Below, piece after piece: positions 1 to 64,000 of a stretch of DNA of 64,000 nt. The notes under the pieces are model-generated. The model was not told where the DNA came from and ran no database searches. It saw only the letters and a list, made by a program, of their open reading frames with translations. Each line of letters opens with the position of its first letter. Within the stretch, counting starts at the first letter, position 1. The DNA comes from Acetobacter senegalensis. Its GTDB lineage: Bacteria > Pseudomonadota > Alphaproteobacteria > Acetobacterales > Acetobacteraceae. The stretch lies in contig NZ_LHZU01000139.1 of NCBI RefSeq assembly GCF_001580995.1, positions 1 through 64,000 of the forward strand. Direction: 5' to 3'. The position numbers and the translations under genes were made by a program.

Positions 1-46
1 TCTGCTCCCACTGCGCTGTGCTCAATTCGTATCGCTTGATCCCCAT
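1..46 (-). mobile_element. IS5-family transposase, first codons only (runs off left edge)
   Basis: On the minus strand an ATG at 46..44 opens a frame reading MGIKRYELSTAQWEQ before the window ends. This closely resembles the N-terminus of many IS5-family transposases (MGIxRYELSxxQW). The rest of the gene lies to the left of the window. The element's terminal repeat should fall between about 47 and 129, just beyond the neighbouring membrane-protein gene, but I could not define its border. Only 15 codons are visible, so the call rests on a short match. Confidence 0.55.
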
Positions 47-129
47 CGCCCGTTCCCCCCATCAACACGGAGACCTATGAAGCAGCGATTAGCCTATTTG
101 GAAATCCTGAATGTCGATTGGCCCTAGCC

Positions 130-774
130 TTAAGAGGGTGCTTTTGGTTGTGTGAGCGTAAAATGCACGGTGCATCTGACGCCTTCTTTTGTTTCCTGTG
201 CGGTTTCCCTGCATTCCCGCATCATATCCTGGGTGTGTCCGCGCGACATTTCCAATATGGTGGCCCAGTTTTTCACGTCCCGCTCGTTCTGGGAGACGTC
301 GACTGCAATATCGTTGATATCCCGCAGAAAAAGAGGATGCTCGTAGGCGGTCTGAACCAGACCGCGCTGGCGTTCGCTGAGTGTGCCCAAGACAAAAACC
401 AGACCTGCTACAGCCAACAGCAACAAAAAAGAAAACAGGGCATCTCCCATTGAGTTGCCGAAGAAGCCTCTGATCGAGAAACCTGTCATCCTCTGACTGA
501 TGAGGCGTTCTATCTCACTCCTGTTCCGATTGACGCGCAACTCGTCCTGTCTGCGGGCCTGCTCCAGAACGACGGCCAGTCTTGTTTCAAGCAACTGATT
601 GCGATCCCGTGTCGCCTGGACCATCACGGAAAGGGTGGCAACTTGACCACGCACTTCCTGCAGAATGATATGCAAGGGATCCTTTGGTGGGAGATTGGCT
701 TCGCGACAGGCCTCGTCGAAGAGGTCTTCGGCAGATTTCTGCCGCAACGGCGGCAGGGCGGCGGGCAACTTCAT
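130..774 (-). CDS. Single-pass membrane protein with coiled coil, partner of ParA-like ATPase
   Basis: This 214-residue protein is not confidently assigned. Residues 1-95 are charged and likely helical or coiled coil. Residues 112-131 form one clear transmembrane helix (LFSFLLLLAVAGLVFVLG), followed by a polar tail of about 80 residues. Its ATG overlaps the stop of the upstream ParA-like gene (ATGA at 774..771), so the two are probably translationally coupled. A ParA-type ATPase followed by a one-helix protein resembles mobilisation or partition loci on alphaproteobacterial plasmids, where proteins of the DUF6118 type occur in this position; that link is inference. It may tether the ATPase to the inner membrane. 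Confidence 0.6.
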   Translation of the reverse strand: MKLPAALPPLRQKSAEDLFDEACREANLPPKDPLHIILQEVRGQVATLSVMVQATRDRNQLLETRLAVVLEQARRQDELRVNRNRSEIERLISQRMTGFSIRGFFGNSMGDALFSFLLLLAVAGLVFVLGTLSERQRGLVQTAYEHPLFLRDINDIAVDVSQNERDVKNWATILEMSRGHTQDMMRECRETAQETKEGVRCTVHFTLTQPKAPS

Positions 775-1544
775 GGGAGAATGTCTGCTATGTGGCCGAA
801 GGAGTGATCCATCTCCGCCAACCAGCGTCTCACCTGGAAAGATCGTGTCACACCCAGCCTGAAGCCATCCTCCGCAGGGTGATCTGCCGCTGCCTGTGAT
901 AAGGTCAGCCGGTGTTCGGCCAGGACTCTGGCCCCAGGCAGTTTCGGCACAAACACGAGCTGACCGCCCATCTTCCGGATGGCTTTTATCTCAGGAGCGT
1001 CTGCAAGGCTTTTAAAGCCAGCAATACCTGTTGAGGATTCATCTGCCAGAGCACCGTTAAGGGCCATAATGATATCAGCCCCATCAAGAAGGTTCATGTC
1101 TAAAAGACGGGCGACAGGTGCCAGATAGTCGGGGTCGCTTCCTACGGGAAACAGGAATGTAACCTTAAAATTGTTCGCTTGCAGCAATTCTACGATTGAA
1201 AGTTCTGTCAGTATTTTCAGACCGATGAAGTCGCCACCACCGATATCCATGACGGCACTTGTCTGTGCAGCAATCATACTATCGAGGAACTGAATGCAGC
1301 TGTGCATGACGGCGGAATCCGAAGCCTCCTCGCATGTGAAGGCTTCGGGGTAGAGCTGGCTTAGCGTACGGTTCGTTCGGTCCAGATCAGCTATCAGCGG
1401 TCTTCGACTATGCTGAAGACACCGTTCAATCATATAGCTGAGACAAAGGCTTTTGCCGGAACCACCTCGTCCGCTTCCCATAAGAAAACGCGGCTGCTGC
1501 TGTTTGTCGTTGTCGGAGGGCGCCGCTGATTTGCGTGAGGACAT
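771..1544 (-). CDS. ParA/MinD-like P-loop ATPase of a mobile element
   Basis: A 257-residue P-loop ATPase of the ParA/MinD/TraL type. The deviant Walker A GRGGSGKS is at residues 25-32, an ADLD segment follows at 52-55, and a Walker B-like VMDIGGG is at 98-104. I chose the ATG at 1544 because an AAGGAAG ribosome site lies 6-7 bases before it; longer frames have no such site. The gene lies in a mobile element, downstream of a frameshifted small gene and overlapping the next gene by ATGA. Likely roles are plasmid-style partition or mobilisation of the element. No ParB-like gene is visible. Repeats at 1653-1697 could be its operator or a centromere-like site. Confidence 0.75.
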   Translation of the reverse strand: MSSRKSAAPSDNDKQQQPRFLMGSGRGGSGKSLCLSYMIERCLQHSRRPLIADLDRTNRTLSQLYPEAFTCEEASDSAVMHSCIQFLDSMIAAQTSAVMDIGGGDFIGLKILTELSIVELLQANNFKVTFLFPVGSDPDYLAPVARLLDMNLLDGADIIMALNGALADESSTGIAGFKSLADAPEIKAIRKMGGQLVFVPKLPGARVLAEHRLTLSQAAADHPAEDGFRLGVTRSFQVRRWLAEMDHSFGHIADILP

Positions 1545-1652
1545 GCTTGCTTCCTTTCGTCGACAGTTCAGCATGAACTCTGTCTTTGAAAGCAATAGAA
1601 ATATTCGGAGAGAAACCCGCTCCGAAGGATGGCCCTGTCAGGCATCGTGATC

Positions 1653-1697
1653 GTCAGTGATACAGGATGAGAGAGAGTGACAGTCAGTGATAGACTG
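1653..1697. promoter_or_regulatory. Phased direct repeats and dyad upstream of ParA-like gene
   Basis: GTCAGTGATA occurs at 1653-1662 and again at 1683-1692, exactly 30 bases apart (about three helical turns). The second copy is embedded in a dyad (CAGTC at 1681-1685, GACTG at 1693-1697). The site lies about 110-150 bases upstream of the ParA-like start. Such repeats are typical of autoregulatory operators or partition sites; the role is inferred. Confidence 0.4.
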
Positions 1698-1737
1698 ACA
1701 GAAGATGAAATAAAGTATTAAAATTTCGTAGTCTTTG

Positions 1738-2267
1738 TTAGCGCTTTTTCTGACGGCCTGGCATGGGCAGTGTATGGCGGTCAATTGTCCGGAACAGGTC
1801 GTCGATTCCCATATCGGCAGAAGGCTGGGGAGCAGGTGCTAAGGGTGCCTGAGGGGATGCTTTACGCTCACCCTGAGGCTCGGCTTCTCCAGCACGGTGG
1901 CCCGGTCTGTTTTTCACGGTTTGGGAGTGCTGCTTTTTTGCGAGAGCGGACGTGAATTTTTTCTCGGCTTGGCGTTCGGCTTTTGCGCGCTGCCATAGTT
2001 TTTTGACACTTCCTAGAGAGGGAGAGTGCCCTCTGGAATCTTTCAGGTCCAGATTGGTGATGACCTCCATAAAAAGGGGCAGCAGACCCGGCCATTCTGC
2101 CATTGGCTGTCGAGTTCATCGAAATTCTGTCGGACCCATCGGATGAGAGAACCCTGGTCAACGGTAAGATCGGCCTCGTGAAACACCTCAGCGACAGGAC
2201 GCCGTTTGCGTGGAACACCGCCTGAAGCAGCTGGTCTGATAACGGCTTTTTTGTTTTTCGCATTCAT
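1738..2267 (-). pseudogene. Frameshifted small basic protein, upstream gene of the ParA-like module
   Basis: Two overlapping minus-strand frames read as one protein. The first (ATG at 2267) encodes about 60 sensible residues with SLIRWVRQNFDELDSQW. The second, shifted by one base, carries on from about 2103 with EWPGLLPLFMEVITNLDLKD, then a SLGSVKKLWQRAKAER segment and a basic, proline-rich tail. The joined protein resembles small helical proteins encoded beside ParA-like genes on alphaproteobacterial plasmids (IRWLRxxFDxL, then xGxPPTxExVRxxWxRVR). The shift falls near 2100. It may be a real disabling mutation, a sequencing error or programmed frameshifting. Alternatively the 121-residue second frame starts independently at ATG 2103. 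Confidence 0.5.
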
Positions 2268-2282
2268 GATGGGAAGCTTCAT

Positions 2283-2774
2283 TGGTCAGGAACAGACATG
2301 AAACGGGATGAGACTATCACATTCTGTCAAGCCGATTAAGGTCGATAAGAGTAAAAAATAGAGACATAAAAGAGACTTTTAGAGCCTTACATGGGAACCT
2401 GTTCTCGGGGTGTGTGAAGGCACGCTACCGCAATTTCATACGCACCCTTCGGATGCATATGAAATCGCTACGCTTTTTCTCTTTTCTTCTTTCCTCTATC
2501 GCCGAATAAATTCGGCTCCCTTTTCGATGCGGCACCGTAACACGCAACACACCATCCCAACCGAGCGGGGGCAAAAAAGGCACTTGCCCTGTATTTCATG
2601 TACCAAATCCGGAAAAAAAAAGTGACGGTTTTCTACCCCCCCCTTTTTGGGGCGTCCCAGCGGTAGCGCTTAAAATCTGCCTCAAATTAGACTTATCCAC
2701 AGGCTGAAATGTGGGAATCACAGATCCTGCTCAGGTGTGATTCGAACTGCTTGTGCTCAGGGCGAAACGGCATA
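2283..2774. other. Non-coding stretch with one DnaA-box-like 9-mer
   Basis: No convincing gene. The stretch is fairly AT-rich at 2310-2400, with two AAAAGAGAC-like repeats, and has a C-run/G-run region near 2635-2652. A perfect DnaA-box 9-mer, TTATCCACA, lies at 2693-2701. One 9-mer is expected about once in every two windows of this size by chance, so it is only weak evidence for a plasmid-like origin. Confidence 0.3.
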
Positions 2775-3821
2775 GTTCGACCACGAGATCGTTATGCGAC
2801 GTGACCAGATTCGTGCTAACCCGCAACGCTTGGGGGAGAAGGTGCCAGCCTGATCGAGGCCATTCTTCCCGGTGCCCGGGATCGTCTCGCGGGAACGTTG
2901 GCCCAGGGTCATCGACGTTTAGACCGAAATGCCGCGCAGGATGCAGCGGTAGCGGAAATCTTCAAAACGATCATGGTGAGACGGCTCAAGGCTGATGTGC
3001 TCGATCTGCCGGACAAGATCCGGCAATGGATGGAGATCGCACCACAAGGGGAAGCCCTGTGGCGCTATGACGAGGTTATGGCTCAGATCGCTCAGACCCT
3101 TGGGCAGGCGATTGCGAGGGGCGCTACATCCGGCGGTATTGCAAAGGCCATCATGGGTCTCCTCTCATCTGCTCGCAAATGGCTGGGTCTTGCCAAGATT
3201 GCCAATCCGGCCACGGTGGATCTGATTGATGACGTGGTCGAGGCGAAAGGGGCATGTCTAGTCTTCGCGCATCATCGTGGCGTGATTGCGGAACTGGAAA
3301 AACAGCTTCGCAGGCGCGGCCGATCCGTTGTGACGGCCCATGGCGAGACGCCCGATCGTGAGCGCGCGGAAGCGGAACGAGTGTTTCAGAAAGGGGAAGT
3401 CGAGATCTTTCTGGGTTCGATCAATGCAGCGGGTGAGGCTCTGACCCGACATCGTGCTGATACTTGTGTGTTTGTCGAACTGGACTGGGTGCCGGCAACG
3501 ATGCATCAGGCCGAGGATCGCGGACACCGGGCAGGTCAGACGGCGAAAGGCTATCACATCATCACTCTGCTGGCGCATATGCCGGACAGGCAGAATCTGG
3601 ATGAGTATGTGGCCAAGGTGCTGATTGAAAAACTTGCCAACATCAACACGATCCTCGACGAAAAGGCTGGGATTGCCGGCAGGCGTATCGAGGGGACGGA
3701 TGCCAGTGTACGAAACCGTGTGATCGCCGCCCTGATGTCTGAAGCCCTGCGGGCGGAAGTTGCAAAGAACGCCCAGTTCGCGGCAATGCGGAAGCGGGTA
3801 GTCCCTCGCTCCAAAAAATAG
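2775..3821 (+). pseudogene. SNF2-family helicase, N-terminal half lost
   Basis: The long frame, open from about 2820 and startable at TTG 2898, encodes the C-terminal part of a SNF2/SWI2-type DNA translocase. It has IMVRRLKADV (linker before helicase lobe 2), CLVFAHHRGVIAELE, VTAHGETPDRERAEAE, FLGSINAAGEALT and a motif VI-like HQAEDRGHRAGQ. The ATPase lobe with Walker A and DEAH is missing. Helicase-like sequence continues upstream in another frame (DQIRANPQRLGE near 2800-2837, then ASLIEAILPGARD in the main frame), and a stop precedes FDHEIVMRRD. The reading frame has therefore decayed by a frameshift and a deletion. The product could not hydrolyse ATP. Such helicases are common cargo of plasmids and islands. 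Confidence 0.75.
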
Positions 3822-4085
3822 TAACGCTTTTCAGGTCGGCACGATCAGTTCGAATCTATAACGGATTAAGAAGGTATTTTTCAGAAACGAGTCTTGTGAG
3901 CTCTGGTACGGTTAACGGTGTAGTATTTCTTGGTCTGTTTTTATTGTGTGATCTGATCATGGTTTTTCCGGGACTTTGAGGTCTCACACCCTAAATTCCC
4001 CAAAGGATTTTGTTCTTTTCCGATCTGGTATCGGTTTTTGGCGTGTGGGTTCCTCCTCCCGCAATACTTGTAAACGAGAACATCA

Positions 4086-4304
4086 ATGTCTGATCATACA
4101 ACTACTTCTTCCGCTGTAGAGGCGGATCTTATGCAGCTTGTAGCACTGCACCGGTTGCTCGACTTTGCCATCAGTCAGTCCCTTGCCGGCAACACGGACG
4201 ACCGCATCCTGGAAGGCGTCGTTATCCTGACCCGCATGATCGGACGCAAGGTCCGGTGCGTGACCAGCAAGATTCTGGATGGCGAAGGCTCCGGCTGCGA
4301 CTGA
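4086..4304 (+). CDS. Small hypothetical protein of the integrated element
   Basis: A 72-residue acidic and helical protein with no recognised family. It contains a repeat-free hydrophobic core (LMQLVALHRLLDFAI, then VVILTRMIGRKVR). The ATG at 4086 has only a weak purine stretch before it. It sits alone between the helicase remnant and the 211-residue gene, in the same direction as both, and may be cotranscribed with the latter. Coding potential is plausible but not proven. Confidence 0.45.
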   Translation: MSDHTTTSSAVEADLMQLVALHRLLDFAISQSLAGNTDDRILEGVVILTRMIGRKVRCVTSKILDGEGSGCD

Positions 4305-4390
4305 CGCACTCCTCCTCACTCATATCCCTTTCTTCCATTAACAGGCGCGCTCAAATCACGCCTGTTCTCGTTTCATTGGGAAAATAAAGA

Positions 4391-5026
4391 ATGTTTCGCT
4401 CTTCAGACGACGCTATGCCGTCCCGTTTTTACCCCACCGAAGCTGATCTCATCACCTATCGGGATCTCGCCCGTGCGCTCGGCGCTCCACCGAGCGAGGC
4501 CATCTGCCGGTATGTCGGCCCGGCCGGCCAACATTTGGTCTTCATTGGAGAATCCGGCCAGCGGGACTGGGCCCGCGTCGATGCCCAGGCAAGGGCTCGC
4601 TGGCCTGATCTGCCGCCGACAGGGAAGATCGCGTCCAACGGCAAGACACTGGAATCCCTTCCCGAACGTGTCGTTTACCAGATCCTTGAGTCTTTGAAGC
4701 ACGACGATATGGAAATCGATCTCCATCAGCCGATCATGGCTGACCTTGGGGCGGAGAAGGCGGACCTGACATTGCGCAGGAGAAGTGCTGCCTGCTTTAT
4801 CGAGGTTATCGCTTCTTGTGGATCCAACCGCATTACCCGGAACGGCCACGAGTTGCGGGGGCTGGAGCGGTTCGAGAGACGGGAAGCCTTCTACCGCCGT
4901 GTCGGAATCACTCCGGTCTGTATCTTTCTCGACCTGCTTGCGCGTCCGGAAGACCTGAAGGCGCTTTGTCAGTCCCTGGTGGGCCGGATCGCTGACGATG
5001 GGCGTGACTGTGAGATGCCGCTCTAA
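4391..5026 (+). CDS. Hypothetical 211-residue protein of the integrated element
   Basis: Not recognised. The N-terminal half carries FYPTEADLITYRDLARALG and RYVGPAGQHLVFIG, with Ser-Gly-Gln-Arg and Trp-Asp/Ala patterns. The middle has LGAEKADLTLRRRSAACF followed by IEVIAS, then a basic region (HELRGLERFERREAFYRR) and a C-terminal VCIFLDLL strand. The order ADLTL...CFIEVI recalls the D-to-E spacing of PD-(D/E)XK nuclease folds, but the expected lysine after the glutamate is missing, so a nuclease role is only a suggestion. A start at ATG 4391 or at Met-9 is possible; no strong ribosome site separates them. It appears intact. Confidence 0.55.
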   Translation: MFRSSDDAMPSRFYPTEADLITYRDLARALGAPPSEAICRYVGPAGQHLVFIGESGQRDWARVDAQARARWPDLPPTGKIASNGKTLESLPERVVYQILESLKHDDMEIDLHQPIMADLGAEKADLTLRRRSAACFIEVIASCGSNRITRNGHELRGLERFERREAFYRRVGITPVCIFLDLLARPEDLKALCQSLVGRIADDGRDCEMPL

Positions 5027-5366
5027 GGACAAGGATCGATGTCTGAGGCGTGGGATGACCGGAACCGGAGTCCCCGCGCCAGGAATGGTAGCGCACGACA
5101 TCGGGTTTGGTATCCGGAGTGGAGCCAAACGGTGTCAGAAATTGCGAAAAAACCGTCTTGCTGTTTCAGGAAGGTCTCATACCCTGAACAGACCAGTGGA
5201 AGTGGTGGTTGATTCGATGTTCAGGCTCCAGCCATCGGTTGAAGCCAGTTTCTCATCGTGGAGGCTGAGGGAATGTTCAATACAAGAATAGATAAATGGA
5301 ATCTGGGAGGTGCGCTCTGCCAGCGCATATCTCTGACCATATCTTCAAAACAGGACGGGATGTACT
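5027..5366. other. Gap without a recognised gene
   Basis: A 97-codon plus-strand frame (4998-5291) lies here but has no ribosome site, is basic and low in complexity, and overlaps the end of the preceding gene. I see no terminator, repeat or RNA gene. The promoter of the winged-helix gene at 5367 probably lies in its right part. Confidence 0.3.
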
Positions 5367-5708
5367 ATGTCGTCGGATAAAAGCACAGTTCCGGCAAGAG
5401 AGTTTCGTGGTCTGCTGCGTTACTCTGCCGCAGCGGCGTATGTTGGTCTTGCAGAAGGGACGCTACGGAACCAGCATGAAAATCTGGGAATTCAGTCGGT
5501 GAAAATTGGTCGGGTACGGTGTTTTCCGGTGGCGGCGCTTGATGATTTTATTGAACGGAAGATTCTGGAAACTGAGAGAAAGCAACTCCGGAAAAAGCGG
5601 CGGGGTCGCGGGGAGAGTCTGGTCCTCAGTTTGGATCTCAGCTTCTGGATTGTGATTGTAGCACTCCTTCTTCTGGCTCTGATCAGGCTGTCATTTCTGA
5701 CAGCCTGA
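5367..5708 (+). CDS. Winged-helix (excisionase-like) DNA-binding protein with C-terminal membrane helix
   Basis: A 113-residue protein. Residues 18-65 (LRYSAAAAYVGLAEGTLRN, then VKIGRVRCFPVAALDDFIE) match the helix-turn-helix and wing of the AlpA/MerR-like excisionase group that recognises DNA for phage and island excision. A strongly basic linker (KQLRKKRRGRG, about 72-82) is followed by a hydrophobic helix at about 92-110. A transmembrane tail is unusual for an excisionase. The gene faces the integrase tail to tail (8 bases apart), which fits an Xis or directionality role. Alternatively it is a membrane-tethered regulator. Confidence 0.65.
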   Translation: MSSDKSTVPAREFRGLLRYSAAAAYVGLAEGTLRNQHENLGIQSVKIGRVRCFPVAALDDFIERKILETERKQLRKKRRGRGESLVLSLDLSFWIVIVALLLLALIRLSFLTA

Positions 5709-5716
5709 CGGAAACG

Positions 5717-6826
5717 CTATTCTTTATCGGAAAAGTTATGTTTCTCATATGCGATGGCTTTTGCGGCCAGATCTTCCGTGTGGGGTTGATAGTACCTGTC
5801 CAGGGATTTGATATCCTTGTGACCTGTCACGCGACGAAGTTCGAGTAGGTTGGTGTAAATCCGTGCGAGGCGGCTTGTCGCCTCATGTCGAAGGTCATGG
5901 AAGGTAAGGTCCCTGAGGCCTGCTTTCTTTGTCATCCGCCCGAACCGGACGGAGAACGCGTCCTTGCTGCCAATATCAAAGACGAGATCTCCGGGGCGAC
6001 TGAATTTGCGTTGTGCCTGAAGGGCCCGCAGCAGGCGGGCCGCACCGGGGGTTAGCGGGCGGATTTCCGGACCACGTTCAATGGCGCGGTGCATGGTCTT
6101 CGTTTTTCCCAAGGACAAGGCATGACGATCAAAGTCAATGTCACGCCAGCGGAGTGTCAGGGTTTCCTCCCGTCGGGTACCTTGTTCAATGGCAAACTGG
6201 ACGAAGGTTACATCATCAGGCCAGGGCGATGTTGCCATGGCTTCCAGAAGGCGGTCGTATTCATCGCCAATGAGACGGCGGTTGCGTTTCTTGTCTGCGC
6301 CAGCGGGTCGCTTGACCGCCGTTGCGGCAGCCGGATTTTTTGAAAAGGGCAGGTCCCACTCTGCGATCGCATGCTGGCAGATCGCAGCGAGCAGGTTGAG
6401 ACGTTTGACCACCGTTGCAGCGCTGTATTTCTCAGCCATCCGATCCCGGAACCCCCGGACTGCTGTGGAGGTCAGATCGACCAATGCAAGCTGCGCGATC
6501 TCGTCCTGAAGGATAGCGGGGATGTGACCTTTGCGATCATTCTCCCGGGTCTGCATCTCTTCGCGCACATAACGGTCGACCAGTTCGCGGACAGTCTGAC
6601 GTTCCAGCGGTCGCGTGTCCTCAAACTGTCCGAGTTCCAGTTTGGCGGACGTCGCGTCCAGCCAGCGCCGGGCCAGTTTGGCCGAGCCGAAGGTCTGATG
6701 GATCCGCTCTCCGCCTGCGATGCGCTTGCGGGCCCGATACTGGCCCTTGCCGCGATATTCAACTCCGGCGGGGAGCGGACGGCCTGTCGCCGGATCAATT
6801 TTGGCAGAAGTGATTCGATCTTTCAT
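5717..6826 (-). CDS. Tyrosine-type site-specific integrase
   Basis: A phage or island integrase of 369 residues from the ATG at 6826 (a weak GAGG lies upstream; a longer frame reaches 6862). The N-terminal arm-type domain has YRGKGQYRARKRI and the SAM-like core domain is at about 75-165. The catalytic domain has Arg in GTRREETLTLRW (about 218), HDLRHEATSRL (His 310, Arg 313), TGHKDIKSLDRYY (His 336) and the nucleophile Tyr at 345 or 346. All catalytic residues are present. It starts about 145 bases from the 3' end of tRNA-Glu and reads away from it, the usual arrangement for elements inserted in a tRNA gene. Regulation probably involves the GGGCCC sites before its start. Confidence 0.93.
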   Translation of the reverse strand: MKDRITSAKIDPATGRPLPAGVEYRGKGQYRARKRIAGGERIHQTFGSAKLARRWLDATSAKLELGQFEDTRPLERQTVRELVDRYVREEMQTRENDRKGHIPAILQDEIAQLALVDLTSTAVRGFRDRMAEKYSAATVVKRLNLLAAICQHAIAEWDLPFSKNPAAATAVKRPAGADKKRNRRLIGDEYDRLLEAMATSPWPDDVTFVQFAIEQGTRREETLTLRWRDIDFDRHALSLGKTKTMHRAIERGPEIRPLTPGAARLLRALQAQRKFSRPGDLVFDIGSKDAFSVRFGRMTKKAGLRDLTFHDLRHEATSRLARIYTNLLELRRVTGHKDIKSLDRYYQPHTEDLAAKAIAYEKHNFSDKE

Positions 6827-6839
6827 GGTGAGCCTCGCC

Positions 6840-6921
6840 TGGGCCCAGCATAGCCTTTTCATGGGCCCATTGGGACCATGTGCTTATCGTCTTTTTTGGC
6901 GATGGGCCCGAGGTGGGCCCA
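6840..6921. promoter_or_regulatory. Four GGGCCC palindromes upstream of the integrase
   Basis: TGGGCCCA at 6840-6847, TGGGCCCA at 6862-6869, TGGGCCCG at 6903-6910 and TGGGCCCA at 6914-6921. Start-to-start distances are 22, 41 and 11 bases, close to 2, 4 and 1 helical turns. They fill the DNA between the integrase start and the tRNA attachment site, where recombinase arm sites, excisionase sites or an int operator would be expected. Confidence 0.5.
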
Positions 6922-6969
6922 AAAGCAGTCAATCATTCCGTGACCAAAACTCTAAATCATTGGAAAGAT

Positions 6970-7045
6970 TGGCGTCCCGTACGGGATTCGAACCCGTGTT
7001 GCCGCCGTGAAAGGGCGGTGTCCTAGGCCTCTAGACGAACGGGAC
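6970..7045 (-). tRNA. tRNA-Glu (anticodon UUC)
   Basis: The minus strand folds as a complete tRNA: acceptor GTCCCGT pairs with ACGGGAC, the anticodon loop is CTTTCAC (anticodon TTC), the T arm contains GGTTCGAATCC, the discriminator is G and CCA is encoded at 6972-6970. Its 3' end faces the integrase gene, so it is very likely the attachment site of the element filling the left of the window. Confidence 0.95.
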
Positions 7046-7509
7046 TGGAGGCTGCGTTGGGCTTTGATCTAGAGATGTTTGAAACGGTCGTCAAGCCGTC
7101 TTGTGTGGTTTTTGTCAGAAATAGGAGAGGTGATGGTTCTGAGACGGTGATGGGGAGTAATATTATGTATATTTAGGGGGATATGATTATATGTAAATAA
7201 TAAGCGTTATATTGTTGTGAATTTGAATTATTATTTAAAATAAATAAGGATGAAAATTTTTCTGATGATTTCGGAAGGTCTACAATACTTTTTCTGAACA
7301 GAAGATCGGTCATACTGTGGTCCGAGGCATGTCGACCAATTTGCGGCGGCTGACGCTGTTGTTCATCACGCCTGGATGATACGACATAATGAAAATGTAA
7401 CTTGCTGGTATTGTAAGAGGGAGGTGCAGGAGATGGTCTTTTGGGGATGGAAAGATGTTTTGTTTGGTTGAGTGGGGATCGCTTACGTAAGCAGAGAAAG
7501 GGGGCGTTT
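7046..7509. other. AT-rich gap between tRNA-Glu and mntR
   Basis: No gene is supported. Bases 7150-7290 are strikingly AT-rich compared with the rest of the window. The tRNA promoter is expected just right of 7045. No terminator or repeat was recognised. Confidence 0.4.
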
Positions 7510-7983
7510 TTATAATGGTCCCTTGTTTCGGGCGTTTGTCATGAACTGGCTAAGATCCGCGTTAATGGCTGTCTGGAATGCAGCAAGAGTTTCTGCTCCC
7601 ACATAATGTTCCAAGCCTTCTGCATCAATGCGTGCGTTTTCAGGACTTACACCAAGTGCGAGGAGGAATGCTTCAACAATACGATGACGGTTGCGGACTT
7701 CTTCCGCTAGTTTTCGGCCGGTAGGCGTGAGAAAGATGCCTCGGTATGGCTTACGGGCGACAAACCCTTCATCTGTAAGGCGAGTGAGCATTTTGGCGAC
7801 TGTTGGTTGGGAAACACCAAGACGTTCAGCTAGATCGACCTGCCGTGCTTCCTGGCCTTCATCCAGAAGGTCGGCAATCAGTTCCACGTAGTCTTCTACC
7901 AGAACATTCTGCCTTGCTGCGCGGTTGGCGCGAAATCCTTCCGAATGTGTTTCTGCATCGGGGAGAATATCGAATGAATGCAT
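7510..7983 (-). CDS. mntR: MntR, DtxR-family manganese-responsive repressor
   Basis: A 157-residue metalloregulator of the DtxR/MntR family that represses manganese uptake when Mn(II) is bound. The N-terminal winged helix contains [20 protein letters not shown] as recognition helix. The wing is followed by the dimerisation helices with [14 protein letters not shown] and the metal-ligand pattern [10 protein letters not shown], matching the E-x-x-E-H ligand set of MntR. There is no SH3 domain, as usual for MntR. It is divergent from mntH, with about 210 bases between starts, a standard regulator-target arrangement. Confidence 0.92.
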
Positions 7984-8147
7984 ACCGTGTTGCGACCTAT
8001 TGATCTTAGTCTGTGGAGGACGGACGCCGGAGAACGTGGAGAGACAGCCTGTCCATCATTATTCCCGAGAGAATAATTTATCACGCATGGAATATCAAGC
8101 TGAAGGAGATGTGACGTCATTTTGATGGTGCTTTGCCAATACTTTTT

Positions 8148-8169
8148 AATATAGCATATTGCATATCAT
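8148..8169. promoter_or_regulatory. Candidate MntR operator / promoter before mntH
   Basis: The AT-rich imperfect dyad AATATAGCATATTGCATATC, about 30-50 bases before the mntH start, shares the ATAGC half-site look of known MntR boxes. The symmetry is imperfect and the site was picked by eye. Confidence 0.3.
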
Positions 8170-8195
8170 GGCGAGTTAAGCTCTAGTCTGTCATT

Positions 8196-9563
8196 ATGTC
8201 TAACTCCTCTCCTCCCAATTGTGCTGCTTCAGAAAAATCTGGCTGGCGTTTTGCCAGGCCTACTGAAGCCGATAGCAGTAGCCTGCCTGAAGTTTTTGCC
8301 AGTGTGCGGCTGCCGGGGGAAAATGCGTCCTGGTTCCGGCGTTTTCTGGCATTCGTGGGGCCGGGTTATATGGTTTCCGTCGGGTATATGGATCCGGGAA
8401 ACTGGGCGACAGATCTGCAAGGTGGCGCGCAGTTTGGCTACACGCTGCTGGCTGTGATCATGCTGTCCAACCTGATGGCTATTCTGCTTCAGGCTCTATC
8501 TGCACGGTTGGGGATTGCGACGGGCCGTGATCTGGCGCAAGCCTGCCGCGACCATTTTCCACCCGGCCTGAATATTGTCTTGTGGCTGGCATGTGAACTG
8601 GCGATCATTGCGTGTGATCTGGCAGAGGTCATTGGTACGGCTGTGGCCCTGCAATTGCTTTTTGGTATTCCCTTGGTGGGTGGTGCCGTTATTTCTGTGC
8701 TGGATGCCTTTATTGTCCTGTTTCTGATGAACCGTGGCTTTCGCTATCTGGAAGCCTTTATCATCGGACTTTTGAGCATTATTGCCATCTGCTTTGCGGT
8801 GCAGGTTGTGGCGGCGGCTCCACCATTGGCGGGAATAATGAAGGGGTTTCTGCCGTCTTTGCAGATCGTGACCAATAGCCGAATGCTTTATATTGCTATT
8901 GGTATTATTGGGGCGACAGTTATGCCCCATAATCTTTACCTCCATTCCTCCATTGTGCAGACGCGTGCGTTCGAACGTACATCTTCCGGGCGGCGTGAGG
9001 CCATTCGCTGGGCAACATGGGACAGCACCATAGCGCTGATGCTTGCCCTTTTTATTAACGCTTCAATACTGATTGTCGCTGCCGCTGCCTTTCATACGAC
9101 TGGCCATCAGGATGTTGCGGAAATTGAGGATGCCTATCGGCTTCTTTCACCCATTCTGGGGCTTGGTATTGCGTCTACCCTTTTTGCAGTCGCTCTTCTT
9201 GCCGCAGGGACCAACTCCACCATAACCGGCACATTGGCTGGCCAGATCATTATGGAAGGCTTTCTACGCCTGCATATTCCGCATTGGGCGCGCCGTTTAT
9301 TGACGCGGGGGCTGGCGATTGTTCCGGTGATTGTGGTGACAGCTCTGTACGGTAGCAAGGGGGTAGGAGAACTGCTGCTGCTCAGTCAGGTTATTCTGTC
9401 CATGCAACTGCCATTTGCGGTTATTCCGCTGGTCATGTTCGTTTCTGACCGGAGAAAAATGGGGGAGTTTGTTATCTCTCGTAAAAGTGCCGTTCTCTCT
9501 TGGGTTGTTGCATCGCTTATCTTGCTTCTTAACTTCAAGCTGCTGTACGACACGATTTCCTAG
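8196..9563 (+). CDS. mntH: MntH, NRAMP-family proton-coupled manganese transporter
   Basis: A 455-residue inner-membrane NRAMP transporter importing Mn(II) (and Fe(II)) with protons. The two metal-site signatures are present: DPGN at residues 66-69 in TM1 and MPHN, with [11 protein letters not shown] following, in TM6. About eleven hydrophobic segments follow, and the length is typical. The roughly 40-residue polar N-terminus is slightly extended compared with E. coli MntH. It is transcribed divergently from mntR, which likely represses it through an operator in the shared region. Confidence 0.95.
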
Positions 9564-9947
9564 GTGCGCCATCCTTTTGGGTTTCTTCTGCAAAGGGGGC
9601 TGTGTTGCGTCCATCAGAAACCGTAGTGGCTGCTATTTTTTAATTGGGGCTTCTTTGACAGATATTCTGGTGGCTTCATCAGTAGCTCAGGCGTAGGCCA
9701 CGCGTTTTTGTTGTGTGTCTGGGTGATCGGTAGGGTGTCGGTCATGAGAACCCAGATGTAGAGACGGTGATCAGGAGCGCCCCGCTTTTTGCTTCTGAAC
9801 TGGTGACACACCTACCGTTTGCTCTTTGTCGGGCGCGGAGCAGGATAGTCAGGCAGCTTATGATGAGGCTGGTTTTTTACGGGAGCCTGACGGATGGTTG
9901 TTTGGGGAAAGACCTGTTTCGGCCGAAAGAGCAGAGTATGCTGGGGA
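9564..9947. other. Gap between mntH and the repeat protein
   Basis: No gene, RNA or clear terminator was recognised. The right half probably holds the promoter of the secreted repeat protein; a frame that would extend that protein upstream to 9894 lacks a ribosome site. Confidence 0.3.
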
Positions 9948-10331
9948 ATGAACAGCATCTTGTTACGTTGGAACCCGTGGGACTTTTTGTTGCTCGCACA
10001 TTTGCTTTTGATAATGGGTGCCAGGATACCCGCTTATGCCGAAGATATTTTGCGTAACGTCCCTATACGGACGTGCCACTTTTCTCTGGGGCAGCCTGTT
10101 TTCTGCCAACAACCCTATTCTGGGCAGGCAGTGATAAAACAGTCAGGTGTATTTCGTGTTTGCAAGATCAGCCTTGGGGCTGTTTCTTTTTGTCAGGCTC
10201 CGTACACAGGGCGAAGTCTGATAAAAGTGCAATCAGGCCTTTATGAGCAATGCGATATGACGCTAGGCCAGATCCGATTTTGCTATGGTCCTTATACAGG
10301 AAGGGCGGTCTTGCAACCGGAGTTGCAATGA
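9948..10331 (+). CDS. Small secreted protein with three cysteine-paired tandem repeats
   Basis: A 127-residue protein from ATG 9948. Residues 1-31 form a signal peptide (hydrophobic FLLLAHLLLIMGARIP, cleavage after AYA). The mature part is almost entirely three tandem repeats of 26-30 residues: 10074-10160, 10161-10250 and 10251-10328. The repeat consensus is C-x-[FIM]-[ST]-L-G-x-x-x-F-C-x-x-P-Y-[ST]-G-[RQ]. Each repeat has two cysteines exactly ten residues apart, so three disulphide-closed hairpins are likely in the periplasm or outside the cell. I know no family with this signature. Its neighbours (mntH, dcp) give no clue to its function. The last codons lie within a long hairpin. Confidence 0.7.
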   Translation: MNSILLRWNPWDFLLLAHLLLIMGARIPAYAEDILRNVPIRTCHFSLGQPVFCQQPYSGQAVIKQSGVFRVCKISLGAVSFCQAPYTGRSLIKVQSGLYEQCDMTLGQIRFCYGPYTGRAVLQPELQ

Positions 10332-10336
10332 CCGCC
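10304..10336 (+). terminator. Long hairpin overlapping the stop codon of the repeat protein
   Basis: GGCGGTC-TTGCAAC (10304-10317), loop CGGA, then GTTGCAA-T-GACCGCC (10322-10336) gives a 14-pair stem with one bulged base. The stop TGA (10329-10331) lies inside it. Only TTTG follows, so it may be a weak or bidirectional terminator between two convergent genes, or an mRNA-stabilising stem. Confidence 0.5.
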
Positions 10337-10350
10337 TTTGTGTGCCTGAA

Positions 10351-12501
10351 CTATTTTTGGGTGTCGTCAGCCAGACCGCGAGAGGCCAGCATGGGGCCAA
10401 TATCTGGATCTTTGCCATAGAAAGCGCGGAACATGGGGCCGTAGTCCTGCGTATGGCCACGAGAGAGGATCATGTCACGGAAGCGTTGACCGTTCTGGCG
10501 TGTCAGACCACCGTGCTTTTCAAACCATGCGAATGTGTCGTCATCCAGCATCTCTGTCCACAGATAGGCGTAATAGCCTGCGGAATAACCGTTAGCCCAG
10601 ATATGCAGGAAGTAGCTGGAGCGGTAACGGGGAGGAACGTTTTCTGTATCAAGACCCATTTTGGCAAGGGCTGTTTTTTCAAACGTATCCACATCCTGTT
10701 TGGGTGCTGAAGCGCTTAGGCTGTGCCAGTCCATATCCAGTTCCGCTGCGCTCACAACTTCACCAAATTTGTAACCCTGATTGAATTTTGCAGCCTTTTT
10801 TAACTGCGTAACGAGGGTGGCGGGCATGGCTGCCCCTGTCTTGTAATGGCGGGCGTAGTGATTCAGCACTGTGGCATCTAGCGCCCAGTGTTCATTGAAC
10901 TGGGAGGGGAATTCCACAAAGTCTCGTGCCACGGATGTGCCCGAAACAATCGGGTAGGTCTGGCTGGCAAACAGCCCATGCAGCGCATGCCCGAATTCAT
11001 GAAACATGGTTGTGACATCATCAAACGAGATGAGGGCAGGCTGGCCTGTGGCTGGTTTGGCAAAGTTGGCGACGTTATAGACAACCGGCTTTGTGCCCAG
11101 CAGAGTGGACTGGCCAACAAAGTTGGACATCCAGGCGCCGCCATTTTTATTGTCACGCTGGAAGTAATCAAAATAGATCAGCCCCAGTGCCGAACCATCT
11201 TTGTCAAAAACTTCAAAAACCATCACATCGGGATTATAGACGGGAATATCCGTGCGGCGTTTGAAAGTAATACCGTATAGACGGTTGGCGGCAAAGAAAA
11301 CACCATCCTGAAGTACAGTATTCAGTTGAAAATATGGTTTGACCTGATTTTCATCAAAGTTGAACTTTTCCTTGCGGAGCTGGTCTGCATAGTAAGACCA
11401 GTCCCAGGGCTTGAGCTGGAAAGACGTGCTGCCCTTGGGGGTGCTTCGCTCTATCAAGCTTTGTAGGTCACGGACTTCCCGTTTTTGCTCTGTGGCAAGG
11501 GCAGGAACGATTTGTGAAATGAAGCTGTGAACGGCTTCTGGCGTTTTGGCCATCTGGTCAAAAAGAACATAGCTGGCGTAATTCGGGTAGCCGAACAGAG
11601 CCGCCTTTTGCGCGCGCAGTTGCTCCAAAGTGGCAATGGTTTCACGGGTGTCGTTCTCCCCACCCTTTTCTGCACGGTTCCAGGATTGCTCGAACAGCGC
11701 CTGACGCGTTTCCCGGTCTGTCAGCGCTGCCAGTTGAGGTTGCTGCGTGGTGTTCTGTAAGGGCAGGAGCCATTTGTCCGTTAGCTTGCGGTCTTTGGCG
11801 GCGTTCAGGGCATTGGTCAGGGCAGCATCATCAAGCCCTGCCAGTTTGGCTTTGTCTGAAACAACCAGAGCGGCGGCTTTTGTGGCTGCCAGAAGCTTTT
11901 GCTGGAAGAGTGTTTCCAGCTTGGAAAGCCGGGTGTTCAGATCGCGCAGTTTGGCTTTGTCTGCATCAGAAAGCTGAGCACCTGCGTGGATGAAGGCCTG
12001 ATAATAGACATCCAGCACCTGCTTTTGTTCGGCATTCAGGCCCAGCGCGTCCTGCCGTGCGTGCAGATATTGTACGCGGGCGAACAGTTTGGGGTTGAGG
12101 TAAATACTGTCCTCATGCGCAGAGAGCTTGGGCCCAATGATTTCCTGCACTTTGTCCAGAGTCGGATTCGTGTTGGCGGAGTACACGCCGCTAAAGGCTT
12201 CATTCACCCGGTCAAGCAACCGCCCGGAGCGCTCCATGGCGGCAATGGTGTTTTCAAAGCTTGCGGCTTCCGGGTTGTTGGCGATGCGGTTTATTTCTTC
12301 CGCCTGCACCACCATGCCCTGTTCAAACGCGGGTTGGTAATCTGAATCCTTGATCAGATTAAAGGGAGGGGCGTGGTAGGGGAGGGTGCTTTCTGCCGCG
12401 AACGGATTTGAGGCCGGTAGGGGGGCGGCATTCGCAGTGAAAGTCCAGCCTGTCAGGCAGGTGGCGGCTGTCATGGCGGACAGCCAGGAACGGCGGATCA
12501 T
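10351..12501 (-). CDS. dcp: Peptidyl-dipeptidase Dcp (M3 metallopeptidase), exported
   Basis: A zinc peptidase of family M3 (716 residues from ATG 12501) that removes dipeptides from peptide C-termini. The zinc site is HEFGHALHG, with the third ligand region downstream, and the C-terminal M3 signature surrounds FLHIWANGYSAGYYAY. An AAGGAG ribosome site six bases before 12501 decides the start. Residues 1-26 form a signal peptide (ATCLTGWTFTANA), so it should act in the periplasm, probably recycling peptides. The length fits the Dcp family. It is convergent with the repeat protein and apparently monocistronic. Confidence 0.93.
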   Translation of the reverse strand: MIRRSWLSAMTAATCLTGWTFTANAAPLPASNPFAAESTLPYHAPPFNLIKDSDYQPAFEQGMVVQAEEINRIANNPEAASFENTIAAMERSGRLLDRVNEAFSGVYSANTNPTLDKVQEIIGPKLSAHEDSIYLNPKLFARVQYLHARQDALGLNAEQKQVLDVYYQAFIHAGAQLSDADKAKLRDLNTRLSKLETLFQQKLLAATKAAALVVSDKAKLAGLDDAALTNALNAAKDRKLTDKWLLPLQNTTQQPQLAALTDRETRQALFEQSWNRAEKGGENDTRETIATLEQLRAQKAALFGYPNYASYVLFDQMAKTPEAVHSFISQIVPALATEQKREVRDLQSLIERSTPKGSTSFQLKPWDWSYYADQLRKEKFNFDENQVKPYFQLNTVLQDGVFFAANRLYGITFKRRTDIPVYNPDVMVFEVFDKDGSALGLIYFDYFQRDNKNGGAWMSNFVGQSTLLGTKPVVYNVANFAKPATGQPALISFDDVTTMFHEFGHALHGLFASQTYPIVSGTSVARDFVEFPSQFNEHWALDATVLNHYARHYKTGAAMPATLVTQLKKAAKFNQGYKFGEVVSAAELDMDWHSLSASAPKQDVDTFEKTALAKMGLDTENVPPRYRSSYFLHIWANGYSAGYYAYLWTEMLDDDTFAWFEKHGGLTRQNGQRFRDMILSRGHTQDYGPMFRAFYGKDPDIGPMLASRGLADDTQK

Positions 12502-12925
12502 ACTGTTCTCCTTGAGGCCCGGACCCTTGGTCAATCCGGTATAACGTCAGTCATTCCAAGGCATGCTTCCTCCGAGTTATGGGGCAGAAACAAGGGTGTC
12601 AAGGCAGCCCTGTGTCTTTTATGATACAGGATAAAAGAACGGAGAGAATCAGGCCTTTTGGGCCTCGCAAAAAGCAGAAAAATTGAATAAAGACGCTCTG
12701 CACACTCTATTTCGAGCGTTAGATGCTTCTCGAGACATGAATAGAGTGCATGAATTCCCTATAGCTATGCATTGCGATGACGAAAACTGTGTCAAAAATG
12801 CAGCATTTCTTGAGCAAAATATTGCACACCCGGAATTTTGGGATCGACCGATTGGGAAATTGCCTCTTAATAGGGGCACCGCTTTTTAAAAAGCATTTAA
12901 CCTTTAAGTTTCGGGACTGTTTTGA
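12502..12925. other. Intergenic region before the TonB-dependent receptor
   Basis: Low-GC stretch without a supported gene. It contains an inverted pair ACTCTATT (about 12705) and AATAGAGT (about 12740) around a CTCGAG, which could be a regulatory hairpin or operator for the receptor. Short frames here (for example 12683-12889) lack ribosome sites and known features. Confidence 0.3.
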
Positions 12926-15859
12926 ATGATACATGGACATCGTAGGAAGAAGGGGAGTTCGCTTTCCTTCTCTTTGCTCTACGTTTTGCCCGTTCTGGTA
13001 GCTGGTTTGCCCAGTGCAGTGAATGCGGCTACGACTGCTACTGCTCAGTCTGACAGCACAGCAACGTCGGCTTCTACACCTAAAAAATTGACTGCGAAGA
13101 AAGTAGCCCCGTCAAAGGTGGTCCCCTCTTCTTCTAAAACAATCCAGCAGGCTCGTACTGCAGATAGCGCAGCGGGCGGTACTGAAGCTGTAACGGTTAC
13201 AGGTTCTTTCCTGCGGCAGGGGCGTAATACTAGCCCTAATCCCGTGCAGATTATCAGTTCAAAAGATATTCAGCAGACTGGTATCACGAACGTAGGGGAC
13301 TTCTTGCAGCGGATGCCTTCCATTGGTTCCAGCGGTCTAGGCAATGCGGATACCAACGGTGGCGATGGGGTGTCTTGTACAGATTTGCGCAACCTTGGCA
13401 GCAGTCGTGTTTTGGTCCTGATTGATGGTAAGCGCGTAACTCAGACCGGCATGAGCGGCGGCTCCTGCGTAGACATGAACACCATTCCTGTTATGGCGAT
13501 TCAGTCTATTGAGATCCTGAAAGATGGTGGTTCTGAATTGTATGGTGCTGACGCTGTTTCTGGCGTTATTAACATCAAGATGCGCCATAATATCAACACC
13601 GGCGGCATTAACGTGCGTGGCAACATCACGCAGCGCGGCGATAATCGTACAGGTCTGATTTCTGGTTACAAAGGCTGGAATTTTGACCATGACCGCGGCA
13701 ACATCACCATTATGGGGCAGTACGACACCCAAGGTGGCGTGATGATGAAAGATCGCGCTTGGTCCCGTAATCCGCAGTCAAACGATCCAGCCGATCCTGC
13801 CAGTGTCAGCTACGGGTCTATCATTTCAACTCGTGGTACTTACTTTGGTAGCGATACGTGGAACAGCAACAACCAAGGTGGTTTGGTGCCGTATAGCGCG
13901 GCTAACCGTTACAATTACAACAAAGACACGTCTCTGCTGAATAATACGCAGAACGGAAGCCTGATGGGTGATGCCCATTATGACTTCAACAAGCACTTCA
14001 CGCTGTACTCTAACGTTATGTACAGCCACAAAACCTCTTGGACCCAGATGGCCCCTATGCCTGCAATGGGTAGTGTGGCGCCTTCTACGTTGCCAAGTGC
14101 TATTTGGATCCCAGAAAATTATCCTGGAAACACGTCTGGTGAAGAACTCCAGATGTACCGCCGTATGGCTGAGTTTGGTAACCGTAAAACCGAAACGGCT
14201 GTGGACAGTCTGACCGCCAAAGTCGGTGCCAGTGGAGAGATCATTGCGAACTGGATGTATGATGCGTCCTTTACCTTTGGTTCCACCATGTCCAGCTTTC
14301 AGACCTCTGGTGTGGGTGACTACTCTAAACTGCTGCGCGAATGGGGCCTTGATGCCGTAACCCCTGGTGATTCCGGCTCGGACCTGATGTATAACCCGAA
14401 TTCATGCGTTGGTTATGCTGGTTGCGTGCAGTCAAGCGCATTGGCAGCGCTGTCTCCAGAAGCAGCAAAATACGCCAACTACACGGAACACGATCACTCA
14501 CAGTACACCATGCGTGATTTTAACGCACGCATTCATAACGATCACGTTGTGAAAATGCCTTATAAGGGCGGTGGTGATCTTGGTATCGCTCTTGGTATGG
14601 AACATCGTGGCGAGCAAATGAGCTACCATCCGGACCCGCTTATTGCGTCGGGTGGCTCTCTAACCAATACTGTCCTGCCAACAGGCGGCGGTTTTAACGT
14701 GTCAGAAGCGTACCTTGAAGGTAACCTGACCCTATTGCACAACGTGCCATTTGCCAAAAACCTTTCTGTTGATGGTCAGGGCCGTTATTCCAGCTACAAT
14801 ACCTTTGGCAGCACCTATAACTGGAAAGCCGGTATAAACTGGGCGCCAGTGCGTGATGTTGCTTTCCGCGGTACATTGGGTACGTCCTTCCGTCAGCCAA
14901 GTGTGTCTGAGCTGTATGGCGGCACGCTCATGAGCTATAACGGCGCAAATGATCCGTGCGATATGTCGCAGATCACCACTTACGGTGGTCGTCAGGCTGC
15001 TGTTATGGCAAACTGCATGAAGAGGGGCATTAACCCATCTACTTTCCAGCAGTCTGGCTCAGGTCAGGTGCCGACTCTCAATGGTGGCAACTCCAAGCTC
15101 CAGCCTGAAACTGGCCGTACCTACACATTTGGTGCAACCTTTACGCCACATTGGATCCCGGGTTTGAGCACCAGTGCATCTTTCTGGCATTACAATGTGT
15201 CTCATACCATTAGCGCACTGAGCACACAGTATGTGCTTGATAGCTGCTACACGGGTAGTGACCCCAGCATGTGTAATAATATTACTCGTTTGTCCAACGG
15301 TCAGATCAATACGGTTTCTGCATTGAATGCTAACTTGGGTAGCATGACGACCAGCGGTGTGGATTGGGACCTGAGCTATCGCTTCCGGGTTTCAGAGGCC
15401 GACTGGTTTATGGTTGAGAATAATTTCCAGCGCCTTGTAAGCTTTAAGCAGCAGATGACACCTGGTGGCCCCCATTATAACTATCTTGGGTCCATTACTT
15501 ATCAGTCTCAGGGCACTTCCAACCCAACAGTACGTGACTACGCAACATTGAGCTGGCACCATAACAACTTCAGTGTAACGTACATGATGCAGTATATCAG
15601 CGGCATGCACTGGAATGACGGCACCTATACCATTCATAAGGCTGATGGTTACGGTCGTGTCAGCACACCCTCAATGGTGTTGCAGGATCTGACATTCAAC
15701 TACAACCTGAAGCGTTGGAACTTCCAGTTCGAGATTCAGAACCTGACGGACAAGCAGCCTCCGTTCCTTGTTAATACGTCAAGTAACAGTAATGACTCCA
15801 CTTATGGTGGTTGGTATGCAGGCCGCACCTTTCTTTTGCAGGCAGGCATGAATTTCTGA
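12926..15859 (+). CDS. TonB-dependent outer-membrane receptor
   Basis: A 977-residue outer-membrane receptor for energised uptake of an iron chelate, cobalamin or another ligand. After a signal peptide (cleavage near VNA-AT, about residue 35) comes an Ala/Thr/Lys-rich linker. A TonB-box-like EAVTVTGSF precedes the plug domain (NPVQIISSKDIQQTGITNVG; VLVLIDGKRV; IEILKDGGSELYGADAVSGV). A long beta barrel follows, ending in the aromatic C-terminus AGMNF required for insertion. The ligand cannot be told from sequence. Base composition looks lower in GC than the flanking genes. No TonB, ExbB or periplasmic transporter genes adjoin it. Confidence 0.92.
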   Translation: MIHGHRRKKGSSLSFSLLYVLPVLVAGLPSAVNAATTATAQSDSTATSASTPKKLTAKKVAPSKVVPSSSKTIQQARTADSAAGGTEAVTVTGSFLRQGRNTSPNPVQIISSKDIQQTGITNVGDFLQRMPSIGSSGLGNADTNGGDGVSCTDLRNLGSSRVLVLIDGKRVTQTGMSGGSCVDMNTIPVMAIQSIEILKDGGSELYGADAVSGVINIKMRHNINTGGINVRGNITQRGDNRTGLISGYKGWNFDHDRGNITIMGQYDTQGGVMMKDRAWSRNPQSNDPADPASVSYGSIISTRGTYFGSDTWNSNNQGGLVPYSAANRYNYNKDTSLLNNTQNGSLMGDAHYDFNKHFTLYSNVMYSHKTSWTQMAPMPAMGSVAPSTLPSAIWIPENYPGNTSGEELQMYRRMAEFGNRKTETAVDSLTAKVGASGEIIANWMYDASFTFGSTMSSFQTSGVGDYSKLLREWGLDAVTPGDSGSDLMYNPNSCVGYAGCVQSSALAALSPEAAKYANYTEHDHSQYTMRDFNARIHNDHVVKMPYKGGGDLGIALGMEHRGEQMSYHPDPLIASGGSLTNTVLPTGGGFNVSEAYLEGNLTLLHNVPFAKNLSVDGQGRYSSYNTFGSTYNWKAGINWAPVRDVAFRGTLGTSFRQPSVSELYGGTLMSYNGANDPCDMSQITTYGGRQAAVMANCMKRGINPSTFQQSGSGQVPTLNGGNSKLQPETGRTYTFGATFTPHWIPGLSTSASFWHYNVSHTISALSTQYVLDSCYTGSDPSMCNNITRLSNGQINTVSALNANLGSMTTSGVDWDLSYRFRVSEADWFMVENNFQRLVSFKQQMTPGGPHYNYLGSITYQSQGTSNPTVRDYATLSWHHNNFSVTYMMQYISGMHWNDGTYTIHKADGYGRVSTPSMVLQDLTFNYNLKRWNFQFEIQNLTDKQPPFLVNTSSNSNDSTYGGWYAGRTFLLQAGMNF

Positions 15860-15865
15860 CCTATG

Positions 15866-15905
15866 ACCTCCCGGCTGAAAAGCCGGGAGGTTTAGGTTTT
15901 TTATT
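15866..15905 (+). terminator. Rho-independent terminator of the TonB receptor gene
   Basis: ACCTCCCGGCT (15866-15876), GAAA loop, AGCCGGGAGGT (15881-15891): an 11-pair perfect stem followed by TTTAGGTTTTTTATT. It lies seven bases after the receptor's stop codon. Confidence 0.92.
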
Positions 15906-16059
15906 GTGATTTTAAAATATCTTTTTGTGTGATCGAGAATTTTGATCACACAGGATAGACGCTCGCTTCTATCCTCTCATCATCGAACCAATATAAACAG
16001 CAGAGAGTATACTGCTTGTTTTTATCTCTCTCGCTTCGGGTAAGATGAGTTCATTATTG

Positions 16060-16485
16060 TTAAAGCCCCAGCAGCGTAAGCTCTTTTTGCAGATGTGGTG
16101 GTAGGTTGGAGATCTGGGATGCTGTCAGGTCTTTGGGCGCATCTTTGCTTTCCAGATACCGCCAGCCCTGAAAGGGGCGCAGGGCGCGGGGTTCCACGCG
16201 GATAATTTCTGGAGAAAGCAGAAAAAGTGTGCCCTGAGTGCCATCGGGACGCGTTTCTGTCTGAATGTCCAAGACGCGCTGGCGGCATTGGATAAGGCCG
16301 CTGATAACCCGATAGAGAGAGCCACCTTCCAGAATGTCGGCGGCACGGCGAGGGTAGGAGCGGGTATGAACTACCGGCAGAGCGCCGTGCTCCGGGTGGA
16401 GGCGGCTGTTGAGCGGCTTTTTCTGCCGCTCTATCAACTCTTCCAGTGAACTGACACCCACAACAAGTTTGATCAGGTTAAGCAT
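16060..16485 (-). CDS. DUF1489 family protein
   Basis: A 141-residue cytosolic protein matching the alphaproteobacterial DUF1489 family: start MLNLIKLVVGV, then HTRSYPRRAADILEGGSLYRVISGLIQCRQ cut in two segments (16310-16390) and a C-terminal FQGWRYL with a short helical end. Function is unknown. It stands alone between the TonB receptor and the nucleoside hydrolase, in the hydrolase's direction and about 100 bases downstream of it. Confidence 0.75.
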   Translation of the reverse strand: MLNLIKLVVGVSSLEELIERQKKPLNSRLHPEHGALPVVHTRSYPRRAADILEGGSLYRVISGLIQCRQRVLDIQTETRPDGTQGTLFLLSPEIIRVEPRALRPFQGWRYLESKDAPKDLTASQISNLPPHLQKELTLLGL

Positions 16486-16589
16486 GGTCTTAGTCTAGAA
16501 CAAACCGGGACCAAGGAACATTCCGATTTTGCAGTCATGCTCCGCTGTCTTTTTATCAAGGCAGCGGAGGGAGGGGTGTGTCGGGTGTA

Positions 16590-17702
16590 TTAGAGAGATT
16601 GCGCCTGTTGCACAAAGCTGGTCAGGAAGCGCTCTGCATCAATTTTCTGCACAATGGTTACTTCGCGCACATGCATGGCGCGTGGAGCGAGATCCTTGGG
16701 CCAGACATGGGCGTGGCCATAGTGGATACCCTTGCTGATATCAATATCCATGTAGGCTTTGACGGACTGCTGCACCAGAGAAGGGTCTGCGGTAATCGCG
16801 GCTGCCATTTCATCCCACATGGGTAAGGGGGAGTAGTATTTGCTCAGGTAGCCGGTAACAGGTGTCGCCTTTTTGGTAATTTTGGCCATGTAATCTTTGG
16901 TCATCATCACATCGTTCGAGATATTGCCCACCACGGTGATGGAAGCCCACGGCGCGGTCAGGGTAATATGGGCTGCTTCCGGGTCAAAAATCATATTGAA
17001 ATCAGAAGCGAAATCCGCGTTGCCGGTAATGGACATCATGTTGGTGTCCAGCAGCCCACCCATAAAAACAAGCTGTTTGGCGGTGGCGGCAAAAGAGGGA
17101 TCAAGCCGAATGGCAAGCGCCAGATTGGTCATGGGCCCGGCTTCAAGAATGGTGACCTGATGCGGATGTTCATGCACCATGCGAATCATGAACAGGGCGG
17201 CGCTTTCTGCCGCGGCAGGCGTTTTGGGTGCGCCTTCGGCCAGTTTTGGGAGATCCGGCTGTGTGTCAGGCACTTTGTCCATGGAGCCCAGGCCGCCCCA
17301 CGCGCCTTTCCACGGAATACGACCGAACTGCTGTTCACGCAGTTTCATGAGCGGAACGCTGTTGATTAGAGGATAGACTGCGCCATCCGCGACCGGAATC
17401 TCGCTTTTGTTGGCAATTTCCAGAAAGCGCCGCAGATGTGCGGACTCTGCGTTTTCCCAGTCATCTCCTGTGCTGACAGTAAAGCCCAGCACCTTGATAT
17501 GCGGGTTGGCCAACAGGGGGATGACAGACTGGATATCTGACCCACCTGGCCCCAGAAAGTCATTATCTTCAATGACAAGGGCGGGCTCCTGCGTTCCCTC
17601 GGCGTGGGCATGGGGCTGCGCTGTGGAGAGCAGAGCCAGTGCGGTTGCAAGGGCGGTTGTCAACCGCAGAGCTGAACGACGAAAGAAAGAGGGCGAACGC
17701 AT
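16590..17702 (-). CDS. Exported nucleoside hydrolase-like protein
   Basis: A 370-residue member of the inosine-uridine nucleoside N-ribohydrolase superfamily. Residues 1-35 form a signal peptide (ALATALALLSTAQPHAHA), so it is probably periplasmic and releases bases from nucleosides outside the cytoplasm. The usual N-terminal DxDPGxDD calcium motif is replaced by EDNDFLGPGGSD. The second half keeps EAGPMTNLALAIRLDP and FMGGLLDTN, typical of the fold. A subgroup of secreted homologues shares the altered first motif, so activity may be retained; substrate is unknown. Confidence 0.8.
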   Translation of the reverse strand: MRSPSFFRRSALRLTTALATALALLSTAQPHAHAEGTQEPALVIEDNDFLGPGGSDIQSVIPLLANPHIKVLGFTVSTGDDWENAESAHLRRFLEIANKSEIPVADGAVYPLINSVPLMKLREQQFGRIPWKGAWGGLGSMDKVPDTQPDLPKLAEGAPKTPAAAESAALFMIRMVHEHPHQVTILEAGPMTNLALAIRLDPSFAATAKQLVFMGGLLDTNMMSITGNADFASDFNMIFDPEAAHITLTAPWASITVVGNISNDVMMTKDYMAKITKKATPVTGYLSKYYSPLPMWDEMAAAITADPSLVQQSVKAYMDIDISKGIHYGHAHVWPKDLAPRAMHVREVTIVQKIDAERFLTSFVQQAQSL

Positions 17703-17984
17703 GCGGAGCCTCGGTTTTGAGAAGAATGACAGCCCTCCGGAGAGAACCGAGACGCACTATAGAGAGATGTGGAGGGGCATCAAAAGCAGTATCACGAGAA
17801 AGGCGGCAAAAAAGCGCAGAGGCCCGGCTCGCCTCATAACGTGAGTGGGGATAAAGGCTGATCTGGATGAGGAAAGCATGATCAGGAAGAGGCTGGTCAT
17901 AGCCGCGCCTGAAGGCAGGAGGCGCGGGGTGCGTCTGCCTTTGTAAAAAGATGTGTGGTGGTTTTCTTGCGCCCTTGGAACTTT

Positions 17985-19145
17985 TTACAGCACCAGCGCG
18001 TGTAGAAGGGCTTCCAGTCGCAGGCGGCCTTCCGGCGTAGCGCGTAGGGTTGTGGCGCTGCGTTGCAGATACCCTTCTTCAATGGCGGCGGCCAGAATGG
18101 TTGGGTCTGTGGCCTGTTCCAGTTTCAGGCCTGTACGCGCTTCAAAGCGGGGAAGTGTCAGGCCCTCGCTGACACGTAGGCCCATCAGCAGCATTTCACG
18201 CGCACGTTCCAATGGCACGAGGGCTTCCTGAGAGGTCTGGCCGGTGCCTGTGCGTTCTACCAGATCAGCCCATGGTTCCGGGGCGCGGTGGCGGCGGGTG
18301 GCGAACAGGTCCGTGCCTTGCGTGACGCGCCCGTGTGCGCCGGGGCCAAGCCCCAGATAATCTCCGTAGCGCCAGTATGTCAGGTTATGGCGGCTTTCAC
18401 TGCCCGGCTTTGCATAATTGGAGACCTCATACCCGGCGAGCCCATGGCGGCCGGTGACGGTTGCGGTTTCCTCATATAAGGCGGCGGCCTGATCTTCATC
18501 TGGTAGGGTAAAGGCGCCGGTGCGGTACAGGGCTTCAAATTTGGTGCCGGGTTCGATGGTCAGTTGGTAGAGAGAAACATGGTCCGCCACCAGTTGCAGG
18601 GCGGTATCCAGTTCGGCTTTCCAGTCTGCCAGAGATTGGCCGGGGCGGGCGTAGATCAGATCAAACGTGATGCGCGGGAACAGGGTGCGGGCTGTTTCCA
18701 GTGCGGCGAGTGCCTGCCGGGCGGAATGCTGCCGGCCCAGAAACTGGAGTGACGCATCATCTAGCGCCTGTATGCCCAGAGAAACCCGGTTGACGCCTGC
18801 CTGACGGAAGGCGCTCAGGCGGCTTGCTTCCACACTGGTGGGGTTGGCCTCCAGTGTGATTTCCATGTCCGGCAGGGGATCAAACAGGCTGGTGGCGTCT
18901 TCTATCAGGGCCGCCACGTTCTCCGGTGCCATCAGGGATGGCGTGCCTCCGCCAAAGAAGATGGAGCCCAGCTTACGACGACCAAGGCGTGCGGCATCGT
19001 GCGCAAGTTCTGTGCGCAGCGCTTGAGCAAAGCGGGCTTCCGGCATCCTTTCCCGTACGTGTGAGTTGAAATCACAGTACGGGCACTTGGCCAGACAGAA
19101 TGGCCAGTGGATGTAGAGCGCAAGGGGTTCGGTGGACTGGGTCAG
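17985..19145 (-). CDS. hemW: HemW, radical-SAM heme chaperone; apparent CTG start
   Basis: HemW-type radical SAM protein (HemN-like), 386 residues if started at CTG 19145. The first ATG (19046) would remove the iron-sulphur motif. In frame upstream lies [20 protein letters not shown], whose Cys 17, 21 and 24 bind the [4Fe-4S] cluster. Between that motif and the preceding in-frame stop there is no ATG, GTG or TTG. The CTG overlaps the kup stop (CTGA) and has AAGGTGG at ribosome-site distance. Further family marks are [29 protein letters not shown] and [21 protein letters not shown]. The known role is heme insertion into respiratory proteins rather than coproporphyrinogen oxidation. Confidence 0.9.
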
Positions 19146-21163
19146 ATAGCCACCTTGACGCCCAACTGCACCACGCGATCAGGCGGGATGCGGAAGAACT
19201 CCATGCTGGATGTGGAATTGCGCGCCATGAACATGAACAGGGACATGCGCCAGTGGGACAGGCGCGGCACGGAAGACCGGGTGATGAGTTCGCGTGACGT
19301 GAAATAGGAGGCCTGGAGCGCGTCAAAATCCACGCCATTGGCCTTCAGATCTTCCAGTGCACGCGGGATATTGGGCATTTCCATAAACCCGTAACGCAGG
19401 ATCACGCGGTAAATGTTGGGAGCCAGTTCTTCAACAGAAACACGGTGGCCTCGGTCTGCTTCCGGCTGATCAAGGTTCTGCACAGTCACAAACAGCACAT
19501 GGTCATGCAGGATCTTGTTATGCCGCAGGTTGTGCAGCAGGCAGGGGGGCACAAAGTCTGGCGTACCTGTCATGAACACGGCCATGCCGGGCACGCGGAT
19601 AATGCGGGACTGGGGCAGCCGCGCAATAAAGGAGCCCATAGGCAGACTGTCCTGCCGTTGACGGCTGACAATCAGGCCGCGTCCTTTTTTCCATGTGGTC
19701 ATCATCAGGGTCAGAACACAGCCCAGCAGGACCGGCACCCAGCCACCATCTGGAATTTTGAGCGCGTTGGCGGAAAAGAAGGTGAGGTCAAGCAGCAGGA
19801 AGCTGCCGAACACAGCGGCCACTTTGTAGCGTGACCAGTTGAAGTGGCGGCGGAAGACCACAATGGCCAGAATGGAGGTGCAAATGAAGGTGCCGGTAAC
19901 CGCGATGCCGTAAGCTGAGGCCAGCGCATCAGAACTACGGAAGGCTACAACCAGCAGCACGGCTCCCACAGCCAGAAAGCGGTTGAAGTCGGGCAGGTAG
20001 ATCTGGCCTTCTTCTTCCGCATTGGTGTGGGTAATGCGCAGCCGCGGCATGTAACCAAGCTGGATAAGCTGACGGCAGATGGAGAACCCGCCAGAAATAC
20101 CGGCCTGGCTGGCAATAACCGTTGCCAGTGTGGACAGCACGATCATGGGGGCCTGCATCCAGTGCGGGCACAGCAGGAAGAACGGGTTCACCAATGCTTT
20201 GGGGTCGGAAATGACCAGCGCCGCCTGCCCGAAATAGTTCAGCACCAGCATGGGCAGCACAAAAAACAGCCATGCATAACGGATGGGCGCACGGCCAAAA
20301 TGCCCCATATCGGCATACAAGGCTTCCGCCCCGGTTACGCACAGCACCACGGACCCTAGGGCAAGGAAGGAAAGCTTGCCGTGATAAAAGACGAACTCCA
20401 GCGCATAGGTAGGAGAAAGCGCCATGAGAATGGCCGGGTGATGCAGGATTTCCAGCAGCCCCAGAACGCCCAGCGTGCCGAACCATAGCAGCATCACAGG
20501 CCCGAATATGGCCCCAACCTTGCCTGTGCCGATCCACTGGACACTGAACAGGCTTATGATGACGATGATGGCGAGGGGGATGACAAAATCATGCGCCGCC
20601 GGAACACTGACCTCCACCCCTTCAATGGCGGAGAGCACCGAGATGGCAGGAGTAATGATGCCATCCCCAAAGAACAGACAGGCCCCGACAATACCAACCA
20701 GCCCCAATGCGGTTCTGACCTTGGTGCTGGTGGCCACGCGCTGGGCGAGAGAGGTGATGGCAAGAATGCCGCCCTCTCCATTATGGTCGGCCCGCATGAT
20801 GAGCAGGACATATTTGACCGTCACGATGAGGATGAGCGTCCAGAAAATCAGACTGGCGACGCCCATGATCTCCCACGGTGCCACGGAGTGGTGGCCGGAG
20901 ATGACCTCCACAGTGGAGCGGAAGGCGTAGAGCGGGCTGGTGCCGATATCGCCATACACCACGCCCAGCACGCCCAGAAGAGCAGCAAACCCCACGGGGG
21001 CGGCGGTGTGTTGTGGCTGGTCCGCATCAAATTCGGTAATATGACGTGGCGCTGGCTGCTCGGCCGTATGGGGCTGCGTGGATTTACCGGAATCGGCCCC
21101 GGCGGGTGTGCTGGTTGGATCGGTCATGTCAGTTCTGGCTCCACGTGGCGCGTGGGAGGTCAC
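19142..21163 (-). CDS. kup: Kup, low-affinity potassium uptake protein
   Basis: Kup/HAK/KT family K+/H+ symporter, 673 residues from GTG 21163 or 661 from ATG 21127; neither start has a strong ribosome site. About twelve transmembrane helices follow a polar Pro/Thr-rich N-terminus. Recognisable family segments are [46 protein letters not shown], the [12 protein letters not shown] loop and a cytosolic C-terminal domain. It takes up potassium. The stop overlaps the hemW CTG start by four bases, so the two are probably one transcript with coupled translation. Confidence 0.94.
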
Positions 21164-21222
21164 TCCCGGCGGTCTGCATAAGGCGGGTTTCCATAAAGAG
21201 GCAAGTCATCACTGGCTATCCG

Positions 21223-21906
21223 TCAGGGGGAAGCAGGGCGGGGGCCAAAAATGGCGGTTCCCACCCGGACCATGGTTGCCCCCTGTGCAATGGCCACAGG
21301 ATAATCAGCGGACATACCCATAGAGAGCACAGGCAGGCCATGTTCGTGCGCCATGCTGCGGAGAAGCTGGAAGTGGGGTGTGGGGTCTTCCTGCGCCGGG
21401 GGAATACACATCAATCCCCGCAGTTTGTTTCCAAAACGCTGGCGGCAGGTGCGGATGAACGCATCAGCGTCCTCACGCGGGACGCCGAATTTCTGTGGTT
21501 CATCGCCCGTGTTTACTTCAATCAGAAGGTCAGGCAGGCGGCCCACGGCTTCTGCCGCATGGGCCAGAGCATCGGCTAGGGCAGGGCGGTCCAGACTTTC
21601 AATCATGTCCGCCAACCGCACAGCATCGCGCGCCTTGTTGGTTTGCAGGCCTCCAATCAGATGGAGGCGCAGATCAGGCGTCTCTTCCCGCAATGGCGGA
21701 AACTTGGCGGCTGCTTCCTGCACCCGGTTTTCACCAAAAACGCGTTGGCCCGCCGCTATGGCATCTTGAATGCTGCTGGCGGGATGGAATTTGGAAACAG
21801 CCACCAGTGTTACGGAGGCGGGGTCTCGCCCGGCATTGCGCGCGGCGGCGTCAATACTGGCGCGGACATGTTCAAGCCTGTCCGCAAGGGAGGATGATGG
21901 GGCCAT
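21223..21906 (-). CDS. yggS: YggS/PLPBP family pyridoxal phosphate homeostasis protein
   Basis: A 227-residue PLP-binding TIM-barrel protein of the YggS/YBL036C family. The PLP lysine is in LVAVSKFHPASSI. Other marks are VFGENRVQEAAAKF, LHLIGGLQTNKA, EVNTGDEPQKFG and the C-terminal SMGMSADYPVAIAQGATMVRVGTAIFG split over the last 40 residues. It has no known enzyme activity and buffers PLP and amino-acid balance. ATG 21906 fits the family N-terminus; a longer frame to 21993 does not. It lies about 60 bases downstream of kup's 5' end, in the same direction. Confidence 0.92.
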   Translation of the reverse strand: MAPSSSLADRLEHVRASIDAAARNAGRDPASVTLVAVSKFHPASSIQDAIAAGQRVFGENRVQEAAAKFPPLREETPDLRLHLIGGLQTNKARDAVRLADMIESLDRPALADALAHAAEAVGRLPDLLIEVNTGDEPQKFGVPREDADAFIRTCRQRFGNKLRGLMCIPPAQEDPTPHFQLLRSMAHEHGLPVLSMGMSADYPVAIAQGATMVRVGTAIFGPRPASP

Positions 21907-22072
21907 AAAAACAAAGCTTCTCAAACAACAAGGATAAGGCCGTGCTCCATCTTCCCTGACCATCTGGAAAATGGGCAAGGAAAAGGCCGGCACGTCCTTC
22001 TTGTGCCACTTTAGCCGACAATGGCCGAGAAGGGCACCCTCCCTCTCCGTGGCTGTGCTGAGAGACTGTTAT

Positions 22073-23113
22073 TCAGGTTTTGGGCGGAGGATCGAATGTG
22101 AGAATGATTTTGCCGGAATGCTGCCCACTTTCCATTTCCTGATGGGCCTTGACGACATCCGTGAACGGAAAAGTGGCATGGATAATGGGGCGAATGGTGC
22201 CGTTTGCCAGCAGCGGCCAGGCCTGTTCTTCAAGCTGGCGTGCAATACGGCTTTTGGTGGTGATATCGCGCGCCCGCAAGGTGCTGCCCGTAACAATCAG
22301 CCGCCGGGTCATGATCCGGGCAAGATCCGCTTTTTCCGCTTTGGCTCCCCCCTGCAGGGCGATGATCACCAGCTTGCCATCCACGGCAAGAGAGCGGAGA
22401 TTGCGGTCCAGATAGGCGCCCCCAATCATATCCAGAATGAGGTTAACGCCTTTGCCTTCCGTCAGCTCGCGCAGGCGCTCGGCAAAGTCTTCGTCCTTGT
22501 AGTTAATGGCGGTGGCACCCAGCGTTTCGCACAGGGCGCATTTCTCGGCTGTGCCTGCGGTGACGTAAGGAATGCCCCCAAATGCTTTGACAAGCTGGAT
22601 GGCTGTGGTGCCGATTCCGCTTGAACCACCATGGATAAGCACCTTTTCCCCTTTGGAGATGGGGGCGGGCATGAAGAGGTTGGACCACACCGTGAAAAAT
22701 GTTTCTGGCAGAGCGGCCGCCTGCACGGCGTCAAACCCCTCCGGCCATGGCAGGCATTGGCCTGCGGGCACAAGGCAATATTCCGCATAGCCACCGCCAT
22801 TGGCCAGAGCACACACTTTGCTGCCTATGGCGGGCATGGTCTGATCTGCCAAGGCTGCACCGCAGGAAACAACTTCGCCTGCAATTTCCAGGCCTAGACG
22901 CGGGTTGGCTCCCGGCGGAGGGGGGTACAGCCCTTTCCGTTGCATGATATCCGGGCGGTTAACACCTGCGGCGATTACGCGCACCAGAACCTCCCCCCGC
23001 CCTGGCTGTGGAATGGGGAGTGTTTCAATCTGCATGACGTCGGGCGCGCCGGGTTCTGTAAAACAGACGGCTTTCATCGTGCCTGACGGGTGCGTGTTGG
23101 TTGAAACGGTCAT
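22073..23113 (-). CDS. NAD(P)H quinone oxidoreductase, zinc-free MDR family (PIG3 type)
   Basis: A 346-residue medium-chain dehydrogenase/reductase. It has MKAVCFTEPGAPDVMQ, then VRVIAAGVNRPDIMQRKGLYPPP in shorter pieces, GLEIAGEVV, the nucleotide-binding HGGSSGIGTTAIQLVKAFGG and DMIGGAYLDRNLRSL. There are no zinc ligands, as in quinone oxidoreductases of the PIG3/QOR type, which reduce quinones with NADPH. The start at 23113 is chosen because a GGTAGG lies about ten bases before it; the frame extends to 23152. It appears monocistronic. Confidence 0.88.
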   Translation of the reverse strand: MTVSTNTHPSGTMKAVCFTEPGAPDVMQIETLPIPQPGRGEVLVRVIAAGVNRPDIMQRKGLYPPPPGANPRLGLEIAGEVVSCGAALADQTMPAIGSKVCALANGGGYAEYCLVPAGQCLPWPEGFDAVQAAALPETFFTVWSNLFMPAPISKGEKVLIHGGSSGIGTTAIQLVKAFGGIPYVTAGTAEKCALCETLGATAINYKDEDFAERLRELTEGKGVNLILDMIGGAYLDRNLRSLAVDGKLVIIALQGGAKAEKADLARIMTRRLIVTGSTLRARDITTKSRIARQLEEQAWPLLANGTIRPIIHATFPFTDVVKAHQEMESGQHSGKIILTFDPPPKT

Positions 23114-23246
23114 GATATGCCTACCGGTTGAACAGAGCAGGAAGCGCATCAAGCCTTATTTTGTTTCAAACCAAAAGGGCCGGGGGCTTCACGTCTCGGA
23201 TAGGGAGGTGAGGCGAAAGCGCAGAGAGTGAGCCTTTCCGCAAGGC

Positions 23247-25052
23247 TCAGGGTCTGTATTTCTCTCCCGCCAGTTCGCGGCGGGTGCGTTCCAGTTCTTC
23301 CGCATAGCGGCGCAGGACATAGCGCTCGCTCAGCAGGCCGAGCACCTGTTTCTTTTGGTTGATGACAGCGCAGGCCGGGCGGCTGGTGCGCTCGAAACAG
23401 GCCAGAGCGGCGGAAAGAGATGTTTCTGGCAGAAGCGCTTCATCATCCGCCGGAACCAGATCCAGCAGGGGTGTCGTGTCTGTGTAGCGGGTGGCGTGGA
23501 AGGAAACGTTTTCCACCAGCCCTTTATAGTGGCCCTGTTCGTCACGCAGAATGATGTAACGCGGCGTATGGGAGGGAAAAGCCAGACGTGCCCCGGCAAC
23601 AGTCTCGCTGGCAGGGAACGTTACCACTTCCGTGCGCATCATCCGCTCCACGGTCAGGCTGCGCATCCACCCGATATCGACCCCGGAGCGGATATTTTCC
23701 CCCCGCAGATGGAAACGCCATGTGGCGAAGGAATAGCCAAACGTACGCCTTACAGTGATGGAAGAGACAATGGCCGAGACCATGACGGCGCTTGTCAGCG
23801 GCAGGCTGCCTGTTGTTTCCAGCGCCAGAAAGATCATGGTCATGGGGCCGCCGATGACGGCTACCGCCAGAGCGCACATTCCAACCACGGCACAGACCGA
23901 AACCGGCAGCGTGATGAGAGGTGAGATGATCCCGGCAAAAACAGCGCCCGTGAGCACGCCAAGATAAAGCGAAGCAAAAAATAGCCCACCCCGGAAACCT
24001 GACCCGATGGAAATGGCGGATGCCAGAGCCTTAAGCCCTAACAGGCCGAGTGCTATCAGAAAGGGAGGGGTGTCGCTCAAGCTGGAGCGCATGGCCATGT
24101 GCCCGGAGGACAGCACGGAGGGGGAGATAAGCGCCAGCAGCCCAACCAGCAGCCCCCCGATGGCGGGCCGTAGCCAGATGGGAACGGGCAGGGCGTGCAG
24201 GGCTCGTTCTGTAAGGGTGACGCCTTTCATAAGCGCAACAGCGACCAGTGCGGCCACGGCCCCGAGCAACGTGATGGGAAGATAGGCTAGGGGTGGAATG
24301 GCGGGAGGCGTCAGTACGCTGACTGGTGGCAGCACCATACCGGTCAGATGCACCACACCAATGGCGACCACTGCGGCAAGAGCTACGGGGGCCAAGGCCG
24401 TAAAGGTGTAGGAACCGATAATCAGCTCAAAAGCATAGAACGAGCCAGCCAGAGGAGCATCAAACGCCGCGCCGATCGCGCCAGCCGCGCCGCATCCGAC
24501 CAACAGGCGTACATCCGCCCGATGCATGCGCAACTGGCGGCCAAGGCGGGACCCGAAGGCGGCACCAAGCTGACTGAATCCGGCTTCCAGCCCAAGTGAG
24601 GCACCGCAACCGTTGGACAGCACGGTCTGCGCACCTACGATCAGACTGTCACGCAGGGACATGCGCCCCCCATGCAAAGCATTGGCTTCCACGGGGTCTA
24701 CCGGTCTGAACCGTGTTTTGCGGGCAAGCGCATATCCTCCCAGCCCCAGCAGCAGGCCGCCAAGGCTTGGCACCAGCAGGGCACGCGCGGGCATGATGGA
24801 TGTCAGCCCGGAAAGGCGGTTTGATCCGGGCGCCAGCAAATGGTGTGCCAGAAAGGTGGCGGCTGTCATGAGGCTGACAGTTCCCCCCGCCAGAAGGCCG
24901 ACAACGGCGGCGAGGGCAACCAGCCAGAGGGTATCCGTGCGCACAAGTGCTCTGACCGCTGCCAGAAAACCGGGCAGGGTGGCGTGGGTGCGTATGTGGC
25001 CCAGAAAGCCCGTCATGGTTGCGGCAGGACTGGCTGGTGAAGGTCCATCCAC
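23247..25052 (-). CDS. ClC-family chloride channel/antiporter with CBS region
   Basis: A ClC-type membrane protein of 601 residues from GTG 25052 (589 from ATG 25016). About ten or more hydrophobic helices are followed by a cytosolic part from about residue 450 that includes a CBS-like repeat (VERMMRTEVVTFPASETVA and a partner near LVPADDEALL). The gating glutamate is kept in GASLGLEAGFSQ, but the flanking selectivity motif is GLEAG instead of GREGP. The later motif is GSGFRGGLFF instead of a proline-containing GxFxP. This points to a divergent clade whose anion preference is uncertain. A Cl-/H+ exchange role is likely but not shown. Confidence 0.85.
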   Translation of the reverse strand: MDGPSPASPAATMTGFLGHIRTHATLPGFLAAVRALVRTDTLWLVALAAVVGLLAGGTVSLMTAATFLAHHLLAPGSNRLSGLTSIMPARALLVPSLGGLLLGLGGYALARKTRFRPVDPVEANALHGGRMSLRDSLIVGAQTVLSNGCGASLGLEAGFSQLGAAFGSRLGRQLRMHRADVRLLVGCGAAGAIGAAFDAPLAGSFYAFELIIGSYTFTALAPVALAAVVAIGVVHLTGMVLPPVSVLTPPAIPPLAYLPITLLGAVAALVAVALMKGVTLTERALHALPVPIWLRPAIGGLLVGLLALISPSVLSSGHMAMRSSLSDTPPFLIALGLLGLKALASAISIGSGFRGGLFFASLYLGVLTGAVFAGIISPLITLPVSVCAVVGMCALAVAVIGGPMTMIFLALETTGSLPLTSAVMVSAIVSSITVRRTFGYSFATWRFHLRGENIRSGVDIGWMRSLTVERMMRTEVVTFPASETVAGARLAFPSHTPRYIILRDEQGHYKGLVENVSFHATRYTDTTPLLDLVPADDEALLPETSLSAALACFERTSRPACAVINQKKQVLGLLSERYVLRRYAEELERTRRELAGEKYRP

Positions 25053-25213
25053 TGTGTCACGGGGATGACGGTGCCTGTTTTGGGGCAGAGGAGCAAAGGT
25101 TTTTTGCGCATATCGGCCTGATAGCGCGAGATACGCTCTGAATTGAGTGATATTTTAAAAATATTCTGGCTGCGGGCTGTGAGAATGTGAAGAAAGCCGC
25201 GTGTCAGGCTCAT
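25013..25213 (-). CDS. Possible 66-residue leader ORF overlapping the ClC start
   Basis: A short basic ORF (contains SERISRYQADMRKKPLLLCPK) whose TGA overlaps the alternative ClC start ATG at 25016 as ATGA. The overlap hints at translational coupling, but there is no ribosome site before its ATG and no recognisable family. It may be chance. Confidence 0.22.
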   Translation of the reverse strand: MSLTRGFLHILTARSQNIFKISLNSERISRYQADMRKKPLLLCPKTGTVIPVTQWMDLHQPVLPQP

Positions 25214-25251
25214 GCTGACAGATAATTAGCCGATTTTCGTTCCTCTGCGGT

Positions 25252-25292
25252 TGAAAACCAAAAGCTGAACCGGAAGAGAGCCGCCGGTTCAG
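25252..25292 (-). terminator. Terminator after the metal-complex binding protein gene
   Basis: On the minus strand CTGAACCGG, a ten-base loop and CCGGTTCAG form a 9-pair stem followed by CTTTTGGTTTTC. It lies about 50 bases after the stop of the gene at 25339 and before the ClC gene. Confidence 0.75.
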
Positions 25293-25338
25293 AGGCGTTC
25301 ATTCAGCATGGAAAGAGAAGAAGAAAAGAGGACGCGCT

Positions 25339-26403
25339 TCAGGGCGTGGATGCTGGCGGTTGGGCGGCCAGAATCCGGGTGATGTCATCATCACTCAGAG
25401 CGTAATGGAAGAAGGTCTGATAGAAATTGCGGAGATCCTGCCGCATATCCAGATCAGCAAATTCTGCGGGATGGAACAGCTTGGCCGCCCATTCCAACTG
25501 AAGCAGTTCTTCACACCCGTAGCGGTCCCACGGAAAGACACCTTGTGGATTACGAACCCATTTCCCTTTCTGAAAAGCCGGAAGGGAACGGAAGGGGGAA
25601 GAGGCATCAAGCTCTCCCACCGTTGGTCCTACAATAACGATATCCGGATTCCAGGTTGCAATCTGCTCAAACGTGGTGGGGCGATGGTTGCCGGAGACAG
25701 TCGCTGCATTTTCCCCTCCTGCTGCTTTGATCCATGTATCAATCATGGTGTTCTGACCATCTATCTGGAGCGGGTTCAGAGTGGCGATATGCAGCACCCG
25801 TGGGCGGCTTGCGGCTGGCAGTTTGGCAACCCGGCTGTGCAGCAGGGTGGTGAGGGCGTCCATTTTCTGCCGATAGATGCCCGCGACCTCACGGGCCTGC
25901 TGGGTGCCGAGAGCTTCGGCAGTCATGTCAATTGACTGGAGCATCTGGGGCACGGTGGTGTATTGCGCGTGCAGAGTTGGCAGCCCCAGTTTGCGCAAGG
26001 CATCCGCCTGCCCACGCTGGGGCACGATGACCAGATCAATATGGCGGGCGAGAAGGTCTTCCGGATTGACCGTATCCGGGTGAACACCAGTTTCGGCTTT
26101 CAGCAACACTGGGGCGATTTTGAATAGCCAAGGGCGGTCTGACGGTTTTTCCGCAGTCACCTTTATTTTGTCAGCAGCCCCCAACATGACCAGAAGCTCA
26201 TTATGCGCAAACCACAGATCAGCAATGGCGGTGGGGTTATCCTTGATCTCAACGGGGGTGCCGCTCATATCCACAACAGTACGGGCCTGCGCGGAATGGG
26301 CAGAAAGAGGAGAAAGGAGGACGCCAGCCAGTGCCGTGCCCAACAGGCCAGCCAGAAGAAAAGAACGGCGATTTTTTGAGCCTGAGAGCGGAAGGGCGCG
26401 CAT
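25339..26403 (-). CDS. Periplasmic iron-complex/cobalamin-type binding protein with Tat signal
   Basis: A 354-residue substrate-binding protein of the helical-backbone metal-receptor class (FhuD/BtuF-like). The N-terminus has a twin-arginine motif, KNRRSFLLAG, then a hydrophobic stretch and an AHSAQA cleavage region, suggesting Tat export. The two lobes have RTVVDMSGTPVEI, LWFAHNELLVMLGA, NPEDLLARHIDLVIVP and WNPDIVIVGPTVGEL. ATG 26403 follows a TTGAGG ribosome site; longer frames lack one. It probably binds a ferric siderophore, heme or corrinoid. No permease or ATPase gene adjoins it, so its transporter must be elsewhere. Confidence 0.85.
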   Translation of the reverse strand: MRALPLSGSKNRRSFLLAGLLGTALAGVLLSPLSAHSAQARTVVDMSGTPVEIKDNPTAIADLWFAHNELLVMLGAADKIKVTAEKPSDRPWLFKIAPVLLKAETGVHPDTVNPEDLLARHIDLVIVPQRGQADALRKLGLPTLHAQYTTVPQMLQSIDMTAEALGTQQAREVAGIYRQKMDALTTLLHSRVAKLPAASRPRVLHIATLNPLQIDGQNTMIDTWIKAAGGENAATVSGNHRPTTFEQIATWNPDIVIVGPTVGELDASSPFRSLPAFQKGKWVRNPQGVFPWDRYGCEELLQLEWAAKLFHPAEFADLDMRQDLRNFYQTFFHYALSDDDITRILAAQPPASTP

Positions 26404-26504
26404 ACGAACCTCAATAAGATTTAAGTATATATTATAGAATATGGTGCGGCGGGGTGCAATGTGCGGCACCACCAGACTGTTGCCCGGTAAAAGGAGAGTA
26501 AAGC

Positions 26505-26750
26505 ATGCGCCAGCACAAAGTGATGTTGGGAGATAAGGTGCTGTATCAGGCGGCTCAGCTTTCTCACGCTAGGCGTTTTGCTCAGGCGCGTCAGGCAGAA
26601 GGGGTGGCCTGTTATGTGGTGCCGGATACCACGGTAAAGAAACCGAGGAGTGTCCGCATCAACTCCCTGACAGGTCAGCCCTATAAGAAGCCATCATGTC
26701 GGAATGGAGCTGGCCCGCACCGTTCAGCTACGGACGATAGTGCCTCGTGA
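26505..26750 (+). CDS. Small conserved-looking hypothetical protein
   Basis: An 81-residue basic protein, not recognised. It starts at ATG 26505 after a strong AAAAGGAGAG ribosome site, which is the best evidence that it is real. The N-terminal half (HKVMLGDKVLYQAAQLSHAR, then RFAQARQAEGVACYVVPD) reads like a compact alpha/beta domain, and the tail is polar and basic. It is divergent from the binding-protein gene. Confidence 0.6.
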   Translation: MRQHKVMLGDKVLYQAAQLSHARRFAQARQAEGVACYVVPDTTVKKPRSVRINSLTGQPYKKPSCRNGAGPHRSATDDSAS

Positions 26751-26934
26751 GTTGACAGCGGGGTGTATTTCAGAAGCGTCAGGACCCTTGCCCCGAGAAC
26801 GTTGCCAAGACCCAGATGTGCTTCGAGCCCCCTTTTCCCGCGCAAGAGGGCATGCATACTGCCTTAGCTGGCCTTGCAGATTTGGCAGGGCTTTTGAACC
26901 AGAAGCAGCACCGAACAAAGACCGAGGCAACGCC

Positions 26935-27162
26935 ATGGGCCATAATTACGCAAAACCGCTGACATCAGGCCAAAAAATGGAACGTCTTCTCAGCCGTATT
27001 CCACCATCATGGGTAATCAAGCTGGAGCGCCAGACAGGGACTGCGGCATGGCGAGCCCTTGCTCATGCGCCGGATACCGATGGCGCATGGAGTGATGAGC
27101 ATATGGACCCCGCCGATGCCCTGGAAGACACCTGGCGGCGTAACCGAACAGTGATGGTGTAA
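26935..27162 (+). CDS. Small hypothetical protein
   Basis: A 75-residue protein from ATG 26935, preceded by GAGG about eight bases upstream. It has a helical centre (SGQKMERLLSRIPPSWVIKL), then WRALAHAPDTDGAWSDEHMD and an Arg-rich end. No family was recognised. The frame extends upstream to 26704 but that part lacks protein-like character. A hairpin directly after its stop supports a transcript end here. Confidence 0.5.
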   Translation: MGHNYAKPLTSGQKMERLLSRIPPSWVIKLERQTGTAAWRALAHAPDTDGAWSDEHMDPADALEDTWRRNRTVMV

Positions 27163-27188
27163 GGCTGTCAGTCAGCCTTACTTCTTTT
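27161..27188 (+). terminator. Short terminator hairpin after the small protein
   Basis: AAGGCTG (27161-27167), TCAGT loop and CAGCCTT (27173-27179) form a 7-pair stem followed by ACTTCTTTT. The left arm overlaps the stop codon. It separates this gene from the convergent rpiA-gntK. Confidence 0.55.
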
Positions 27189-27194
27189 AAAGTT

Positions 27195-28484
27195 TTAAAG
27201 GCTTTTCAGTTTTGAGAGAATTTCCGCAATGGTCTGGGGCGGCGGGGTGGCCACGGATACGCTGATGGCGTGTTCATCGGCTGCCGGGGGTTCCAGTGTT
27301 TGCAACTGGCTGGGAAGCAGGCTGGCCGGCATGTAATGCCCGGTGCGTGTTTGCAGGCGCTGGGCCAGAACGGCTTGATCGACATGCAGATAGATAAACA
27401 ACGGATTCAGCCCCTCCCGCCGGAGCACATCACGGTAGGAGCGTTTGAGGGCGGAGCATGTCAGAATGCCGCCTGTTCCGTTCTGCTCACATTGCGCCAG
27501 CCATGCGTGGCAACGTTCCAGCCACGGCCAGCGATCCTCATCGTTCAAAGGAATGCCTGCGGCCATTTTCTGCACATTGGCGGAGGGGTGCAGGGCGTCT
27601 CCTTCCTGAAACGGCCAGCCCAGTTCATTGCGCAGCCCTTCAGCGACTGTGGTTTTGCCGCAGCCGGATACCCCCATGATGACCAGAAGATGCTTCTTGA
27701 TGCCTTCTGCCGCTGGTTGGGTGGGTAGAACCTGCTGGCTGCCCAGAATTTCGCTGCTTAACTGGGCGGCGGATCTCTCGCCGGGATGCAGAATGCGGAT
27801 GCCTTCTGGCCCGGCTGTAATGGTCTGGGTGGCCATGTGGAGAAACAGGCCGTGCTCAATAACGCCCACAATATTGTAAATGTTCTGGCTCAGCGTATCA
27901 GGGTCTTCAATGCGACCGAACACACAATCCATGATCAGATTTTTTTCATCTGTCAGATAGAAGGAGCCATCCCGTTTTTTACGGGGTGCCACCTGTGCGC
28001 CAAGGCGCGCAAGCCGGGCGGCGGCACTTTCCCATCCAAACGGCACAACCTCAACAGGAACGGGGCAGAGTGTGCCCAGATGGTCCACATATTTGCTGTT
28101 GTCGGCCACAACCACAAACTGGCGGGCGGCAGAAGCCACAATTTTTTCACGCAGCAACGCACCGCCGCGGCCCTTGACCAGATTTAATGTGCCGGGTTCG
28201 ATTTCATCCGCGCCATCAATGGCAATGTCCAGATCTGGGTGTCGGCCAAAATCGGTAAGAGGAATCCCTTCCTCGCGGGCCTGCGCTTCTGTGGCGTCAG
28301 AGGTTGGAATGGCGCAGATGCGCAACCCTTCTTCCCGCATACGGCGGCCAAGTTCCGCTACAACAAAGACCGCTGTTGATCCTGTGCCCAGGCCTACGGC
28401 CATGCCATCCTGCACCAGGGAAGCTGCTCTGATGGCAGCCTGCTGTTTGAACTGTGCGGCAGGGTCAAGTTGCGTTCCGGTCAT
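27195..28484 (-). CDS. rpiA-gntK: Fused ribose-5-phosphate isomerase A and gluconokinase
   Basis: A 429-residue bifunctional protein. Residues 1 to about 230 are RpiA, which interconverts ribulose-5-P and ribose-5-P: GLGTGSTA, IPTSDATEAQARE, DIAIDGADEIEP with catalytic Asp/Glu, and KGRGGALLREK. After a roughly 30-residue linker, residues from about 262 are a GntK-type gluconokinase: Walker A MGVSGCGKTTVAEGL, QEGDALHPSANVQKMAAGIPL, TCSALKRSYRD, HVDQAVLAQRLQTRTGHYM. It thus makes 6-phosphogluconate from gluconate and isomerises the pentose made by Gnd. It is last in the cluster, 32 bases after pgl. Both active sites look complete. Confidence 0.94.
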   Translation of the reverse strand: MTGTQLDPAAQFKQQAAIRAASLVQDGMAVGLGTGSTAVFVVAELGRRMREEGLRICAIPTSDATEAQAREEGIPLTDFGRHPDLDIAIDGADEIEPGTLNLVKGRGGALLREKIVASAARQFVVVADNSKYVDHLGTLCPVPVEVVPFGWESAAARLARLGAQVAPRKKRDGSFYLTDEKNLIMDCVFGRIEDPDTLSQNIYNIVGVIEHGLFLHMATQTITAGPEGIRILHPGERSAAQLSSEILGSQQVLPTQPAAEGIKKHLLVIMGVSGCGKTTVAEGLRNELGWPFQEGDALHPSANVQKMAAGIPLNDEDRWPWLERCHAWLAQCEQNGTGGILTCSALKRSYRDVLRREGLNPLFIYLHVDQAVLAQRLQTRTGHYMPASLLPSQLQTLEPPAADEHAISVSVATPPPQTIAEILSKLKSL

Positions 28485-28516
28485 GGCGTTTTCCTAGTTT
28501 TTTCTTCTTGGTCTCG

Positions 28517-29257
28517 TTATGCGTCAGGGCTGGCGGCGCGGTCCAGCACCCAGCGCAAGTCCCCCATAGCAGTAATGGCGCTGGCCGGGCAGGAGGGGTC
28601 TTGCGCACGCACTTTGGCAACAGCCTCTTTCTTGCCTGCGCCTTCTACCAGAAACACCACATGGCGGCTTGCATGAATGGCCGGATAGGTGAGGGTGATG
28701 CGGGTATAAGGGGCAGCAGGCGGGACACAGGTGGCAACCCAGGCTGTCTGTTCCTTCAGAACCGGCTGGCCCGGAAAGAGGGAGGCGGTATGGCCGTCAC
28801 TGCCCAACCCGAGCAGGTTGACGTCAAAGAGCGGACGATCAGCTTCAAACGTGTCTGCCCCATAGAACTGCTTCAATCGCGTTTCATAAGAGCGGGCGGC
28901 ATCTTCGGCTGTGCCAACGCCGGGCATGGGGTGCAGGTTTTCTGCGGGTACTGGCACGCGCGAGAAGAGCAGGCGCTGCATCATGCCGAAATTGCTGTCC
29001 TCATGGTCATGCGGCAGGAAACGGTCATCGCCCAGAAAGAACTGCATCCGCGCCCATGGAAAACGGCTGGCATAGGGTTCGGTCGCCATCAGGCTATACA
29101 GGCTTTGTGGCGTACTGCCTCCTGAAAGGGCGATGGCGAAAGGGCCTTCGGTTTTTTCCGTGGCAAGTTGCAGCAGCCAGTCTGCCAGATGCCGTGTGGC
29201 TTCCTCCCGGTCTGCAAAAACACTCACACTTCCTGTCCGAGTATCCTGTCCTGCCAT
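28517..29257 (-). CDS. pgl: 6-phosphogluconolactonase (DevB/SOL type)
   Basis: A 246-residue Pgl hydrolysing 6-phosphogluconolactone in the oxidative pentose-phosphate pathway. Family marks are FAIALSGGSTPQSLYSLM, the FFLGDDRFLPHDHEDSN loop, DVNLLGLGSDGHTASLFPG and a C-terminal FLVEGAGKKEAV. The length is normal. Its start lies four bases after the stop of the upstream HAD gene, so it is in the same operon. Confidence 0.94.
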   Translation of the reverse strand: MAGQDTRTGSVSVFADREEATRHLADWLLQLATEKTEGPFAIALSGGSTPQSLYSLMATEPYASRFPWARMQFFLGDDRFLPHDHEDSNFGMMQRLLFSRVPVPAENLHPMPGVGTAEDAARSYETRLKQFYGADTFEADRPLFDVNLLGLGSDGHTASLFPGQPVLKEQTAWVATCVPPAAPYTRITLTYPAIHASRHVVFLVEGAGKKEAVAKVRAQDPSCPASAITAMGDLRWVLDRAASPDA

Positions 29258-29261
29258 GGTT

Positions 29262-30080
29262 TTAGTCCTCTCCTAGCACAAAGCGCTCTATGCCTCGGGC
29301 AAACCCTTCCTCCTCAGAGGATGCGGTTGTCCATGTGGCACTTGCCTTCACGTCTTCTGTGGCCTGCCCCATGGCAATGGATACGCCACTGGCATGGAAC
29401 ATCAGCACATCATTGGGTTGATCACCCACTGTCAGCATGGCGGTGGCCGGAACGCCCAGCAGCCGTTCAAGTGTATGCACAACGCCGCCCTTGTTGGCGT
29501 GCGGGTGAGTGATGTCAACATAGTAGGGCTGAGAAAGCGCGGCGGAGGCTTCTGTTCCCAGTTCTCGCTGCAATGTGCTCGCCACTGACAGCATCAGAGC
29601 AGCATCATCACTCACGCCGGTAATTTTCACGACGTCATCAAGCGCTGCGTCAAGATCCTGTGTTTCACGCGGGGGGAACTTCACGGTCCATTCTTCCCGC
29701 GCCACATGCGGGCCATGGGCATCAGGCACCAGCCATTCCGTGCTGGTGTAAATCCAGGCGGGAACCTGATGGTCTTTCAACAGGTCCAATGTTTTTTGCG
29801 CAGTGCTGCGGGGCAGGCGGAGGGCCTCAATCAGGCTGAGGTCCGGATGTACCATCATGCCACCGTTGAACCCGGCCAAAGGGGCGGAAAGTGCTAGGGG
29901 CTGCACCAGCATTTCCATTCCTCGCGGAGGCCTGCCGGAGGTAATGGCGAAAATGATATTCTTTTCCCGCAGTGCATGAACGGCCCGAATGGCACGCGGC
30001 GTCAGGATTTTTTCCCGCGTGACCAGCGTGCCATCGACATCCGCCAGCACAAGACGGATATCATGCTGGGGAGTGGCCAT
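29262..30080 (-). CDS. HAD-superfamily phosphatase, Cof type (second of two)
   Basis: A 272-residue HAD IIB (Cof-like) phosphatase. Nucleophile motif I is ADVDGTLVT near the start, motif II is FAITSGRPP, and the C-terminal Mg-site is MLTVGDQPNDVLMF with SIAMGQATEDVKASA. The NKGGVVHTLERLLGV segment carries the motif III lysine. Substrate is unknown; the location inside a pentose-phosphate operon suggests a sugar phosphate. It starts four bases after the paralogue's stop and is followed by pgl after four bases. Confidence 0.88.
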   Translation of the reverse strand: MATPQHDIRLVLADVDGTLVTREKILTPRAIRAVHALREKNIIFAITSGRPPRGMEMLVQPLALSAPLAGFNGGMMVHPDLSLIEALRLPRSTAQKTLDLLKDHQVPAWIYTSTEWLVPDAHGPHVAREEWTVKFPPRETQDLDAALDDVVKITGVSDDAALMLSVASTLQRELGTEASAALSQPYYVDITHPHANKGGVVHTLERLLGVPATAMLTVGDQPNDVLMFHASGVSIAMGQATEDVKASATWTTASSEEEGFARGIERFVLGED

Positions 30081-30084
30081 GATG

Positions 30085-30990
30085 TCAGGCTCCGTGGGGA
30101 GTAGTGGCCTCAGGGGCTGTTTTGTCGGACGTGGGTTTTTCCACGCGCGGCAGAACCAGTTGCTCCATGGCCTTGGCCCAGCCGTCGTGATCGTTGCTGT
30201 CGGTCACGAAATGCGCGTGAGAGCGCACATGGTCCGTTGCCTGCCCCATGGCGATGGCCAGGCCGGCCAGTTTCAGCATGGGGATATCGTTATTCATGTC
30301 CCCGATGCATGCCACTTCCGATGGGGAAATACCGTAGAAGGCCGCAAGCTGACGCAGGGCGTGGCCTTTGTTGGCGTCGGATGGGGTTATATCCAGAAAC
30401 CATGAACTGGACCGCGCAACGCTGGCGCGGCCTTCCAGCAGGGAGCCAATTTCCAGTTCCTGCCGTTCAAGGGCCTCATAATCTGCGCTGGAGCCGGTGA
30501 TTTTGCCAATTCCGTTCAGGGAACCGGCGAATGAGGACACAATATGAGGCTGCATGTGAATGGCGCGTTTTTCGGGCTCCACGTAGGCCCCTGTTTCGTT
30601 TTCCACCAGCCATTCATGGCCGCGGAACAGCCACGCATCAATGTGATGCACTTTCAGCATGTCCAGCGCTTCCTGCACGGCTTCCGGGTCGAGAGAAAGC
30701 TGGGAGCGAATGGTGCGGTCGGCGTTGAAAATGGTGCCGCCATTCAGCGCGCCATAGGGTGTATCAATGCCCAGCACTTCAAAATACATTTCCATGCCAT
30801 TGGGCGGACGGCTGCTGACAAGACAGACCGGAACGCCAGCCTCTTTCAAGGCTTTGATCGCTGCAATGCTGTGGTGCGTGACCTGTTTTTCTGGCGTGAG
30901 CAATGTGCCGTCCATATCGGACACCACAAGTTTGATGCGGGATGCCGGGGGTGGGAGGGCAGCCTGACGGGCGTTTTCGTTAACCATCAT
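30085..30990 (-). CDS. HAD-superfamily phosphatase, Cof type (first of two)
   Basis: A 301-residue Cof-type HAD hydrolase: motif I VVSDMDGTLLT, motif II CLVSSRPPNGMEMYF, motif III NKGHALRQLAAFYGI and motif IV CIGDMNNDIPMLK. It is similar throughout to the next gene and clearly arose by tandem duplication; the C-terminal tail is longer and polar. A GGGAG ribosome site precedes ATG 30990. It follows gnd after a 99-base gap containing a terminator-like hairpin. Substrate is unknown; sugar phosphates are most likely. Confidence 0.88.
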   Translation of the reverse strand: MMVNENARQAALPPPASRIKLVVSDMDGTLLTPEKQVTHHSIAAIKALKEAGVPVCLVSSRPPNGMEMYFEVLGIDTPYGALNGGTIFNADRTIRSQLSLDPEAVQEALDMLKVHHIDAWLFRGHEWLVENETGAYVEPEKRAIHMQPHIVSSFAGSLNGIGKITGSSADYEALERQELEIGSLLEGRASVARSSSWFLDITPSDANKGHALRQLAAFYGISPSEVACIGDMNNDIPMLKLAGLAIAMGQATDHVRSHAHFVTDSNDHDGWAKAMEQLVLPRVEKPTSDKTAPEATTPHGA

Positions 30991-31013
30991 GCAGCTTCAA
31001 CTCCCGATCACAT

Positions 31014-31062
31014 CAAAAATAGGGTGCGGCTTTGCCTGTCAGGCTGAAAGGAAAGCCGCACC
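31014..31062 (-). terminator. Terminator or attenuator hairpin between gnd and the HAD genes
   Basis: GGTGCGGCTTT (31023-31033) pairs perfectly with AAAGCCGCACC (31052-31062), and an inner GCCTG/CAGGC pair extends the structure. On the minus strand CTATTTTTG follows. It ends about 30 bases before the HAD start, leaving little room for a new promoter, so partial read-through is likely. Confidence 0.7.
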
Positions 31063-31089
31063 GGTAAAGGATGCGGTTAAAATACCGCG

Positions 31090-32091
31090 TTAGTCTTTGG
31101 TTTCAACATGGCCACCAAAGCCGAAGCGCATGGCAGACAACACTTTTTCCGCGTAGGTATTGCCGGAGCGTGAACGGAAACGGGTAAAGAGGGCTGCTGT
31201 CATGACCGGAACGGGCACGGCTTCCTCAATAGCGGCTTCAATGGTCCAGCGGCCTTCGCCGGAATCATTCACTTCCCCGGAGAATTCGGAGAGTTCACCA
31301 TTTTTGGTCATGGCCTGCGCCGTGAGGTCAAGTAGCCAGGAGGAGACAACACTTCCACGGCGCCAGACTTCGGCAATATCCGCCATGTTCAGAGAGAAAC
31401 GTTCGTCTTCAGCCAGAAGTGGGGAGTCCTTGCGGTACATGACGTCAAACCCTTCCGCAAAGGCCTGCATCATGCCGTATTCAATGCCGTTATGAACCAT
31501 TTTGACAAAATGGCCTGATCCCGCCGGGCCACAATACAGATAACCCTGCTCAGCCCGAGGATCGAGGTTTTCCCCTTCGTCACGGCCGGGGGTGCGCGGA
31601 ATATCGCCAATTCCGGGTGCCAGTGCGGCAAGGATCGGATCAATATGGTCGGCTGCGGCCTTGGGGCCGCCATACATCATGCAATAGCCGCGTTCCAGAC
31701 CCCACACGCCGCCGGATGTGCCGACATCAATATAATCAATGCCTTTTTCGCCCAGAACTTTGGCGCGGCGGATATCGTCCTTGTAATAGGTGTTGCCCCC
31801 ATCAATCACGATATCGCCGCGCTGTAGCAGGCCGCACAGAGACATCACGGTTTCTTCCGTAATCTCGCCAGCAGGCAGCATGGACCAGACAATTTTTTTC
31901 GGGCCGTTCAGCTTGGCCACCACGTCGGCCAGATTGCTGGCTGCTGTGGCGCGTCCAGCTTCTGCTCGGGCCACAATTTTTTCCACGGCGGAGGTGTCAC
32001 GATCATACACCACCACGTCATGCCCGTGTCGTGTCAGGCGGACGGCAATATTGCCGCCCATTCTACCAAGCCCGACGATGCCGATCTGCAT
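31090..32091 (-). CDS. gnd: 6-phosphogluconate dehydrogenase, short (GndA/YqeC-like) form
   Basis: A 333-residue decarboxylating 6-phosphogluconate dehydrogenase producing ribulose-5-P and CO2. The N-terminal Rossmann motif [13 protein letters not shown] is followed by VYDRD, an acid position typical of NAD-preferring forms. Catalytic segments are [27 protein letters not shown] and the lysine in [19 protein letters not shown] split at 31480-31540. The 330-residue length (against about 470 for the E. coli type) marks the short class common in acetic acid bacteria. It lies 23 bases after tal-pgi and before the terminator-like hairpin. Confidence 0.95.
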
Positions 32092-32114
32092 GCTGCGTTC
32101 CTTCTGTTCTGTTA

Positions 32115-34970
32115 TCAGACTACTTGGTGCACGGCTTTGGCCAGTTCGGCCAGACCGTCTTTCAGGCTGCCCCGAATATGCACGCGCAGAGCCCGGCGGC
32201 CACGTTCGGCCAGCACATCAAAGTCTCCCCGCGCCTGAGCCGCTTTGACAACCCCGAAGGAGTAGTTCTCGCCAGGAACCGGCAGGTCATGGGCATCATC
32301 GGCTGTAATTTGCAGGAAAACGCCGGTGTTGGGGCCGCCTTTGTAGGCCTGCCCGGTGGAGTGCAGAAAACGGGGACCGAACTCGGCCGCTGTTGCTACG
32401 GTTTTGGCGTCACGGATTTTCAGACGTGTGTGCTGAATCCATTCCCGCGTTGAGGCGTCCCGTTCGATATAGGCCAGCAGGGCGACATAATCCCCGGCTT
32501 TTACACGATCGAAATGGGCCTTCAGAATGGCTTCAGCGCTATCGCCTTTCAGGGCAGCGGCATTGGTCTTGTCTGCAAAGAAGGCAAACGGGCCGTGTTC
32601 CGCAAAAGGCTGTTCGGCAGGCAGTTTGCCGGTTTTGTTGTAGGCATCTGTCAGCTTGCGGGTTTCAACCTTGCTGGCTTCCACATCAGGCTGGTCAAAC
32701 GGATCAATGCCCAGAAACGCGCCTGCGACCGCGGTAGCCAGTTCCCACCGGAAGAATTCCTGCGCAATCTGGCGTTTGCTGTGCAACGTGATGGTCACTA
32801 CCGGCTGCCCGGCGTCAATCAACGTGGCAATGGCTTCATCCTGTTCATGCCGGTGTTCTGGTGCCAGACGTAGGTACACAAACAGACGATCCGTGCCATA
32901 GCGTTTGGGGCCGCCCAGTGTTTCTTCATCAATGGGGATAATGCCCTTGCCGTGCTTGCCGGTGGATTCCGCAACAAGCTGTTCCAGCCAGGCGCCAAAA
33001 TCGGCAATCTGCGGTGTGGCAATAACGGTCAGCTTGTCATGCCCGAACTGCGTTGCGGCAACGCCCAGAATGGTGCCAAGCAATACGCCGGGGTTCTGGG
33101 CAGGGGGCACGCTGGCATCGCTCATGCGCACGCCGCGCAGAGCGTCTTCCAGAAACAGTTTGACCGGAATGCCAGAGGCTGCGGCGGGAACCAGACCGAA
33201 ATTAGAGAGCACGGAATACCGGCCACCAATCTGCGGTTCGCCAGCAAAAATTTTCCAGAAACCTTCTTTCTTGGCAAGGGCTTCCAGCTTGGATCCGGGG
33301 TCTGTAATCGCGACAAAATGGCTGCCAACTTTCTCGCCCAGCGCCTTTTTGGCGAGGTCATGAAAATAGGCCAGCATGATGTTGGGTTCAAGCGTGCCGC
33401 CAGATTTGGAGGCAACGATGAACAGCGTATTGGCCGGGTCAATCTTCTTGGCGTAGGTCGCAACCTGCTGCGGGTCCGTGCTGTCCAGCACATACAGGTG
33501 GCCAAAGCCTTCATGCTTGCCGAATGTTTCCGCCAGCACTTCCGGACCAAGGCTTGAGCCGCCCATGCCCATCAGCAGAACCTGTTTGAAACCACGGGCT
33601 TTAACTTCAGCCTGAAAGCTTTCCAGTTCGGCAACGTGGGCAAGGCGTTCATCAACCGTGTCCAGCCATTTCAGCCATTTGGCTTCTTCACCGCCGGTCC
33701 AGACGGAGGCATCCTTGTTCCACAGTTTGCGGATAGTGCCATCCTTGCACCAGTCTTTCAGACCTTTTTGCACGGCGTTTTCGAGGTCTGCCGGAAGGGC
33801 TGTCTTGATGTCCGTCAGCTTCTCACCCAGCAGGGCCTTCTGCTTGGCGGCCACAGACCCCAGAAGACCATCAAAAGCCTCCGCAAAGGAGGTCACACCT
33901 TCATCAACCAGAATGCGCGTAACGCCATCCAGGTTCAGGCCAAGCCGTTCAGCTTCCGCCAGAACGTGGCGTGCGGCATCAATTCCGGTGCCCAGGGTTT
34001 CCTTGACCGTACCATGATCACGGAAGGCATCCATGGTAGCGGGGGGCAGGGTGTTAACCGTGTGCGGGCCGATCAGGCTGTCTACATACAGCACATCGCT
34101 GTAAGCCTTATCCTTGGTGCCGGTAGACGCCCACAACAGGCGCTGTGGCTGTGCACCGGCTGCTTCCAGCGTTTTCCAGCGCGGGGTCTGGATAATTTCC
34201 TGCCAATACACGTAAGCCAGTTTGGCGTTGGCGATGGCCACCTTGCCACGCAGGACCTTCAGGGCCTCGGCTTCCGCATCTCCGGCTTTGACGCGGCGGT
34301 CTATTTCCGCATCAATCTTGCCATCAATGCGGCTGACAAAGAAGGAGGCCACGGAGGCCACACGGGAGATGTCTCCCCCTTTTTTATGCAGGTCTTCCAA
34401 CCCGGAGAGCCATGCATCCACCACCGCTTTGTAGGCGGAAAGCGCAAAAATGAGCGTTACGTTGACATTGATGCCCGCTGCGATGGTTTCCCGAATGGCA
34501 GGGATACTTTCCGGTGTGGCCGGAATTTTGATCATCAGATTGGGTTCAGCCACATCGGCCCACAGGCGGGCTGCTTCATGGGCCGTGCCTTTTTCGTCCC
34601 GCGCGAGATAGGGGGAGACTTCAAGGCTTACAAAGCCATCTCGCCGCTTGGTCTGCTCATAAACCGGTGCCAGAACATGGGCGGCCTTCTTGATGTCCTG
34701 CACGGCGAGTTTTTCATACAGCTCACCGGGGGAGACGATTTCTTCCGCCAGAATGGTTTTGATCTGGGGGTCGTATTCCGTGCCTTCTCCCATGGCTTTC
34801 TGGAAGATGGCCGGGTTGGACGTCACGCCACGCACATCATCAGTCTGCACCAGACGTGCCAGAGACCCATCTTCCACAAAGGAGCGGCGGATGAAGTCCA
34901 GCCATGGAGACTGTTGAACCGCTGCCAGAGCCTGTAGCGGGTTTGCCACCTGAGTGTGTGAAGCAGTCAT
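32115..34970 (-). CDS. tal-pgi: Fused transaldolase and glucose-6-phosphate isomerase
   Basis: A 951-residue bifunctional enzyme (ATG 34970, with AGAAGGGAC upstream). The N-terminal about 370 residues are transaldolase: [23 protein letters not shown], Schiff-base lysine region [23 protein letters not shown] and [14 protein letters not shown]. The C-terminal about 560 residues are phosphoglucose isomerase: [46 protein letters not shown], and [18 protein letters not shown] close to the end. It feeds fructose-6-P made by the non-oxidative branch straight back to glucose-6-P, suiting a cyclic pentose-phosphate pathway. It sits between tkt (99-base gap) and gnd (23-base gap). Confidence 0.96.
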
Positions 34971-35069
34971 GCGTAACGTCCCTTCTCTGCTGCGCTCCCG
35001 CCTGAAATGGCGGGCAGGAGCGCATTCTACGTGCATTCTGTATGGCGCGTGGTGGAACCACGCCCGGCT

Positions 35070-37172
35070 TTAACGGGCCTGACGGCGCGCGGCTTCCAGA
35101 ACGGCTTCTGGTGTAAAGCCAAACTTTGCCATCAGTTTGCCCGCCGGGGCGGAGGCCCCAAATCCGTGCATGGCAATGATCTCACCACTGAAGCCAGTGT
35201 AGCGGTCCCACCCGATAGGGGAGGCAGCTTCAATGGCGACACGGCCCGTTATGGAAGGCGGTAGCACGCTATCACGGTAGGATTGTGGCTGGGCTTCAAA
35301 CAGCTCCCAGCTTGGCATGGAGACCACGCGGGCCGGAATGCCGTCTTTGCTCAGGGCTTCATAGGCAGAGACAGCCAGAGACAGTTCACTGCCCGATGCA
35401 ATCAGGATTACCTTGGGTGTTTCCTTGCTGTCTGCCAGCACATAAGCGCCCTTCGCAACGCCGGAGGCCGGAGCGTAGCGACTGCGGTCCAGCGTGGGCA
35501 GGTTCTGGCGGCTGAGTGCCAGAGCGACCGGGCCATCCTGCTTGGCAATCAGAAAGCGCCACGCTTCCGCAACTTCATTTGCATCACCGGGGCGGATGGT
35601 GGTCATGCCCGGTGTGGCACGAAGCTGCACAAGCTGTTCGATTGGCTGATGGGTTGGCCCGTCTTCTCCCACCCCGATGGAATCATGGGTGAACACATAC
35701 GTGACCGGCTGCTGCATGAGGGACGCCAGACGGATGGGTGCCTTCATGTAATCAGAGAAAATCAGGAACCCGGCGCAGAACGGACGCAGACCATAGAGGG
35801 CCATGCCGTTTACAATGGCTCCCATGGCGTGTTCACGTACACCAAAGTGGAGGTTCCGCCCTGCATAGGAGCCGTTCCATTCCTTGGGCTGGAAGCTTTG
35901 CTCGCCTTTGAGGAGGGTTTTGGTGGAAGGGGCAAGGTCAGCAGAGCCCCCCAGCAGCCACGGCAGGCGACCCGCCACGGCATTCAGCACTTCACCAGAG
36001 CTGGCGCGGGAGGCAATGCCTTTTTCGCTGGCCTCATAGGTCGGGATGTCTGCATCCCAGCCCTCCGGCAGGGTGCCGCTGAAAATACCATCCAGTTCAG
36101 CGGCCAGTTCCGGGTAATCCTTGCGGTAAGCCGCGAACAGTTTTTCCCACGCTGCGCGGGCGGTTGCGCCACGTGTGCCAAGACCCTGCTGCATGTGGGG
36201 CAGAACGCCATCAGGCACATAGAAGCTTTTGTCTTCCGGCCAGCCGTAGGCTTTCTTGGTTTCCCGAATTTCTTCCACACCCAGCGGCTCGCCATGGGCT
36301 GCGGCCGTGCCAGCCTTATGCGGTGCGCCCCAGGCAATAACAGAATGTACAAGGATAAAGGTGGGGCGGGTTGTCTCTGCTTTGGCTTTGGCCAGAAGGT
36401 CTTTCAGGGCTGCGGTATCGTTCGCATCCTTCAGTTCCAGCACCTGCCAGCCATAGGCGGCAAACCGTTCACCCACATTTTCTGTCAGGGCGATATCGGT
36501 GGACCCTTCAATGGAGATGCGGTTGGCATCGTACATCCAGATCAGGTTGCCCAGTTTCAGATGTCCGGCAGTTGAGGCGGCCTCGCTGGAGATTCCTTCC
36601 ATCATGTCGCCATCCCCACACAGGGTATAGACATGGTGGTTGAACAGCTCAAAACCCGGCTTGTTGTAGCGGGCGGCCAGCCATTTCTCGGCCATGGCCA
36701 TCCCCACCGAATTGCCACAGCCCTGACCCAGCGGGCCGGTTGTGGTTTCAACGCCCGTGGTGTGGCCGTATTCCGGATGCCCGGGTGTTTTGGAATCAAG
36801 CTGGCGGAACTGCTCAAGGTCTTCCACCGTCAGGGCAGGGGCGTTGGTGACTTTGCCCTGTTTGACCTGCCGAACACCGGCCAGATAAATGAGGGAATAG
36901 ATCAGCATGGACGCATGGCCGATGGACAGCACAAAGCGGTCACGGTTCGGCCACAGCGGGTCTGCTGGATCGTAATTCAGCACATCCTGCCACAGGGTAT
37001 AGGCAACAGGAGCCAAGGCCATGGCCGTGCCCGGGTGCCCGGAATTGGCTTTCTGCACAGCATCCATGGAAAGGGTGCGGATGGTGTTGATGCACAGGTT
37101 ATCGAGACTGGCCGTCCCGCCGGCTTCCGCACCGTCTGGTGCGCGGAGAGGGGTGGGAAATAAGGCACGCAT
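35070..37172 (-). CDS. tkt: Transketolase
   Basis: A 700-residue thiamine-diphosphate transketolase transferring two-carbon units in the pentose-phosphate pathway. It has NSGHPGTAMALAPVAY, the TPP/Mg motif CGDGDMMEGISSEAAS ending in NRISIEG, GAPHKAGTAAAHGEPLG, the pyrimidine domain FGVREHAMGAIVNGMAL and HDSIGVGEDGPTHQPIEQL. GGAGGATA before ATG 37172 fixes the start. It is first in the sugar-phosphate cluster, so the main promoter should lie in 37173-37500. Confidence 0.97.
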   Translation of the reverse strand: MRALFPTPLRAPDGAEAGGTASLDNLCINTIRTLSMDAVQKANSGHPGTAMALAPVAYTLWQDVLNYDPADPLWPNRDRFVLSIGHASMLIYSLIYLAGVRQVKQGKVTNAPALTVEDLEQFRQLDSKTPGHPEYGHTTGVETTTGPLGQGCGNSVGMAMAEKWLAARYNKPGFELFNHHVYTLCGDGDMMEGISSEAASTAGHLKLGNLIWMYDANRISIEGSTDIALTENVGERFAAYGWQVLELKDANDTAALKDLLAKAKAETTRPTFILVHSVIAWGAPHKAGTAAAHGEPLGVEEIRETKKAYGWPEDKSFYVPDGVLPHMQQGLGTRGATARAAWEKLFAAYRKDYPELAAELDGIFSGTLPEGWDADIPTYEASEKGIASRASSGEVLNAVAGRLPWLLGGSADLAPSTKTLLKGEQSFQPKEWNGSYAGRNLHFGVREHAMGAIVNGMALYGLRPFCAGFLIFSDYMKAPIRLASLMQQPVTYVFTHDSIGVGEDGPTHQPIEQLVQLRATPGMTTIRPGDANEVAEAWRFLIAKQDGPVALALSRQNLPTLDRSRYAPASGVAKGAYVLADSKETPKVILIASGSELSLAVSAYEALSKDGIPARVVSMPSWELFEAQPQSYRDSVLPPSITGRVAIEAASPIGWDRYTGFSGEIIAMHGFGASAPAGKLMAKFGFTPEAVLEAARRQAR

Positions 37173-37751
37173 GCTAACCTATCCTCCAGAGTGGGCTTCT
37201 TCCGGCCCGCAAAATATTCTGGAGCCCGTACACCGCTTTATAGAACAAAAAGCGGCTGCTGGCTCCTCAAGGCTCCGCACATTCACACGGTCAGGTGTTG
37301 CTCGGCAAGAGAGCAGGCGCAATCCTGATGAAGCAGGGACATAAAATGCGGAATGGTCTTCTGATGTAACGCCCGAAAAACCTGCGGGCTGCATGAGAAC
37401 TCAGGGCATGGGGCCGTTATTTTTCTGCATCTGAAACTGGGTGGGGCGCGGAAGAAAACTAGGGGAGCCCTCTTTAATGGGAGCTTGGTGCCTTTGTTGG
37501 GGCGGATAGCCTGATCAGGTGAGGGAAGATTGAGGGGTGGGTGATGTTATCACAAACCCGTGATGATGGTCTGGGGAAGTGTGACGCATCATACTCGCGA
37601 GAGTGTAATCTGCTCTGCAGGAAGGAAACGCTGCACAGGATGGTGCGTTTGCGTTATAGAGTTTTATGCGCGGTGCAATGCTTGCCTTGGGGTGCGTCGC
37701 TGACTGCGCGCTTGTTTTGCAACCCGTAAACACTTTAACCGGAGGTTGGTC
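37173..37751. other. Divergent promoter region between tkt and ankyrin gene
   Basis: About 580 bases without a supported gene. It must contain the promoter of the tkt-led cluster on the minus strand and that of the ankyrin gene on the plus strand. No operator, riboswitch or repeat was identified by eye; short frames here lack ribosome sites. Confidence 0.35.
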
Positions 37752-38324
37752 ATGACAGAGGTTTCTTCTCAGGACCCCCGTTTGCAGGACTCCATGCCCG
37801 CAGGCGCAGAGGCCGCGGCAAGTGGGTTTACACAACAGCAGATTGAAGCTTTGTTCATTAACGCCGCGCGTGAAGGGGATGCAGAACTTCTGGCAAGTTT
37901 TCTTGAAGCCGGAATGGACCCCAACCTGCGCGCTGAAAAAGGATATACTCCCCTTATTCTGGCGGCTTACAACGGCAATATAGATGCTGTTTCAGCCTTG
38001 CTGAAAGGCGGGGCCAAGCCTGATCTGCAAGATGAAAAAGGGGCAACTGCACTGGCTGGGGTGGCCTTTAAAGGCAATCTGCCGATCGCGCGCCTTCTGC
38101 TGGAAGCAGGGGCCGGGGTCGATGTGCCCAATAGTGTTGGCCGTACGCCGCTGATGTTTGCCGTAATGTTCGGGCGGGATGACATGGCCAAGCTGCTGCT
38201 GAAAGCCGGCGCCTGCCCAACCCGCCGTGATGGAGAAGGGCTGAACGCGCAGGATCTTGCACGCAGGCAGGGGAACACCGTTCTTGCAGGACTCATGAAA
38301 CAGGAAACACGCGCAGCCTCCTGA
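37752..38324 (+). CDS. Ankyrin-repeat protein
   Basis: A 190-residue protein from ATG 37752 (GGAGG nine bases upstream). After a polar N-terminus, four ankyrin repeats are seen: INAAREGDAELLASFLEAG, AEKGYTPLILAAYNGNIDAV, DEKGATALAGVAFKGNLPIA and NSVGRTPLMFAVMFGRDDMA, with a partial last repeat (GEGLNAQDLARRQG). No signal peptide or membrane segment, so it is likely a cytosolic protein-protein adaptor. Partner and role are unknown; neighbours do not suggest one. Confidence 0.85.
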   Translation: MTEVSSQDPRLQDSMPAGAEAAASGFTQQQIEALFINAAREGDAELLASFLEAGMDPNLRAEKGYTPLILAAYNGNIDAVSALLKGGAKPDLQDEKGATALAGVAFKGNLPIARLLLEAGAGVDVPNSVGRTPLMFAVMFGRDDMAKLLLKAGACPTRRDGEGLNAQDLARRQGNTVLAGLMKQETRAAS

Positions 38325-38687
38325 CGGAACTGGGCGTGTTGAGAAGCGGATTGAAAAGATCGTCCGTCAGTTTGGAAGAGCCGTCAGGCTGGTCTGGCGG
38401 GGTGTCCGTGGCTGAATGCTGAAGGTTTTTGTCCTCATGGTTCGTGGGGTCTTTAAAACTACTTTTTTAGGTTCTGCAAAATCCTTCCTCACGCCTGTGT
38501 CGCAGATTTTCTGGCAGCGTCTTTGGGTGATCAGAATGCTGGCAGGCGTAACAGAGCCCATTGTCCGCGTAGGATATAGGGCGGAGGGATCTGCTTCTTG
38601 ATTGGCAGGGTTTTCAGTCGGGGCGGCATCAGGTAGGGGAAAGGGCGGCCACTTTTGGGTCGCCTCTTTTTTTGCGGATAGTTCAGC
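38325..38687. other. Gap between ankyrin gene and hisC
   Basis: No convincing gene; a 61-codon plus-strand frame (38416-38601) lacks a ribosome site and family features. The only clear element is the hairpin with T-run at 38644-38673, annotated separately. Confidence 0.35.
38644..38673 (+). terminator. Terminator hairpin directly before hisC
   Basis: GGCGGCC (38644-38650) pairs with GGTCGCC (38658-38664; one G-T pair), followed by TCTTTTTTT. It ends 15 bases before the hisC ATG. It may terminate the ankyrin transcript or act as an attenuator in a hisC leader. Confidence 0.55.
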
Positions 38688-39755
38688 ATGAGCCGTTTCT
38701 GGAGCCCCCTTGTCCATAGTCTGACGCCCTATGTGCCGGGTGAGCAGCCCAAACTGGCTGATCTGATCAAGCTGAACACTAATGAATCTCCCTATGGTCC
38801 GTCTCCGCGTGCGTTGGAGGCCATGCGGGCCACAGCGGATGAGAGCATGCGCCTGTATCCTGACCCGGAATGTCTGGCCCTGCGCACGGCGCTGGGGAAG
38901 CGTGTTGGGTTGCCGCCCGAGTATGTGTTTGTCGGGAACGGGTCTGATGAGGTGCTGGCGCATGCGTTTCAGGCGTTGTTCGCACATGGGGACCCGCTGT
39001 TGTTTGCGGATGTGACCTACAGTTTCTACAAAGTTTACTGTGGTCTCTATTCCCTGCCATACCGGCTTGTGCCGCTGACGGAAGACATGCGTGTTCGGGT
39101 GCAGGATTACACCGGACCATGCAGTGGCGTTGTCCTGGCCAACCCCAATGCGCCTACCGGGGTTGCTCTGGGGCTTGATGATATCAAGGCCTTGTTGGCC
39201 ATGCATCCTGACCGCGTTGTGCTGGTGGATGAAGCCTATGTGGATTTTGGTGCGGAAAGCACTGTAACCTTGGTGAAAGACTATCCCAATCTTCTGGTGG
39301 TGCAGACGTTCTCCAAGTCTCGGGCACTGGCTGGTGCGCGCGTGGGGTTTGCATTCGGTCAGCCGGACCTGATTGAAGCGCTGGTGCGCGTCAAGGACAG
39401 CTTTAATTCCTACCCGCTTGACCGCATTGCGCAGGCGGGTGCAACGGCTTCCGTTGAAGATGAAGCGTGGTTTGAGCAGTCCGTTCAGAAGGTTATCGCG
39501 TCCCGCACCAGTTTGACCTCCGGCTTACAGGGACTGGGGTTTGACGTCTTGCCTTCACAAGCCAATTTTGTTTATGCTCATCATGCTGATCGTGATGCGG
39601 TGCAACTGGCGGCGGCCCTGCGGGAGCGCGCCATAATTGTTCGCCACTTGCGTGGTCCGCGCACATCATCGTGGTTGCGTATTACGGTTGGGACAGACCA
39701 GCAGTGCGCTATGCTGCTCTCTGCCTTGCGGGATATCCTGCACCGCAATACCTGA
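38688..39755 (+). CDS. hisC: Histidinol-phosphate aminotransferase
   Basis: A 355-residue PLP-dependent class I/II aminotransferase for histidine synthesis. It has [64 protein letters not shown] and the PLP lysine in [18 protein letters not shown]. The C-terminus has IIVRHLRGP and WLRITVGT. The length is typical. The ATG lacks a good ribosome site and follows a terminator-like hairpin by 15 bases. Related enzymes can also act on aromatic amino-acid precursors. No other his genes are in the window. Confidence 0.93.
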
Positions 39756-39915
39756 GCACGCTTTTACCGTCGGCCAGATCAGGCTCCGGCGGTCGGGCGT
39801 GTTTTCTGTATCAATAATCAGGATGTTTTTTCTCCCCTTTGCCAAAAGCGGGAGAGGAAGCTCGTTATTTGTGTGCTCTGTGTGGTGTGGTGCCACATAA
39901 GGGCGTGTTTGAGAG

Positions 39916-40200
39916 ATGGAGTTTACCCCCATGCGTGCCTTTCATGGTCAGCTTTCTGACAACCAGCCCATTCGGCGCAATCTGGCTGAAAAGCAGAAAC
40001 AGTTGCGCGATCTCAAGGAAACTCTGGCGGGCATGAAGTCTCACACCTCTCCGGCCCTGAAGGAGAGCGTGCGGAAGCGTATTGCCCAGCTTGAAGCGGA
40101 AATCAGCGCGGCTCCGGTCTTGAAATCTGCCAAGAAAGCTTCTGCCCCTCGTCAGGGGACGGGAGCGCCGCAGGGGCGCCGGCCTGTGCGGGGAAAATAA
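39916..40200 (+). CDS. Small basic coiled-coil hypothetical protein
   Basis: A 94-residue protein (89 if started at ATG 39931). The core is a helical heptad-like stretch (AEKQKQLRDLKETLAGMKSH and SVRKRIAQLEAEIS), followed by a Lys/Arg/Pro/Gly-rich tail typical of nucleic-acid-binding or disordered ends. No family was recognised. It lies between hisC and the CorA-like transporter, all on the plus strand. Confidence 0.55.
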   Translation: MEFTPMRAFHGQLSDNQPIRRNLAEKQKQLRDLKETLAGMKSHTSPALKESVRKRIAQLEAEISAAPVLKSAKKASAPRQGTGAPQGRRPVRGK

Positions 40201-40351
40201 GAGGCCGGGCGGGGTACAGCCATTTTGTAACCCCGCCACCTCGTGATATGTAGCGGGCGACTCTGCAAAGGCAGGCTGGACTGGTTTTTCAGAAAGCGGT
40301 TCAGTCGTCTCGGGAGCAAAGGTCATCATTTCGGGAAGTAGGAGTAGAGTG

Positions 40352-41410
40352 ATGGCCGGAACCACCTCGTCCGCTATGCCTGACTTTCTCTCAGAAGGCG
40401 GCACTTTGCTGCGTGATGGCCTGATCTGGGCCATTTTCTGCCGGGCCGGGCAGGAGCCCCTGGAGCTTGACCGGGATGTGGTCTCCCATAGGCTGGCGAC
40501 AGGCGTTTTCCCGCCTGAAATTGCAGCCATGGAAGGCTGGGCATGGTTCCATTTTGATATTGTCCATACCCTCTCCCGCGCACAGATCGAAAGTATTCCC
40601 TCCCTGCCGGAAGAAGTGCGGCAGGTTCTCACCAATCTGGAACGCAGCATCCGTCTGGACAATGAAGAGGAAACGGTGTTTGGCGCGCTACCCGCGTTTG
40701 ATGACACCACCACGGATGATGACCGCAATGTCAGCACATGGCGGTTTGCGCTTCAGCCTGATTTGCTGATCACTACCCGCCGGCATCCCATCCCTGCGCT
40801 GGGGGTGGTGTATCATGAATTGCAGCGTGGGCTTGTGCCGCGTTCTCCGGCCAATCTTGTTGACCGAGCCCTGCTGGAATTTGCCGATACGTTGCGCCGT
40901 GATTTTGCCCGACTGGATGATCAGTTAGACCGGGCGGAAGATGTTCTGCTGATGCTGGACCGGGATACGGACCTGGGACGTATGAGCGGGCTTCTTGGTC
41001 TTGTCAGACGGCGCTCGACGGAACTGCGGCGCGTTCTGGCTCCTGTTGACCGTATTTTTCGTGATGAAGAACTTGAGCTGCCGGAATGGGCGGAGGATGA
41101 CCTGCGTGACCGTTCCCAACGGCAGGTTCATGCTGCACTGGATGACCTTCTGGCGTTGCAGGACCGTGCCCGTTCTCTTCAGGACGAACTGACATCCAAT
41201 CAGGCGGAAGAAACCAACCGTCGGCTGTATATCGTGTCCGTCGGCACAACATTGATGCTGCCTGCCACGTTTGTAACCGGCTTTTTCGGTATGAATACGG
41301 GCGGCATGTTTCTGACCGATGGATCCTGGGGCACGGTAGAGGCCGGAGGGCTGTGCTTCATCATCATGCTTGGCACCTGGCTGGTTCTCAAGGTGACAAA
41401 GCTGCTCTGA
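40352..41410 (+). CDS. CorA/ZntB-family divalent cation transporter
   Basis: A 352-residue 2-TM-GxN protein (ATG 40352 after AGGAG). A large cytosolic alpha/beta domain and long helices (DDQLDRAEDVLLMLDRDTDLG; RSLQDELTSNQAEETNRRLY) precede two C-terminal transmembrane helices with the family signature YGxxFGMN-like GFFGMNTGG. Length and sequence (WFHFDIVHTLSR, PEEVRQVLTNLERS) are closer to ZntB, a zinc transporter, than to CorA. Magnesium or zinc transport cannot be separated with certainty. Confidence 0.86.
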   Translation: MAGTTSSAMPDFLSEGGTLLRDGLIWAIFCRAGQEPLELDRDVVSHRLATGVFPPEIAAMEGWAWFHFDIVHTLSRAQIESIPSLPEEVRQVLTNLERSIRLDNEEETVFGALPAFDDTTTDDDRNVSTWRFALQPDLLITTRRHPIPALGVVYHELQRGLVPRSPANLVDRALLEFADTLRRDFARLDDQLDRAEDVLLMLDRDTDLGRMSGLLGLVRRRSTELRRVLAPVDRIFRDEELELPEWAEDDLRDRSQRQVHAALDDLLALQDRARSLQDELTSNQAEETNRRLYIVSVGTTLMLPATFVTGFFGMNTGGMFLTDGSWGTVEAGGLCFIIMLGTWLVLKVTKLL

Positions 41411-41740
41411 GCAGGACGTCAGCGCACGGATTCGTGCGCTTCACAGTGCTGCGTGTCTGCTAAACGCGGGCTTGCGACCAGTGGTTCCGCACGCATGTCA
41501 GGGGAATGCTGACATATGCGATGTTCTCAGGGAGAGAACGTATCGGAAACCTGATAATCACTTCTGACAAAAGAAGAAAAATCGGTTTTTTTCTTTTGAG
41601 ACTGCAAATCAGGTGTTTTGAGACAGGGAATGTTCTGCTGACCGAGAGGTAAAGGGTCGGTTAATCTTTTATGAAATACCGGGTGGTACAGGTGAAATGC
41701 GCGGTATTCCGCGTTTAATACGGGCATCGCAACTCAGCTC
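41411..41740. other. Gap upstream of pit with AU-rich hairpin
   Basis: No gene is supported. A 13-pair AT-rich stem (41568-41580 with 41586-41598, loop ATCGG) is the main feature; annotated separately. The pit promoter probably lies right of it. Confidence 0.35.
41568..41598. repeat. AT-rich inverted repeat (hairpin) upstream of pit
   Basis: CAAAAGAAGAAAA (41568-41580) pairs with TTTTTTTCTTTTG (41586-41598), including one G-T pair. It could be the terminator of the CorA-like gene or a leader structure for pit. Confidence 0.5.
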
Positions 41741-43105
41741 GTGGTTCCCATGCTCCATTTTGCTCCGTACTCGGTGCTTTCCCTTCTGGCACTGACCATC
41801 TGTTTCCTGTTGGTCTGTGTTTTTGAATTTGTTAACGGCTTTCATGATACGGCCAATGCCGTTGCAACGGTTATTTACACGCATTCCCTCAAGCCCAAGC
41901 AGGCCGTGCTCTGGTCTGGCCTCATGAACTTCATCGGGGTGTTGGCTGGCGGTATCAGCGTGGCTTACGGCCTTGTTGAACTGCTTCCCGCAGACGTACT
42001 CTCGCCCCCTAACGGTGACCCCGCCGTGCCCATGCTGATCGCCTTGTTTGGCACAGCGCTGGCGTGGAACCTGTTTACCTGGTGGTTTGGTATTCCCAAT
42101 TCCAGTTCACACTGCGTTATTGGCGCTCTGATTGGTGTGGCGATTGGGGATGCGTTTCTGCATGCCCGTGGACTGGGCAACAGTGTTGACTGGTCCCAGA
42201 TCTGGAAAGTGCTGCGGGCGCTGGCAATTTCCCCCATTCTTGGGTTGGTGGGAGCCGGGCTGCTCTACACCCTCATGAAACTGGTGATAAAGGACCCGGA
42301 ACTGTATCAGCCGCCGCAGGGTGAAAAGCCGCCGCATAAATTTGTGCGTGGTCTGCTGATCCTGACCTGCACGGGTGTCAGCTTCTCCCACGGCAGCAAT
42401 GATGGCCAGAAAAGTATCGGCCTGATCATGTTGACCATTATCGGTATTCTGCCCGCTACCTTTGCGCTCAGCCCCAATGCGGCACCGCATATTGCCCAGA
42501 TCGCGCCTCAGGCCGTCATTGCTGCTCCGCTGATCGACAAGTACGATCATGATGGCCTGCGTGATGAAGCTGTGCTTTCAGCCAACCGTTTGCAGAACAC
42601 GGACCCTGCAAAGGTTATTCCTTCCATGCTGCGGGCTGATATTTACGAGGTTATTGCTGGCCTGAAAGCCGTGACCAACAATCCGGATGCCTCTGCTGCT
42701 GATAAGAAAACAGCCAAGGATATCAGTGCTACCCTGCGTCCCACGGTGGAATATGCCCCTTGGTGGGTGCGTCTGCTCAGCGCGCTGTGCCTCGGTCTGG
42801 GCACGATGATCGGCTACAAGCGCATCGTGCATACGTTGGGTGAGAAAATTGGCAACACCCATCTTACACCGGCACAGGGCGCTTCGGCAGAACTGGTGGG
42901 TGCAGGTCTGATCGCCACGGCTGGTTATACTGGCCTGCCCGTATCAACCACGCACATCATCACGGCTGGTATTGCTGGCACCATGATAGGTTCAGGAAGC
43001 GGCATCAACCCGGCCATGCTGACCAAAATTGCGCTGGCGTGGATTTTCACATTGCCCATTACCATCGCGATTGCAGCTTCTCTGTTTTATGTCATGAGCA
43101 TGTAA
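41741..43105 (+). CDS. pit: Pit-family low-affinity inorganic phosphate transporter
   Basis: A 454-residue membrane protein of the PiT family, taking up metal-phosphate with protons. The duplicated signature is present: N-terminal EFVNGFHDTANAVATVIYTH and internal GVSFSHGSNDGQKSIGLIML, with PNSSSHCVIGALIGVA and the C-terminal GLPVSTTHIITAGIAGTM. About ten transmembrane helices flank a cytosolic loop at about 250-330. Start GTG 41741 or ATG 41750; neither has a clear ribosome site. It is followed by a strong terminator. Confidence 0.94.
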   Translation: MVPMLHFAPYSVLSLLALTICFLLVCVFEFVNGFHDTANAVATVIYTHSLKPKQAVLWSGLMNFIGVLAGGISVAYGLVELLPADVLSPPNGDPAVPMLIALFGTALAWNLFTWWFGIPNSSSHCVIGALIGVAIGDAFLHARGLGNSVDWSQIWKVLRALAISPILGLVGAGLLYTLMKLVIKDPELYQPPQGEKPPHKFVRGLLILTCTGVSFSHGSNDGQKSIGLIMLTIIGILPATFALSPNAAPHIAQIAPQAVIAAPLIDKYDHDGLRDEAVLSANRLQNTDPAKVIPSMLRADIYEVIAGLKAVTNNPDASAADKKTAKDISATLRPTVEYAPWWVRLLSALCLGLGTMIGYKRIVHTLGEKIGNTHLTPAQGASAELVGAGLIATAGYTGLPVSTTHIITAGIAGTMIGSGSGINPAMLTKIALAWIFTLPITIAIAASLFYVMSM

Positions 43106-43525
43106 CAACAGGCGTGCCTGCACAGGTGCAATGACTGCATTTTGGAACCCTGTCTGACTTTGTCAGGCAGGGTTTTTTCTTGCCTGTCGCGGTCGTCAGG
43201 TTACTGCATTTTAGGGACGGAGGTTGTTTTGAACGGCGCATTGTTTAGGCACGGGAGGGGCTGAGGCTGAATACGTTGGAATTCCGTTTCGATGGCCCTG
43301 TATCGTGCCTTCAAGCTTACCCTTTGGCTCAAAGCACACCTGCCTGTTCTCACATGCTGATTTTTTAAATGGCCACCACGAGAGGACAAAAGAGGCCCTC
43401 ACTCCTCCGGCCGACGGGGCTTCCATCTCGGTAAGGTGGCGAACAGGTGTGCAGAGGCAAGAAGTCTCAGCAGGTCAAGTGTCCGGAAAAGCGTTCAAAT
43501 TTGAAAAGCGTGGGCAGAGAGAGCG
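43106..43525. other. Gap between pit and ynfA
   Basis: Apart from the terminator at 43146-43180, nothing is recognised. Short frames on both strands lack ribosome sites and protein-like composition. Confidence 0.35.
43146..43180 (+). terminator. Rho-independent terminator after pit
   Basis: AACCCTG...CTGAC, TTT loop, GTCAG...CAGGGTT followed by TTTTTCTT: a near-perfect 12-13 pair stem about 40 bases after the pit stop codon. Confidence 0.9.
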
Positions 43526-43864
43526 TTACGCGCTGCGTGGAGCCAGAAGGATCATCAGGGCGCCCCCCAGGCAGATCAGCGCACCCAGTATTTCCCACCT
43601 GTCTGGGCTTCTGCCTTCCACCAGCCGCATCCACAGCAGGGAAGCGGTGATATAGACACCGCCGTAAGCGGCATAGGCGCGGCCTGCGCTGTCTGACTCA
43701 ATACGGGTGAGCAGTGTGGCAAACAGGATAAGGCTCAACAGCCCCGGAACCAGAAGCCAGACTGAACGGCCTTCCTTGAGCCACAGCCAGACGGCAAAAC
43801 ATCCGGCAATTTCGGCAAAACCTGCTGCTAGATAAATAATCAGAGGTTTCAGGAGTAGCATCAA
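43526..43864 (-). CDS. ynfA: YnfA/UPF0060 family membrane protein
   Basis: A 112-residue inner-membrane protein with four hydrophobic helices. The family signature is clear: [20 protein letters not shown], then [23 protein letters not shown] in pieces and a final [14 protein letters not shown]. The family is distantly related to small multidrug-resistance transporters; physiological function is unknown. It lies nine bases after the stop of the ABC ATPase gene, in the same direction, so it may share that transcript. Confidence 0.93.
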
Positions 43865-43873
43865 ACCCGTCTT

Positions 43874-44713
43874 TCAGGCTGGAGGGGCGGCAGACGCGCG
43901 ATAAGCCTGCATGACGTCTTGGGTCGGACCATCCATATGGATGCGGCCTGCTTCCATCCACACCAGCCGGGTACACCATTTTTCCAGCACATCCAGCGCA
44001 TGGGAGGTGATGACCAGAATATCGGTGCCGTTTACCACGGTGGCGAGACGTTCTTCAGCCCGTTTCTGAAAATGGGCATCGCCTGCCATGAACCATTCAT
44101 CCATCAGCAGGATTTGCGGGGTCATGGTGGTGGCAATCCCAAACCCCAGCCGAATGCGCATGCCGGTGGAATAAAGGCGAACCGGCAGATCCAGAAAGGT
44201 TTCAAGTTGGGCAAAGGCTTCTACATCCTGCTCCAACTGTTTGATCTGCGCGGTTGTCATCCCCTTGTGGCGGCCCATCAGGGTGATGTTCTCCCGCCCT
44301 GTCAGTTCCTGATTCATTCCGGAATTGACATCCAGCAGAGCCGCAACCTGACCGTGAATGTGCACATTCGGGGCATCGGGCATGTAGATGCTGGCCAGAA
44401 CACGCAGCAGGGTGGATTTTCCGGCCCCGTTATGGCCAATCAGCCCCACGCGTTCCCCTGCGCGGATATGCAGTGAGACATCTTCCAGCGCCTGCACGTA
44501 AACCGTGCCGCTTTCCCCTGGCCTCATCTGCACCTGGCCGCCGGTACGGGGGCCGGTGGCGTGGTTCAGAATGGACTTGCCCCGCTTGAACAGCATTTTC
44601 TTGAGGGAACGTGCTCCCCCATGAAAAATGGGAAAATCAAGGGAGAGGTGATCAATATCAATGCGGGATGTGCCGCGGGGTACGCGCCGCGCCTCAAGAG
44701 GAGATGTGCTCAT
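43874..44713 (-). CDS. ABC-2 exporter ATPase, KpsT/polysaccharide type
   Basis: A 279-residue ATPase of the capsule/O-antigen export class. Walker A is GHNGAGKSTLLRVL, the signature is YSTGMRIRLGFG (the variant C-loop typical of KpsT/Wzt-like ATPases) and Walker B is ILLMDEWFMAGD with the H-loop ITSHALDVLEKWC. ATG 44713 overlaps the permease stop as ATGA, which decides the start. With the permease it should flip a lipid-linked glycan across the inner membrane. The C-terminus is short, without a Wzt-like glycan-binding domain. Confidence 0.92.
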   Translation of the reverse strand: MSTSPLEARRVPRGTSRIDIDHLSLDFPIFHGGARSLKKMLFKRGKSILNHATGPRTGGQVQMRPGESGTVYVQALEDVSLHIRAGERVGLIGHNGAGKSTLLRVLASIYMPDAPNVHIHGQVAALLDVNSGMNQELTGRENITLMGRHKGMTTAQIKQLEQDVEAFAQLETFLDLPVRLYSTGMRIRLGFGIATTMTPQILLMDEWFMAGDAHFQKRAEERLATVVNGTDILVITSHALDVLEKWCTRLVWMEAGRIHMDGPTQDVMQAYRASAAPPA

Positions 44714-45600
44714 ACCCAGAATGCCAGCCTGTTGCGGGAGCGGGAGAATGTGAACAGTGCCAGCAGGCACAGCAGCACGCTGGCGGCAAGGGCGATTATC
44801 CATGCCATTCCGCTAGGCAGCTGACCCAGAAAGGGCCTGCGCACGATTTCCAGCAGCGAATAGAAGGGGTTCAGATAAAGCCACCATGCTGCAGCGCCAA
44901 TCTGCTTGGGCTCCCAAATGATGGGTGTCACGTAAAACAGGATCTGAAGAAGGCTGCCCACAATAGGTGGAATATCCCGAAAGCGTGCGCAGACTGAGCC
45001 CAGAAGCAGGCAGAACGCCACACAGTCCAGAAGCCATAAGGCAAGGGCCGGGAGGGAAAGGAGCATGGTGACACCCGGCCAGACCCCCATCATGATGAAG
45101 ACCCCCACCGGCACAACAACAGTATAGCTGAACATGATGCCGCAGCGGATGGTGGTGCGCAAAGCCTGCACGGTATACGGCATTGTGACAGAGCGCAGTG
45201 TATTGGCTGCGTTGGTGAACGTATTGCAGCTTTCCTGAATAAGTGTGGAGAGCCCATTCTGCCACAGAATCAGCGAAATTGAGATGTAGGGCAGGTAATC
45301 GTGAATGTTTAGATGAAAAAGCTGGGAATAGATAACCCCCATGGCACCAACCATAACCGCTGTTGTAAGCGTGAGCCAGAAAGGCCCGAAGGTTGAGCCG
45401 CTATATTGCAGCCGGACATCCAGCCACCCCAGCGTTGTTGCCAGACGCCACAGAGCACATGCATCTGCGATATCCTGGCAGGCAAGCAGAATGCGGGATT
45501 TTTTCACGCCCCATTTCTCCGGTTCTCCAGAGTTGTGTGGGGCAGGGGCAGAAAGATCTGCTCCGAATGTCTGCTCAGGGGGGGAGGAACTGACCATCAT
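44710..45600 (-). CDS. ABC-2 exporter permease, KpsM/polysaccharide type
   Basis: A 296-residue permease with an approximately 50-residue polar N-terminus and six hydrophobic helices. Typical features are DVRLQYSGSTFGPFWLTLTT (entry helix), LWQNGLSTLIQESCNTF, RFRDIPPIVGSLLQILFYVTPIIW in pieces, and NPFYSLLEIVRRPFLG before the last helix. It pairs with the ATPase overlapping its stop. No glycosyltransferase or KpsE/D-like genes are near, so the exported glycan (O antigen, capsule or similar) is unknown. Confidence 0.92.
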   Translation of the reverse strand: MMVSSSPPEQTFGADLSAPAPHNSGEPEKWGVKKSRILLACQDIADACALWRLATTLGWLDVRLQYSGSTFGPFWLTLTTAVMVGAMGVIYSQLFHLNIHDYLPYISISLILWQNGLSTLIQESCNTFTNAANTLRSVTMPYTVQALRTTIRCGIMFSYTVVVPVGVFIMMGVWPGVTMLLSLPALALWLLDCVAFCLLLGSVCARFRDIPPIVGSLLQILFYVTPIIWEPKQIGAAAWWLYLNPFYSLLEIVRRPFLGQLPSGMAWIIALAASVLLCLLALFTFSRSRNRLAFWV

Positions 45601-45792
45601 GCCTTCTCGCCTATCCGATCAGGCTTGTGCCTGCAACTCTCGGCTCTTACGCCCTATGCTCTGTGCGCATGACGTGTTGCATGGAAAAGAATGGCGTTAT
45701 AAACATTTAAAAAAGATTTTTTCCAAACACTTTCAGGAGGGTTTCCGGGTCGGCCGGTGCTCCTCGTCTTTCAGGCAGGGCGGATATAATCC

Positions 45793-47217
45793 ATGACATC
45801 CAGGCCATCTTTCTGTTCCGGCGCTTTTCTGGCCCGGCGCAGTGGCAGAATGCTGCGTCGTGTTCTCAGCACATCTCCAGCACTTGGGCTTCTGGCCTTG
45901 CTGGCGGCGTGCGCGGGCCAGCCTCGCCCTGGTGATGCTCCGTCCATGCCAGTAGCCGAGGAAGCTGCCCAATACCGGGCGCATGCACGGTCCTATTATG
46001 CGCCGCCCGGGCCGCCGGAAGACCCGTGGGGGCCGTATATTCAGGAGGCCGCCAAACGGTTTGACGTGCCGGAAGCCTGGGTTCGGGCTGTAATGCAGCA
46101 GGAATCAGGAGGTCGCCTGTTCCATAACGGTCAGTTTGTTACATCGGTTCCCGGTGCCATGGGGCTGATGCAGTTGATGCCGCCCACCTATGATGAAATG
46201 CGTTACGCCTACAATCTGGGGGATGACCCCTATGAACCGCATGACAACATCATGGCGGGAACGGCTTATCTGCGGCAGATGTATGATATCTACGGGTCTC
46301 CCGGTTTTCTGGCCGCCTACAATGCGGGACCGGGGCGGCTTGAAGATTTTTTGACGCGCAACCGCACTCTGCCGCGTGAGACCCGCAATTATGTGGCCTC
46401 CATCGGGCGCAAGATTGTCGGGATTTCTCCGTCCAATCGGTCTCAGGCAGATATTCTGGTCGCCAGCCACGATTCCATGGCCCTTGCCTATCAGCCTGTG
46501 CAGACCAATCCTGAAACAAGTGCCGTGCGCACGGCATGGGCCCGCCGACAGGGTGGAAGTGCTGCCAGCACGCAGCCAGTACAGGTGGCTGAAGCCGCCA
46601 GTGATGGTAATCCGCCTGTAACGCCTTCCTATGGGGCGGACTGGCATCCAGTTGGGCATTCGGGGTCCAGCATTGCAGCAGCCACTGCCCGGAATGATGT
46701 AAGCGCCGCATGGGCCAAACGGCTGGGAGCGGGCGCAGCCGCAACAGAGTCCGAGCCGGTTCAGGTGGCTCAGGCGGTCGATTCTTCCGAACCTGTCGAT
46801 AACCCCATTGCGGACCCTGAGCAGGAAGAGGCGGTCCCAGCGCATGTTGTGCGCGTAGCAGCTTCTACGCCGGCGCCTTCTGCCCAGCAAAGCAGCCATA
46901 ATTTTCATCTGGTCACGCCAGCCATGGCCGAACCGGCTCCTTTGCTGACCCGCAAAGCCCGTACAGTCGCGGCGCGGGACTGGGCCATTCAGGTGGGCGC
47001 ATTCGGGTCAGCATCCATGGCTCAGCAGGCCACAGGGCAGGCGAGAACGCGTGCAAACGCCTCGCTCTCTGGGGCCAAGGCGCAGGTAGCGGCGGTGCAG
47101 GTGAACAAAAGCCGTCTTTATCGCGCGCGGCTCACAAATCTTTCGCATGAAGATGCGGTTGCGGCGTGTCGTCGTCTAAGCGGGTGTGTGGTGGTTTCTC
47201 CGTCTTCCCGGTCCTGA
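45793..47217 (+). CDS. Lytic transglycosylase lipoprotein with SPOR domain
   Basis: A 474-residue murein lytic transglycosylase. The lipobox LLAAC puts the lipidated Cys at residue 40. The SLT domain (about 80-220) has the catalytic Glu in VMQQESGG (104), then GLMQLMPPTY, DPYEPHDNIMAGTAYL and AAYNAGPGRLEDFL. A long Ala/Gln/Pro-rich linker leads to a SPOR domain (about 390-470, WAIQVGAFGSASMAQQATGQ) that binds denuded septal glycan. It thus probably cleaves peptidoglycan at division sites from the outer or inner membrane. A close paralogue is at 56444. Confidence 0.92.
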   Translation: MTSRPSFCSGAFLARRSGRMLRRVLSTSPALGLLALLAACAGQPRPGDAPSMPVAEEAAQYRAHARSYYAPPGPPEDPWGPYIQEAAKRFDVPEAWVRAVMQQESGGRLFHNGQFVTSVPGAMGLMQLMPPTYDEMRYAYNLGDDPYEPHDNIMAGTAYLRQMYDIYGSPGFLAAYNAGPGRLEDFLTRNRTLPRETRNYVASIGRKIVGISPSNRSQADILVASHDSMALAYQPVQTNPETSAVRTAWARRQGGSAASTQPVQVAEAASDGNPPVTPSYGADWHPVGHSGSSIAAATARNDVSAAWAKRLGAGAAATESEPVQVAQAVDSSEPVDNPIADPEQEEAVPAHVVRVAASTPAPSAQQSSHNFHLVTPAMAEPAPLLTRKARTVAARDWAIQVGAFGSASMAQQATGQARTRANASLSGAKAQVAAVQVNKSRLYRARLTNLSHEDAVAACRRLSGCVVVSPSSRS

Positions 47218-47315
47218 ACTTTCTCGGGCCGGTTTGAAGAAGAGAGGCAGAGCGAAAAGCCAACGCCCCTTACGGTGTTTAAAGAGATACCTACCTTTTA
47301 GGTCAGACTTCTTGA

Positions 47316-47347
47316 AAAGCCTGTCAGATCACCTGACAGGCTTTTTT
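47316..47347 (+). terminator. Rho-independent terminator after the SPOR transglycosylase
   Basis: AAAGCCTGTCAG, a five-base loop and CTGACAGGCTTTTTT form a 10-12 pair stem with T-run. It lies about 100 bases after the stop at 47217. Confidence 0.9.
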
Positions 47348-47516
47348 ATGGCCCTGCACCGATCAAGTGGACCGACCCGATGACTTATTCCATTTTTTGG
47401 GAATGGAGCATGGCTCAAGCGGAGCAAGGGGAGATGCCGGACAGGAAATATCGCTTGCCAAGGGCGAGGGGGCAGCAACGGCAGCCTTGATGAGGGCAAA
47501 CTGCCGGGAACGCCAC

Positions 47517-47550
47517 CTGTGGAGCATGGTGGCGGCTTTATGCTCCACAG
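47517..47550. repeat. Perfect 11-base inverted repeat
   Basis: CTGTGGAGCAT (47517-47527) and ATGCTCCACAG (47540-47550) are separated by 12 bases. No T-run follows on either strand, so it is not a standard terminator. It lies 24 bases beyond the lipoprotein stop and could stabilise that mRNA. Confidence 0.5.
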
Positions 47551-47573
47551 TTCGACCGTGACGAGTGAGAGTC

Positions 47574-48515
47574 TTATTTCTTGTCCTGATTTTTGGATTT
47601 TGGAGTTCCTGCTGGCAAGGGCGCGTTTTCCCTGCCTGAATAGCGGTCAATAATCTGGTCCACCGCAGCCGCGGCTTCCTGCGCGGCCACAACCGCGACA
47701 TCGCCCCAATACTGGTCTAGAGAATGAGCATCAATATCATGCAACTGGGTGGCGGCACCGGCTTCCTTGCCTGCTTTATCCAGAACCTGCCACACAATCT
47801 CAATGTGATCTTGCGGGTGGCCTGTGGTGCCTGTGGGGCCAGGTGTGAGCTTGACGTGTCCCTTCACCGTGAAATCCGCATTTTCAGGTGAGTTCTGCAA
47901 CGTGTCTGGCGTATTGCGGAAGGATGCGGCGAACGCGCGGGAGAGGGAGATATCACCATCCCCCGGTGCGCCGGTAACTCCGGTAAAATAAACCCGTGCG
48001 GCACGATGCTTCAGGCTATGCGGGTCTTTTTCCATGTCGTCCGCCTGAATGCCGGTCAAAACAGAAGCAATGCGGGGGGCGGCATCCGCTGCCACAAGGT
48101 TCAGCATCTGGGCATCGGCTGTTGACCATTGTTGCGCGGGCACAGGTGCGCCTTCCTGCGTCGCGCGGATCTCGTTTTTGGGCGTCATGACCATATAAAC
48201 AGGTACAACTTGATCGCCGCGCATTTCCGCCCGCACTTTTAGCCACCAGTCCCCCTTGCGTACCGGCTGGGCCATGGCGGGAATGGTCTGTTGCAGCAGT
48301 TCTGTTGCCAGATCCTTGGCCCACACCTGCGCGCCATCATTGGGGAGAAGAGAGTCCGCAGGGGTAGGAATATCCAGGCGGGAAGGCGGAGCATTCGCCG
48401 CAAGCTGCTTGGCTTCTTTCCCCGGGTTGGAAAACGGATGAGGGACATCCAGACAGCCAGCCAGCAGAAGCAGAGCCGAGAGAGGAAGGGCTGTCTGACG
48501 CAAGAAAGATGTCAT
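47574..48515 (-). CDS. Hypothetical lipoprotein
   Basis: A 313-residue lipoprotein: signal LPLSALLLLAGC with lipid-modified Cys at about residue 21. The mature part is alpha/beta with NDGAQVWAKDLATELLQQTI, WWLKVRAEMRGDQVVPVYMV in pieces, and a second half (FTVKGHVKLTPGPTGTTGHP; DHIEIVWQVLDKAGKEAG) that resembles secreted proteins which assemble on the outer membrane, but no family was recognised. It ends in a Lys-rich tail. It follows pgeF with a few bases overlap (stop-start region 48512-48515), so it belongs to the lgt-midA-pgeF transcript. Confidence 0.7.
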   Translation of the reverse strand: MTSFLRQTALPLSALLLLAGCLDVPHPFSNPGKEAKQLAANAPPSRLDIPTPADSLLPNDGAQVWAKDLATELLQQTIPAMAQPVRKGDWWLKVRAEMRGDQVVPVYMVMTPKNEIRATQEGAPVPAQQWSTADAQMLNLVAADAAPRIASVLTGIQADDMEKDPHSLKHRAARVYFTGVTGAPGDGDISLSRAFAASFRNTPDTLQNSPENADFTVKGHVKLTPGPTGTTGHPQDHIEIVWQVLDKAGKEAGAATQLHDIDAHSLDQYWGDVAVVAAQEAAAAVDQIIDRYSGRENAPLPAGTPKSKNQDKK

Positions 48516-49333
48516 CCGTTCAGGACTCCTGGTGCAATAACGGAAATCTGGTGGCCGATAGGCCCGCCACCAGCCAGTGTACGTCTCCGATGGCTGAAAA
48601 AGCGTTTGTCATCACGCATCGTATCAACACCCAGAGCTACGGCATGGCCAATGCCTGCACGTTCAAGCCGGAACACGCACCATCCGGCCAGGTCAAACTG
48701 GTAATGGTTAGGGCGTTGGCCCGGTGCAAAAAAACGAGCAGCCTGTGGGTCAGCGGAGACAATGGCGTGGTGCATGTCCTCGCCTGTTTCATAGCTTTCC
48801 TGTGCAATACAGGGGCCAACTACGGCCCGTATGTCTGCCGGGGTTGCGCCCAGATCCTGCATGGCGTTCAGGGTTGCTTCAAGAACTCCGGCCAATGCAC
48901 CACGCCATCCGGCATGGGCAGCCCCCACCACACGGCCATCGGCCGAGGCAAACAGCACGGGAGCGCAATCTGCGGTTATGGTGCCTAGCGCAACATCCGG
49001 GCGTGTGGTGACCATGGCATCAGCTTCTTCTCCCGCTCCAAACGGCCAGGGCTCAGTTACCGTGATAACGCGCTTGCCGTGAACCTGCGTAACGCCGAGC
49101 AGATTGTCTGCGGATACGCCGATCCACTGCGCAACACGGCGGCGGTTTTCCGCCAGATTGGCCGGATCATCCCCCGCGCGGGTTGAACAGTTAAGGCTGG
49201 CGTAGGGGCCGGTGGAGACCCCGCCTTCACGCGTAAAAAACCCGTGCCGCGTGCCGGACAGCAAGGGGCTGGTTAAAGGAGAAGGCTTAGTGCCAAAAGG
49301 CTGAGAGGTGCTGGGGCGGATGCCGGAGGTCAT
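48512..49333 (-). CDS. pgeF: PgeF/YfiH laccase-domain protein (purine nucleoside phosphorylase-like)
   Basis: A 273-residue multicopper-polyphenol-oxidase-like (DUF152, YfiH) protein. Family marks are HGFFTREGGVSTGPYASLN, the QVHGKRV histidine segment, TTRPDVALGTITADCAPVLF with the conserved Cys, GAAHAGWRGALAGVLEAT with the conserved His, and GPCIAQESYETG. Members edit peptidoglycan precursors and can act as adenosine or purine phosphorylases. ATG 49333 overlaps the midA stop as ATGA. Confidence 0.92.
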   Translation of the reverse strand: MTSGIRPSTSQPFGTKPSPLTSPLLSGTRHGFFTREGGVSTGPYASLNCSTRAGDDPANLAENRRRVAQWIGVSADNLLGVTQVHGKRVITVTEPWPFGAGEEADAMVTTRPDVALGTITADCAPVLFASADGRVVGAAHAGWRGALAGVLEATLNAMQDLGATPADIRAVVGPCIAQESYETGEDMHHAIVSADPQAARFFAPGQRPNHYQFDLAGWCVFRLERAGIGHAVALGVDTMRDDKRFFSHRRRTLAGGGPIGHQISVIAPGVLNG

Positions 49334-50358
49334 GCAGCCGGTCCTTTCATAAAGCCGGGAGGCGCAGGCAGGGTGGGGCTGGTGAGCGCCAGAACGCGGA
49401 AAAGGTGCCCCATTTTTTCCGGTGCCGCCAAGCGTTGAGCACCACTGCGGAGCATGGCGGCGTCTTCCTCGCTGGCATGGGTTGCAAGCTGTTCGGTCCG
49501 TTCCATCAGTCCTAGAGCACGTAAAAACGTCCCTTGTGTGACCGCCCCGTAAGTTTGAGCACCTGCTTGCCGTGCTTGTGCGGCAAAAGCTGTGAAATCA
49601 ACATGGGCGGTCAGGTCGGCTTCCCCGGCGGCTTCAAGGGGGTGGGCCGGCCGAGCATGCCGCAATGCCTGCAAGGAGTCTCCGGTCAGGCTGGAAGAAT
49701 GGCCGTAATCAAGAAACAGAGCTGCTCCCGGTGTGTGGCAGAAGCGCTGGCCGAGCATCTGGGCCACGGCGAGGGCAGGTTCACAAACCTCCACCACGCT
49801 GTTGTCTTCCAATGTTCGGCCATCTGGCAGAACTGGTGGGGCGCAGGGAGCCAGGCAGAACGATGCACCTTGTACATAGCGTTCCTGCCAGCCGTCCTTT
49901 GGGGTGTGTTCAAACTGGCGGATGGGGAGGGCATCGAGAAATTCATTGGCCAGCAGGATCATCGGTCCGTCAGGCAGGCTTTCCAGCGTGTCATGCCAGG
50001 TGGGGTGCGTGTAGCGTGCCAGGGCGGTCTGCTGAGCTTTTCGCATCAGCGGCGAGGTTTCAATCAGATGCACCTCAAGGGACTGGGCAAAAGCTGGCAC
50101 CTGCTTGGAAATCAACCGCAGGGCATCCGCCATCAAGGTGCCGCGCCCGGGTCCTGCTTCTGCAAGAATGATGCGGTTCGGGCGGCCCATGCTAACCCAG
50201 ACCATGGCGGCCCATGCCCCCAGAAGTTCCCCGAAGACCTGCGAGATTTCAGGCGCAGTGATGAAGTCCGATAGCAAGGGGTGCGTTGCGTAATAGCGGG
50301 CATTGGCGCGCGCCATGAACACATCCAGCCGTTCGGCTTCGGGGGGGAGGGGAGGCAT
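49330..50358 (-). CDS. SAM-dependent methyltransferase, MidA/NDUFAF7 family
   Basis: A 342-residue class I methyltransferase of COG1565 (MidA). It has ATHPLLSDFITAPEISQVFG, the SAM motif LAEAGPGRGTLMADALRLI, a conserved NEFLDALPIRQFE and LFLDYGHSSSLTGDSLQALR, where the last replaces the usual DYG motif. In mitochondria the orthologue NDUFAF7 methylates a complex I subunit arginine; the bacterial substrate is not established. It starts 12 bases after lgt and overlaps pgeF by four. Confidence 0.9.
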   Translation of the reverse strand: MPPLPPEAERLDVFMARANARYYATHPLLSDFITAPEISQVFGELLGAWAAMVWVSMGRPNRIILAEAGPGRGTLMADALRLISKQVPAFAQSLEVHLIETSPLMRKAQQTALARYTHPTWHDTLESLPDGPMILLANEFLDALPIRQFEHTPKDGWQERYVQGASFCLAPCAPPVLPDGRTLEDNSVVEVCEPALAVAQMLGQRFCHTPGAALFLDYGHSSSLTGDSLQALRHARPAHPLEAAGEADLTAHVDFTAFAAQARQAGAQTYGAVTQGTFLRALGLMERTEQLATHASEEDAAMLRSGAQRLAAPEKMGHLFRVLALTSPTLPAPPGFMKGPAA

Positions 50359-50369
50359 GGTTCGCAGTC

Positions 50370-51215
50370 TCAGGATTCAGCGGTTTCAGCATCCGTAAGC
50401 GGCAAGCCTGCATAAGCGGGGCTGCGGCGGGCATGCATGATCAGCGCACCACCAGCGATAATCATGGGAATGCACAGCAATTGCCCCATGGTCAGCCCGC
50501 CCGGCAGGAAACCGAGAAAGGAATCTGGTTCACGGAAAAATTCGCAGAAACTGCGGGCACAGCCGTAACCCACAAGAAACAGCCCGGCCAGAAAGCCGGG
50601 GCGTTCGCGCAGGCTCTGTTTGCGAGAGGCTGCGAACATGACCAGAAACAGCAGCAGCCCTTCTGTCAGCGCTTCATACAGTTCGGAGGGATGGCGGGGA
50701 ATGCCTCCGGCATCCGGAAAAATCATGGCCCAGGGCAAGCTGGCTGGCGCTTCCCGCCCCCAGAGTTCGCCATTGATGAAGTTGGCAATCCGGCCCAGCC
50801 CCAGCCCGATTGGCACGGCCACCGTAACGCGGTCAGCAAAGGCAAGAAAATTGATGCGATTGTACCAGGTAAACAGCGCCATCGCGATAATCACGCCAAG
50901 TGCTCCACCATGGAAGGACATGCCACCCTGCCAGACTTTGAGAATGGCGAGAGGATGCGTGAGGTAATAGCCCGGCTGGTAGAAGAGGATATAGCCGAGC
51001 CGTCCGCCCAACAGCACGCCAAGGGTGACCCACCCTAGAAAATCGTCAGCCTGTTCTGCTGTGCCCGCTCGGGGCGCCAGCCTGACGAGCCGCCGAAGCA
51101 GGGCGATGCCCAGCACGATGCCTGCAATATAGGAGAGAGCATACCAGCGGATGGTAAGCGGCCCCAGATGCACCAGTACAGGGTCAAACTGGGGAAAGAG
51201 AAGAACAGGCAGCAT
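50370..51215 (-). CDS. lgt: Prolipoprotein diacylglyceryl transferase
   Basis: A 281-residue integral membrane enzyme adding diacylglycerol to the lipobox Cys of prolipoproteins. It has IRWYALSYIAGIVLG, GGRLGYILFYQP, WQGGMSFHGGALGVI with the essential His, and the signature GRIANFINGELWGRE, followed by RHPSELYEALTEGLLLF and FFREPDSFLG. About seven transmembrane helices. It heads the lgt-midA-pgeF-lipoprotein run. The several lipoproteins in this window are its expected clients. Confidence 0.96.
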   Translation of the reverse strand: MLPVLLFPQFDPVLVHLGPLTIRWYALSYIAGIVLGIALLRRLVRLAPRAGTAEQADDFLGWVTLGVLLGGRLGYILFYQPGYYLTHPLAILKVWQGGMSFHGGALGVIIAMALFTWYNRINFLAFADRVTVAVPIGLGLGRIANFINGELWGREAPASLPWAMIFPDAGGIPRHPSELYEALTEGLLLFLVMFAASRKQSLRERPGFLAGLFLVGYGCARSFCEFFREPDSFLGFLPGGLTMGQLLCIPMIIAGGALIMHARRSPAYAGLPLTDAETAES

Positions 51216-51256
51216 GCAGAGGATGATCCAGTAGGGCTGAGGAGGAAGGGCAGGCG

Positions 51257-52237
51257 TTACAGGTATGGATTGCCGGTGGCCAGATAGTCCTGCACGTACC
51301 GGCGGATTCCCTCTCCAAGGGGTGTAAACGCCTCCGTATAGCCTGCAGCGCGCAGGCGCGTAAGGTCCGCCTGTGTGTAGGACTGATACTGTCCGCGCAG
51401 ACTTTCCGGCATGTCTATGAACTCCACCTTGCGGGCAACGCCTGCCGCATCACACACGGCGTGGGCCAGATCCAGATAGGTGCGCGCCGTGCCGCTGCCG
51501 CAGTTGAACAGGCCGCAAACGGCGGGGTTGTCATACAGCCAGAGCATGACCTTCACCACATCTTCCACCCAGATGAAATCACGCGCCTGCGCACCATTGG
51601 CAATGTCCGGGCGATCAGAGCGGAACAGGCGGGCTGGGTTTCCGGCCATCACCTCATCATACTTCACCTTCACCACAGAGATCATCTTGCCTTTGTGGTA
51701 TTCGTTAGGGCCATAAACGTTGAAGAACTTCAGCCCCGCCCATTGCGGAGGCCGTGGAGCGCGCTGCTTCAGTGCTTTCATGACGTGTTGGTCAAAGACA
51801 TGCTTGGACCACCCGTACAGGTTCAGCGGTTCAAGCGTGTTCAGCTTGGCGGGGTCATCCGAAAACAGTTCCGGCCTGTCTGCCGCGCCATAGGTGGCAG
51901 CGGAGGAGGCATAGATGAAGCGGGTGTTATTGCGCGCACACCAGTGCCAGAGGCGGCGGGAAAGGGCGATGTTGGTGCGCCACACCAGATCCGCATCCCG
52001 CGCGGTGGTTTCACTGATCGCTCCCATATGGAACACGGCGTCCACTTTGGGGTTGGTTTCCAGAAAAGCGTCAAGCTCTTCGGGGGGAATGAGCCGCGCG
52101 GGAGCGTGCCGGGCCAGATTCCGCCATTTGAGGTCGGAGCCCAGCCAATCCACAACAAGAGTATCCTGCCCTCGCTTGGCGAGAGCAGCCTGAAGACAGG
52201 AGCCAATGAAACCGGCGCCACCGGTGATGATAATCAT
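51257..52237 (-). CDS. hldD: ADP-L-glycero-D-manno-heptose 6-epimerase
   Basis: A 326-residue extended short-chain dehydrogenase (RfaD/HldD type) making the heptose donor for lipopolysaccharide inner core. From ATG 52237: NAD(P) motif TGGAGFIGS (5-13), VVDWLGSDLKWRNLA, FHMGAISETTARDADL, catalytic YGWSKH, and KFFNVYGPNEYHKG. The C-terminal GSGTARTYLDLAHAVCDAAG and YVQDYL fit the family. A longer frame to 52282 lacks support. It is separated from lgt by about 40 bases in the same direction. Confidence 0.94.
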   Translation of the reverse strand: MIIITGGAGFIGSCLQAALAKRGQDTLVVDWLGSDLKWRNLARHAPARLIPPEELDAFLETNPKVDAVFHMGAISETTARDADLVWRTNIALSRRLWHWCARNNTRFIYASSAATYGAADRPELFSDDPAKLNTLEPLNLYGWSKHVFDQHVMKALKQRAPRPPQWAGLKFFNVYGPNEYHKGKMISVVKVKYDEVMAGNPARLFRSDRPDIANGAQARDFIWVEDVVKVMLWLYDNPAVCGLFNCGSGTARTYLDLAHAVCDAAGVARKVEFIDMPESLRGQYQSYTQADLTRLRAAGYTEAFTPLGEGIRRYVQDYLATGNPYL

Positions 52238-52476
52238 GGCGGCGGAGTATAAAGGGGTCTCTCGCGCGCTCCAAGCTGCCAAGGGGGCCTGGACTGTTTT
52301 TGGCTTCTGAACCGCTGTGGTGTGCCTGCATCAGGGTGGGCCAATAGGCAAGGATAGTCAGAATTGGGAGGCGTTTGAGCGGTTTTTGCCTTAATGAAGA
52401 GCGGAATGGGGGCATCACCGGGCTTTACATGGCTCCGTAATCAGGTGCGCCTCCTCTGTTTCTAAAGGATTTCTTG

Positions 52477-53070
52477 ATGAAGAAGCTTCTTGTTCCCGCG
52501 ATTCTCATCGTCGGTCTGATTTTTATATTTGGAACAAGTTATAACCGGTTCATGAGCGCGGATCAGCGCGTGCAGGAACAGATGGGGCAGTTGCAGAACG
52601 AAGTGCAGCGCCAGTCTGACCTGATTCCCAATCTGGTGAATACGGTAAAGGGCTATGCCACGCATGAGCATGACACGCTGACAGATTATGCGGGGGCCCG
52701 CACGGGTGAGACCGCGCTGAACAAGATTGATCCGCGCACTGTGGATGACAAAACCCTGCAGGAAAAAATTCTGGAGGCTCAGACCCGTAACGCCCAGGAA
52801 ATCAAGGCCATCAACGCTGTGGTGGAGCAGTCTCCCCAGTTGCAGGCCAATCAGGATTTTACCCGCCTGATGGTGCAGCTTGAAGGCTCACAGAACCGCA
52901 TTACCGTTGCACGTCAGCGGCTGCAGCAGGCCATTCTGGCCTATAACCAGACAGTAGCGCGTTTCCCCGGTAATCTGCTGGCTGGCATTCTGGGCTACCA
53001 TACCCGCGTTTATTATGAAGCTTCTCCGGCAGCGCAGACACCGCCGGTGGTTGATTTCTCCAAGCACTGA
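52477..53070 (+). CDS. lemA: LemA family protein
   Basis: A 197-residue LemA protein from ATG 52477 (AAGGAT before it). An N-terminal membrane anchor (LLVPAILIVGLIFIFG) is followed by helices with QVQRQSDLIPNLVNTVKGYA-like sequence, family motifs YNRF, LIPNL and a C-terminal RFPGNLLAGILGY. The bulk is extracytoplasmic. LemA genes commonly precede TPM-domain genes, as here; the pair is thought to act on membrane or envelope quality. Exact function is unknown. Confidence 0.93.
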   Translation: MKKLLVPAILIVGLIFIFGTSYNRFMSADQRVQEQMGQLQNEVQRQSDLIPNLVNTVKGYATHEHDTLTDYAGARTGETALNKIDPRTVDDKTLQEKILEAQTRNAQEIKAINAVVEQSPQLQANQDFTRLMVQLEGSQNRITVARQRLQQAILAYNQTVARFPGNLLAGILGYHTRVYYEASPAAQTPPVVDFSKH

Positions 53071-53097
53071 TCCGTGCTGTTCAGTAGGGCGCAGGCC

Positions 53098-54003
53098 ATG
53101 TTGCAGGTTTCCATATCCCGTGATGCCGTGCTCCGGCCTGTGCGTATTCTATGCGGCGTGCTTCGCGTTGCTCTGGTGCTGTGCGTTCTCTCGGTGGCGG
53201 GGGTTTTGTCCTTGCTGCCTGCACAGGCGCAGGATGCCGCTCCATTAAGCCAATGGGTGAATGATCCGCAGCAGGTGCTCTCCGCGCAGGATGCGGAGGC
53301 GTTGACTCACAAGCTGTTTTCTCTCTCTCAGACACTTCCCGGTCATCCGCAGATTGCCGTCTCTCTGCCGGGGCATGTGGATGATATTGACAGCTATGCG
53401 AATGAGGCCTTCCACGCCACGGGGTTGGGCCGCAAGGGCGAAGATAATGGCGTTCTGATTGTTCTGGATATTCCAGACCGTCAGTCCCGCATAGAAGTGG
53501 GATACGGACTGGAAGGCGTTCTGACGGACCTTCAGAGTTCCGACATTCTCCGCGCCGCACGGCCAGCGCTTCAAGCAGGCCAGTATGCGCAGGCGCTGAA
53601 CGGAATAGTGAATGCGCTGGCAGATATTCTGGTCCATGCCGAACCGTCCAATCCTGCCAGTGTGAGTGCGGCATCGCAGGTTGATCCGTCAACAGATGCG
53701 GTGGAAGCGCTTGTGGGGCTGGTTGTGGTGATTGGCCTGTTTGTTGTGCTGCCCTTCATCATGATGCGCCGCGCCAGAAAGCGGGCCATGCGGTATCCGG
53801 GTGGATATGTGCCGCCGGAAAACCGTCAACCCAGCCCGGGTTGGTCTCTGGCGTTGAATATAGGGCTCAACCTTCTCTCTGCGTTTTTGCAAAGCGGCGG
53901 AGGCCGTCGTGGCGGCGGTGGAGGAGGCAGCAGCGGGCCATCTGATCCATTCCGGCCCGGCGGAGGGGATTCCGGCGGGGGCGGCGCACGGGATAGCTGG
54001 TGA
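53098..54003 (+). CDS. TPM-domain (YgcG-like) membrane protein
   Basis: A 301-residue protein (ATG 53098; GTG 53074 also in frame). A signal peptide (ALVLCVLSVAGVLSLLPAQA) is followed by a TPM/YgcG domain: WVNDPQQVLSAQDAEAL, EAFHATGLGRKGEDNGVLIV, VGYGLEGVLTDLQ. A transmembrane helix at about 205-225 (ALVGLVVVIGLFVVLPFIMM) and a Gly-rich C-terminus (GGGRRGGGGGGSSG) match this family. It starts 27 bases after lemA and is certainly cotranscribed. Confidence 0.92.
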   Translation: MLQVSISRDAVLRPVRILCGVLRVALVLCVLSVAGVLSLLPAQAQDAAPLSQWVNDPQQVLSAQDAEALTHKLFSLSQTLPGHPQIAVSLPGHVDDIDSYANEAFHATGLGRKGEDNGVLIVLDIPDRQSRIEVGYGLEGVLTDLQSSDILRAARPALQAGQYAQALNGIVNALADILVHAEPSNPASVSAASQVDPSTDAVEALVGLVVVIGLFVVLPFIMMRRARKRAMRYPGGYVPPENRQPSPGWSLALNIGLNLLSAFLQSGGGRRGGGGGGSSGPSDPFRPGGGDSGGGGARDSW

Positions 54004-54180
54004 GAGCACAGTGCGGTGGTGATCTGGCTGGCTTGCCCGTAATATACAGGGCGTAGCTGGCCGATAGGTATTTGATATCTCAGCAGAAGAAGGCGGGTGA
54101 GGTGGTTCTGGGGCCGTAAAGGACCATCAGGCCAACTGGCCTGCCATGATCAGACTAGGTTGCAAGAACAGGGGAAAACG

Positions 54181-54483
54181 ATGTCTCAGGAAATTACCGT
54201 CGTGGCTGTGGTCAAGGCCAAGAAGGGTCAGGAAAAAATTGTGGCGGACGCCATGGCAGCCTGTGTTCCGGCGTCACGCGCAGAAGCGACCAACATTCAG
54301 TACGTTCCCAACCGTGATCTGGATGATCCGCAGACCTTTGTCTTTATTGAACGTTGGGCCAGCCGGCAGGCGTTGCAGGACCATATGGAAACGCCGCATT
54401 TCAAGACATTGGCCGAAAGCATTAAAGACAGCGTAGCTGAACCGATCTCCTTGCGCATTCTGCAACCGTTGGTAGCCGAATAA
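54181..54483 (+). CDS. Antibiotic biosynthesis monooxygenase (ABM)-fold protein
   Basis: A 100-residue dimeric ferredoxin-like protein of the ABM/putative quinol monooxygenase (YgiN) group. It has EITVVAVVKAKKGQEKIVAD, CVPASRAEATNIQY, FVFIERWASRQALQDHM and HFKTLAESIKD. ATG 54181 is chosen because AGGGGA precedes it and it matches the family start; the frame extends to 54097. Proposed roles are quinol oxidation or detoxification; substrate unknown. A strong terminator follows. Confidence 0.9.
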   Translation: MSQEITVVAVVKAKKGQEKIVADAMAACVPASRAEATNIQYVPNRDLDDPQTFVFIERWASRQALQDHMETPHFKTLAESIKDSVAEPISLRILQPLVAE

Positions 54484-54563
54484 TAAAAGCAGAGGGCGGA
54501 ACAGGTCGGCGGGGCAAGGTATGGCCTTTGTTTCTGTCGGGCCGGGGCTGTGAAGCCACTTTC

Positions 54564-54602
54564 AAACCGGGCATGGCCACAAGGCTTTGCCCGGTTTTTT
54601 TG
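54564..54602 (+). terminator. Rho-independent terminator after the ABM gene
   Basis: AAACCGGGC (54564-54572) pairs with GCCCGGTTT (54589-54597), followed by TTTTG. The 16-base loop contains further pairing (GGCCACAAGGCT). It separates this gene from convergent lldP. Confidence 0.85.
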
Positions 54603-54639
54603 TGCTGTTTAGTTGGGTTCTACCAGCCGTAGGTAGGCG

Positions 54640-56238
54640 TTAATGCAGAACGTATTGCTGAAAAACAACCACAAGGCCCATCAGCAGCGTAAGGAAAATA
54701 CTGTGCTTGAAGGTACGGGCCAGGACTACGCCCTCCTGCCCTTTGAGGGAGGTGACAGCCACGCCTGTGGTGATGTTCTGGGGTGAAATCATTTTACCCA
54801 TAACGCCACCGGCAGAGTTGGCGGAGGCGAACAGCACGGGGTCCAGAGAAAGCTGGTGTGCCGCAGCAACCTGCAGATTGCCAAAGAGCGCGTTGCCAGA
54901 GGTATCGCTCCCCGTAAGAAAAACGGCGATCCATCCCAGAAAAACGGAAACAAAGGGAAAGAGGATACCGGTGGAGGCTACGGCATAACCGAGTGTGTAG
55001 GTCATGCCTGAGTAATTCATCAGGAAGGCCAACCCGATGGTGAGCGCTACGGTGATAACTGCCAGCCACCCCTGTCTGGCGGTTGTTTTTAGTGCAGCCC
55101 AGAATTTCTGGGGAGAAATGCGGGTGATCAGCGCCGTCAGCAACGCAGAAACCAGAATGGCCGTGCCGGTGCCCAGAGGCTCAAAGTTCCACACGGCTGC
55201 GTAGGGTTTTTGATAGAGGGAGATAAAGACCTGCTGGTCCAGCCCCGGCCAGTGCACAGGTGTCGCCCCAATCTTGGCGATGTGGAGGGAATCCCACACG
55301 ATCACAACCAGAACGACAACAATCCACGGAATCCAGCCCTGCCAGTGTGGTCCGCTCCAGTGTCCTGTCTGGGCCGGAGCCTGAGCCAGATAGGCTTCAT
55401 CAACGGCGTAGGCCGGATCAGGCACGGGCTGCCAGAATTTGAGGAACAGAATGGTGGCCACCAGAGAAATGCTGGAAGACAGCACGTTGCTCAGGCTGTA
55501 GGTGATCCATGTAGAGACAACCACCATGGTGACGGCAAAACTACCGCCAGCCACAAGCAGAACGGGCCACAACTGCTTGACGGAACGCCAGCCAGCATAA
55601 AGCGCCATTACGTAAAACGGGATCAGGCACGCAAACGGTGCAAGCTGTAGGCCGATGGTGCTGCCCAGTGTGGTGGCAGGCAGGCCGGTAATGGACGCCA
55701 AAACCGTAATGGGGATGCCCAGCCCGCCAAAGGCGACCGGCGCGGAATTGAAAATCAGCACATATGTCAGGGCTTCCAGCGCGGGGAAGCCAAGCATGAT
55801 CAGCAGGGCGCTGGTAATGGCGACCGGCGTGCCAAATCCCGCCACGCCTTCAAGTGCCGCGCTGAAGCAGAAGCCCAGAACAACCAGCATAATACGCCTG
55901 TCATTGGGCAGGTGGGTGATGATCCACATGCGAAAGGCATCAAACCGGCCTGTCTGGATGGCAATGTTGAACAGGAACAGGGCACTGAGCGCAATCCACA
56001 TGACAGGCAGGATGGAAAACACCATGCCATTGCTGACGCTTGCAAATGCCAGAGATGACGGAATGCCCCACACGGCAACAGCCATGACAAGGCCAATAAT
56101 CAGCCCCCCAAGGGTGGCTTGCCATGCCGGGCGGCGTAAAACACCCATTAAAATAAGCGTGACGATAATAGGCGAGGCAGCAAGAAGAAAAGAGAGAACA
56201 AGATTGTTCCCAACAGGCACAAGAGGCTGGGTAAACAT
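54640..56238 (-). CDS. lldP: L-lactate permease
   Basis: A 532-residue LctP/LldP-family proton-lactate symporter from ATG 56238 (GAAGAG before it). More than twelve transmembrane helices. Recognisable segments are GFCFSAALEGVAGFGTPVAI, GLGIPITVLASITGLPAT, FLGWIAVFLTGSDTSGNALF and PQNITTGVAVTSLKGQEG. It imports D/L-lactate and related 2-hydroxy acids. No lactate dehydrogenase gene is adjacent, so its partner enzymes are elsewhere. Lactate use is common in acetic acid bacteria. Confidence 0.95.
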   Translation of the reverse strand: MFTQPLVPVGNNLVLSFLLAASPIIVTLILMGVLRRPAWQATLGGLIIGLVMAVAVWGIPSSLAFASVSNGMVFSILPVMWIALSALFLFNIAIQTGRFDAFRMWIITHLPNDRRIMLVVLGFCFSAALEGVAGFGTPVAITSALLIMLGFPALEALTYVLIFNSAPVAFGGLGIPITVLASITGLPATTLGSTIGLQLAPFACLIPFYVMALYAGWRSVKQLWPVLLVAGGSFAVTMVVVSTWITYSLSNVLSSSISLVATILFLKFWQPVPDPAYAVDEAYLAQAPAQTGHWSGPHWQGWIPWIVVVLVVIVWDSLHIAKIGATPVHWPGLDQQVFISLYQKPYAAVWNFEPLGTGTAILVSALLTALITRISPQKFWAALKTTARQGWLAVITVALTIGLAFLMNYSGMTYTLGYAVASTGILFPFVSVFLGWIAVFLTGSDTSGNALFGNLQVAAAHQLSLDPVLFASANSAGGVMGKMISPQNITTGVAVTSLKGQEGVVLARTFKHSIFLTLLMGLVVVFQQYVLH

Positions 56239-56443
56239 AAGCGTCTCTTCAAGGCAGTGTTGCTTCCTGCACGAGGAAGGTCGCACAGTATAATGGCTGG
56301 TATGCAATAAAGGTAACGTCACGTTTCTGTGTGATACACCATGCAGGGTTAGTATGACGCTATGGCGTGCTGGCTGCCGAAAATTTGCCGGAAAGATCAG
56401 CCAACACAGATAGCCTGCATAAGGCAGACATAAAAAATGGTGT

Positions 56444-57832
56444 ATGATAATGCACAGGCCGACAGAGAAAAAAGGAATTGCAGGCGCGCCGAAAGAAAGG
56501 CGGATAGCAGGTGCGTTGGCCCTTCTGGTCTGTGCGACCGTGGTGCCTGTGCGGGGATATGCGGCGTCTTACAGTCTGTATCAGTCAGTTTCTCAAGCGT
56601 GGGCTTCAAGAGGCTTTGTGGCGCGCCCATCTTCTCCAACGTACCGCCCACCCGGGCCTGCCAGTGATCCATGGGGGCCGTATATTCAGGATGCGGCCCG
56701 GCGGTTTTCTATTCCCGAAACATGGATTCGTGCCGTCATGCATCAGGAATCGGGTGGAAAGCAGTATCTGAATGGAGATTTGACAACATCCGGGGCAGGG
56801 GCAATGGGGCTGATGCAGCTTATGCCCGCAACCTATGCGGATATGCAGAGCCAGTACGGTCTGGGTTCTGACCCGTACGATCCACGAGACAATATTCGGG
56901 CAGGAGCGGCTTATATTCGTCTGATGTATGATCGGTACGGCGCACCGGGTTTTCTGGCTGCCTATAATGCGGGGCCGGACAGGGTAGATGCCTATCTCAA
57001 TTCAGGCCGCCCCTTGCCGGATGAAACAGTCAATTACGTTGCAGCCATTACGCCCAATCTGGGCGGTGGCGTTGCTGTAAGAGGGCAATGGGCCCCTGTG
57101 CCAGCAAGTGAGACTGGTGCCACGAGCACGGAACCTGATGCGTTCTATGCCCGTGCGGACCTTACGCGTACAGCCGATGGCTGTCTGCGTGATCCTAACG
57201 CAGCCTATGATCCAACAGGTCCTTGCCTGATGGACAGGGATACTCCGCATCCTGATCCTGTGCCTGATACGGCTGCACCGGTTCTGGTTGCTGAAGAGAC
57301 TGCGCCAGATCAGGCAGCGTTTCCCGCCCAAGCCGATCGGGCACAGATTGTAACTGCGTCTCTTACGGCTCCTGCCAATCCGGCAGGAACAGAAGGGCGA
57401 GCCGCTGCGTTGGCGGAGCAGAGGCGGGAGGCTGCGGCCCGTCTTCAGCCTGCGGTGGCATTTGTGCCTTATGGGGTCGCGCCCAAAACTGCTTCTGGTA
57501 GCGTAGGACATCCTGCGCATGTTCTGGCTCTGCCATCAGTTAGGCAGAAAGCAGATTTTTCCAGCACAGGCATGTCTGGAACCGGAACGGCATCCATGGT
57601 GCAGGTAGGAGCATTTTCTTCTTATGCGGAGGCCAGGCGGGTTGCAGATCAGGGCACACGGGTACTGGCTTCCCGTGCATTGAAGGTCACGCCAAAGGTG
57701 GCTTCTGTTCAGGTTTCAGGAAGATCGTTCTACCGTGCGCAGTTGGTTGCCGAAAATACGCAAGGGCCAGCGGGTGTCTGTCAGATTCTGCAAGCTGAGT
57801 CTGTTCCGTGTATTCCAGTCAGAAAAAGCTGA
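56444..57832 (+). CDS. Lytic transglycosylase with SPOR domain (second copy)
   Basis: A 462-residue paralogue of the gene at 45793. An N-terminal signal peptide (GALALLVCATVVPVRGYA) lacks a clear lipobox, so it is probably soluble in the periplasm. The SLT domain has DPWGPYIQDAARRFSIPETW, catalytic Glu in AVMHQESGG (102), GLMQLMPATY and AAYNAGPDRVDAYL. The linker is shorter and more Thr/Pro-rich. The C-terminal SPOR repeat has MVQVGAFSSYAEARRVADQG. Start at ATG 56444 or 56450. The two copies probably overlap in murein cleavage at the septum but differ in anchoring. Confidence 0.92.
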   Translation: MIMHRPTEKKGIAGAPKERRIAGALALLVCATVVPVRGYAASYSLYQSVSQAWASRGFVARPSSPTYRPPGPASDPWGPYIQDAARRFSIPETWIRAVMHQESGGKQYLNGDLTTSGAGAMGLMQLMPATYADMQSQYGLGSDPYDPRDNIRAGAAYIRLMYDRYGAPGFLAAYNAGPDRVDAYLNSGRPLPDETVNYVAAITPNLGGGVAVRGQWAPVPASETGATSTEPDAFYARADLTRTADGCLRDPNAAYDPTGPCLMDRDTPHPDPVPDTAAPVLVAEETAPDQAAFPAQADRAQIVTASLTAPANPAGTEGRAAALAEQRREAAARLQPAVAFVPYGVAPKTASGSVGHPAHVLALPSVRQKADFSSTGMSGTGTASMVQVGAFSSYAEARRVADQGTRVLASRALKVTPKVASVQVSGRSFYRAQLVAENTQGPAGVCQILQAESVPCIPVRKS

Positions 57833-57901
57833 CGACGCGTAGCTGGAAAACACAGTTTTTAAAAGAGACGTTACACGCAAGGTTAAGAAAATCAGCAACG
57901 T

Positions 57902-58942
57902 TTAATGCACATGCAGGCGTAAGCCCTGTTCTGCAATAACAAAGTTTACACCCAGATCATTCTCGGTTTCGAGTTGCCGTTTTATGGTTTCCTGTATCTT
58001 TTTGCCTGTGTTCAGGGTGTATTTGATATGGCTAATCACCACGGTCATCCCCTGCAAGCTGGCAGCGTCTCCTGTTTCCTGTGCCAGATCATGTAAGTTT
58101 TTCAACACCCAATGGGGTGTCAGATGCCCAAAAAGAACATTGTCTGGACGGCTGTTATCATAAGAGGCTTCCATAATAATGGCCTTCAACTGATGTTTCT
58201 GAACATCCGAGGCCACTGCACGCCATAGTGTTTGAAGTTTATGTGTTTTTTCTACGGGGTCTGGGCCTGTATCACCCAGATAGAGAAGGGCGTCCGAGCC
58301 AGATTTTATCAAAAATGCAGTGGATGTGACGGGGCCATGGCTGAGCGGCCATGCTGTGACGTTCATTGCGGTGTTTTGCAGGGGCTGAGAATGTGTCGGT
58401 ATCAATGGCTGATATGTATAGGTTTTTAGAAATGGGGCGTTCCCATGATCTGAAAAATTAGGCCATATGTGCCAGTTAAATACATACTGGCTCAGATCAT
58501 CCAAGGTAGATTGAAGGCCGTAAAGTGGTTTGGGCGTATCATCCGGCGCGCTGATGGCAAGACCGGCAATATGGTCGAGATGGGCGTGGCTGATCAGATA
58601 ACCCTGAATAACATGATGCAGCACATAACCGGCAGATGTGAGTGCTGTTTGGTTGGATTTGGAAAAATCGGTTAATTTTCCAAGATGATCTGCTTCATTT
58701 AGCCCATTTACAACGGTTCCGGCATCACACAGGATTGCGCGATGCTCACCGTGCGGGTTGATCATGTAGGCTGAAAGATTGCCGTCCTGCACGCCACCGC
58801 GCGCACCCAGAACCAGAATATCAAACCCCGTGCGTGCAGATGCAGGGGAACGAGCGTTTTCTGACCAGGAAGGCTGTGCCCAAAAAGCATTCCCAGCCAG
58901 AGCGGCCCCAAGCAAGCGGGTAATGCTTTTTATAAAAGACAT
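57902..58942 (-). CDS. Exported class II cyclic-nucleotide phosphodiesterase
   Basis: A 346-residue metallo-beta-lactamase-fold phosphodiesterase of the class II (yeast PDE1/CpdP) type. The metal motif SHAHLDHI is at 118-125. Further marks are LVLGARGGVQDGNLSAYMI, CDAGTVVNGL, HGPVTSTAFLIKSG, LYLGDTGPD and IIMEASYDNSRPD. The N-terminus (LLGAALAGNAFWAQPSWS) looks like a signal peptide, placing the enzyme in the periplasm, where it would break down extracellular cAMP. It is followed by ivy 11 bases after its start region (same strand, upstream gene to downstream order is ivy after this gene's 5' side), so the two may share a transcript. Confidence 0.9.
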   Translation of the reverse strand: MSFIKSITRLLGAALAGNAFWAQPSWSENARSPASARTGFDILVLGARGGVQDGNLSAYMINPHGEHRAILCDAGTVVNGLNEADHLGKLTDFSKSNQTALTSAGYVLHHVIQGYLISHAHLDHIAGLAISAPDDTPKPLYGLQSTLDDLSQYVFNWHIWPNFSDHGNAPFLKTYTYQPLIPTHSQPLQNTAMNVTAWPLSHGPVTSTAFLIKSGSDALLYLGDTGPDPVEKTHKLQTLWRAVASDVQKHQLKAIIMEASYDNSRPDNVLFGHLTPHWVLKNLHDLAQETGDAASLQGMTVVISHIKYTLNTGKKIQETIKRQLETENDLGVNFVIAEQGLRLHVH

Positions 58943-58953
58943 GGAAAACAGGG

Positions 58954-59355
58954 TCAGTTTGGATTGTTGCTACGGTAGGAGGCTTGCAGGGCATCCAGAA
59001 TGGCAGGTTCCGGCTCGCCCAGTGGCATCTGATACAGGGTTTTGCCATACATGCGGGACAGTAGGCCCCATGTGGCTTTTCCGTCATCCGCGAAGACAAT
59101 ATCCAGTTGATTATCCCCGCAATCGTGCGGTTTGCATAAATGCCCTACAGTATAGGAATGGCCTGAAAGAGTTATGGCTTTGGTGGGAACAGAGACAACA
59201 TCCTTACCAGTGACCCATGCGGGAACCTGAGCCATTTTCTGATAGGCCTTGGCGAATTTCGGACCGTGAGCTAGTTCCGCTGTGTAGGTGCCGTTCTGGG
59301 CCAGTGCCGGTGTGGCGAGGCAAAGCGTCAGAAGGGTGATCTTGAGGCAGCGCAT
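58954..59355 (-). CDS. ivy: Ivy, inhibitor of vertebrate (C-type) lysozyme
   Basis: A 133-residue periplasmic protein of the Ivy family. The signal peptide is MRCLKITLLTLCLATPALA (cleavage after about 19). The diagnostic loop CKPHDC is at 74-79; in Ivy its His plugs the lysozyme active site and the two Cys form a disulphide. The C-terminal WGLLSRMYGKTLYQMPLGEP fits. AAGGA before ATG 59355 decides the start; the frame extends to 59490. It protects peptidoglycan from host lysozyme and in some bacteria also restrains the cell's own lytic transglycosylases. It lies 11 bases upstream of the phosphodiesterase gene on the same strand and is probably its operon partner. Confidence 0.92.
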   Translation of the reverse strand: MRCLKITLLTLCLATPALAQNGTYTAELAHGPKFAKAYQKMAQVPAWVTGKDVVSVPTKAITLSGHSYTVGHLCKPHDCGDNQLDIVFADDGKATWGLLSRMYGKTLYQMPLGEPEPAILDALQASYRSNNPN

Positions 59356-59452
59356 GGTGTTGGTCCTTTTTCTGGTTTGGCCCGCGTGTTGCAGCAGAAA
59401 ATATGATCTGCATTCGTGAAGAACGTGCCTGAATACGACAATGCGGGCCCTG

Positions 59453-59866
59453 CTATCCGGGTGCGGCAGGGGTTCGTTCTGTCTGCGCATAATGTTCGCA
59501 ATCCCGGATCAGCGGTTCACAGGCGGCGAGGGGGCCGTAAAGGGTCTGGGATGGGCCGGTGTAGGAGACACGGCTGACCTTTCCATCCCGCAGGGTGGCC
59601 ACAAAATGGCATGTGCCTCGGCCAGCGATTGAAACACCAATCAGGAAAGGCGTGCTGACGGAAACCCCGCCATCCACATTCTGATCCTGTTTCCATACAA
59701 GCACTTCCTGGCCATCCCGTGTTTCGGCTGCATCAGGAACGCCTGCACAGGAGAGAAGTTCGGGGCGGGTTAGCCCGATAAGATCCGTCCGGGCCTTATG
59801 GGCGACGCTGTGGCAGTTTGTCAGGAGCAGGCATGCCACGGTGTATGCCGTTGCGTTCTGTCTCAT
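59453..59866 (-). CDS. Hypothetical exported protein
   Basis: A 137-residue protein from ATG 59866 (frame open to 59899). A short hydrophobic N-terminus (AYTVACLLLTNC) resembles a lipoprotein signal with a non-ideal lipobox. The mature part has RTDLIGLTRPELLSCAGVPD, the start of a domain often seen in small exported proteins of acetic acid bacteria, then WKQDQNVDGGVSV and TCHFVATLRDGKVSRVSYTG. It resembles SmpA/OmlA-like small domains, but the match is loose. It ends about 100 bases upstream of ivy, in the same direction. Confidence 0.6.
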   Translation of the reverse strand: MRQNATAYTVACLLLTNCHSVAHKARTDLIGLTRPELLSCAGVPDAAETRDGQEVLVWKQDQNVDGGVSVSTPFLIGVSIAGRGTCHFVATLRDGKVSRVSYTGPSQTLYGPLAACEPLIRDCEHYAQTERTPAAPG

Positions 59867-60102
59867 CAGGGCGCGGTAACTTCCATTCACATCAGGCAAC
59901 CGGGCTCAGGAAACAGGTCTCCAGCCCACATTGTGGGAGAGTATGCCCGATGGAGCGGATGCGGCAAATATTCCGTCCAGATTTTCATTTTGGAGATAGC
60001 GAGAGGCAGAAGGCTGACAACAGAGATCAGTCTGCTGCGGAAGGAGACATTATTGAAGAATGTTTGCCTGAAACGCCATTTTTGAATTTTGCGGGAAAAT
60101 TC

Positions 60103-60179
60103 TGGCGCACCCGAAAGGACTCGAACCTCTAACCCCCAGATTCGTAGTCTGGTGCTCTATCCAGTTGAGCTACGGGTGC
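60103..60179 (-). tRNA. tRNA-Arg (anticodon ACG)
   Basis: The minus strand reads GCACCCG (acceptor), a D arm with AGCTCAACTGGATAGAGC, anticodon stem CCAGA/TCTGG around CTACGAA (anticodon ACG), T arm AGAGGTTCGAGTCCTTT and acceptor CGGGTGC, with discriminator G and encoded CCA. It decodes CGN arginine codons. No integrase gene adjoins it. Confidence 0.95.
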
Positions 60180-60207
60180 GCCGTGAGGCGGTTTCTAGTC
60201 GAGATAT

Positions 60208-60235
60208 GGGGGGGCTGGCAACCCCCCTTTTGAAA
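60208..60235 (+). terminator. Terminator-like hairpin upstream of tRNA-Arg
   Basis: GGGGGG (60208-60213), short TGGCA-containing loop and CCCCCC (60222-60227) followed on the plus strand by TTTTGAAATTTTT. No plus-strand gene ends here; on the minus strand, where the neighbours lie, no T-run follows. Its role is unclear. Confidence 0.35.
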
Positions 60236-60253
60236 TTTTTATGATTTTTTTTA

Positions 60254-60715
60254 TCAGTCGTTCCCGAGGAAGTTTTTCCAGCTGCGGCTTTCCGGCCTTT
60301 TCAGCGTGATATGGGCCCGGCATTCCGGTGTGCCGTACACGCCTTCAAACGTGTCCCCCACCGGATGCGCTTCAAAAACCATGGGGAGCGGCTTGTGGTT
60401 TGCGTCTTCCATCACAAGCTGGGCATGATAATGCTGCTTTGCCTTGTCTGGTTTGCCACGCAGAACCAGTGACCCCATCTCCGGCGTGAAAATCATGCGT
60501 TTGGGCTGGATCTGGAGCAGGGATGTGCCGTTGACCGGGCAATTATGGCCCTGGTCTTTCACCAGAATGCCGACCCAGTCTCCATAGGGATCATCCGCTG
60601 CTGGCGCAGCTGCGCCGCACAGGGCCGCGACCACCGTAAGGCTGGTGGTCAGGGCGGCAAAGGATTTCCGGCTACGGGCCAAGGGAGAACGGTGTTTGGA
60701 CGCATCTGTTATCAT
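60254..60715 (-). CDS. Hypothetical exported protein
   Basis: A 153-residue protein from ATG 60715 (AGGAG seven bases before). A signal peptide (LTTSLTVVAALCGAAAPAAA-like, cleavage near residue 40) is followed by a compact domain starting DDPYGDWVGILVKDQGHNC, with MIFTPEMGSLVLRGKPD and a late VYGTPECRAHITL. Two Cys may form a disulphide. The DPxGxW...L pattern is common in small periplasmic proteins, but no family was recognised. Confidence 0.65.
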   Translation of the reverse strand: MITDASKHRSPLARSRKSFAALTTSLTVVAALCGAAAPAADDPYGDWVGILVKDQGHNCPVNGTSLLQIQPKRMIFTPEMGSLVLRGKPDKAKQHYHAQLVMEDANHKPLPMVFEAHPVGDTFEGVYGTPECRAHITLKRPESRSWKNFLGND

Positions 60716-60942
60716 GAACACACTCCTGTTGTGGCTATGATGTGAGGCGGAAGCGCCTGTGGCGCAAGACGCGCCACCGCCAGGGCAGGAAGGCTGATTG
60801 GCAGGCGAAATGCTTATTTATAGGGTGACGGCACGCCTGCGCCGCTTTATATCCGCTGTTTAGCACGCAACTGCCTTGCGCCAGGGCGGTTGTTTTTTAC
60901 CTGAAAAGCCGTTCAGGCGCTGACCAGAAAGACCAGTAGCTC

Positions 60943-62544
60943 ATGCCTGTTGAGAACACCATGCCCGCTGCCACCGCCAAACTGGATGAAACTCTGCATC
61001 AGGACCGTATTCTGATTCTGGATTTTGGCAGTCAGGTGACACAGCTTATTGCCCGCCGCGTGCGTGAGAGTGGCGTGTATTGCGAAATCTGGCCTTTTAC
61101 CGCAGATGCTGAGCGTATTAGTGCTTTTGCACCACGTGGTATTATTCTCTCCGGCGGTCCTGCCAGTGTCCTCAGCCCGGATGCCCCCCGTATTCCGGAA
61201 GTGGTGTTTGATATGGCCATTCCGGTTCTGGGAATCTGTTACGGTCAGCAGGCCATGTGTCTGCAACTGGGCGGGCAGGTTGAAAGTTCCGACCACCGCG
61301 AATTTGGCCGCGCCTTTGTTGATATTCTGGAAGATTGCGCGCTGTTCCGTGGTGCGTGGGCGCGCGGCGGCCGTGAACAGGTGTGGATGAGCCACGGTGA
61401 CCGTGTAACGGAACTGCCCCCGGGCTTCCGCATTGTCGCAGTGAGTGAAGGCGCACCTTTTGCCGTTATCGCTGATGAAGGCCGCCGCTTATATGGCGTG
61501 CAGTTCCATCCGGAGGTAGTGCATACGCCTCATGGTGCTGCGTTGCTGCGGAACTTCACCCATAATGTGGCGGGTTGCACTGGCACCTGGACCATGGCCG
61601 GTTTTCGCGACATGGAAATAGCCCGCATCCGTGAACAGGTGGGCAGTGGCCGCGTTATCTGCGGTCTTTCCGGCGGGGTGGATTCGTCCGTTGCTGCTGT
61701 GCTGATCCATGAAGCCATTGGCGATCAGCTTACCTGCATTTTTGTTGATCACGGCATGCTGCGCGCGGGTGAAGCCGAGGAAGTGGTAGAAACCTTCCGT
61801 GGCCGTTTCAACATTCAGCTTGTGCATCGGGATGCGTCTGATCTGTTCCTGAACGCGCTGGATGGCGTGACGGACCCTGAAATCAAACGCAAGACCATTG
61901 GTCGCCTGTTTGTGGAAGTGTTTGAAGAAGAAGCTGTCAAACTGGGTGGTGCGCAGTTCCTGGCGCAGGGTACGCTTTATCCGGACGTGATTGAAAGCGT
62001 CAGCTTTACGGGTGGTCCGTCCGTCACCATCAAATCCCATCATAATGTGGGCGGCCTGCCGGAACGCATGAACATGCAACTGGTGGAACCCCTGCGTGAA
62101 CTGTTCAAGGATGAAGTGCGCGAACTGGGCCGCGAACTTGATATTCCTGAAACCATCGTCGGGCGGCATCCTTTCCCCGGGCCGGGGCTTGCCATCCGGA
62201 TTCCGGGCAACATCACGCGTGAAAAGCTGGATCTGCTCCGGCGTGTGGATTCTGTCTTCCTGGAAGAAATCCGTGCGGCAGGGTTGTATGATGCCATCTG
62301 GCAGGCATTTGCCGTGTTGCTCCCCGTGCGCACTGTAGGGGTGATGGGCGATGGCCGCACATACGATCAAGCCTGTGCTCTGCGCGCTGTGACCAGCACG
62401 GATGGCATGACAGCGGATGTCTATCCGTTTGACATGGGCTTCCTGAACCGGGTGGCGAGCCGTATCGTCAACGAAGTGCGCGGTATCAACCGTGTTACGT
62501 ATGATATTACGTCCAAACCGCCCGGCACGATTGAATGGGAATAA
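60943..62544 (+). CDS. guaA: GMP synthase (glutamine-hydrolysing)
   Basis: A 533-residue GuaA converting XMP to GMP. The class I glutamine amidotransferase domain has [20 protein letters not shown], the nucleophile Cys in [11 protein letters not shown], and the His/Glu pair in [11 protein letters not shown]. The ATP-pyrophosphatase domain has [16 protein letters not shown] and [11 protein letters not shown]. The dimerisation domain has [12 protein letters not shown] and ends in the conserved PPGTIEWE. All catalytic residues are visible. ATG 60943 or Met-7 (60961). It is monocistronic, with a terminator after it. Confidence 0.97.
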
Positions 62545-62602
62545 AAGCACGCGCCTTTTCCAGACGGCTTTTGGTCGATCTGATTCAGGATTGAGCTTAT
62601 GC

Positions 62603-62640
62603 GGCTTGCCAGAGGGAACGATCTGGCAAGCCGTTTTTTG
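62603..62640 (+). terminator. Rho-independent terminator of guaA
   Basis: GGCTTGCCAGA (62603-62613), an eight-base loop and TCTGGCAAGCC (62622-62632) form an 11-pair perfect stem followed by GTTTTTTG. Confidence 0.93.
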
Positions 62641-62828
62641 TTTTGGACTCAGAAAAGTGGTATTTTGACTTCAGAAACGGGCTCGGCATGCGGGTAGGCT
62701 TTGAGCAGGGCAGACCAGAGAATGTGGTTCAGCTGTATGCTTGCTGAGCATGGTCGGCAAGCTCGGTGTTAAATGCTCGGTCATTTCTGTAATGTGGCGC
62801 AGTTTTTAAAGCAAAAAGCCTCTCATAT

Positions 62829-63413
62829 TTAAAAGGCGGAGCAGGAGGGCGTTATGGTTACGCCAACGGCTTGCTGATCAAACCTGTGCTGATAGCTGGA
62901 GCGGATATCCGTAAGTTTCTGGGCCAGATGGGGAGTGGAAGCTGGCGCTGCAATCAGGACAAAGCGGGATGGCTCCTGCCCGATTTTTCCTGTCACTCTG
63001 TCCTGCCACTGGCCTTCAACGGGAAGAACTGAAAGTCCGGACGGGAAACGGGGCGTGATGGTGGTTTCTATAAAATCCTGCCATTCATGTGGCGTGATAT
63101 CCACCCCATGAGGGCGCTTCAGGCCAAACATGAGGGTAATCGTCAGCGTTGGCTCTGCCGTCAGGGCCCTGCATATGTCTGACCGTGTCTGGATTTCCTG
63201 CTCAGCGTTTTCGGATGTTGCTAAAAAAACGTCCGGTGTTGTGTTGGGGGGATGGAAAGAGTGTCCGCCAAGCTGGGTGGAGAGCGTGTGGTGGGGATTA
63301 TGAAGTGTAGGATCATGCTGAGCGTTTTCTCCGGTGCAGGCGCTCAACATGACCAACATGGTGCTCCCTGCCAGAAGATGAGGGAGTAAATCTGATCTGA
63401 ATCTGGCAGGCAC
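62829..63413 (-). CDS. DUF3574 lipoprotein
   Basis: A 194-residue lipoprotein: signal LLAGSTMLVMLSAC with lipidated Cys at about 26. A His/Pro/Thr-rich linker leads to a DUF3574 domain: LTITLMFGLKRPHGVDITPH, then EWQDFIETTITPRFPSGLSV in the family order, VEGQWQDRVTGKIGQEPSRF and LTDIRSSYQHRFDQQAVGVT. The family is of unknown function and envelope-located. It starts ten bases after the cysteine synthase stop, so it may be on that transcript. Confidence 0.8.
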   Translation of the reverse strand: MPARFRSDLLPHLLAGSTMLVMLSACTGENAQHDPTLHNPHHTLSTQLGGHSFHPPNTTPDVFLATSENAEQEIQTRSDICRALTAEPTLTITLMFGLKRPHGVDITPHEWQDFIETTITPRFPSGLSVLPVEGQWQDRVTGKIGQEPSRFVLIAAPASTPHLAQKLTDIRSSYQHRFDQQAVGVTITPSCSAF

Positions 63414-63423
63414 AGTCTATCCT

Positions 63424-64000
63424 TTATTTATCAAGCCACGGTGCTACGGGCAGATCTTTGCCGCGCAGAAATTCCGGGTTGAACAGTTTGGACTGATAAC
63501 GCGCGCCGCCGTCACACAGGATAGTCACAATCGTGTGGCCCGGACCCAGTTTGCGCGCCGTGCGAATGGCGGCAGCTACATTGATGCCGGATGACCCACC
63601 AACAGAAAGCCCTTCGTCAATCAGCAGGCTGTAGATAATTTCAAGTGCTTCGGGGTCAGGAATACGCTCGGCGTCATCAATCGGCGCGCCTTCCAGATTA
63701 CCCGTGACCCGTGATTGACCGATGCCTTCCGTGATGGAGGACCCGGTTACGGAAAGATCATTGTTTTTGACCCATCCATACAGACCAGAGCCTTCAGGGT
63801 CTGCCAGAACGATATGGGGCGCTTTGACTCCCGCCTTTTTTGCGGCCTCATGCAGCCCCATGGCAGTGCCTGCCAGTGTGCCACCGGTGCCGCAGGCGCA
63901 GGTGAACGCATCCACTTTGCCGTCCAGTTGATGCCAGATTTCCGGGGCGGTGGTCAGGCGATGGCCTTCACGGTTGGCACGGTTGTCAAACTGGTTGGCC
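63424..64000 (-). CDS. cysK: Cysteine synthase, partial (5' end beyond window)
   Basis: The C-terminal 192 residues of a PLP-dependent cysteine synthase (O-acetylserine sulfhydrylase). The window edge cuts it at ANQFDNRANREGHRLTTAPE. Visible features are the phosphate-binding CGTGGTLAGTAMGL, GSSITEGIGQSRVTGNLEG, the GLSVGGSSGINVAAAI segment and VTILCDGGARYQSKLF with the conserved Asp/Gly. The sequence YQSKLFN and NREGHR fit the CysK/CBS-like branch. The N-terminal PLP lysine is outside the window. Confidence 0.9.
   Translation of the reverse strand, partial: ANQFDNRANREGHRLTTAPEIWHQLDGKVDAFTCACGTGGTLAGTAMGLHEAAKKAGVKAPHIVLADPEGSGLYGWVKNNDLSVTGSSITEGIGQSRVTGNLEGAPIDDAERIPDPEALEIIYSLLIDEGLSVGGSSGINVAAAIRTARKLGPGHTIVTILCDGGARYQSKLFNPEFLRGKDLPVAPWLDK

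Follow-up and report, generated by a model that had tools for sequence, protein, structure and literature searches.

The window analysed here, that is, the whole 64,000-nucleotide stretch of Acetobacter senegalensis DNA, carries on its minus strand a kup gene with hemW directly downstream. The kup product matched the K_trans and K_trans_C domains and scored 571.9 bits against TIGR00794 (cut-off 539.6). Read from a CTG codon, hemW encodes a protein of 386 amino acids, in which Thr-Gln-Ser would follow the start residue, with Radical_SAM and HemN_C domains, and scored 311 bits against the HemW profile TIGR00539, well above the curated cut-off of 205.4. Its cysteines are arranged as CX3CX2C and lack the fourth cysteine of HemN, in line with the definition of HemW in the available part of PMC11442138; this and the other papers are cited here from partial texts. 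The features of the window are as follows.

19142 to 21163, minus strand: kup, potassium uptake protein, the upstream gene (start at 21163 putative; TIGR00794, K_trans and K_trans_C)
17985 to 19145, minus strand: hemW read from CTG, 386 amino acids plus stop (TIGR00539 and translation)
19142 to 19145, minus strand: CTGA, putative hemW start overlapping the kup stop (sequence; same layout in relatives)
19143 to 19145, minus strand: CTG, proposed hemW start codon (the sole codon one base from ATG above the cysteine motif)
19150 to 19156, minus strand: AAGGTGG, proposed Shine-Dalgarno inside kup (sequence and relatives)
19179 to 19181, minus strand: TGA, previous in-frame stop of hemW (sequence)
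19074 to 19097, minus strand: codons of the CxxxCxxC motif, CLAKCPYC (sequence and translation)
19044 to 19046, minus strand: first ATG of the hemW frame, likely automatic start (sequence; Met in 7/24 CTG genomes)
6970 to 7045, minus strand: tRNA-Glu (ttc)
60103 to 60179, minus strand: tRNA-Arg (acg)

At the very start of the window, positions 1 to 130 match, at 92%, a transposase of the IS5 family carried by an Acetobacter pomorum plasmid. Two other CTGA junctions, located with a crude gene caller, were rejected as starts. The one at 32115-32118 follows a transaldolase/phosphoglucose isomerase gene, and it is not a start because the next gene begins at ATG 32091, which is preceded by AAGGAA and followed by an NAD domain from residue 11. 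The other, at 50373, lacks a Shine-Dalgarno and is followed by an ATG 15 bases on.

On the minus strand kup ends in ...GTC AAG GTG GCT ATC TGA, with the stop at 19144-19142. As hemW lies in the -1 frame relative to kup, the CTG at 19145-19143 consists of the final C of ATC followed by TG from the kup stop, so that the two same-strand genes overlap in an NTGA arrangement. The first-pass annotation had placed the hemW start at this CTG, and the window sequence agreed with its reasons. The three cysteine codons (19097-19074) lie upstream of the first ATG (19046), which encodes residue 34 of the 386-residue protein. No ATG, GTG or TTG is found in the hemW frame from the TGA at 19181-19179 through the CxxxCxxC motif, a stretch that includes 21 open codons above YIHWPFC; among the codons of the open stretch above the motif, only CTG is near-cognate, differing from ATG by one base. 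Finally, AAGGTGG (19156-19150) ends four bases before CTG, with 7 bases from its AGG to CTG.

A later start, at ATG 19046 or, in some relatives, at the GTG of a YVHW sequence, would leave the upstream part untranslated. These are the first standard starts, and a crude codon-usage caller indeed placed the onset of coding at 19046. Nevertheless, the 22-codon block before this ATG, YIHWPFC...HVRE, differs between relatives almost exclusively at third codon positions (11 pairs compared); in one pair, L001 and L021, the differences by codon position were 0, 0 and 12, with no amino-acid change. Starting at ATG 19046 would also remove the first strand and all three cysteines, and Met is present at this position in only 7/24 CTG genomes. 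The first-pass annotation had warned that such a start would lose the catalytic centre; the loss stands, but "cluster-binding cysteines" is the better term, because HemW has no radical SAM enzyme activity according to the part of a review available (PMC11442138). The GTG of YVHW is absent from 12/24 of these genomes and would cut the first strand, which spans residues 8-13 in an AlphaFold2 model (mean pLDDT 84.4). We therefore attach very little probability to a later start.

From residue 6 on, the protein aligns to 1olt, a solved structure of HemN, and HemW is, on these comparisons, conserved from about this residue. The preceding tail, from CTG to EPLAL, is free in sequence, with a flat distribution of differences by codon position (15, 13 and 17) that became 17, 13 and 32 when the last five codons were included, in a count based on nine hand-picked pairs, some sharing a row. 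Family members without kup upstream begin with MEPLALY or similar, and these N-termini agree with the CTG in L130 (CTG AGC GAG CCG) and with a TTG in L162 (TTG AGC GAG CCG).

We read 108 hemW loci of the family. These comprised 48 of 49 genomes of the same genus (G035, with a distant match only, was excluded) and 60 from other genus-level groups, chosen non-randomly, on score and a probable kup neighbourhood, from the 380 family genomes that gave a match; 23 further genomes and 3 further genomes of group g85 were added later. L190 was omitted since it repeats the place of L134, and L001 and L003 are almost one sequence (99%). In L129 (G028) and L200 (G367) hemW is broken by in-frame stops, reflecting either assembly error or decay.

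In 99 of the 108 loci kup lies directly upstream of hemW. Among these, 55/99 have hemW in the overlap frame with that frame open (CTG 40, TTG 14, GTG 1), an arrangement that, on these counts, is not due to chance. No standard start occurs between the kup stop and YxHWPFC in 51/99 kup-adjacent genomes, 34 of them in the overlap frame (21 CTG, 12 TTG and 1 GTG) and 17 in another frame. As an in-frame TTG precedes the kup stop by 8 bases in all 17 of the latter, a start candidate lies at or beside the overlap in 51/51. In groups g42 and g73 (L131-L133, L136, L138, L141, L146, L148, L152-L155, L174-L176 and L179), hemW is in another frame and the sole near start is this TTG 8 bases before the kup stop, giving a longer overlap.

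The 21 CTG-only genomes belong to groups g1 (11), g85 (6), g23, g9, g37 and g79, and CTG is the only near-cognate codon common to all 21. The 3 further g85 genomes, inspected after the pattern had been set, all showed CTGA with an AGG Shine-Dalgarno (3/3; g85 total 9/9), which brings CTGA without a standard start between the kup stop and the motif to 24 genomes in six genus-level groups. In 12 of the 24 (11 from g1, including the window, plus L197) the frame contains no ATG, GTG or TTG between the preceding in-frame stop and the end of CxxxCxxC. The other 12 carry a GTG encoding the Val of YVHW, inside the predicted first strand, and in seven of these kup also contains, about 100 bases upstream, a GTG or TTG in the hemW frame. 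The tightest case is L008, where the hemW frame is closed by a TAA three codons before CTG. Within the clade of the window, the CTG frame is kept in 12/13 rows across five spacer lengths (29, 35, 41, 50 and 98).

As a control, we considered loci in which kup was not recognised upstream. A standard start (ATG, GTG or TTG) lies 6-18 codons before the motif in all 31 of them (9/9 among the 108 loci and 22/22 among the 23 further genomes), so within this set the standard start is missing only beside kup. In the 23rd further genome, L224, hemW is next to kup and in the CTG frame, and a GTG precedes the motif by 9 codons. At the sequence level, comparison thus shows that an ordinary start is absent from the right place, that the protein is conserved and that the situation recurs across genus-level groups. 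It is highly likely that translation of hemW begins at the CTG overlapping the kup stop.

The genome is a draft of 148 contigs, and a sequencing error could have made CTG from another codon, which the first-pass annotation had named as a refutation of its proposal. Because CTGA recurs in 24 genomes of six genus-level groups (the same codon being present in G047 and 22 further genomes besides the window), such an error is very unlikely, to the point of being negligible; moreover, ATC fits the Kup C-terminus found throughout. A quick maximum-likelihood tree of 116 HemW rows, built with the N-terminal tail excluded and without the three later genomes, places the CTG state in distant clades. Seven changes are needed for CTG versus the rest, at least five of them forced by starred branches, in a tree whose outgroup rows do not fall on one side.

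What fixes the start letter appears to be the last codon of kup. This codon encodes Ile in 98/99 genomes (ATC 84, ATT 14) and is GTG in the remaining one; ATA is found in 0/99 kup-adjacent genomes. Because kup ends in Ile-TGA, an overlapping start is limited to TTG (from ATT), CTG (from ATC) or ATG (from ATA), and the hemW start codon is in this sense tied, as read from the alignments, to a silent position of kup. The expectation of the first-pass annotation that relatives would carry ATGA was not borne out, the alternative state being TTGA, and an ATGA ancestor was rejected on the same count of kup genes ending in ATA.

Both states were compared with codon usage in kup, in counts that treat related genomes as independent. 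In group g54 the last kup codon is ATT in 13/13 genomes, compared with 31/156 Ile codons elsewhere in those kup tails, and in the single genome of g48 it is again ATT, compared with 0/9 elsewhere. These figures point to selection for a TTG start in g54 and g48, against their own Ile codon bias. With regard to the naming of g54, the HemW of L032 (Neokomagataea) is identical to that of g54 member L142. For CTG, selection on the letters themselves was unsupported. ATC is also last in 43/43 genomes where hemW sits in frame 0 or 1. The CTG letters are thus conserved in a non-specific way, and CTG may be tolerated rather than chosen. In g1, ATC ends 47/47 Ile-ended kup genes, versus 269/507 Ile codons elsewhere in the tails. 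As a separate observation, ATC accounts for 84/98 of the kup-terminal Ile codons overall, well above g1 usage elsewhere, even where it is unusable as a hemW start.

Within g1, the putative Shine-Dalgarno inside kup, AAGGTGG, is present in 10/11 CTG-only genomes, 7/11 others in the CTG frame and 4/25 out of that frame; the contrast between the first and last classes gave a Fisher p of 4e-5 on counts not corrected for kinship, and a kinship-aware design left only 3 independent pairs and no power. In CTG genomes outside g1, the kup Arg codon at the pairing position is the rare AGG in 9/10, and in 3/3 of those added later, compared with 3/175 Arg codons elsewhere in the same kup tails. These kup codons look selected for their Shine-Dalgarno role. 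L021 and L169 nonetheless lack a strong Shine-Dalgarno, and that of the g54 TTG genomes is weak. AGG stands 7-8 bases from the start, a usable distance that fits the mean spacing of 7.9 +/- 2.8 nt given for Gluconobacter oxydans (PMC5756330).

Such a site could also bring fresh ribosomes to the CTG without re-initiation, with kup translation at most opening it. The usable spacing is compatible with this, as is a predicted fold of the window junction RNA in which GGUGG pairs with CCACC just downstream. However, shuffles fold just as strongly (z 0.27) and the fold is missing from the L008 prediction, and across four sequences three were not better than shuffles, with L197 at z -1.93. In addition, NTGA gene pairs are commonly coupled, according to the available parts of PMC6728339 and PMC12548453. 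We consider fresh recruitment possible but rather unlikely. A further alternative is a -1 frameshift at the end of kup yielding a Kup-HemW fusion, given that hemW lies in the -1 frame of kup and that this frame is open across the junction. Here the TAA three codons before CTG in L008 leaves a few codons for a slip, reading of the L008 and window junctions revealed no slippery run, and relatives without kup upstream start hemW independently; we give this fusion very little probability.

Returning to a start at the CTG, we infer by analogy that it is reached by coupled re-initiation, a step suggested by the work on NTGA pairs (PMC6728339, PMC12548453), and coupling to kup fits the CTGA geometry. 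The ribosome would terminate kup at TGA, would be held by AAGGTGG, and would restart at CTG with initiator Met-tRNA, giving a HemW that begins with Met. The yield is probably modest, since the first base of CUG pairs poorly with initiator tRNA in the structures described in the accessible part of PMC11497404, which were obtained with a tRNA variant. Tentatively, these elements can be joined in a wider reading, in which the last Ile codon of kup would dictate CTG or TTG for hemW, CTG would have persisted across genera of one family, its weakness would be offset by Shine-Dalgarno codons in kup (the rare AGG, or AAG-GTG), and comparable CTGA starts would widely escape annotation in acetic acid bacteria, as common gene finders disallow CTG.

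In the available text, Prodigal does not consider CTG (PMC2848648). Automatic annotation may therefore truncate hemW, and perhaps other overlapped genes, in some of the acetic acid bacteria, and a truncated hemW would lose its cluster-binding cysteines. Among the matches listed in the open-licence literature, we found no description of a CTG start of hemW; PMC4648390, whose available part deals with eukaryotic cells, was set aside. CTG starts are rare in general. Switches to CUG are given for 2/61,358 AUG, 1/5,080 GUG and 1/2,468 UUG starts in the excerpt of PMC5622118, and this rarity agrees with N-terminal proteomics of E. coli, where the near-cognates among 688 annotated starts were only 50 GTG and 10 TTG (PMC13245402, in part). 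The observation on hemW is confirmed, and its reading as a CTG start is very probably right, with TTGA as the alternative state. As a natural CTG start it has deep support from comparison, and its persistence has a simple reason, namely a letter fixed by the neighbour's last codon. As hemW starts across relatives include CTG, TTG, GTG and ATG, they also form a series for measuring how overlap and Shine-Dalgarno compensate for a weak start.

A start at a non-standard codon is a known kind in infC, where it serves as an autoregulatory signal for IF3. Like hemW, infC is a conserved gene without ATG, GTG or TTG at the expected start, and we know of no comparable reason in the case of hemW. In L191, infC itself lacks ATG, GTG or TTG before the conserved VNEEIRV stretch, and AGGAG is followed by ACCATAGCC, ATA or its neighbour being the likely start. 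The coupled NTGA (-4 nt) pairs described in parts of PMC6728339 and PMC12548453 resemble kup-hemW in that start and stop share bases and the Shine-Dalgarno lies in the upstream gene; here N is C, and the coupling is drawn by analogy. CTG starts are also annotated for 22/973 G. oxydans genes with a mapped 5' UTR (PMC5756330, in part), so that such starts are rare but not new in the family. The first-pass description of a rare natural CTG start is supported comparatively. The G. oxydans genes share with hemW a CTG start in the same bacterial group, whereas the hemW start is backed across six genus-level groups by missing alternatives and its identity is linked to the final codon of the neighbouring gene. 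Compared with the known HemW heme chaperone (TIGR00539; PMC11442138, in part), the protein of the window is ordinary in sequence and only its start codon is unusual. The hemW start is a well-conserved further case of a rare but known kind.
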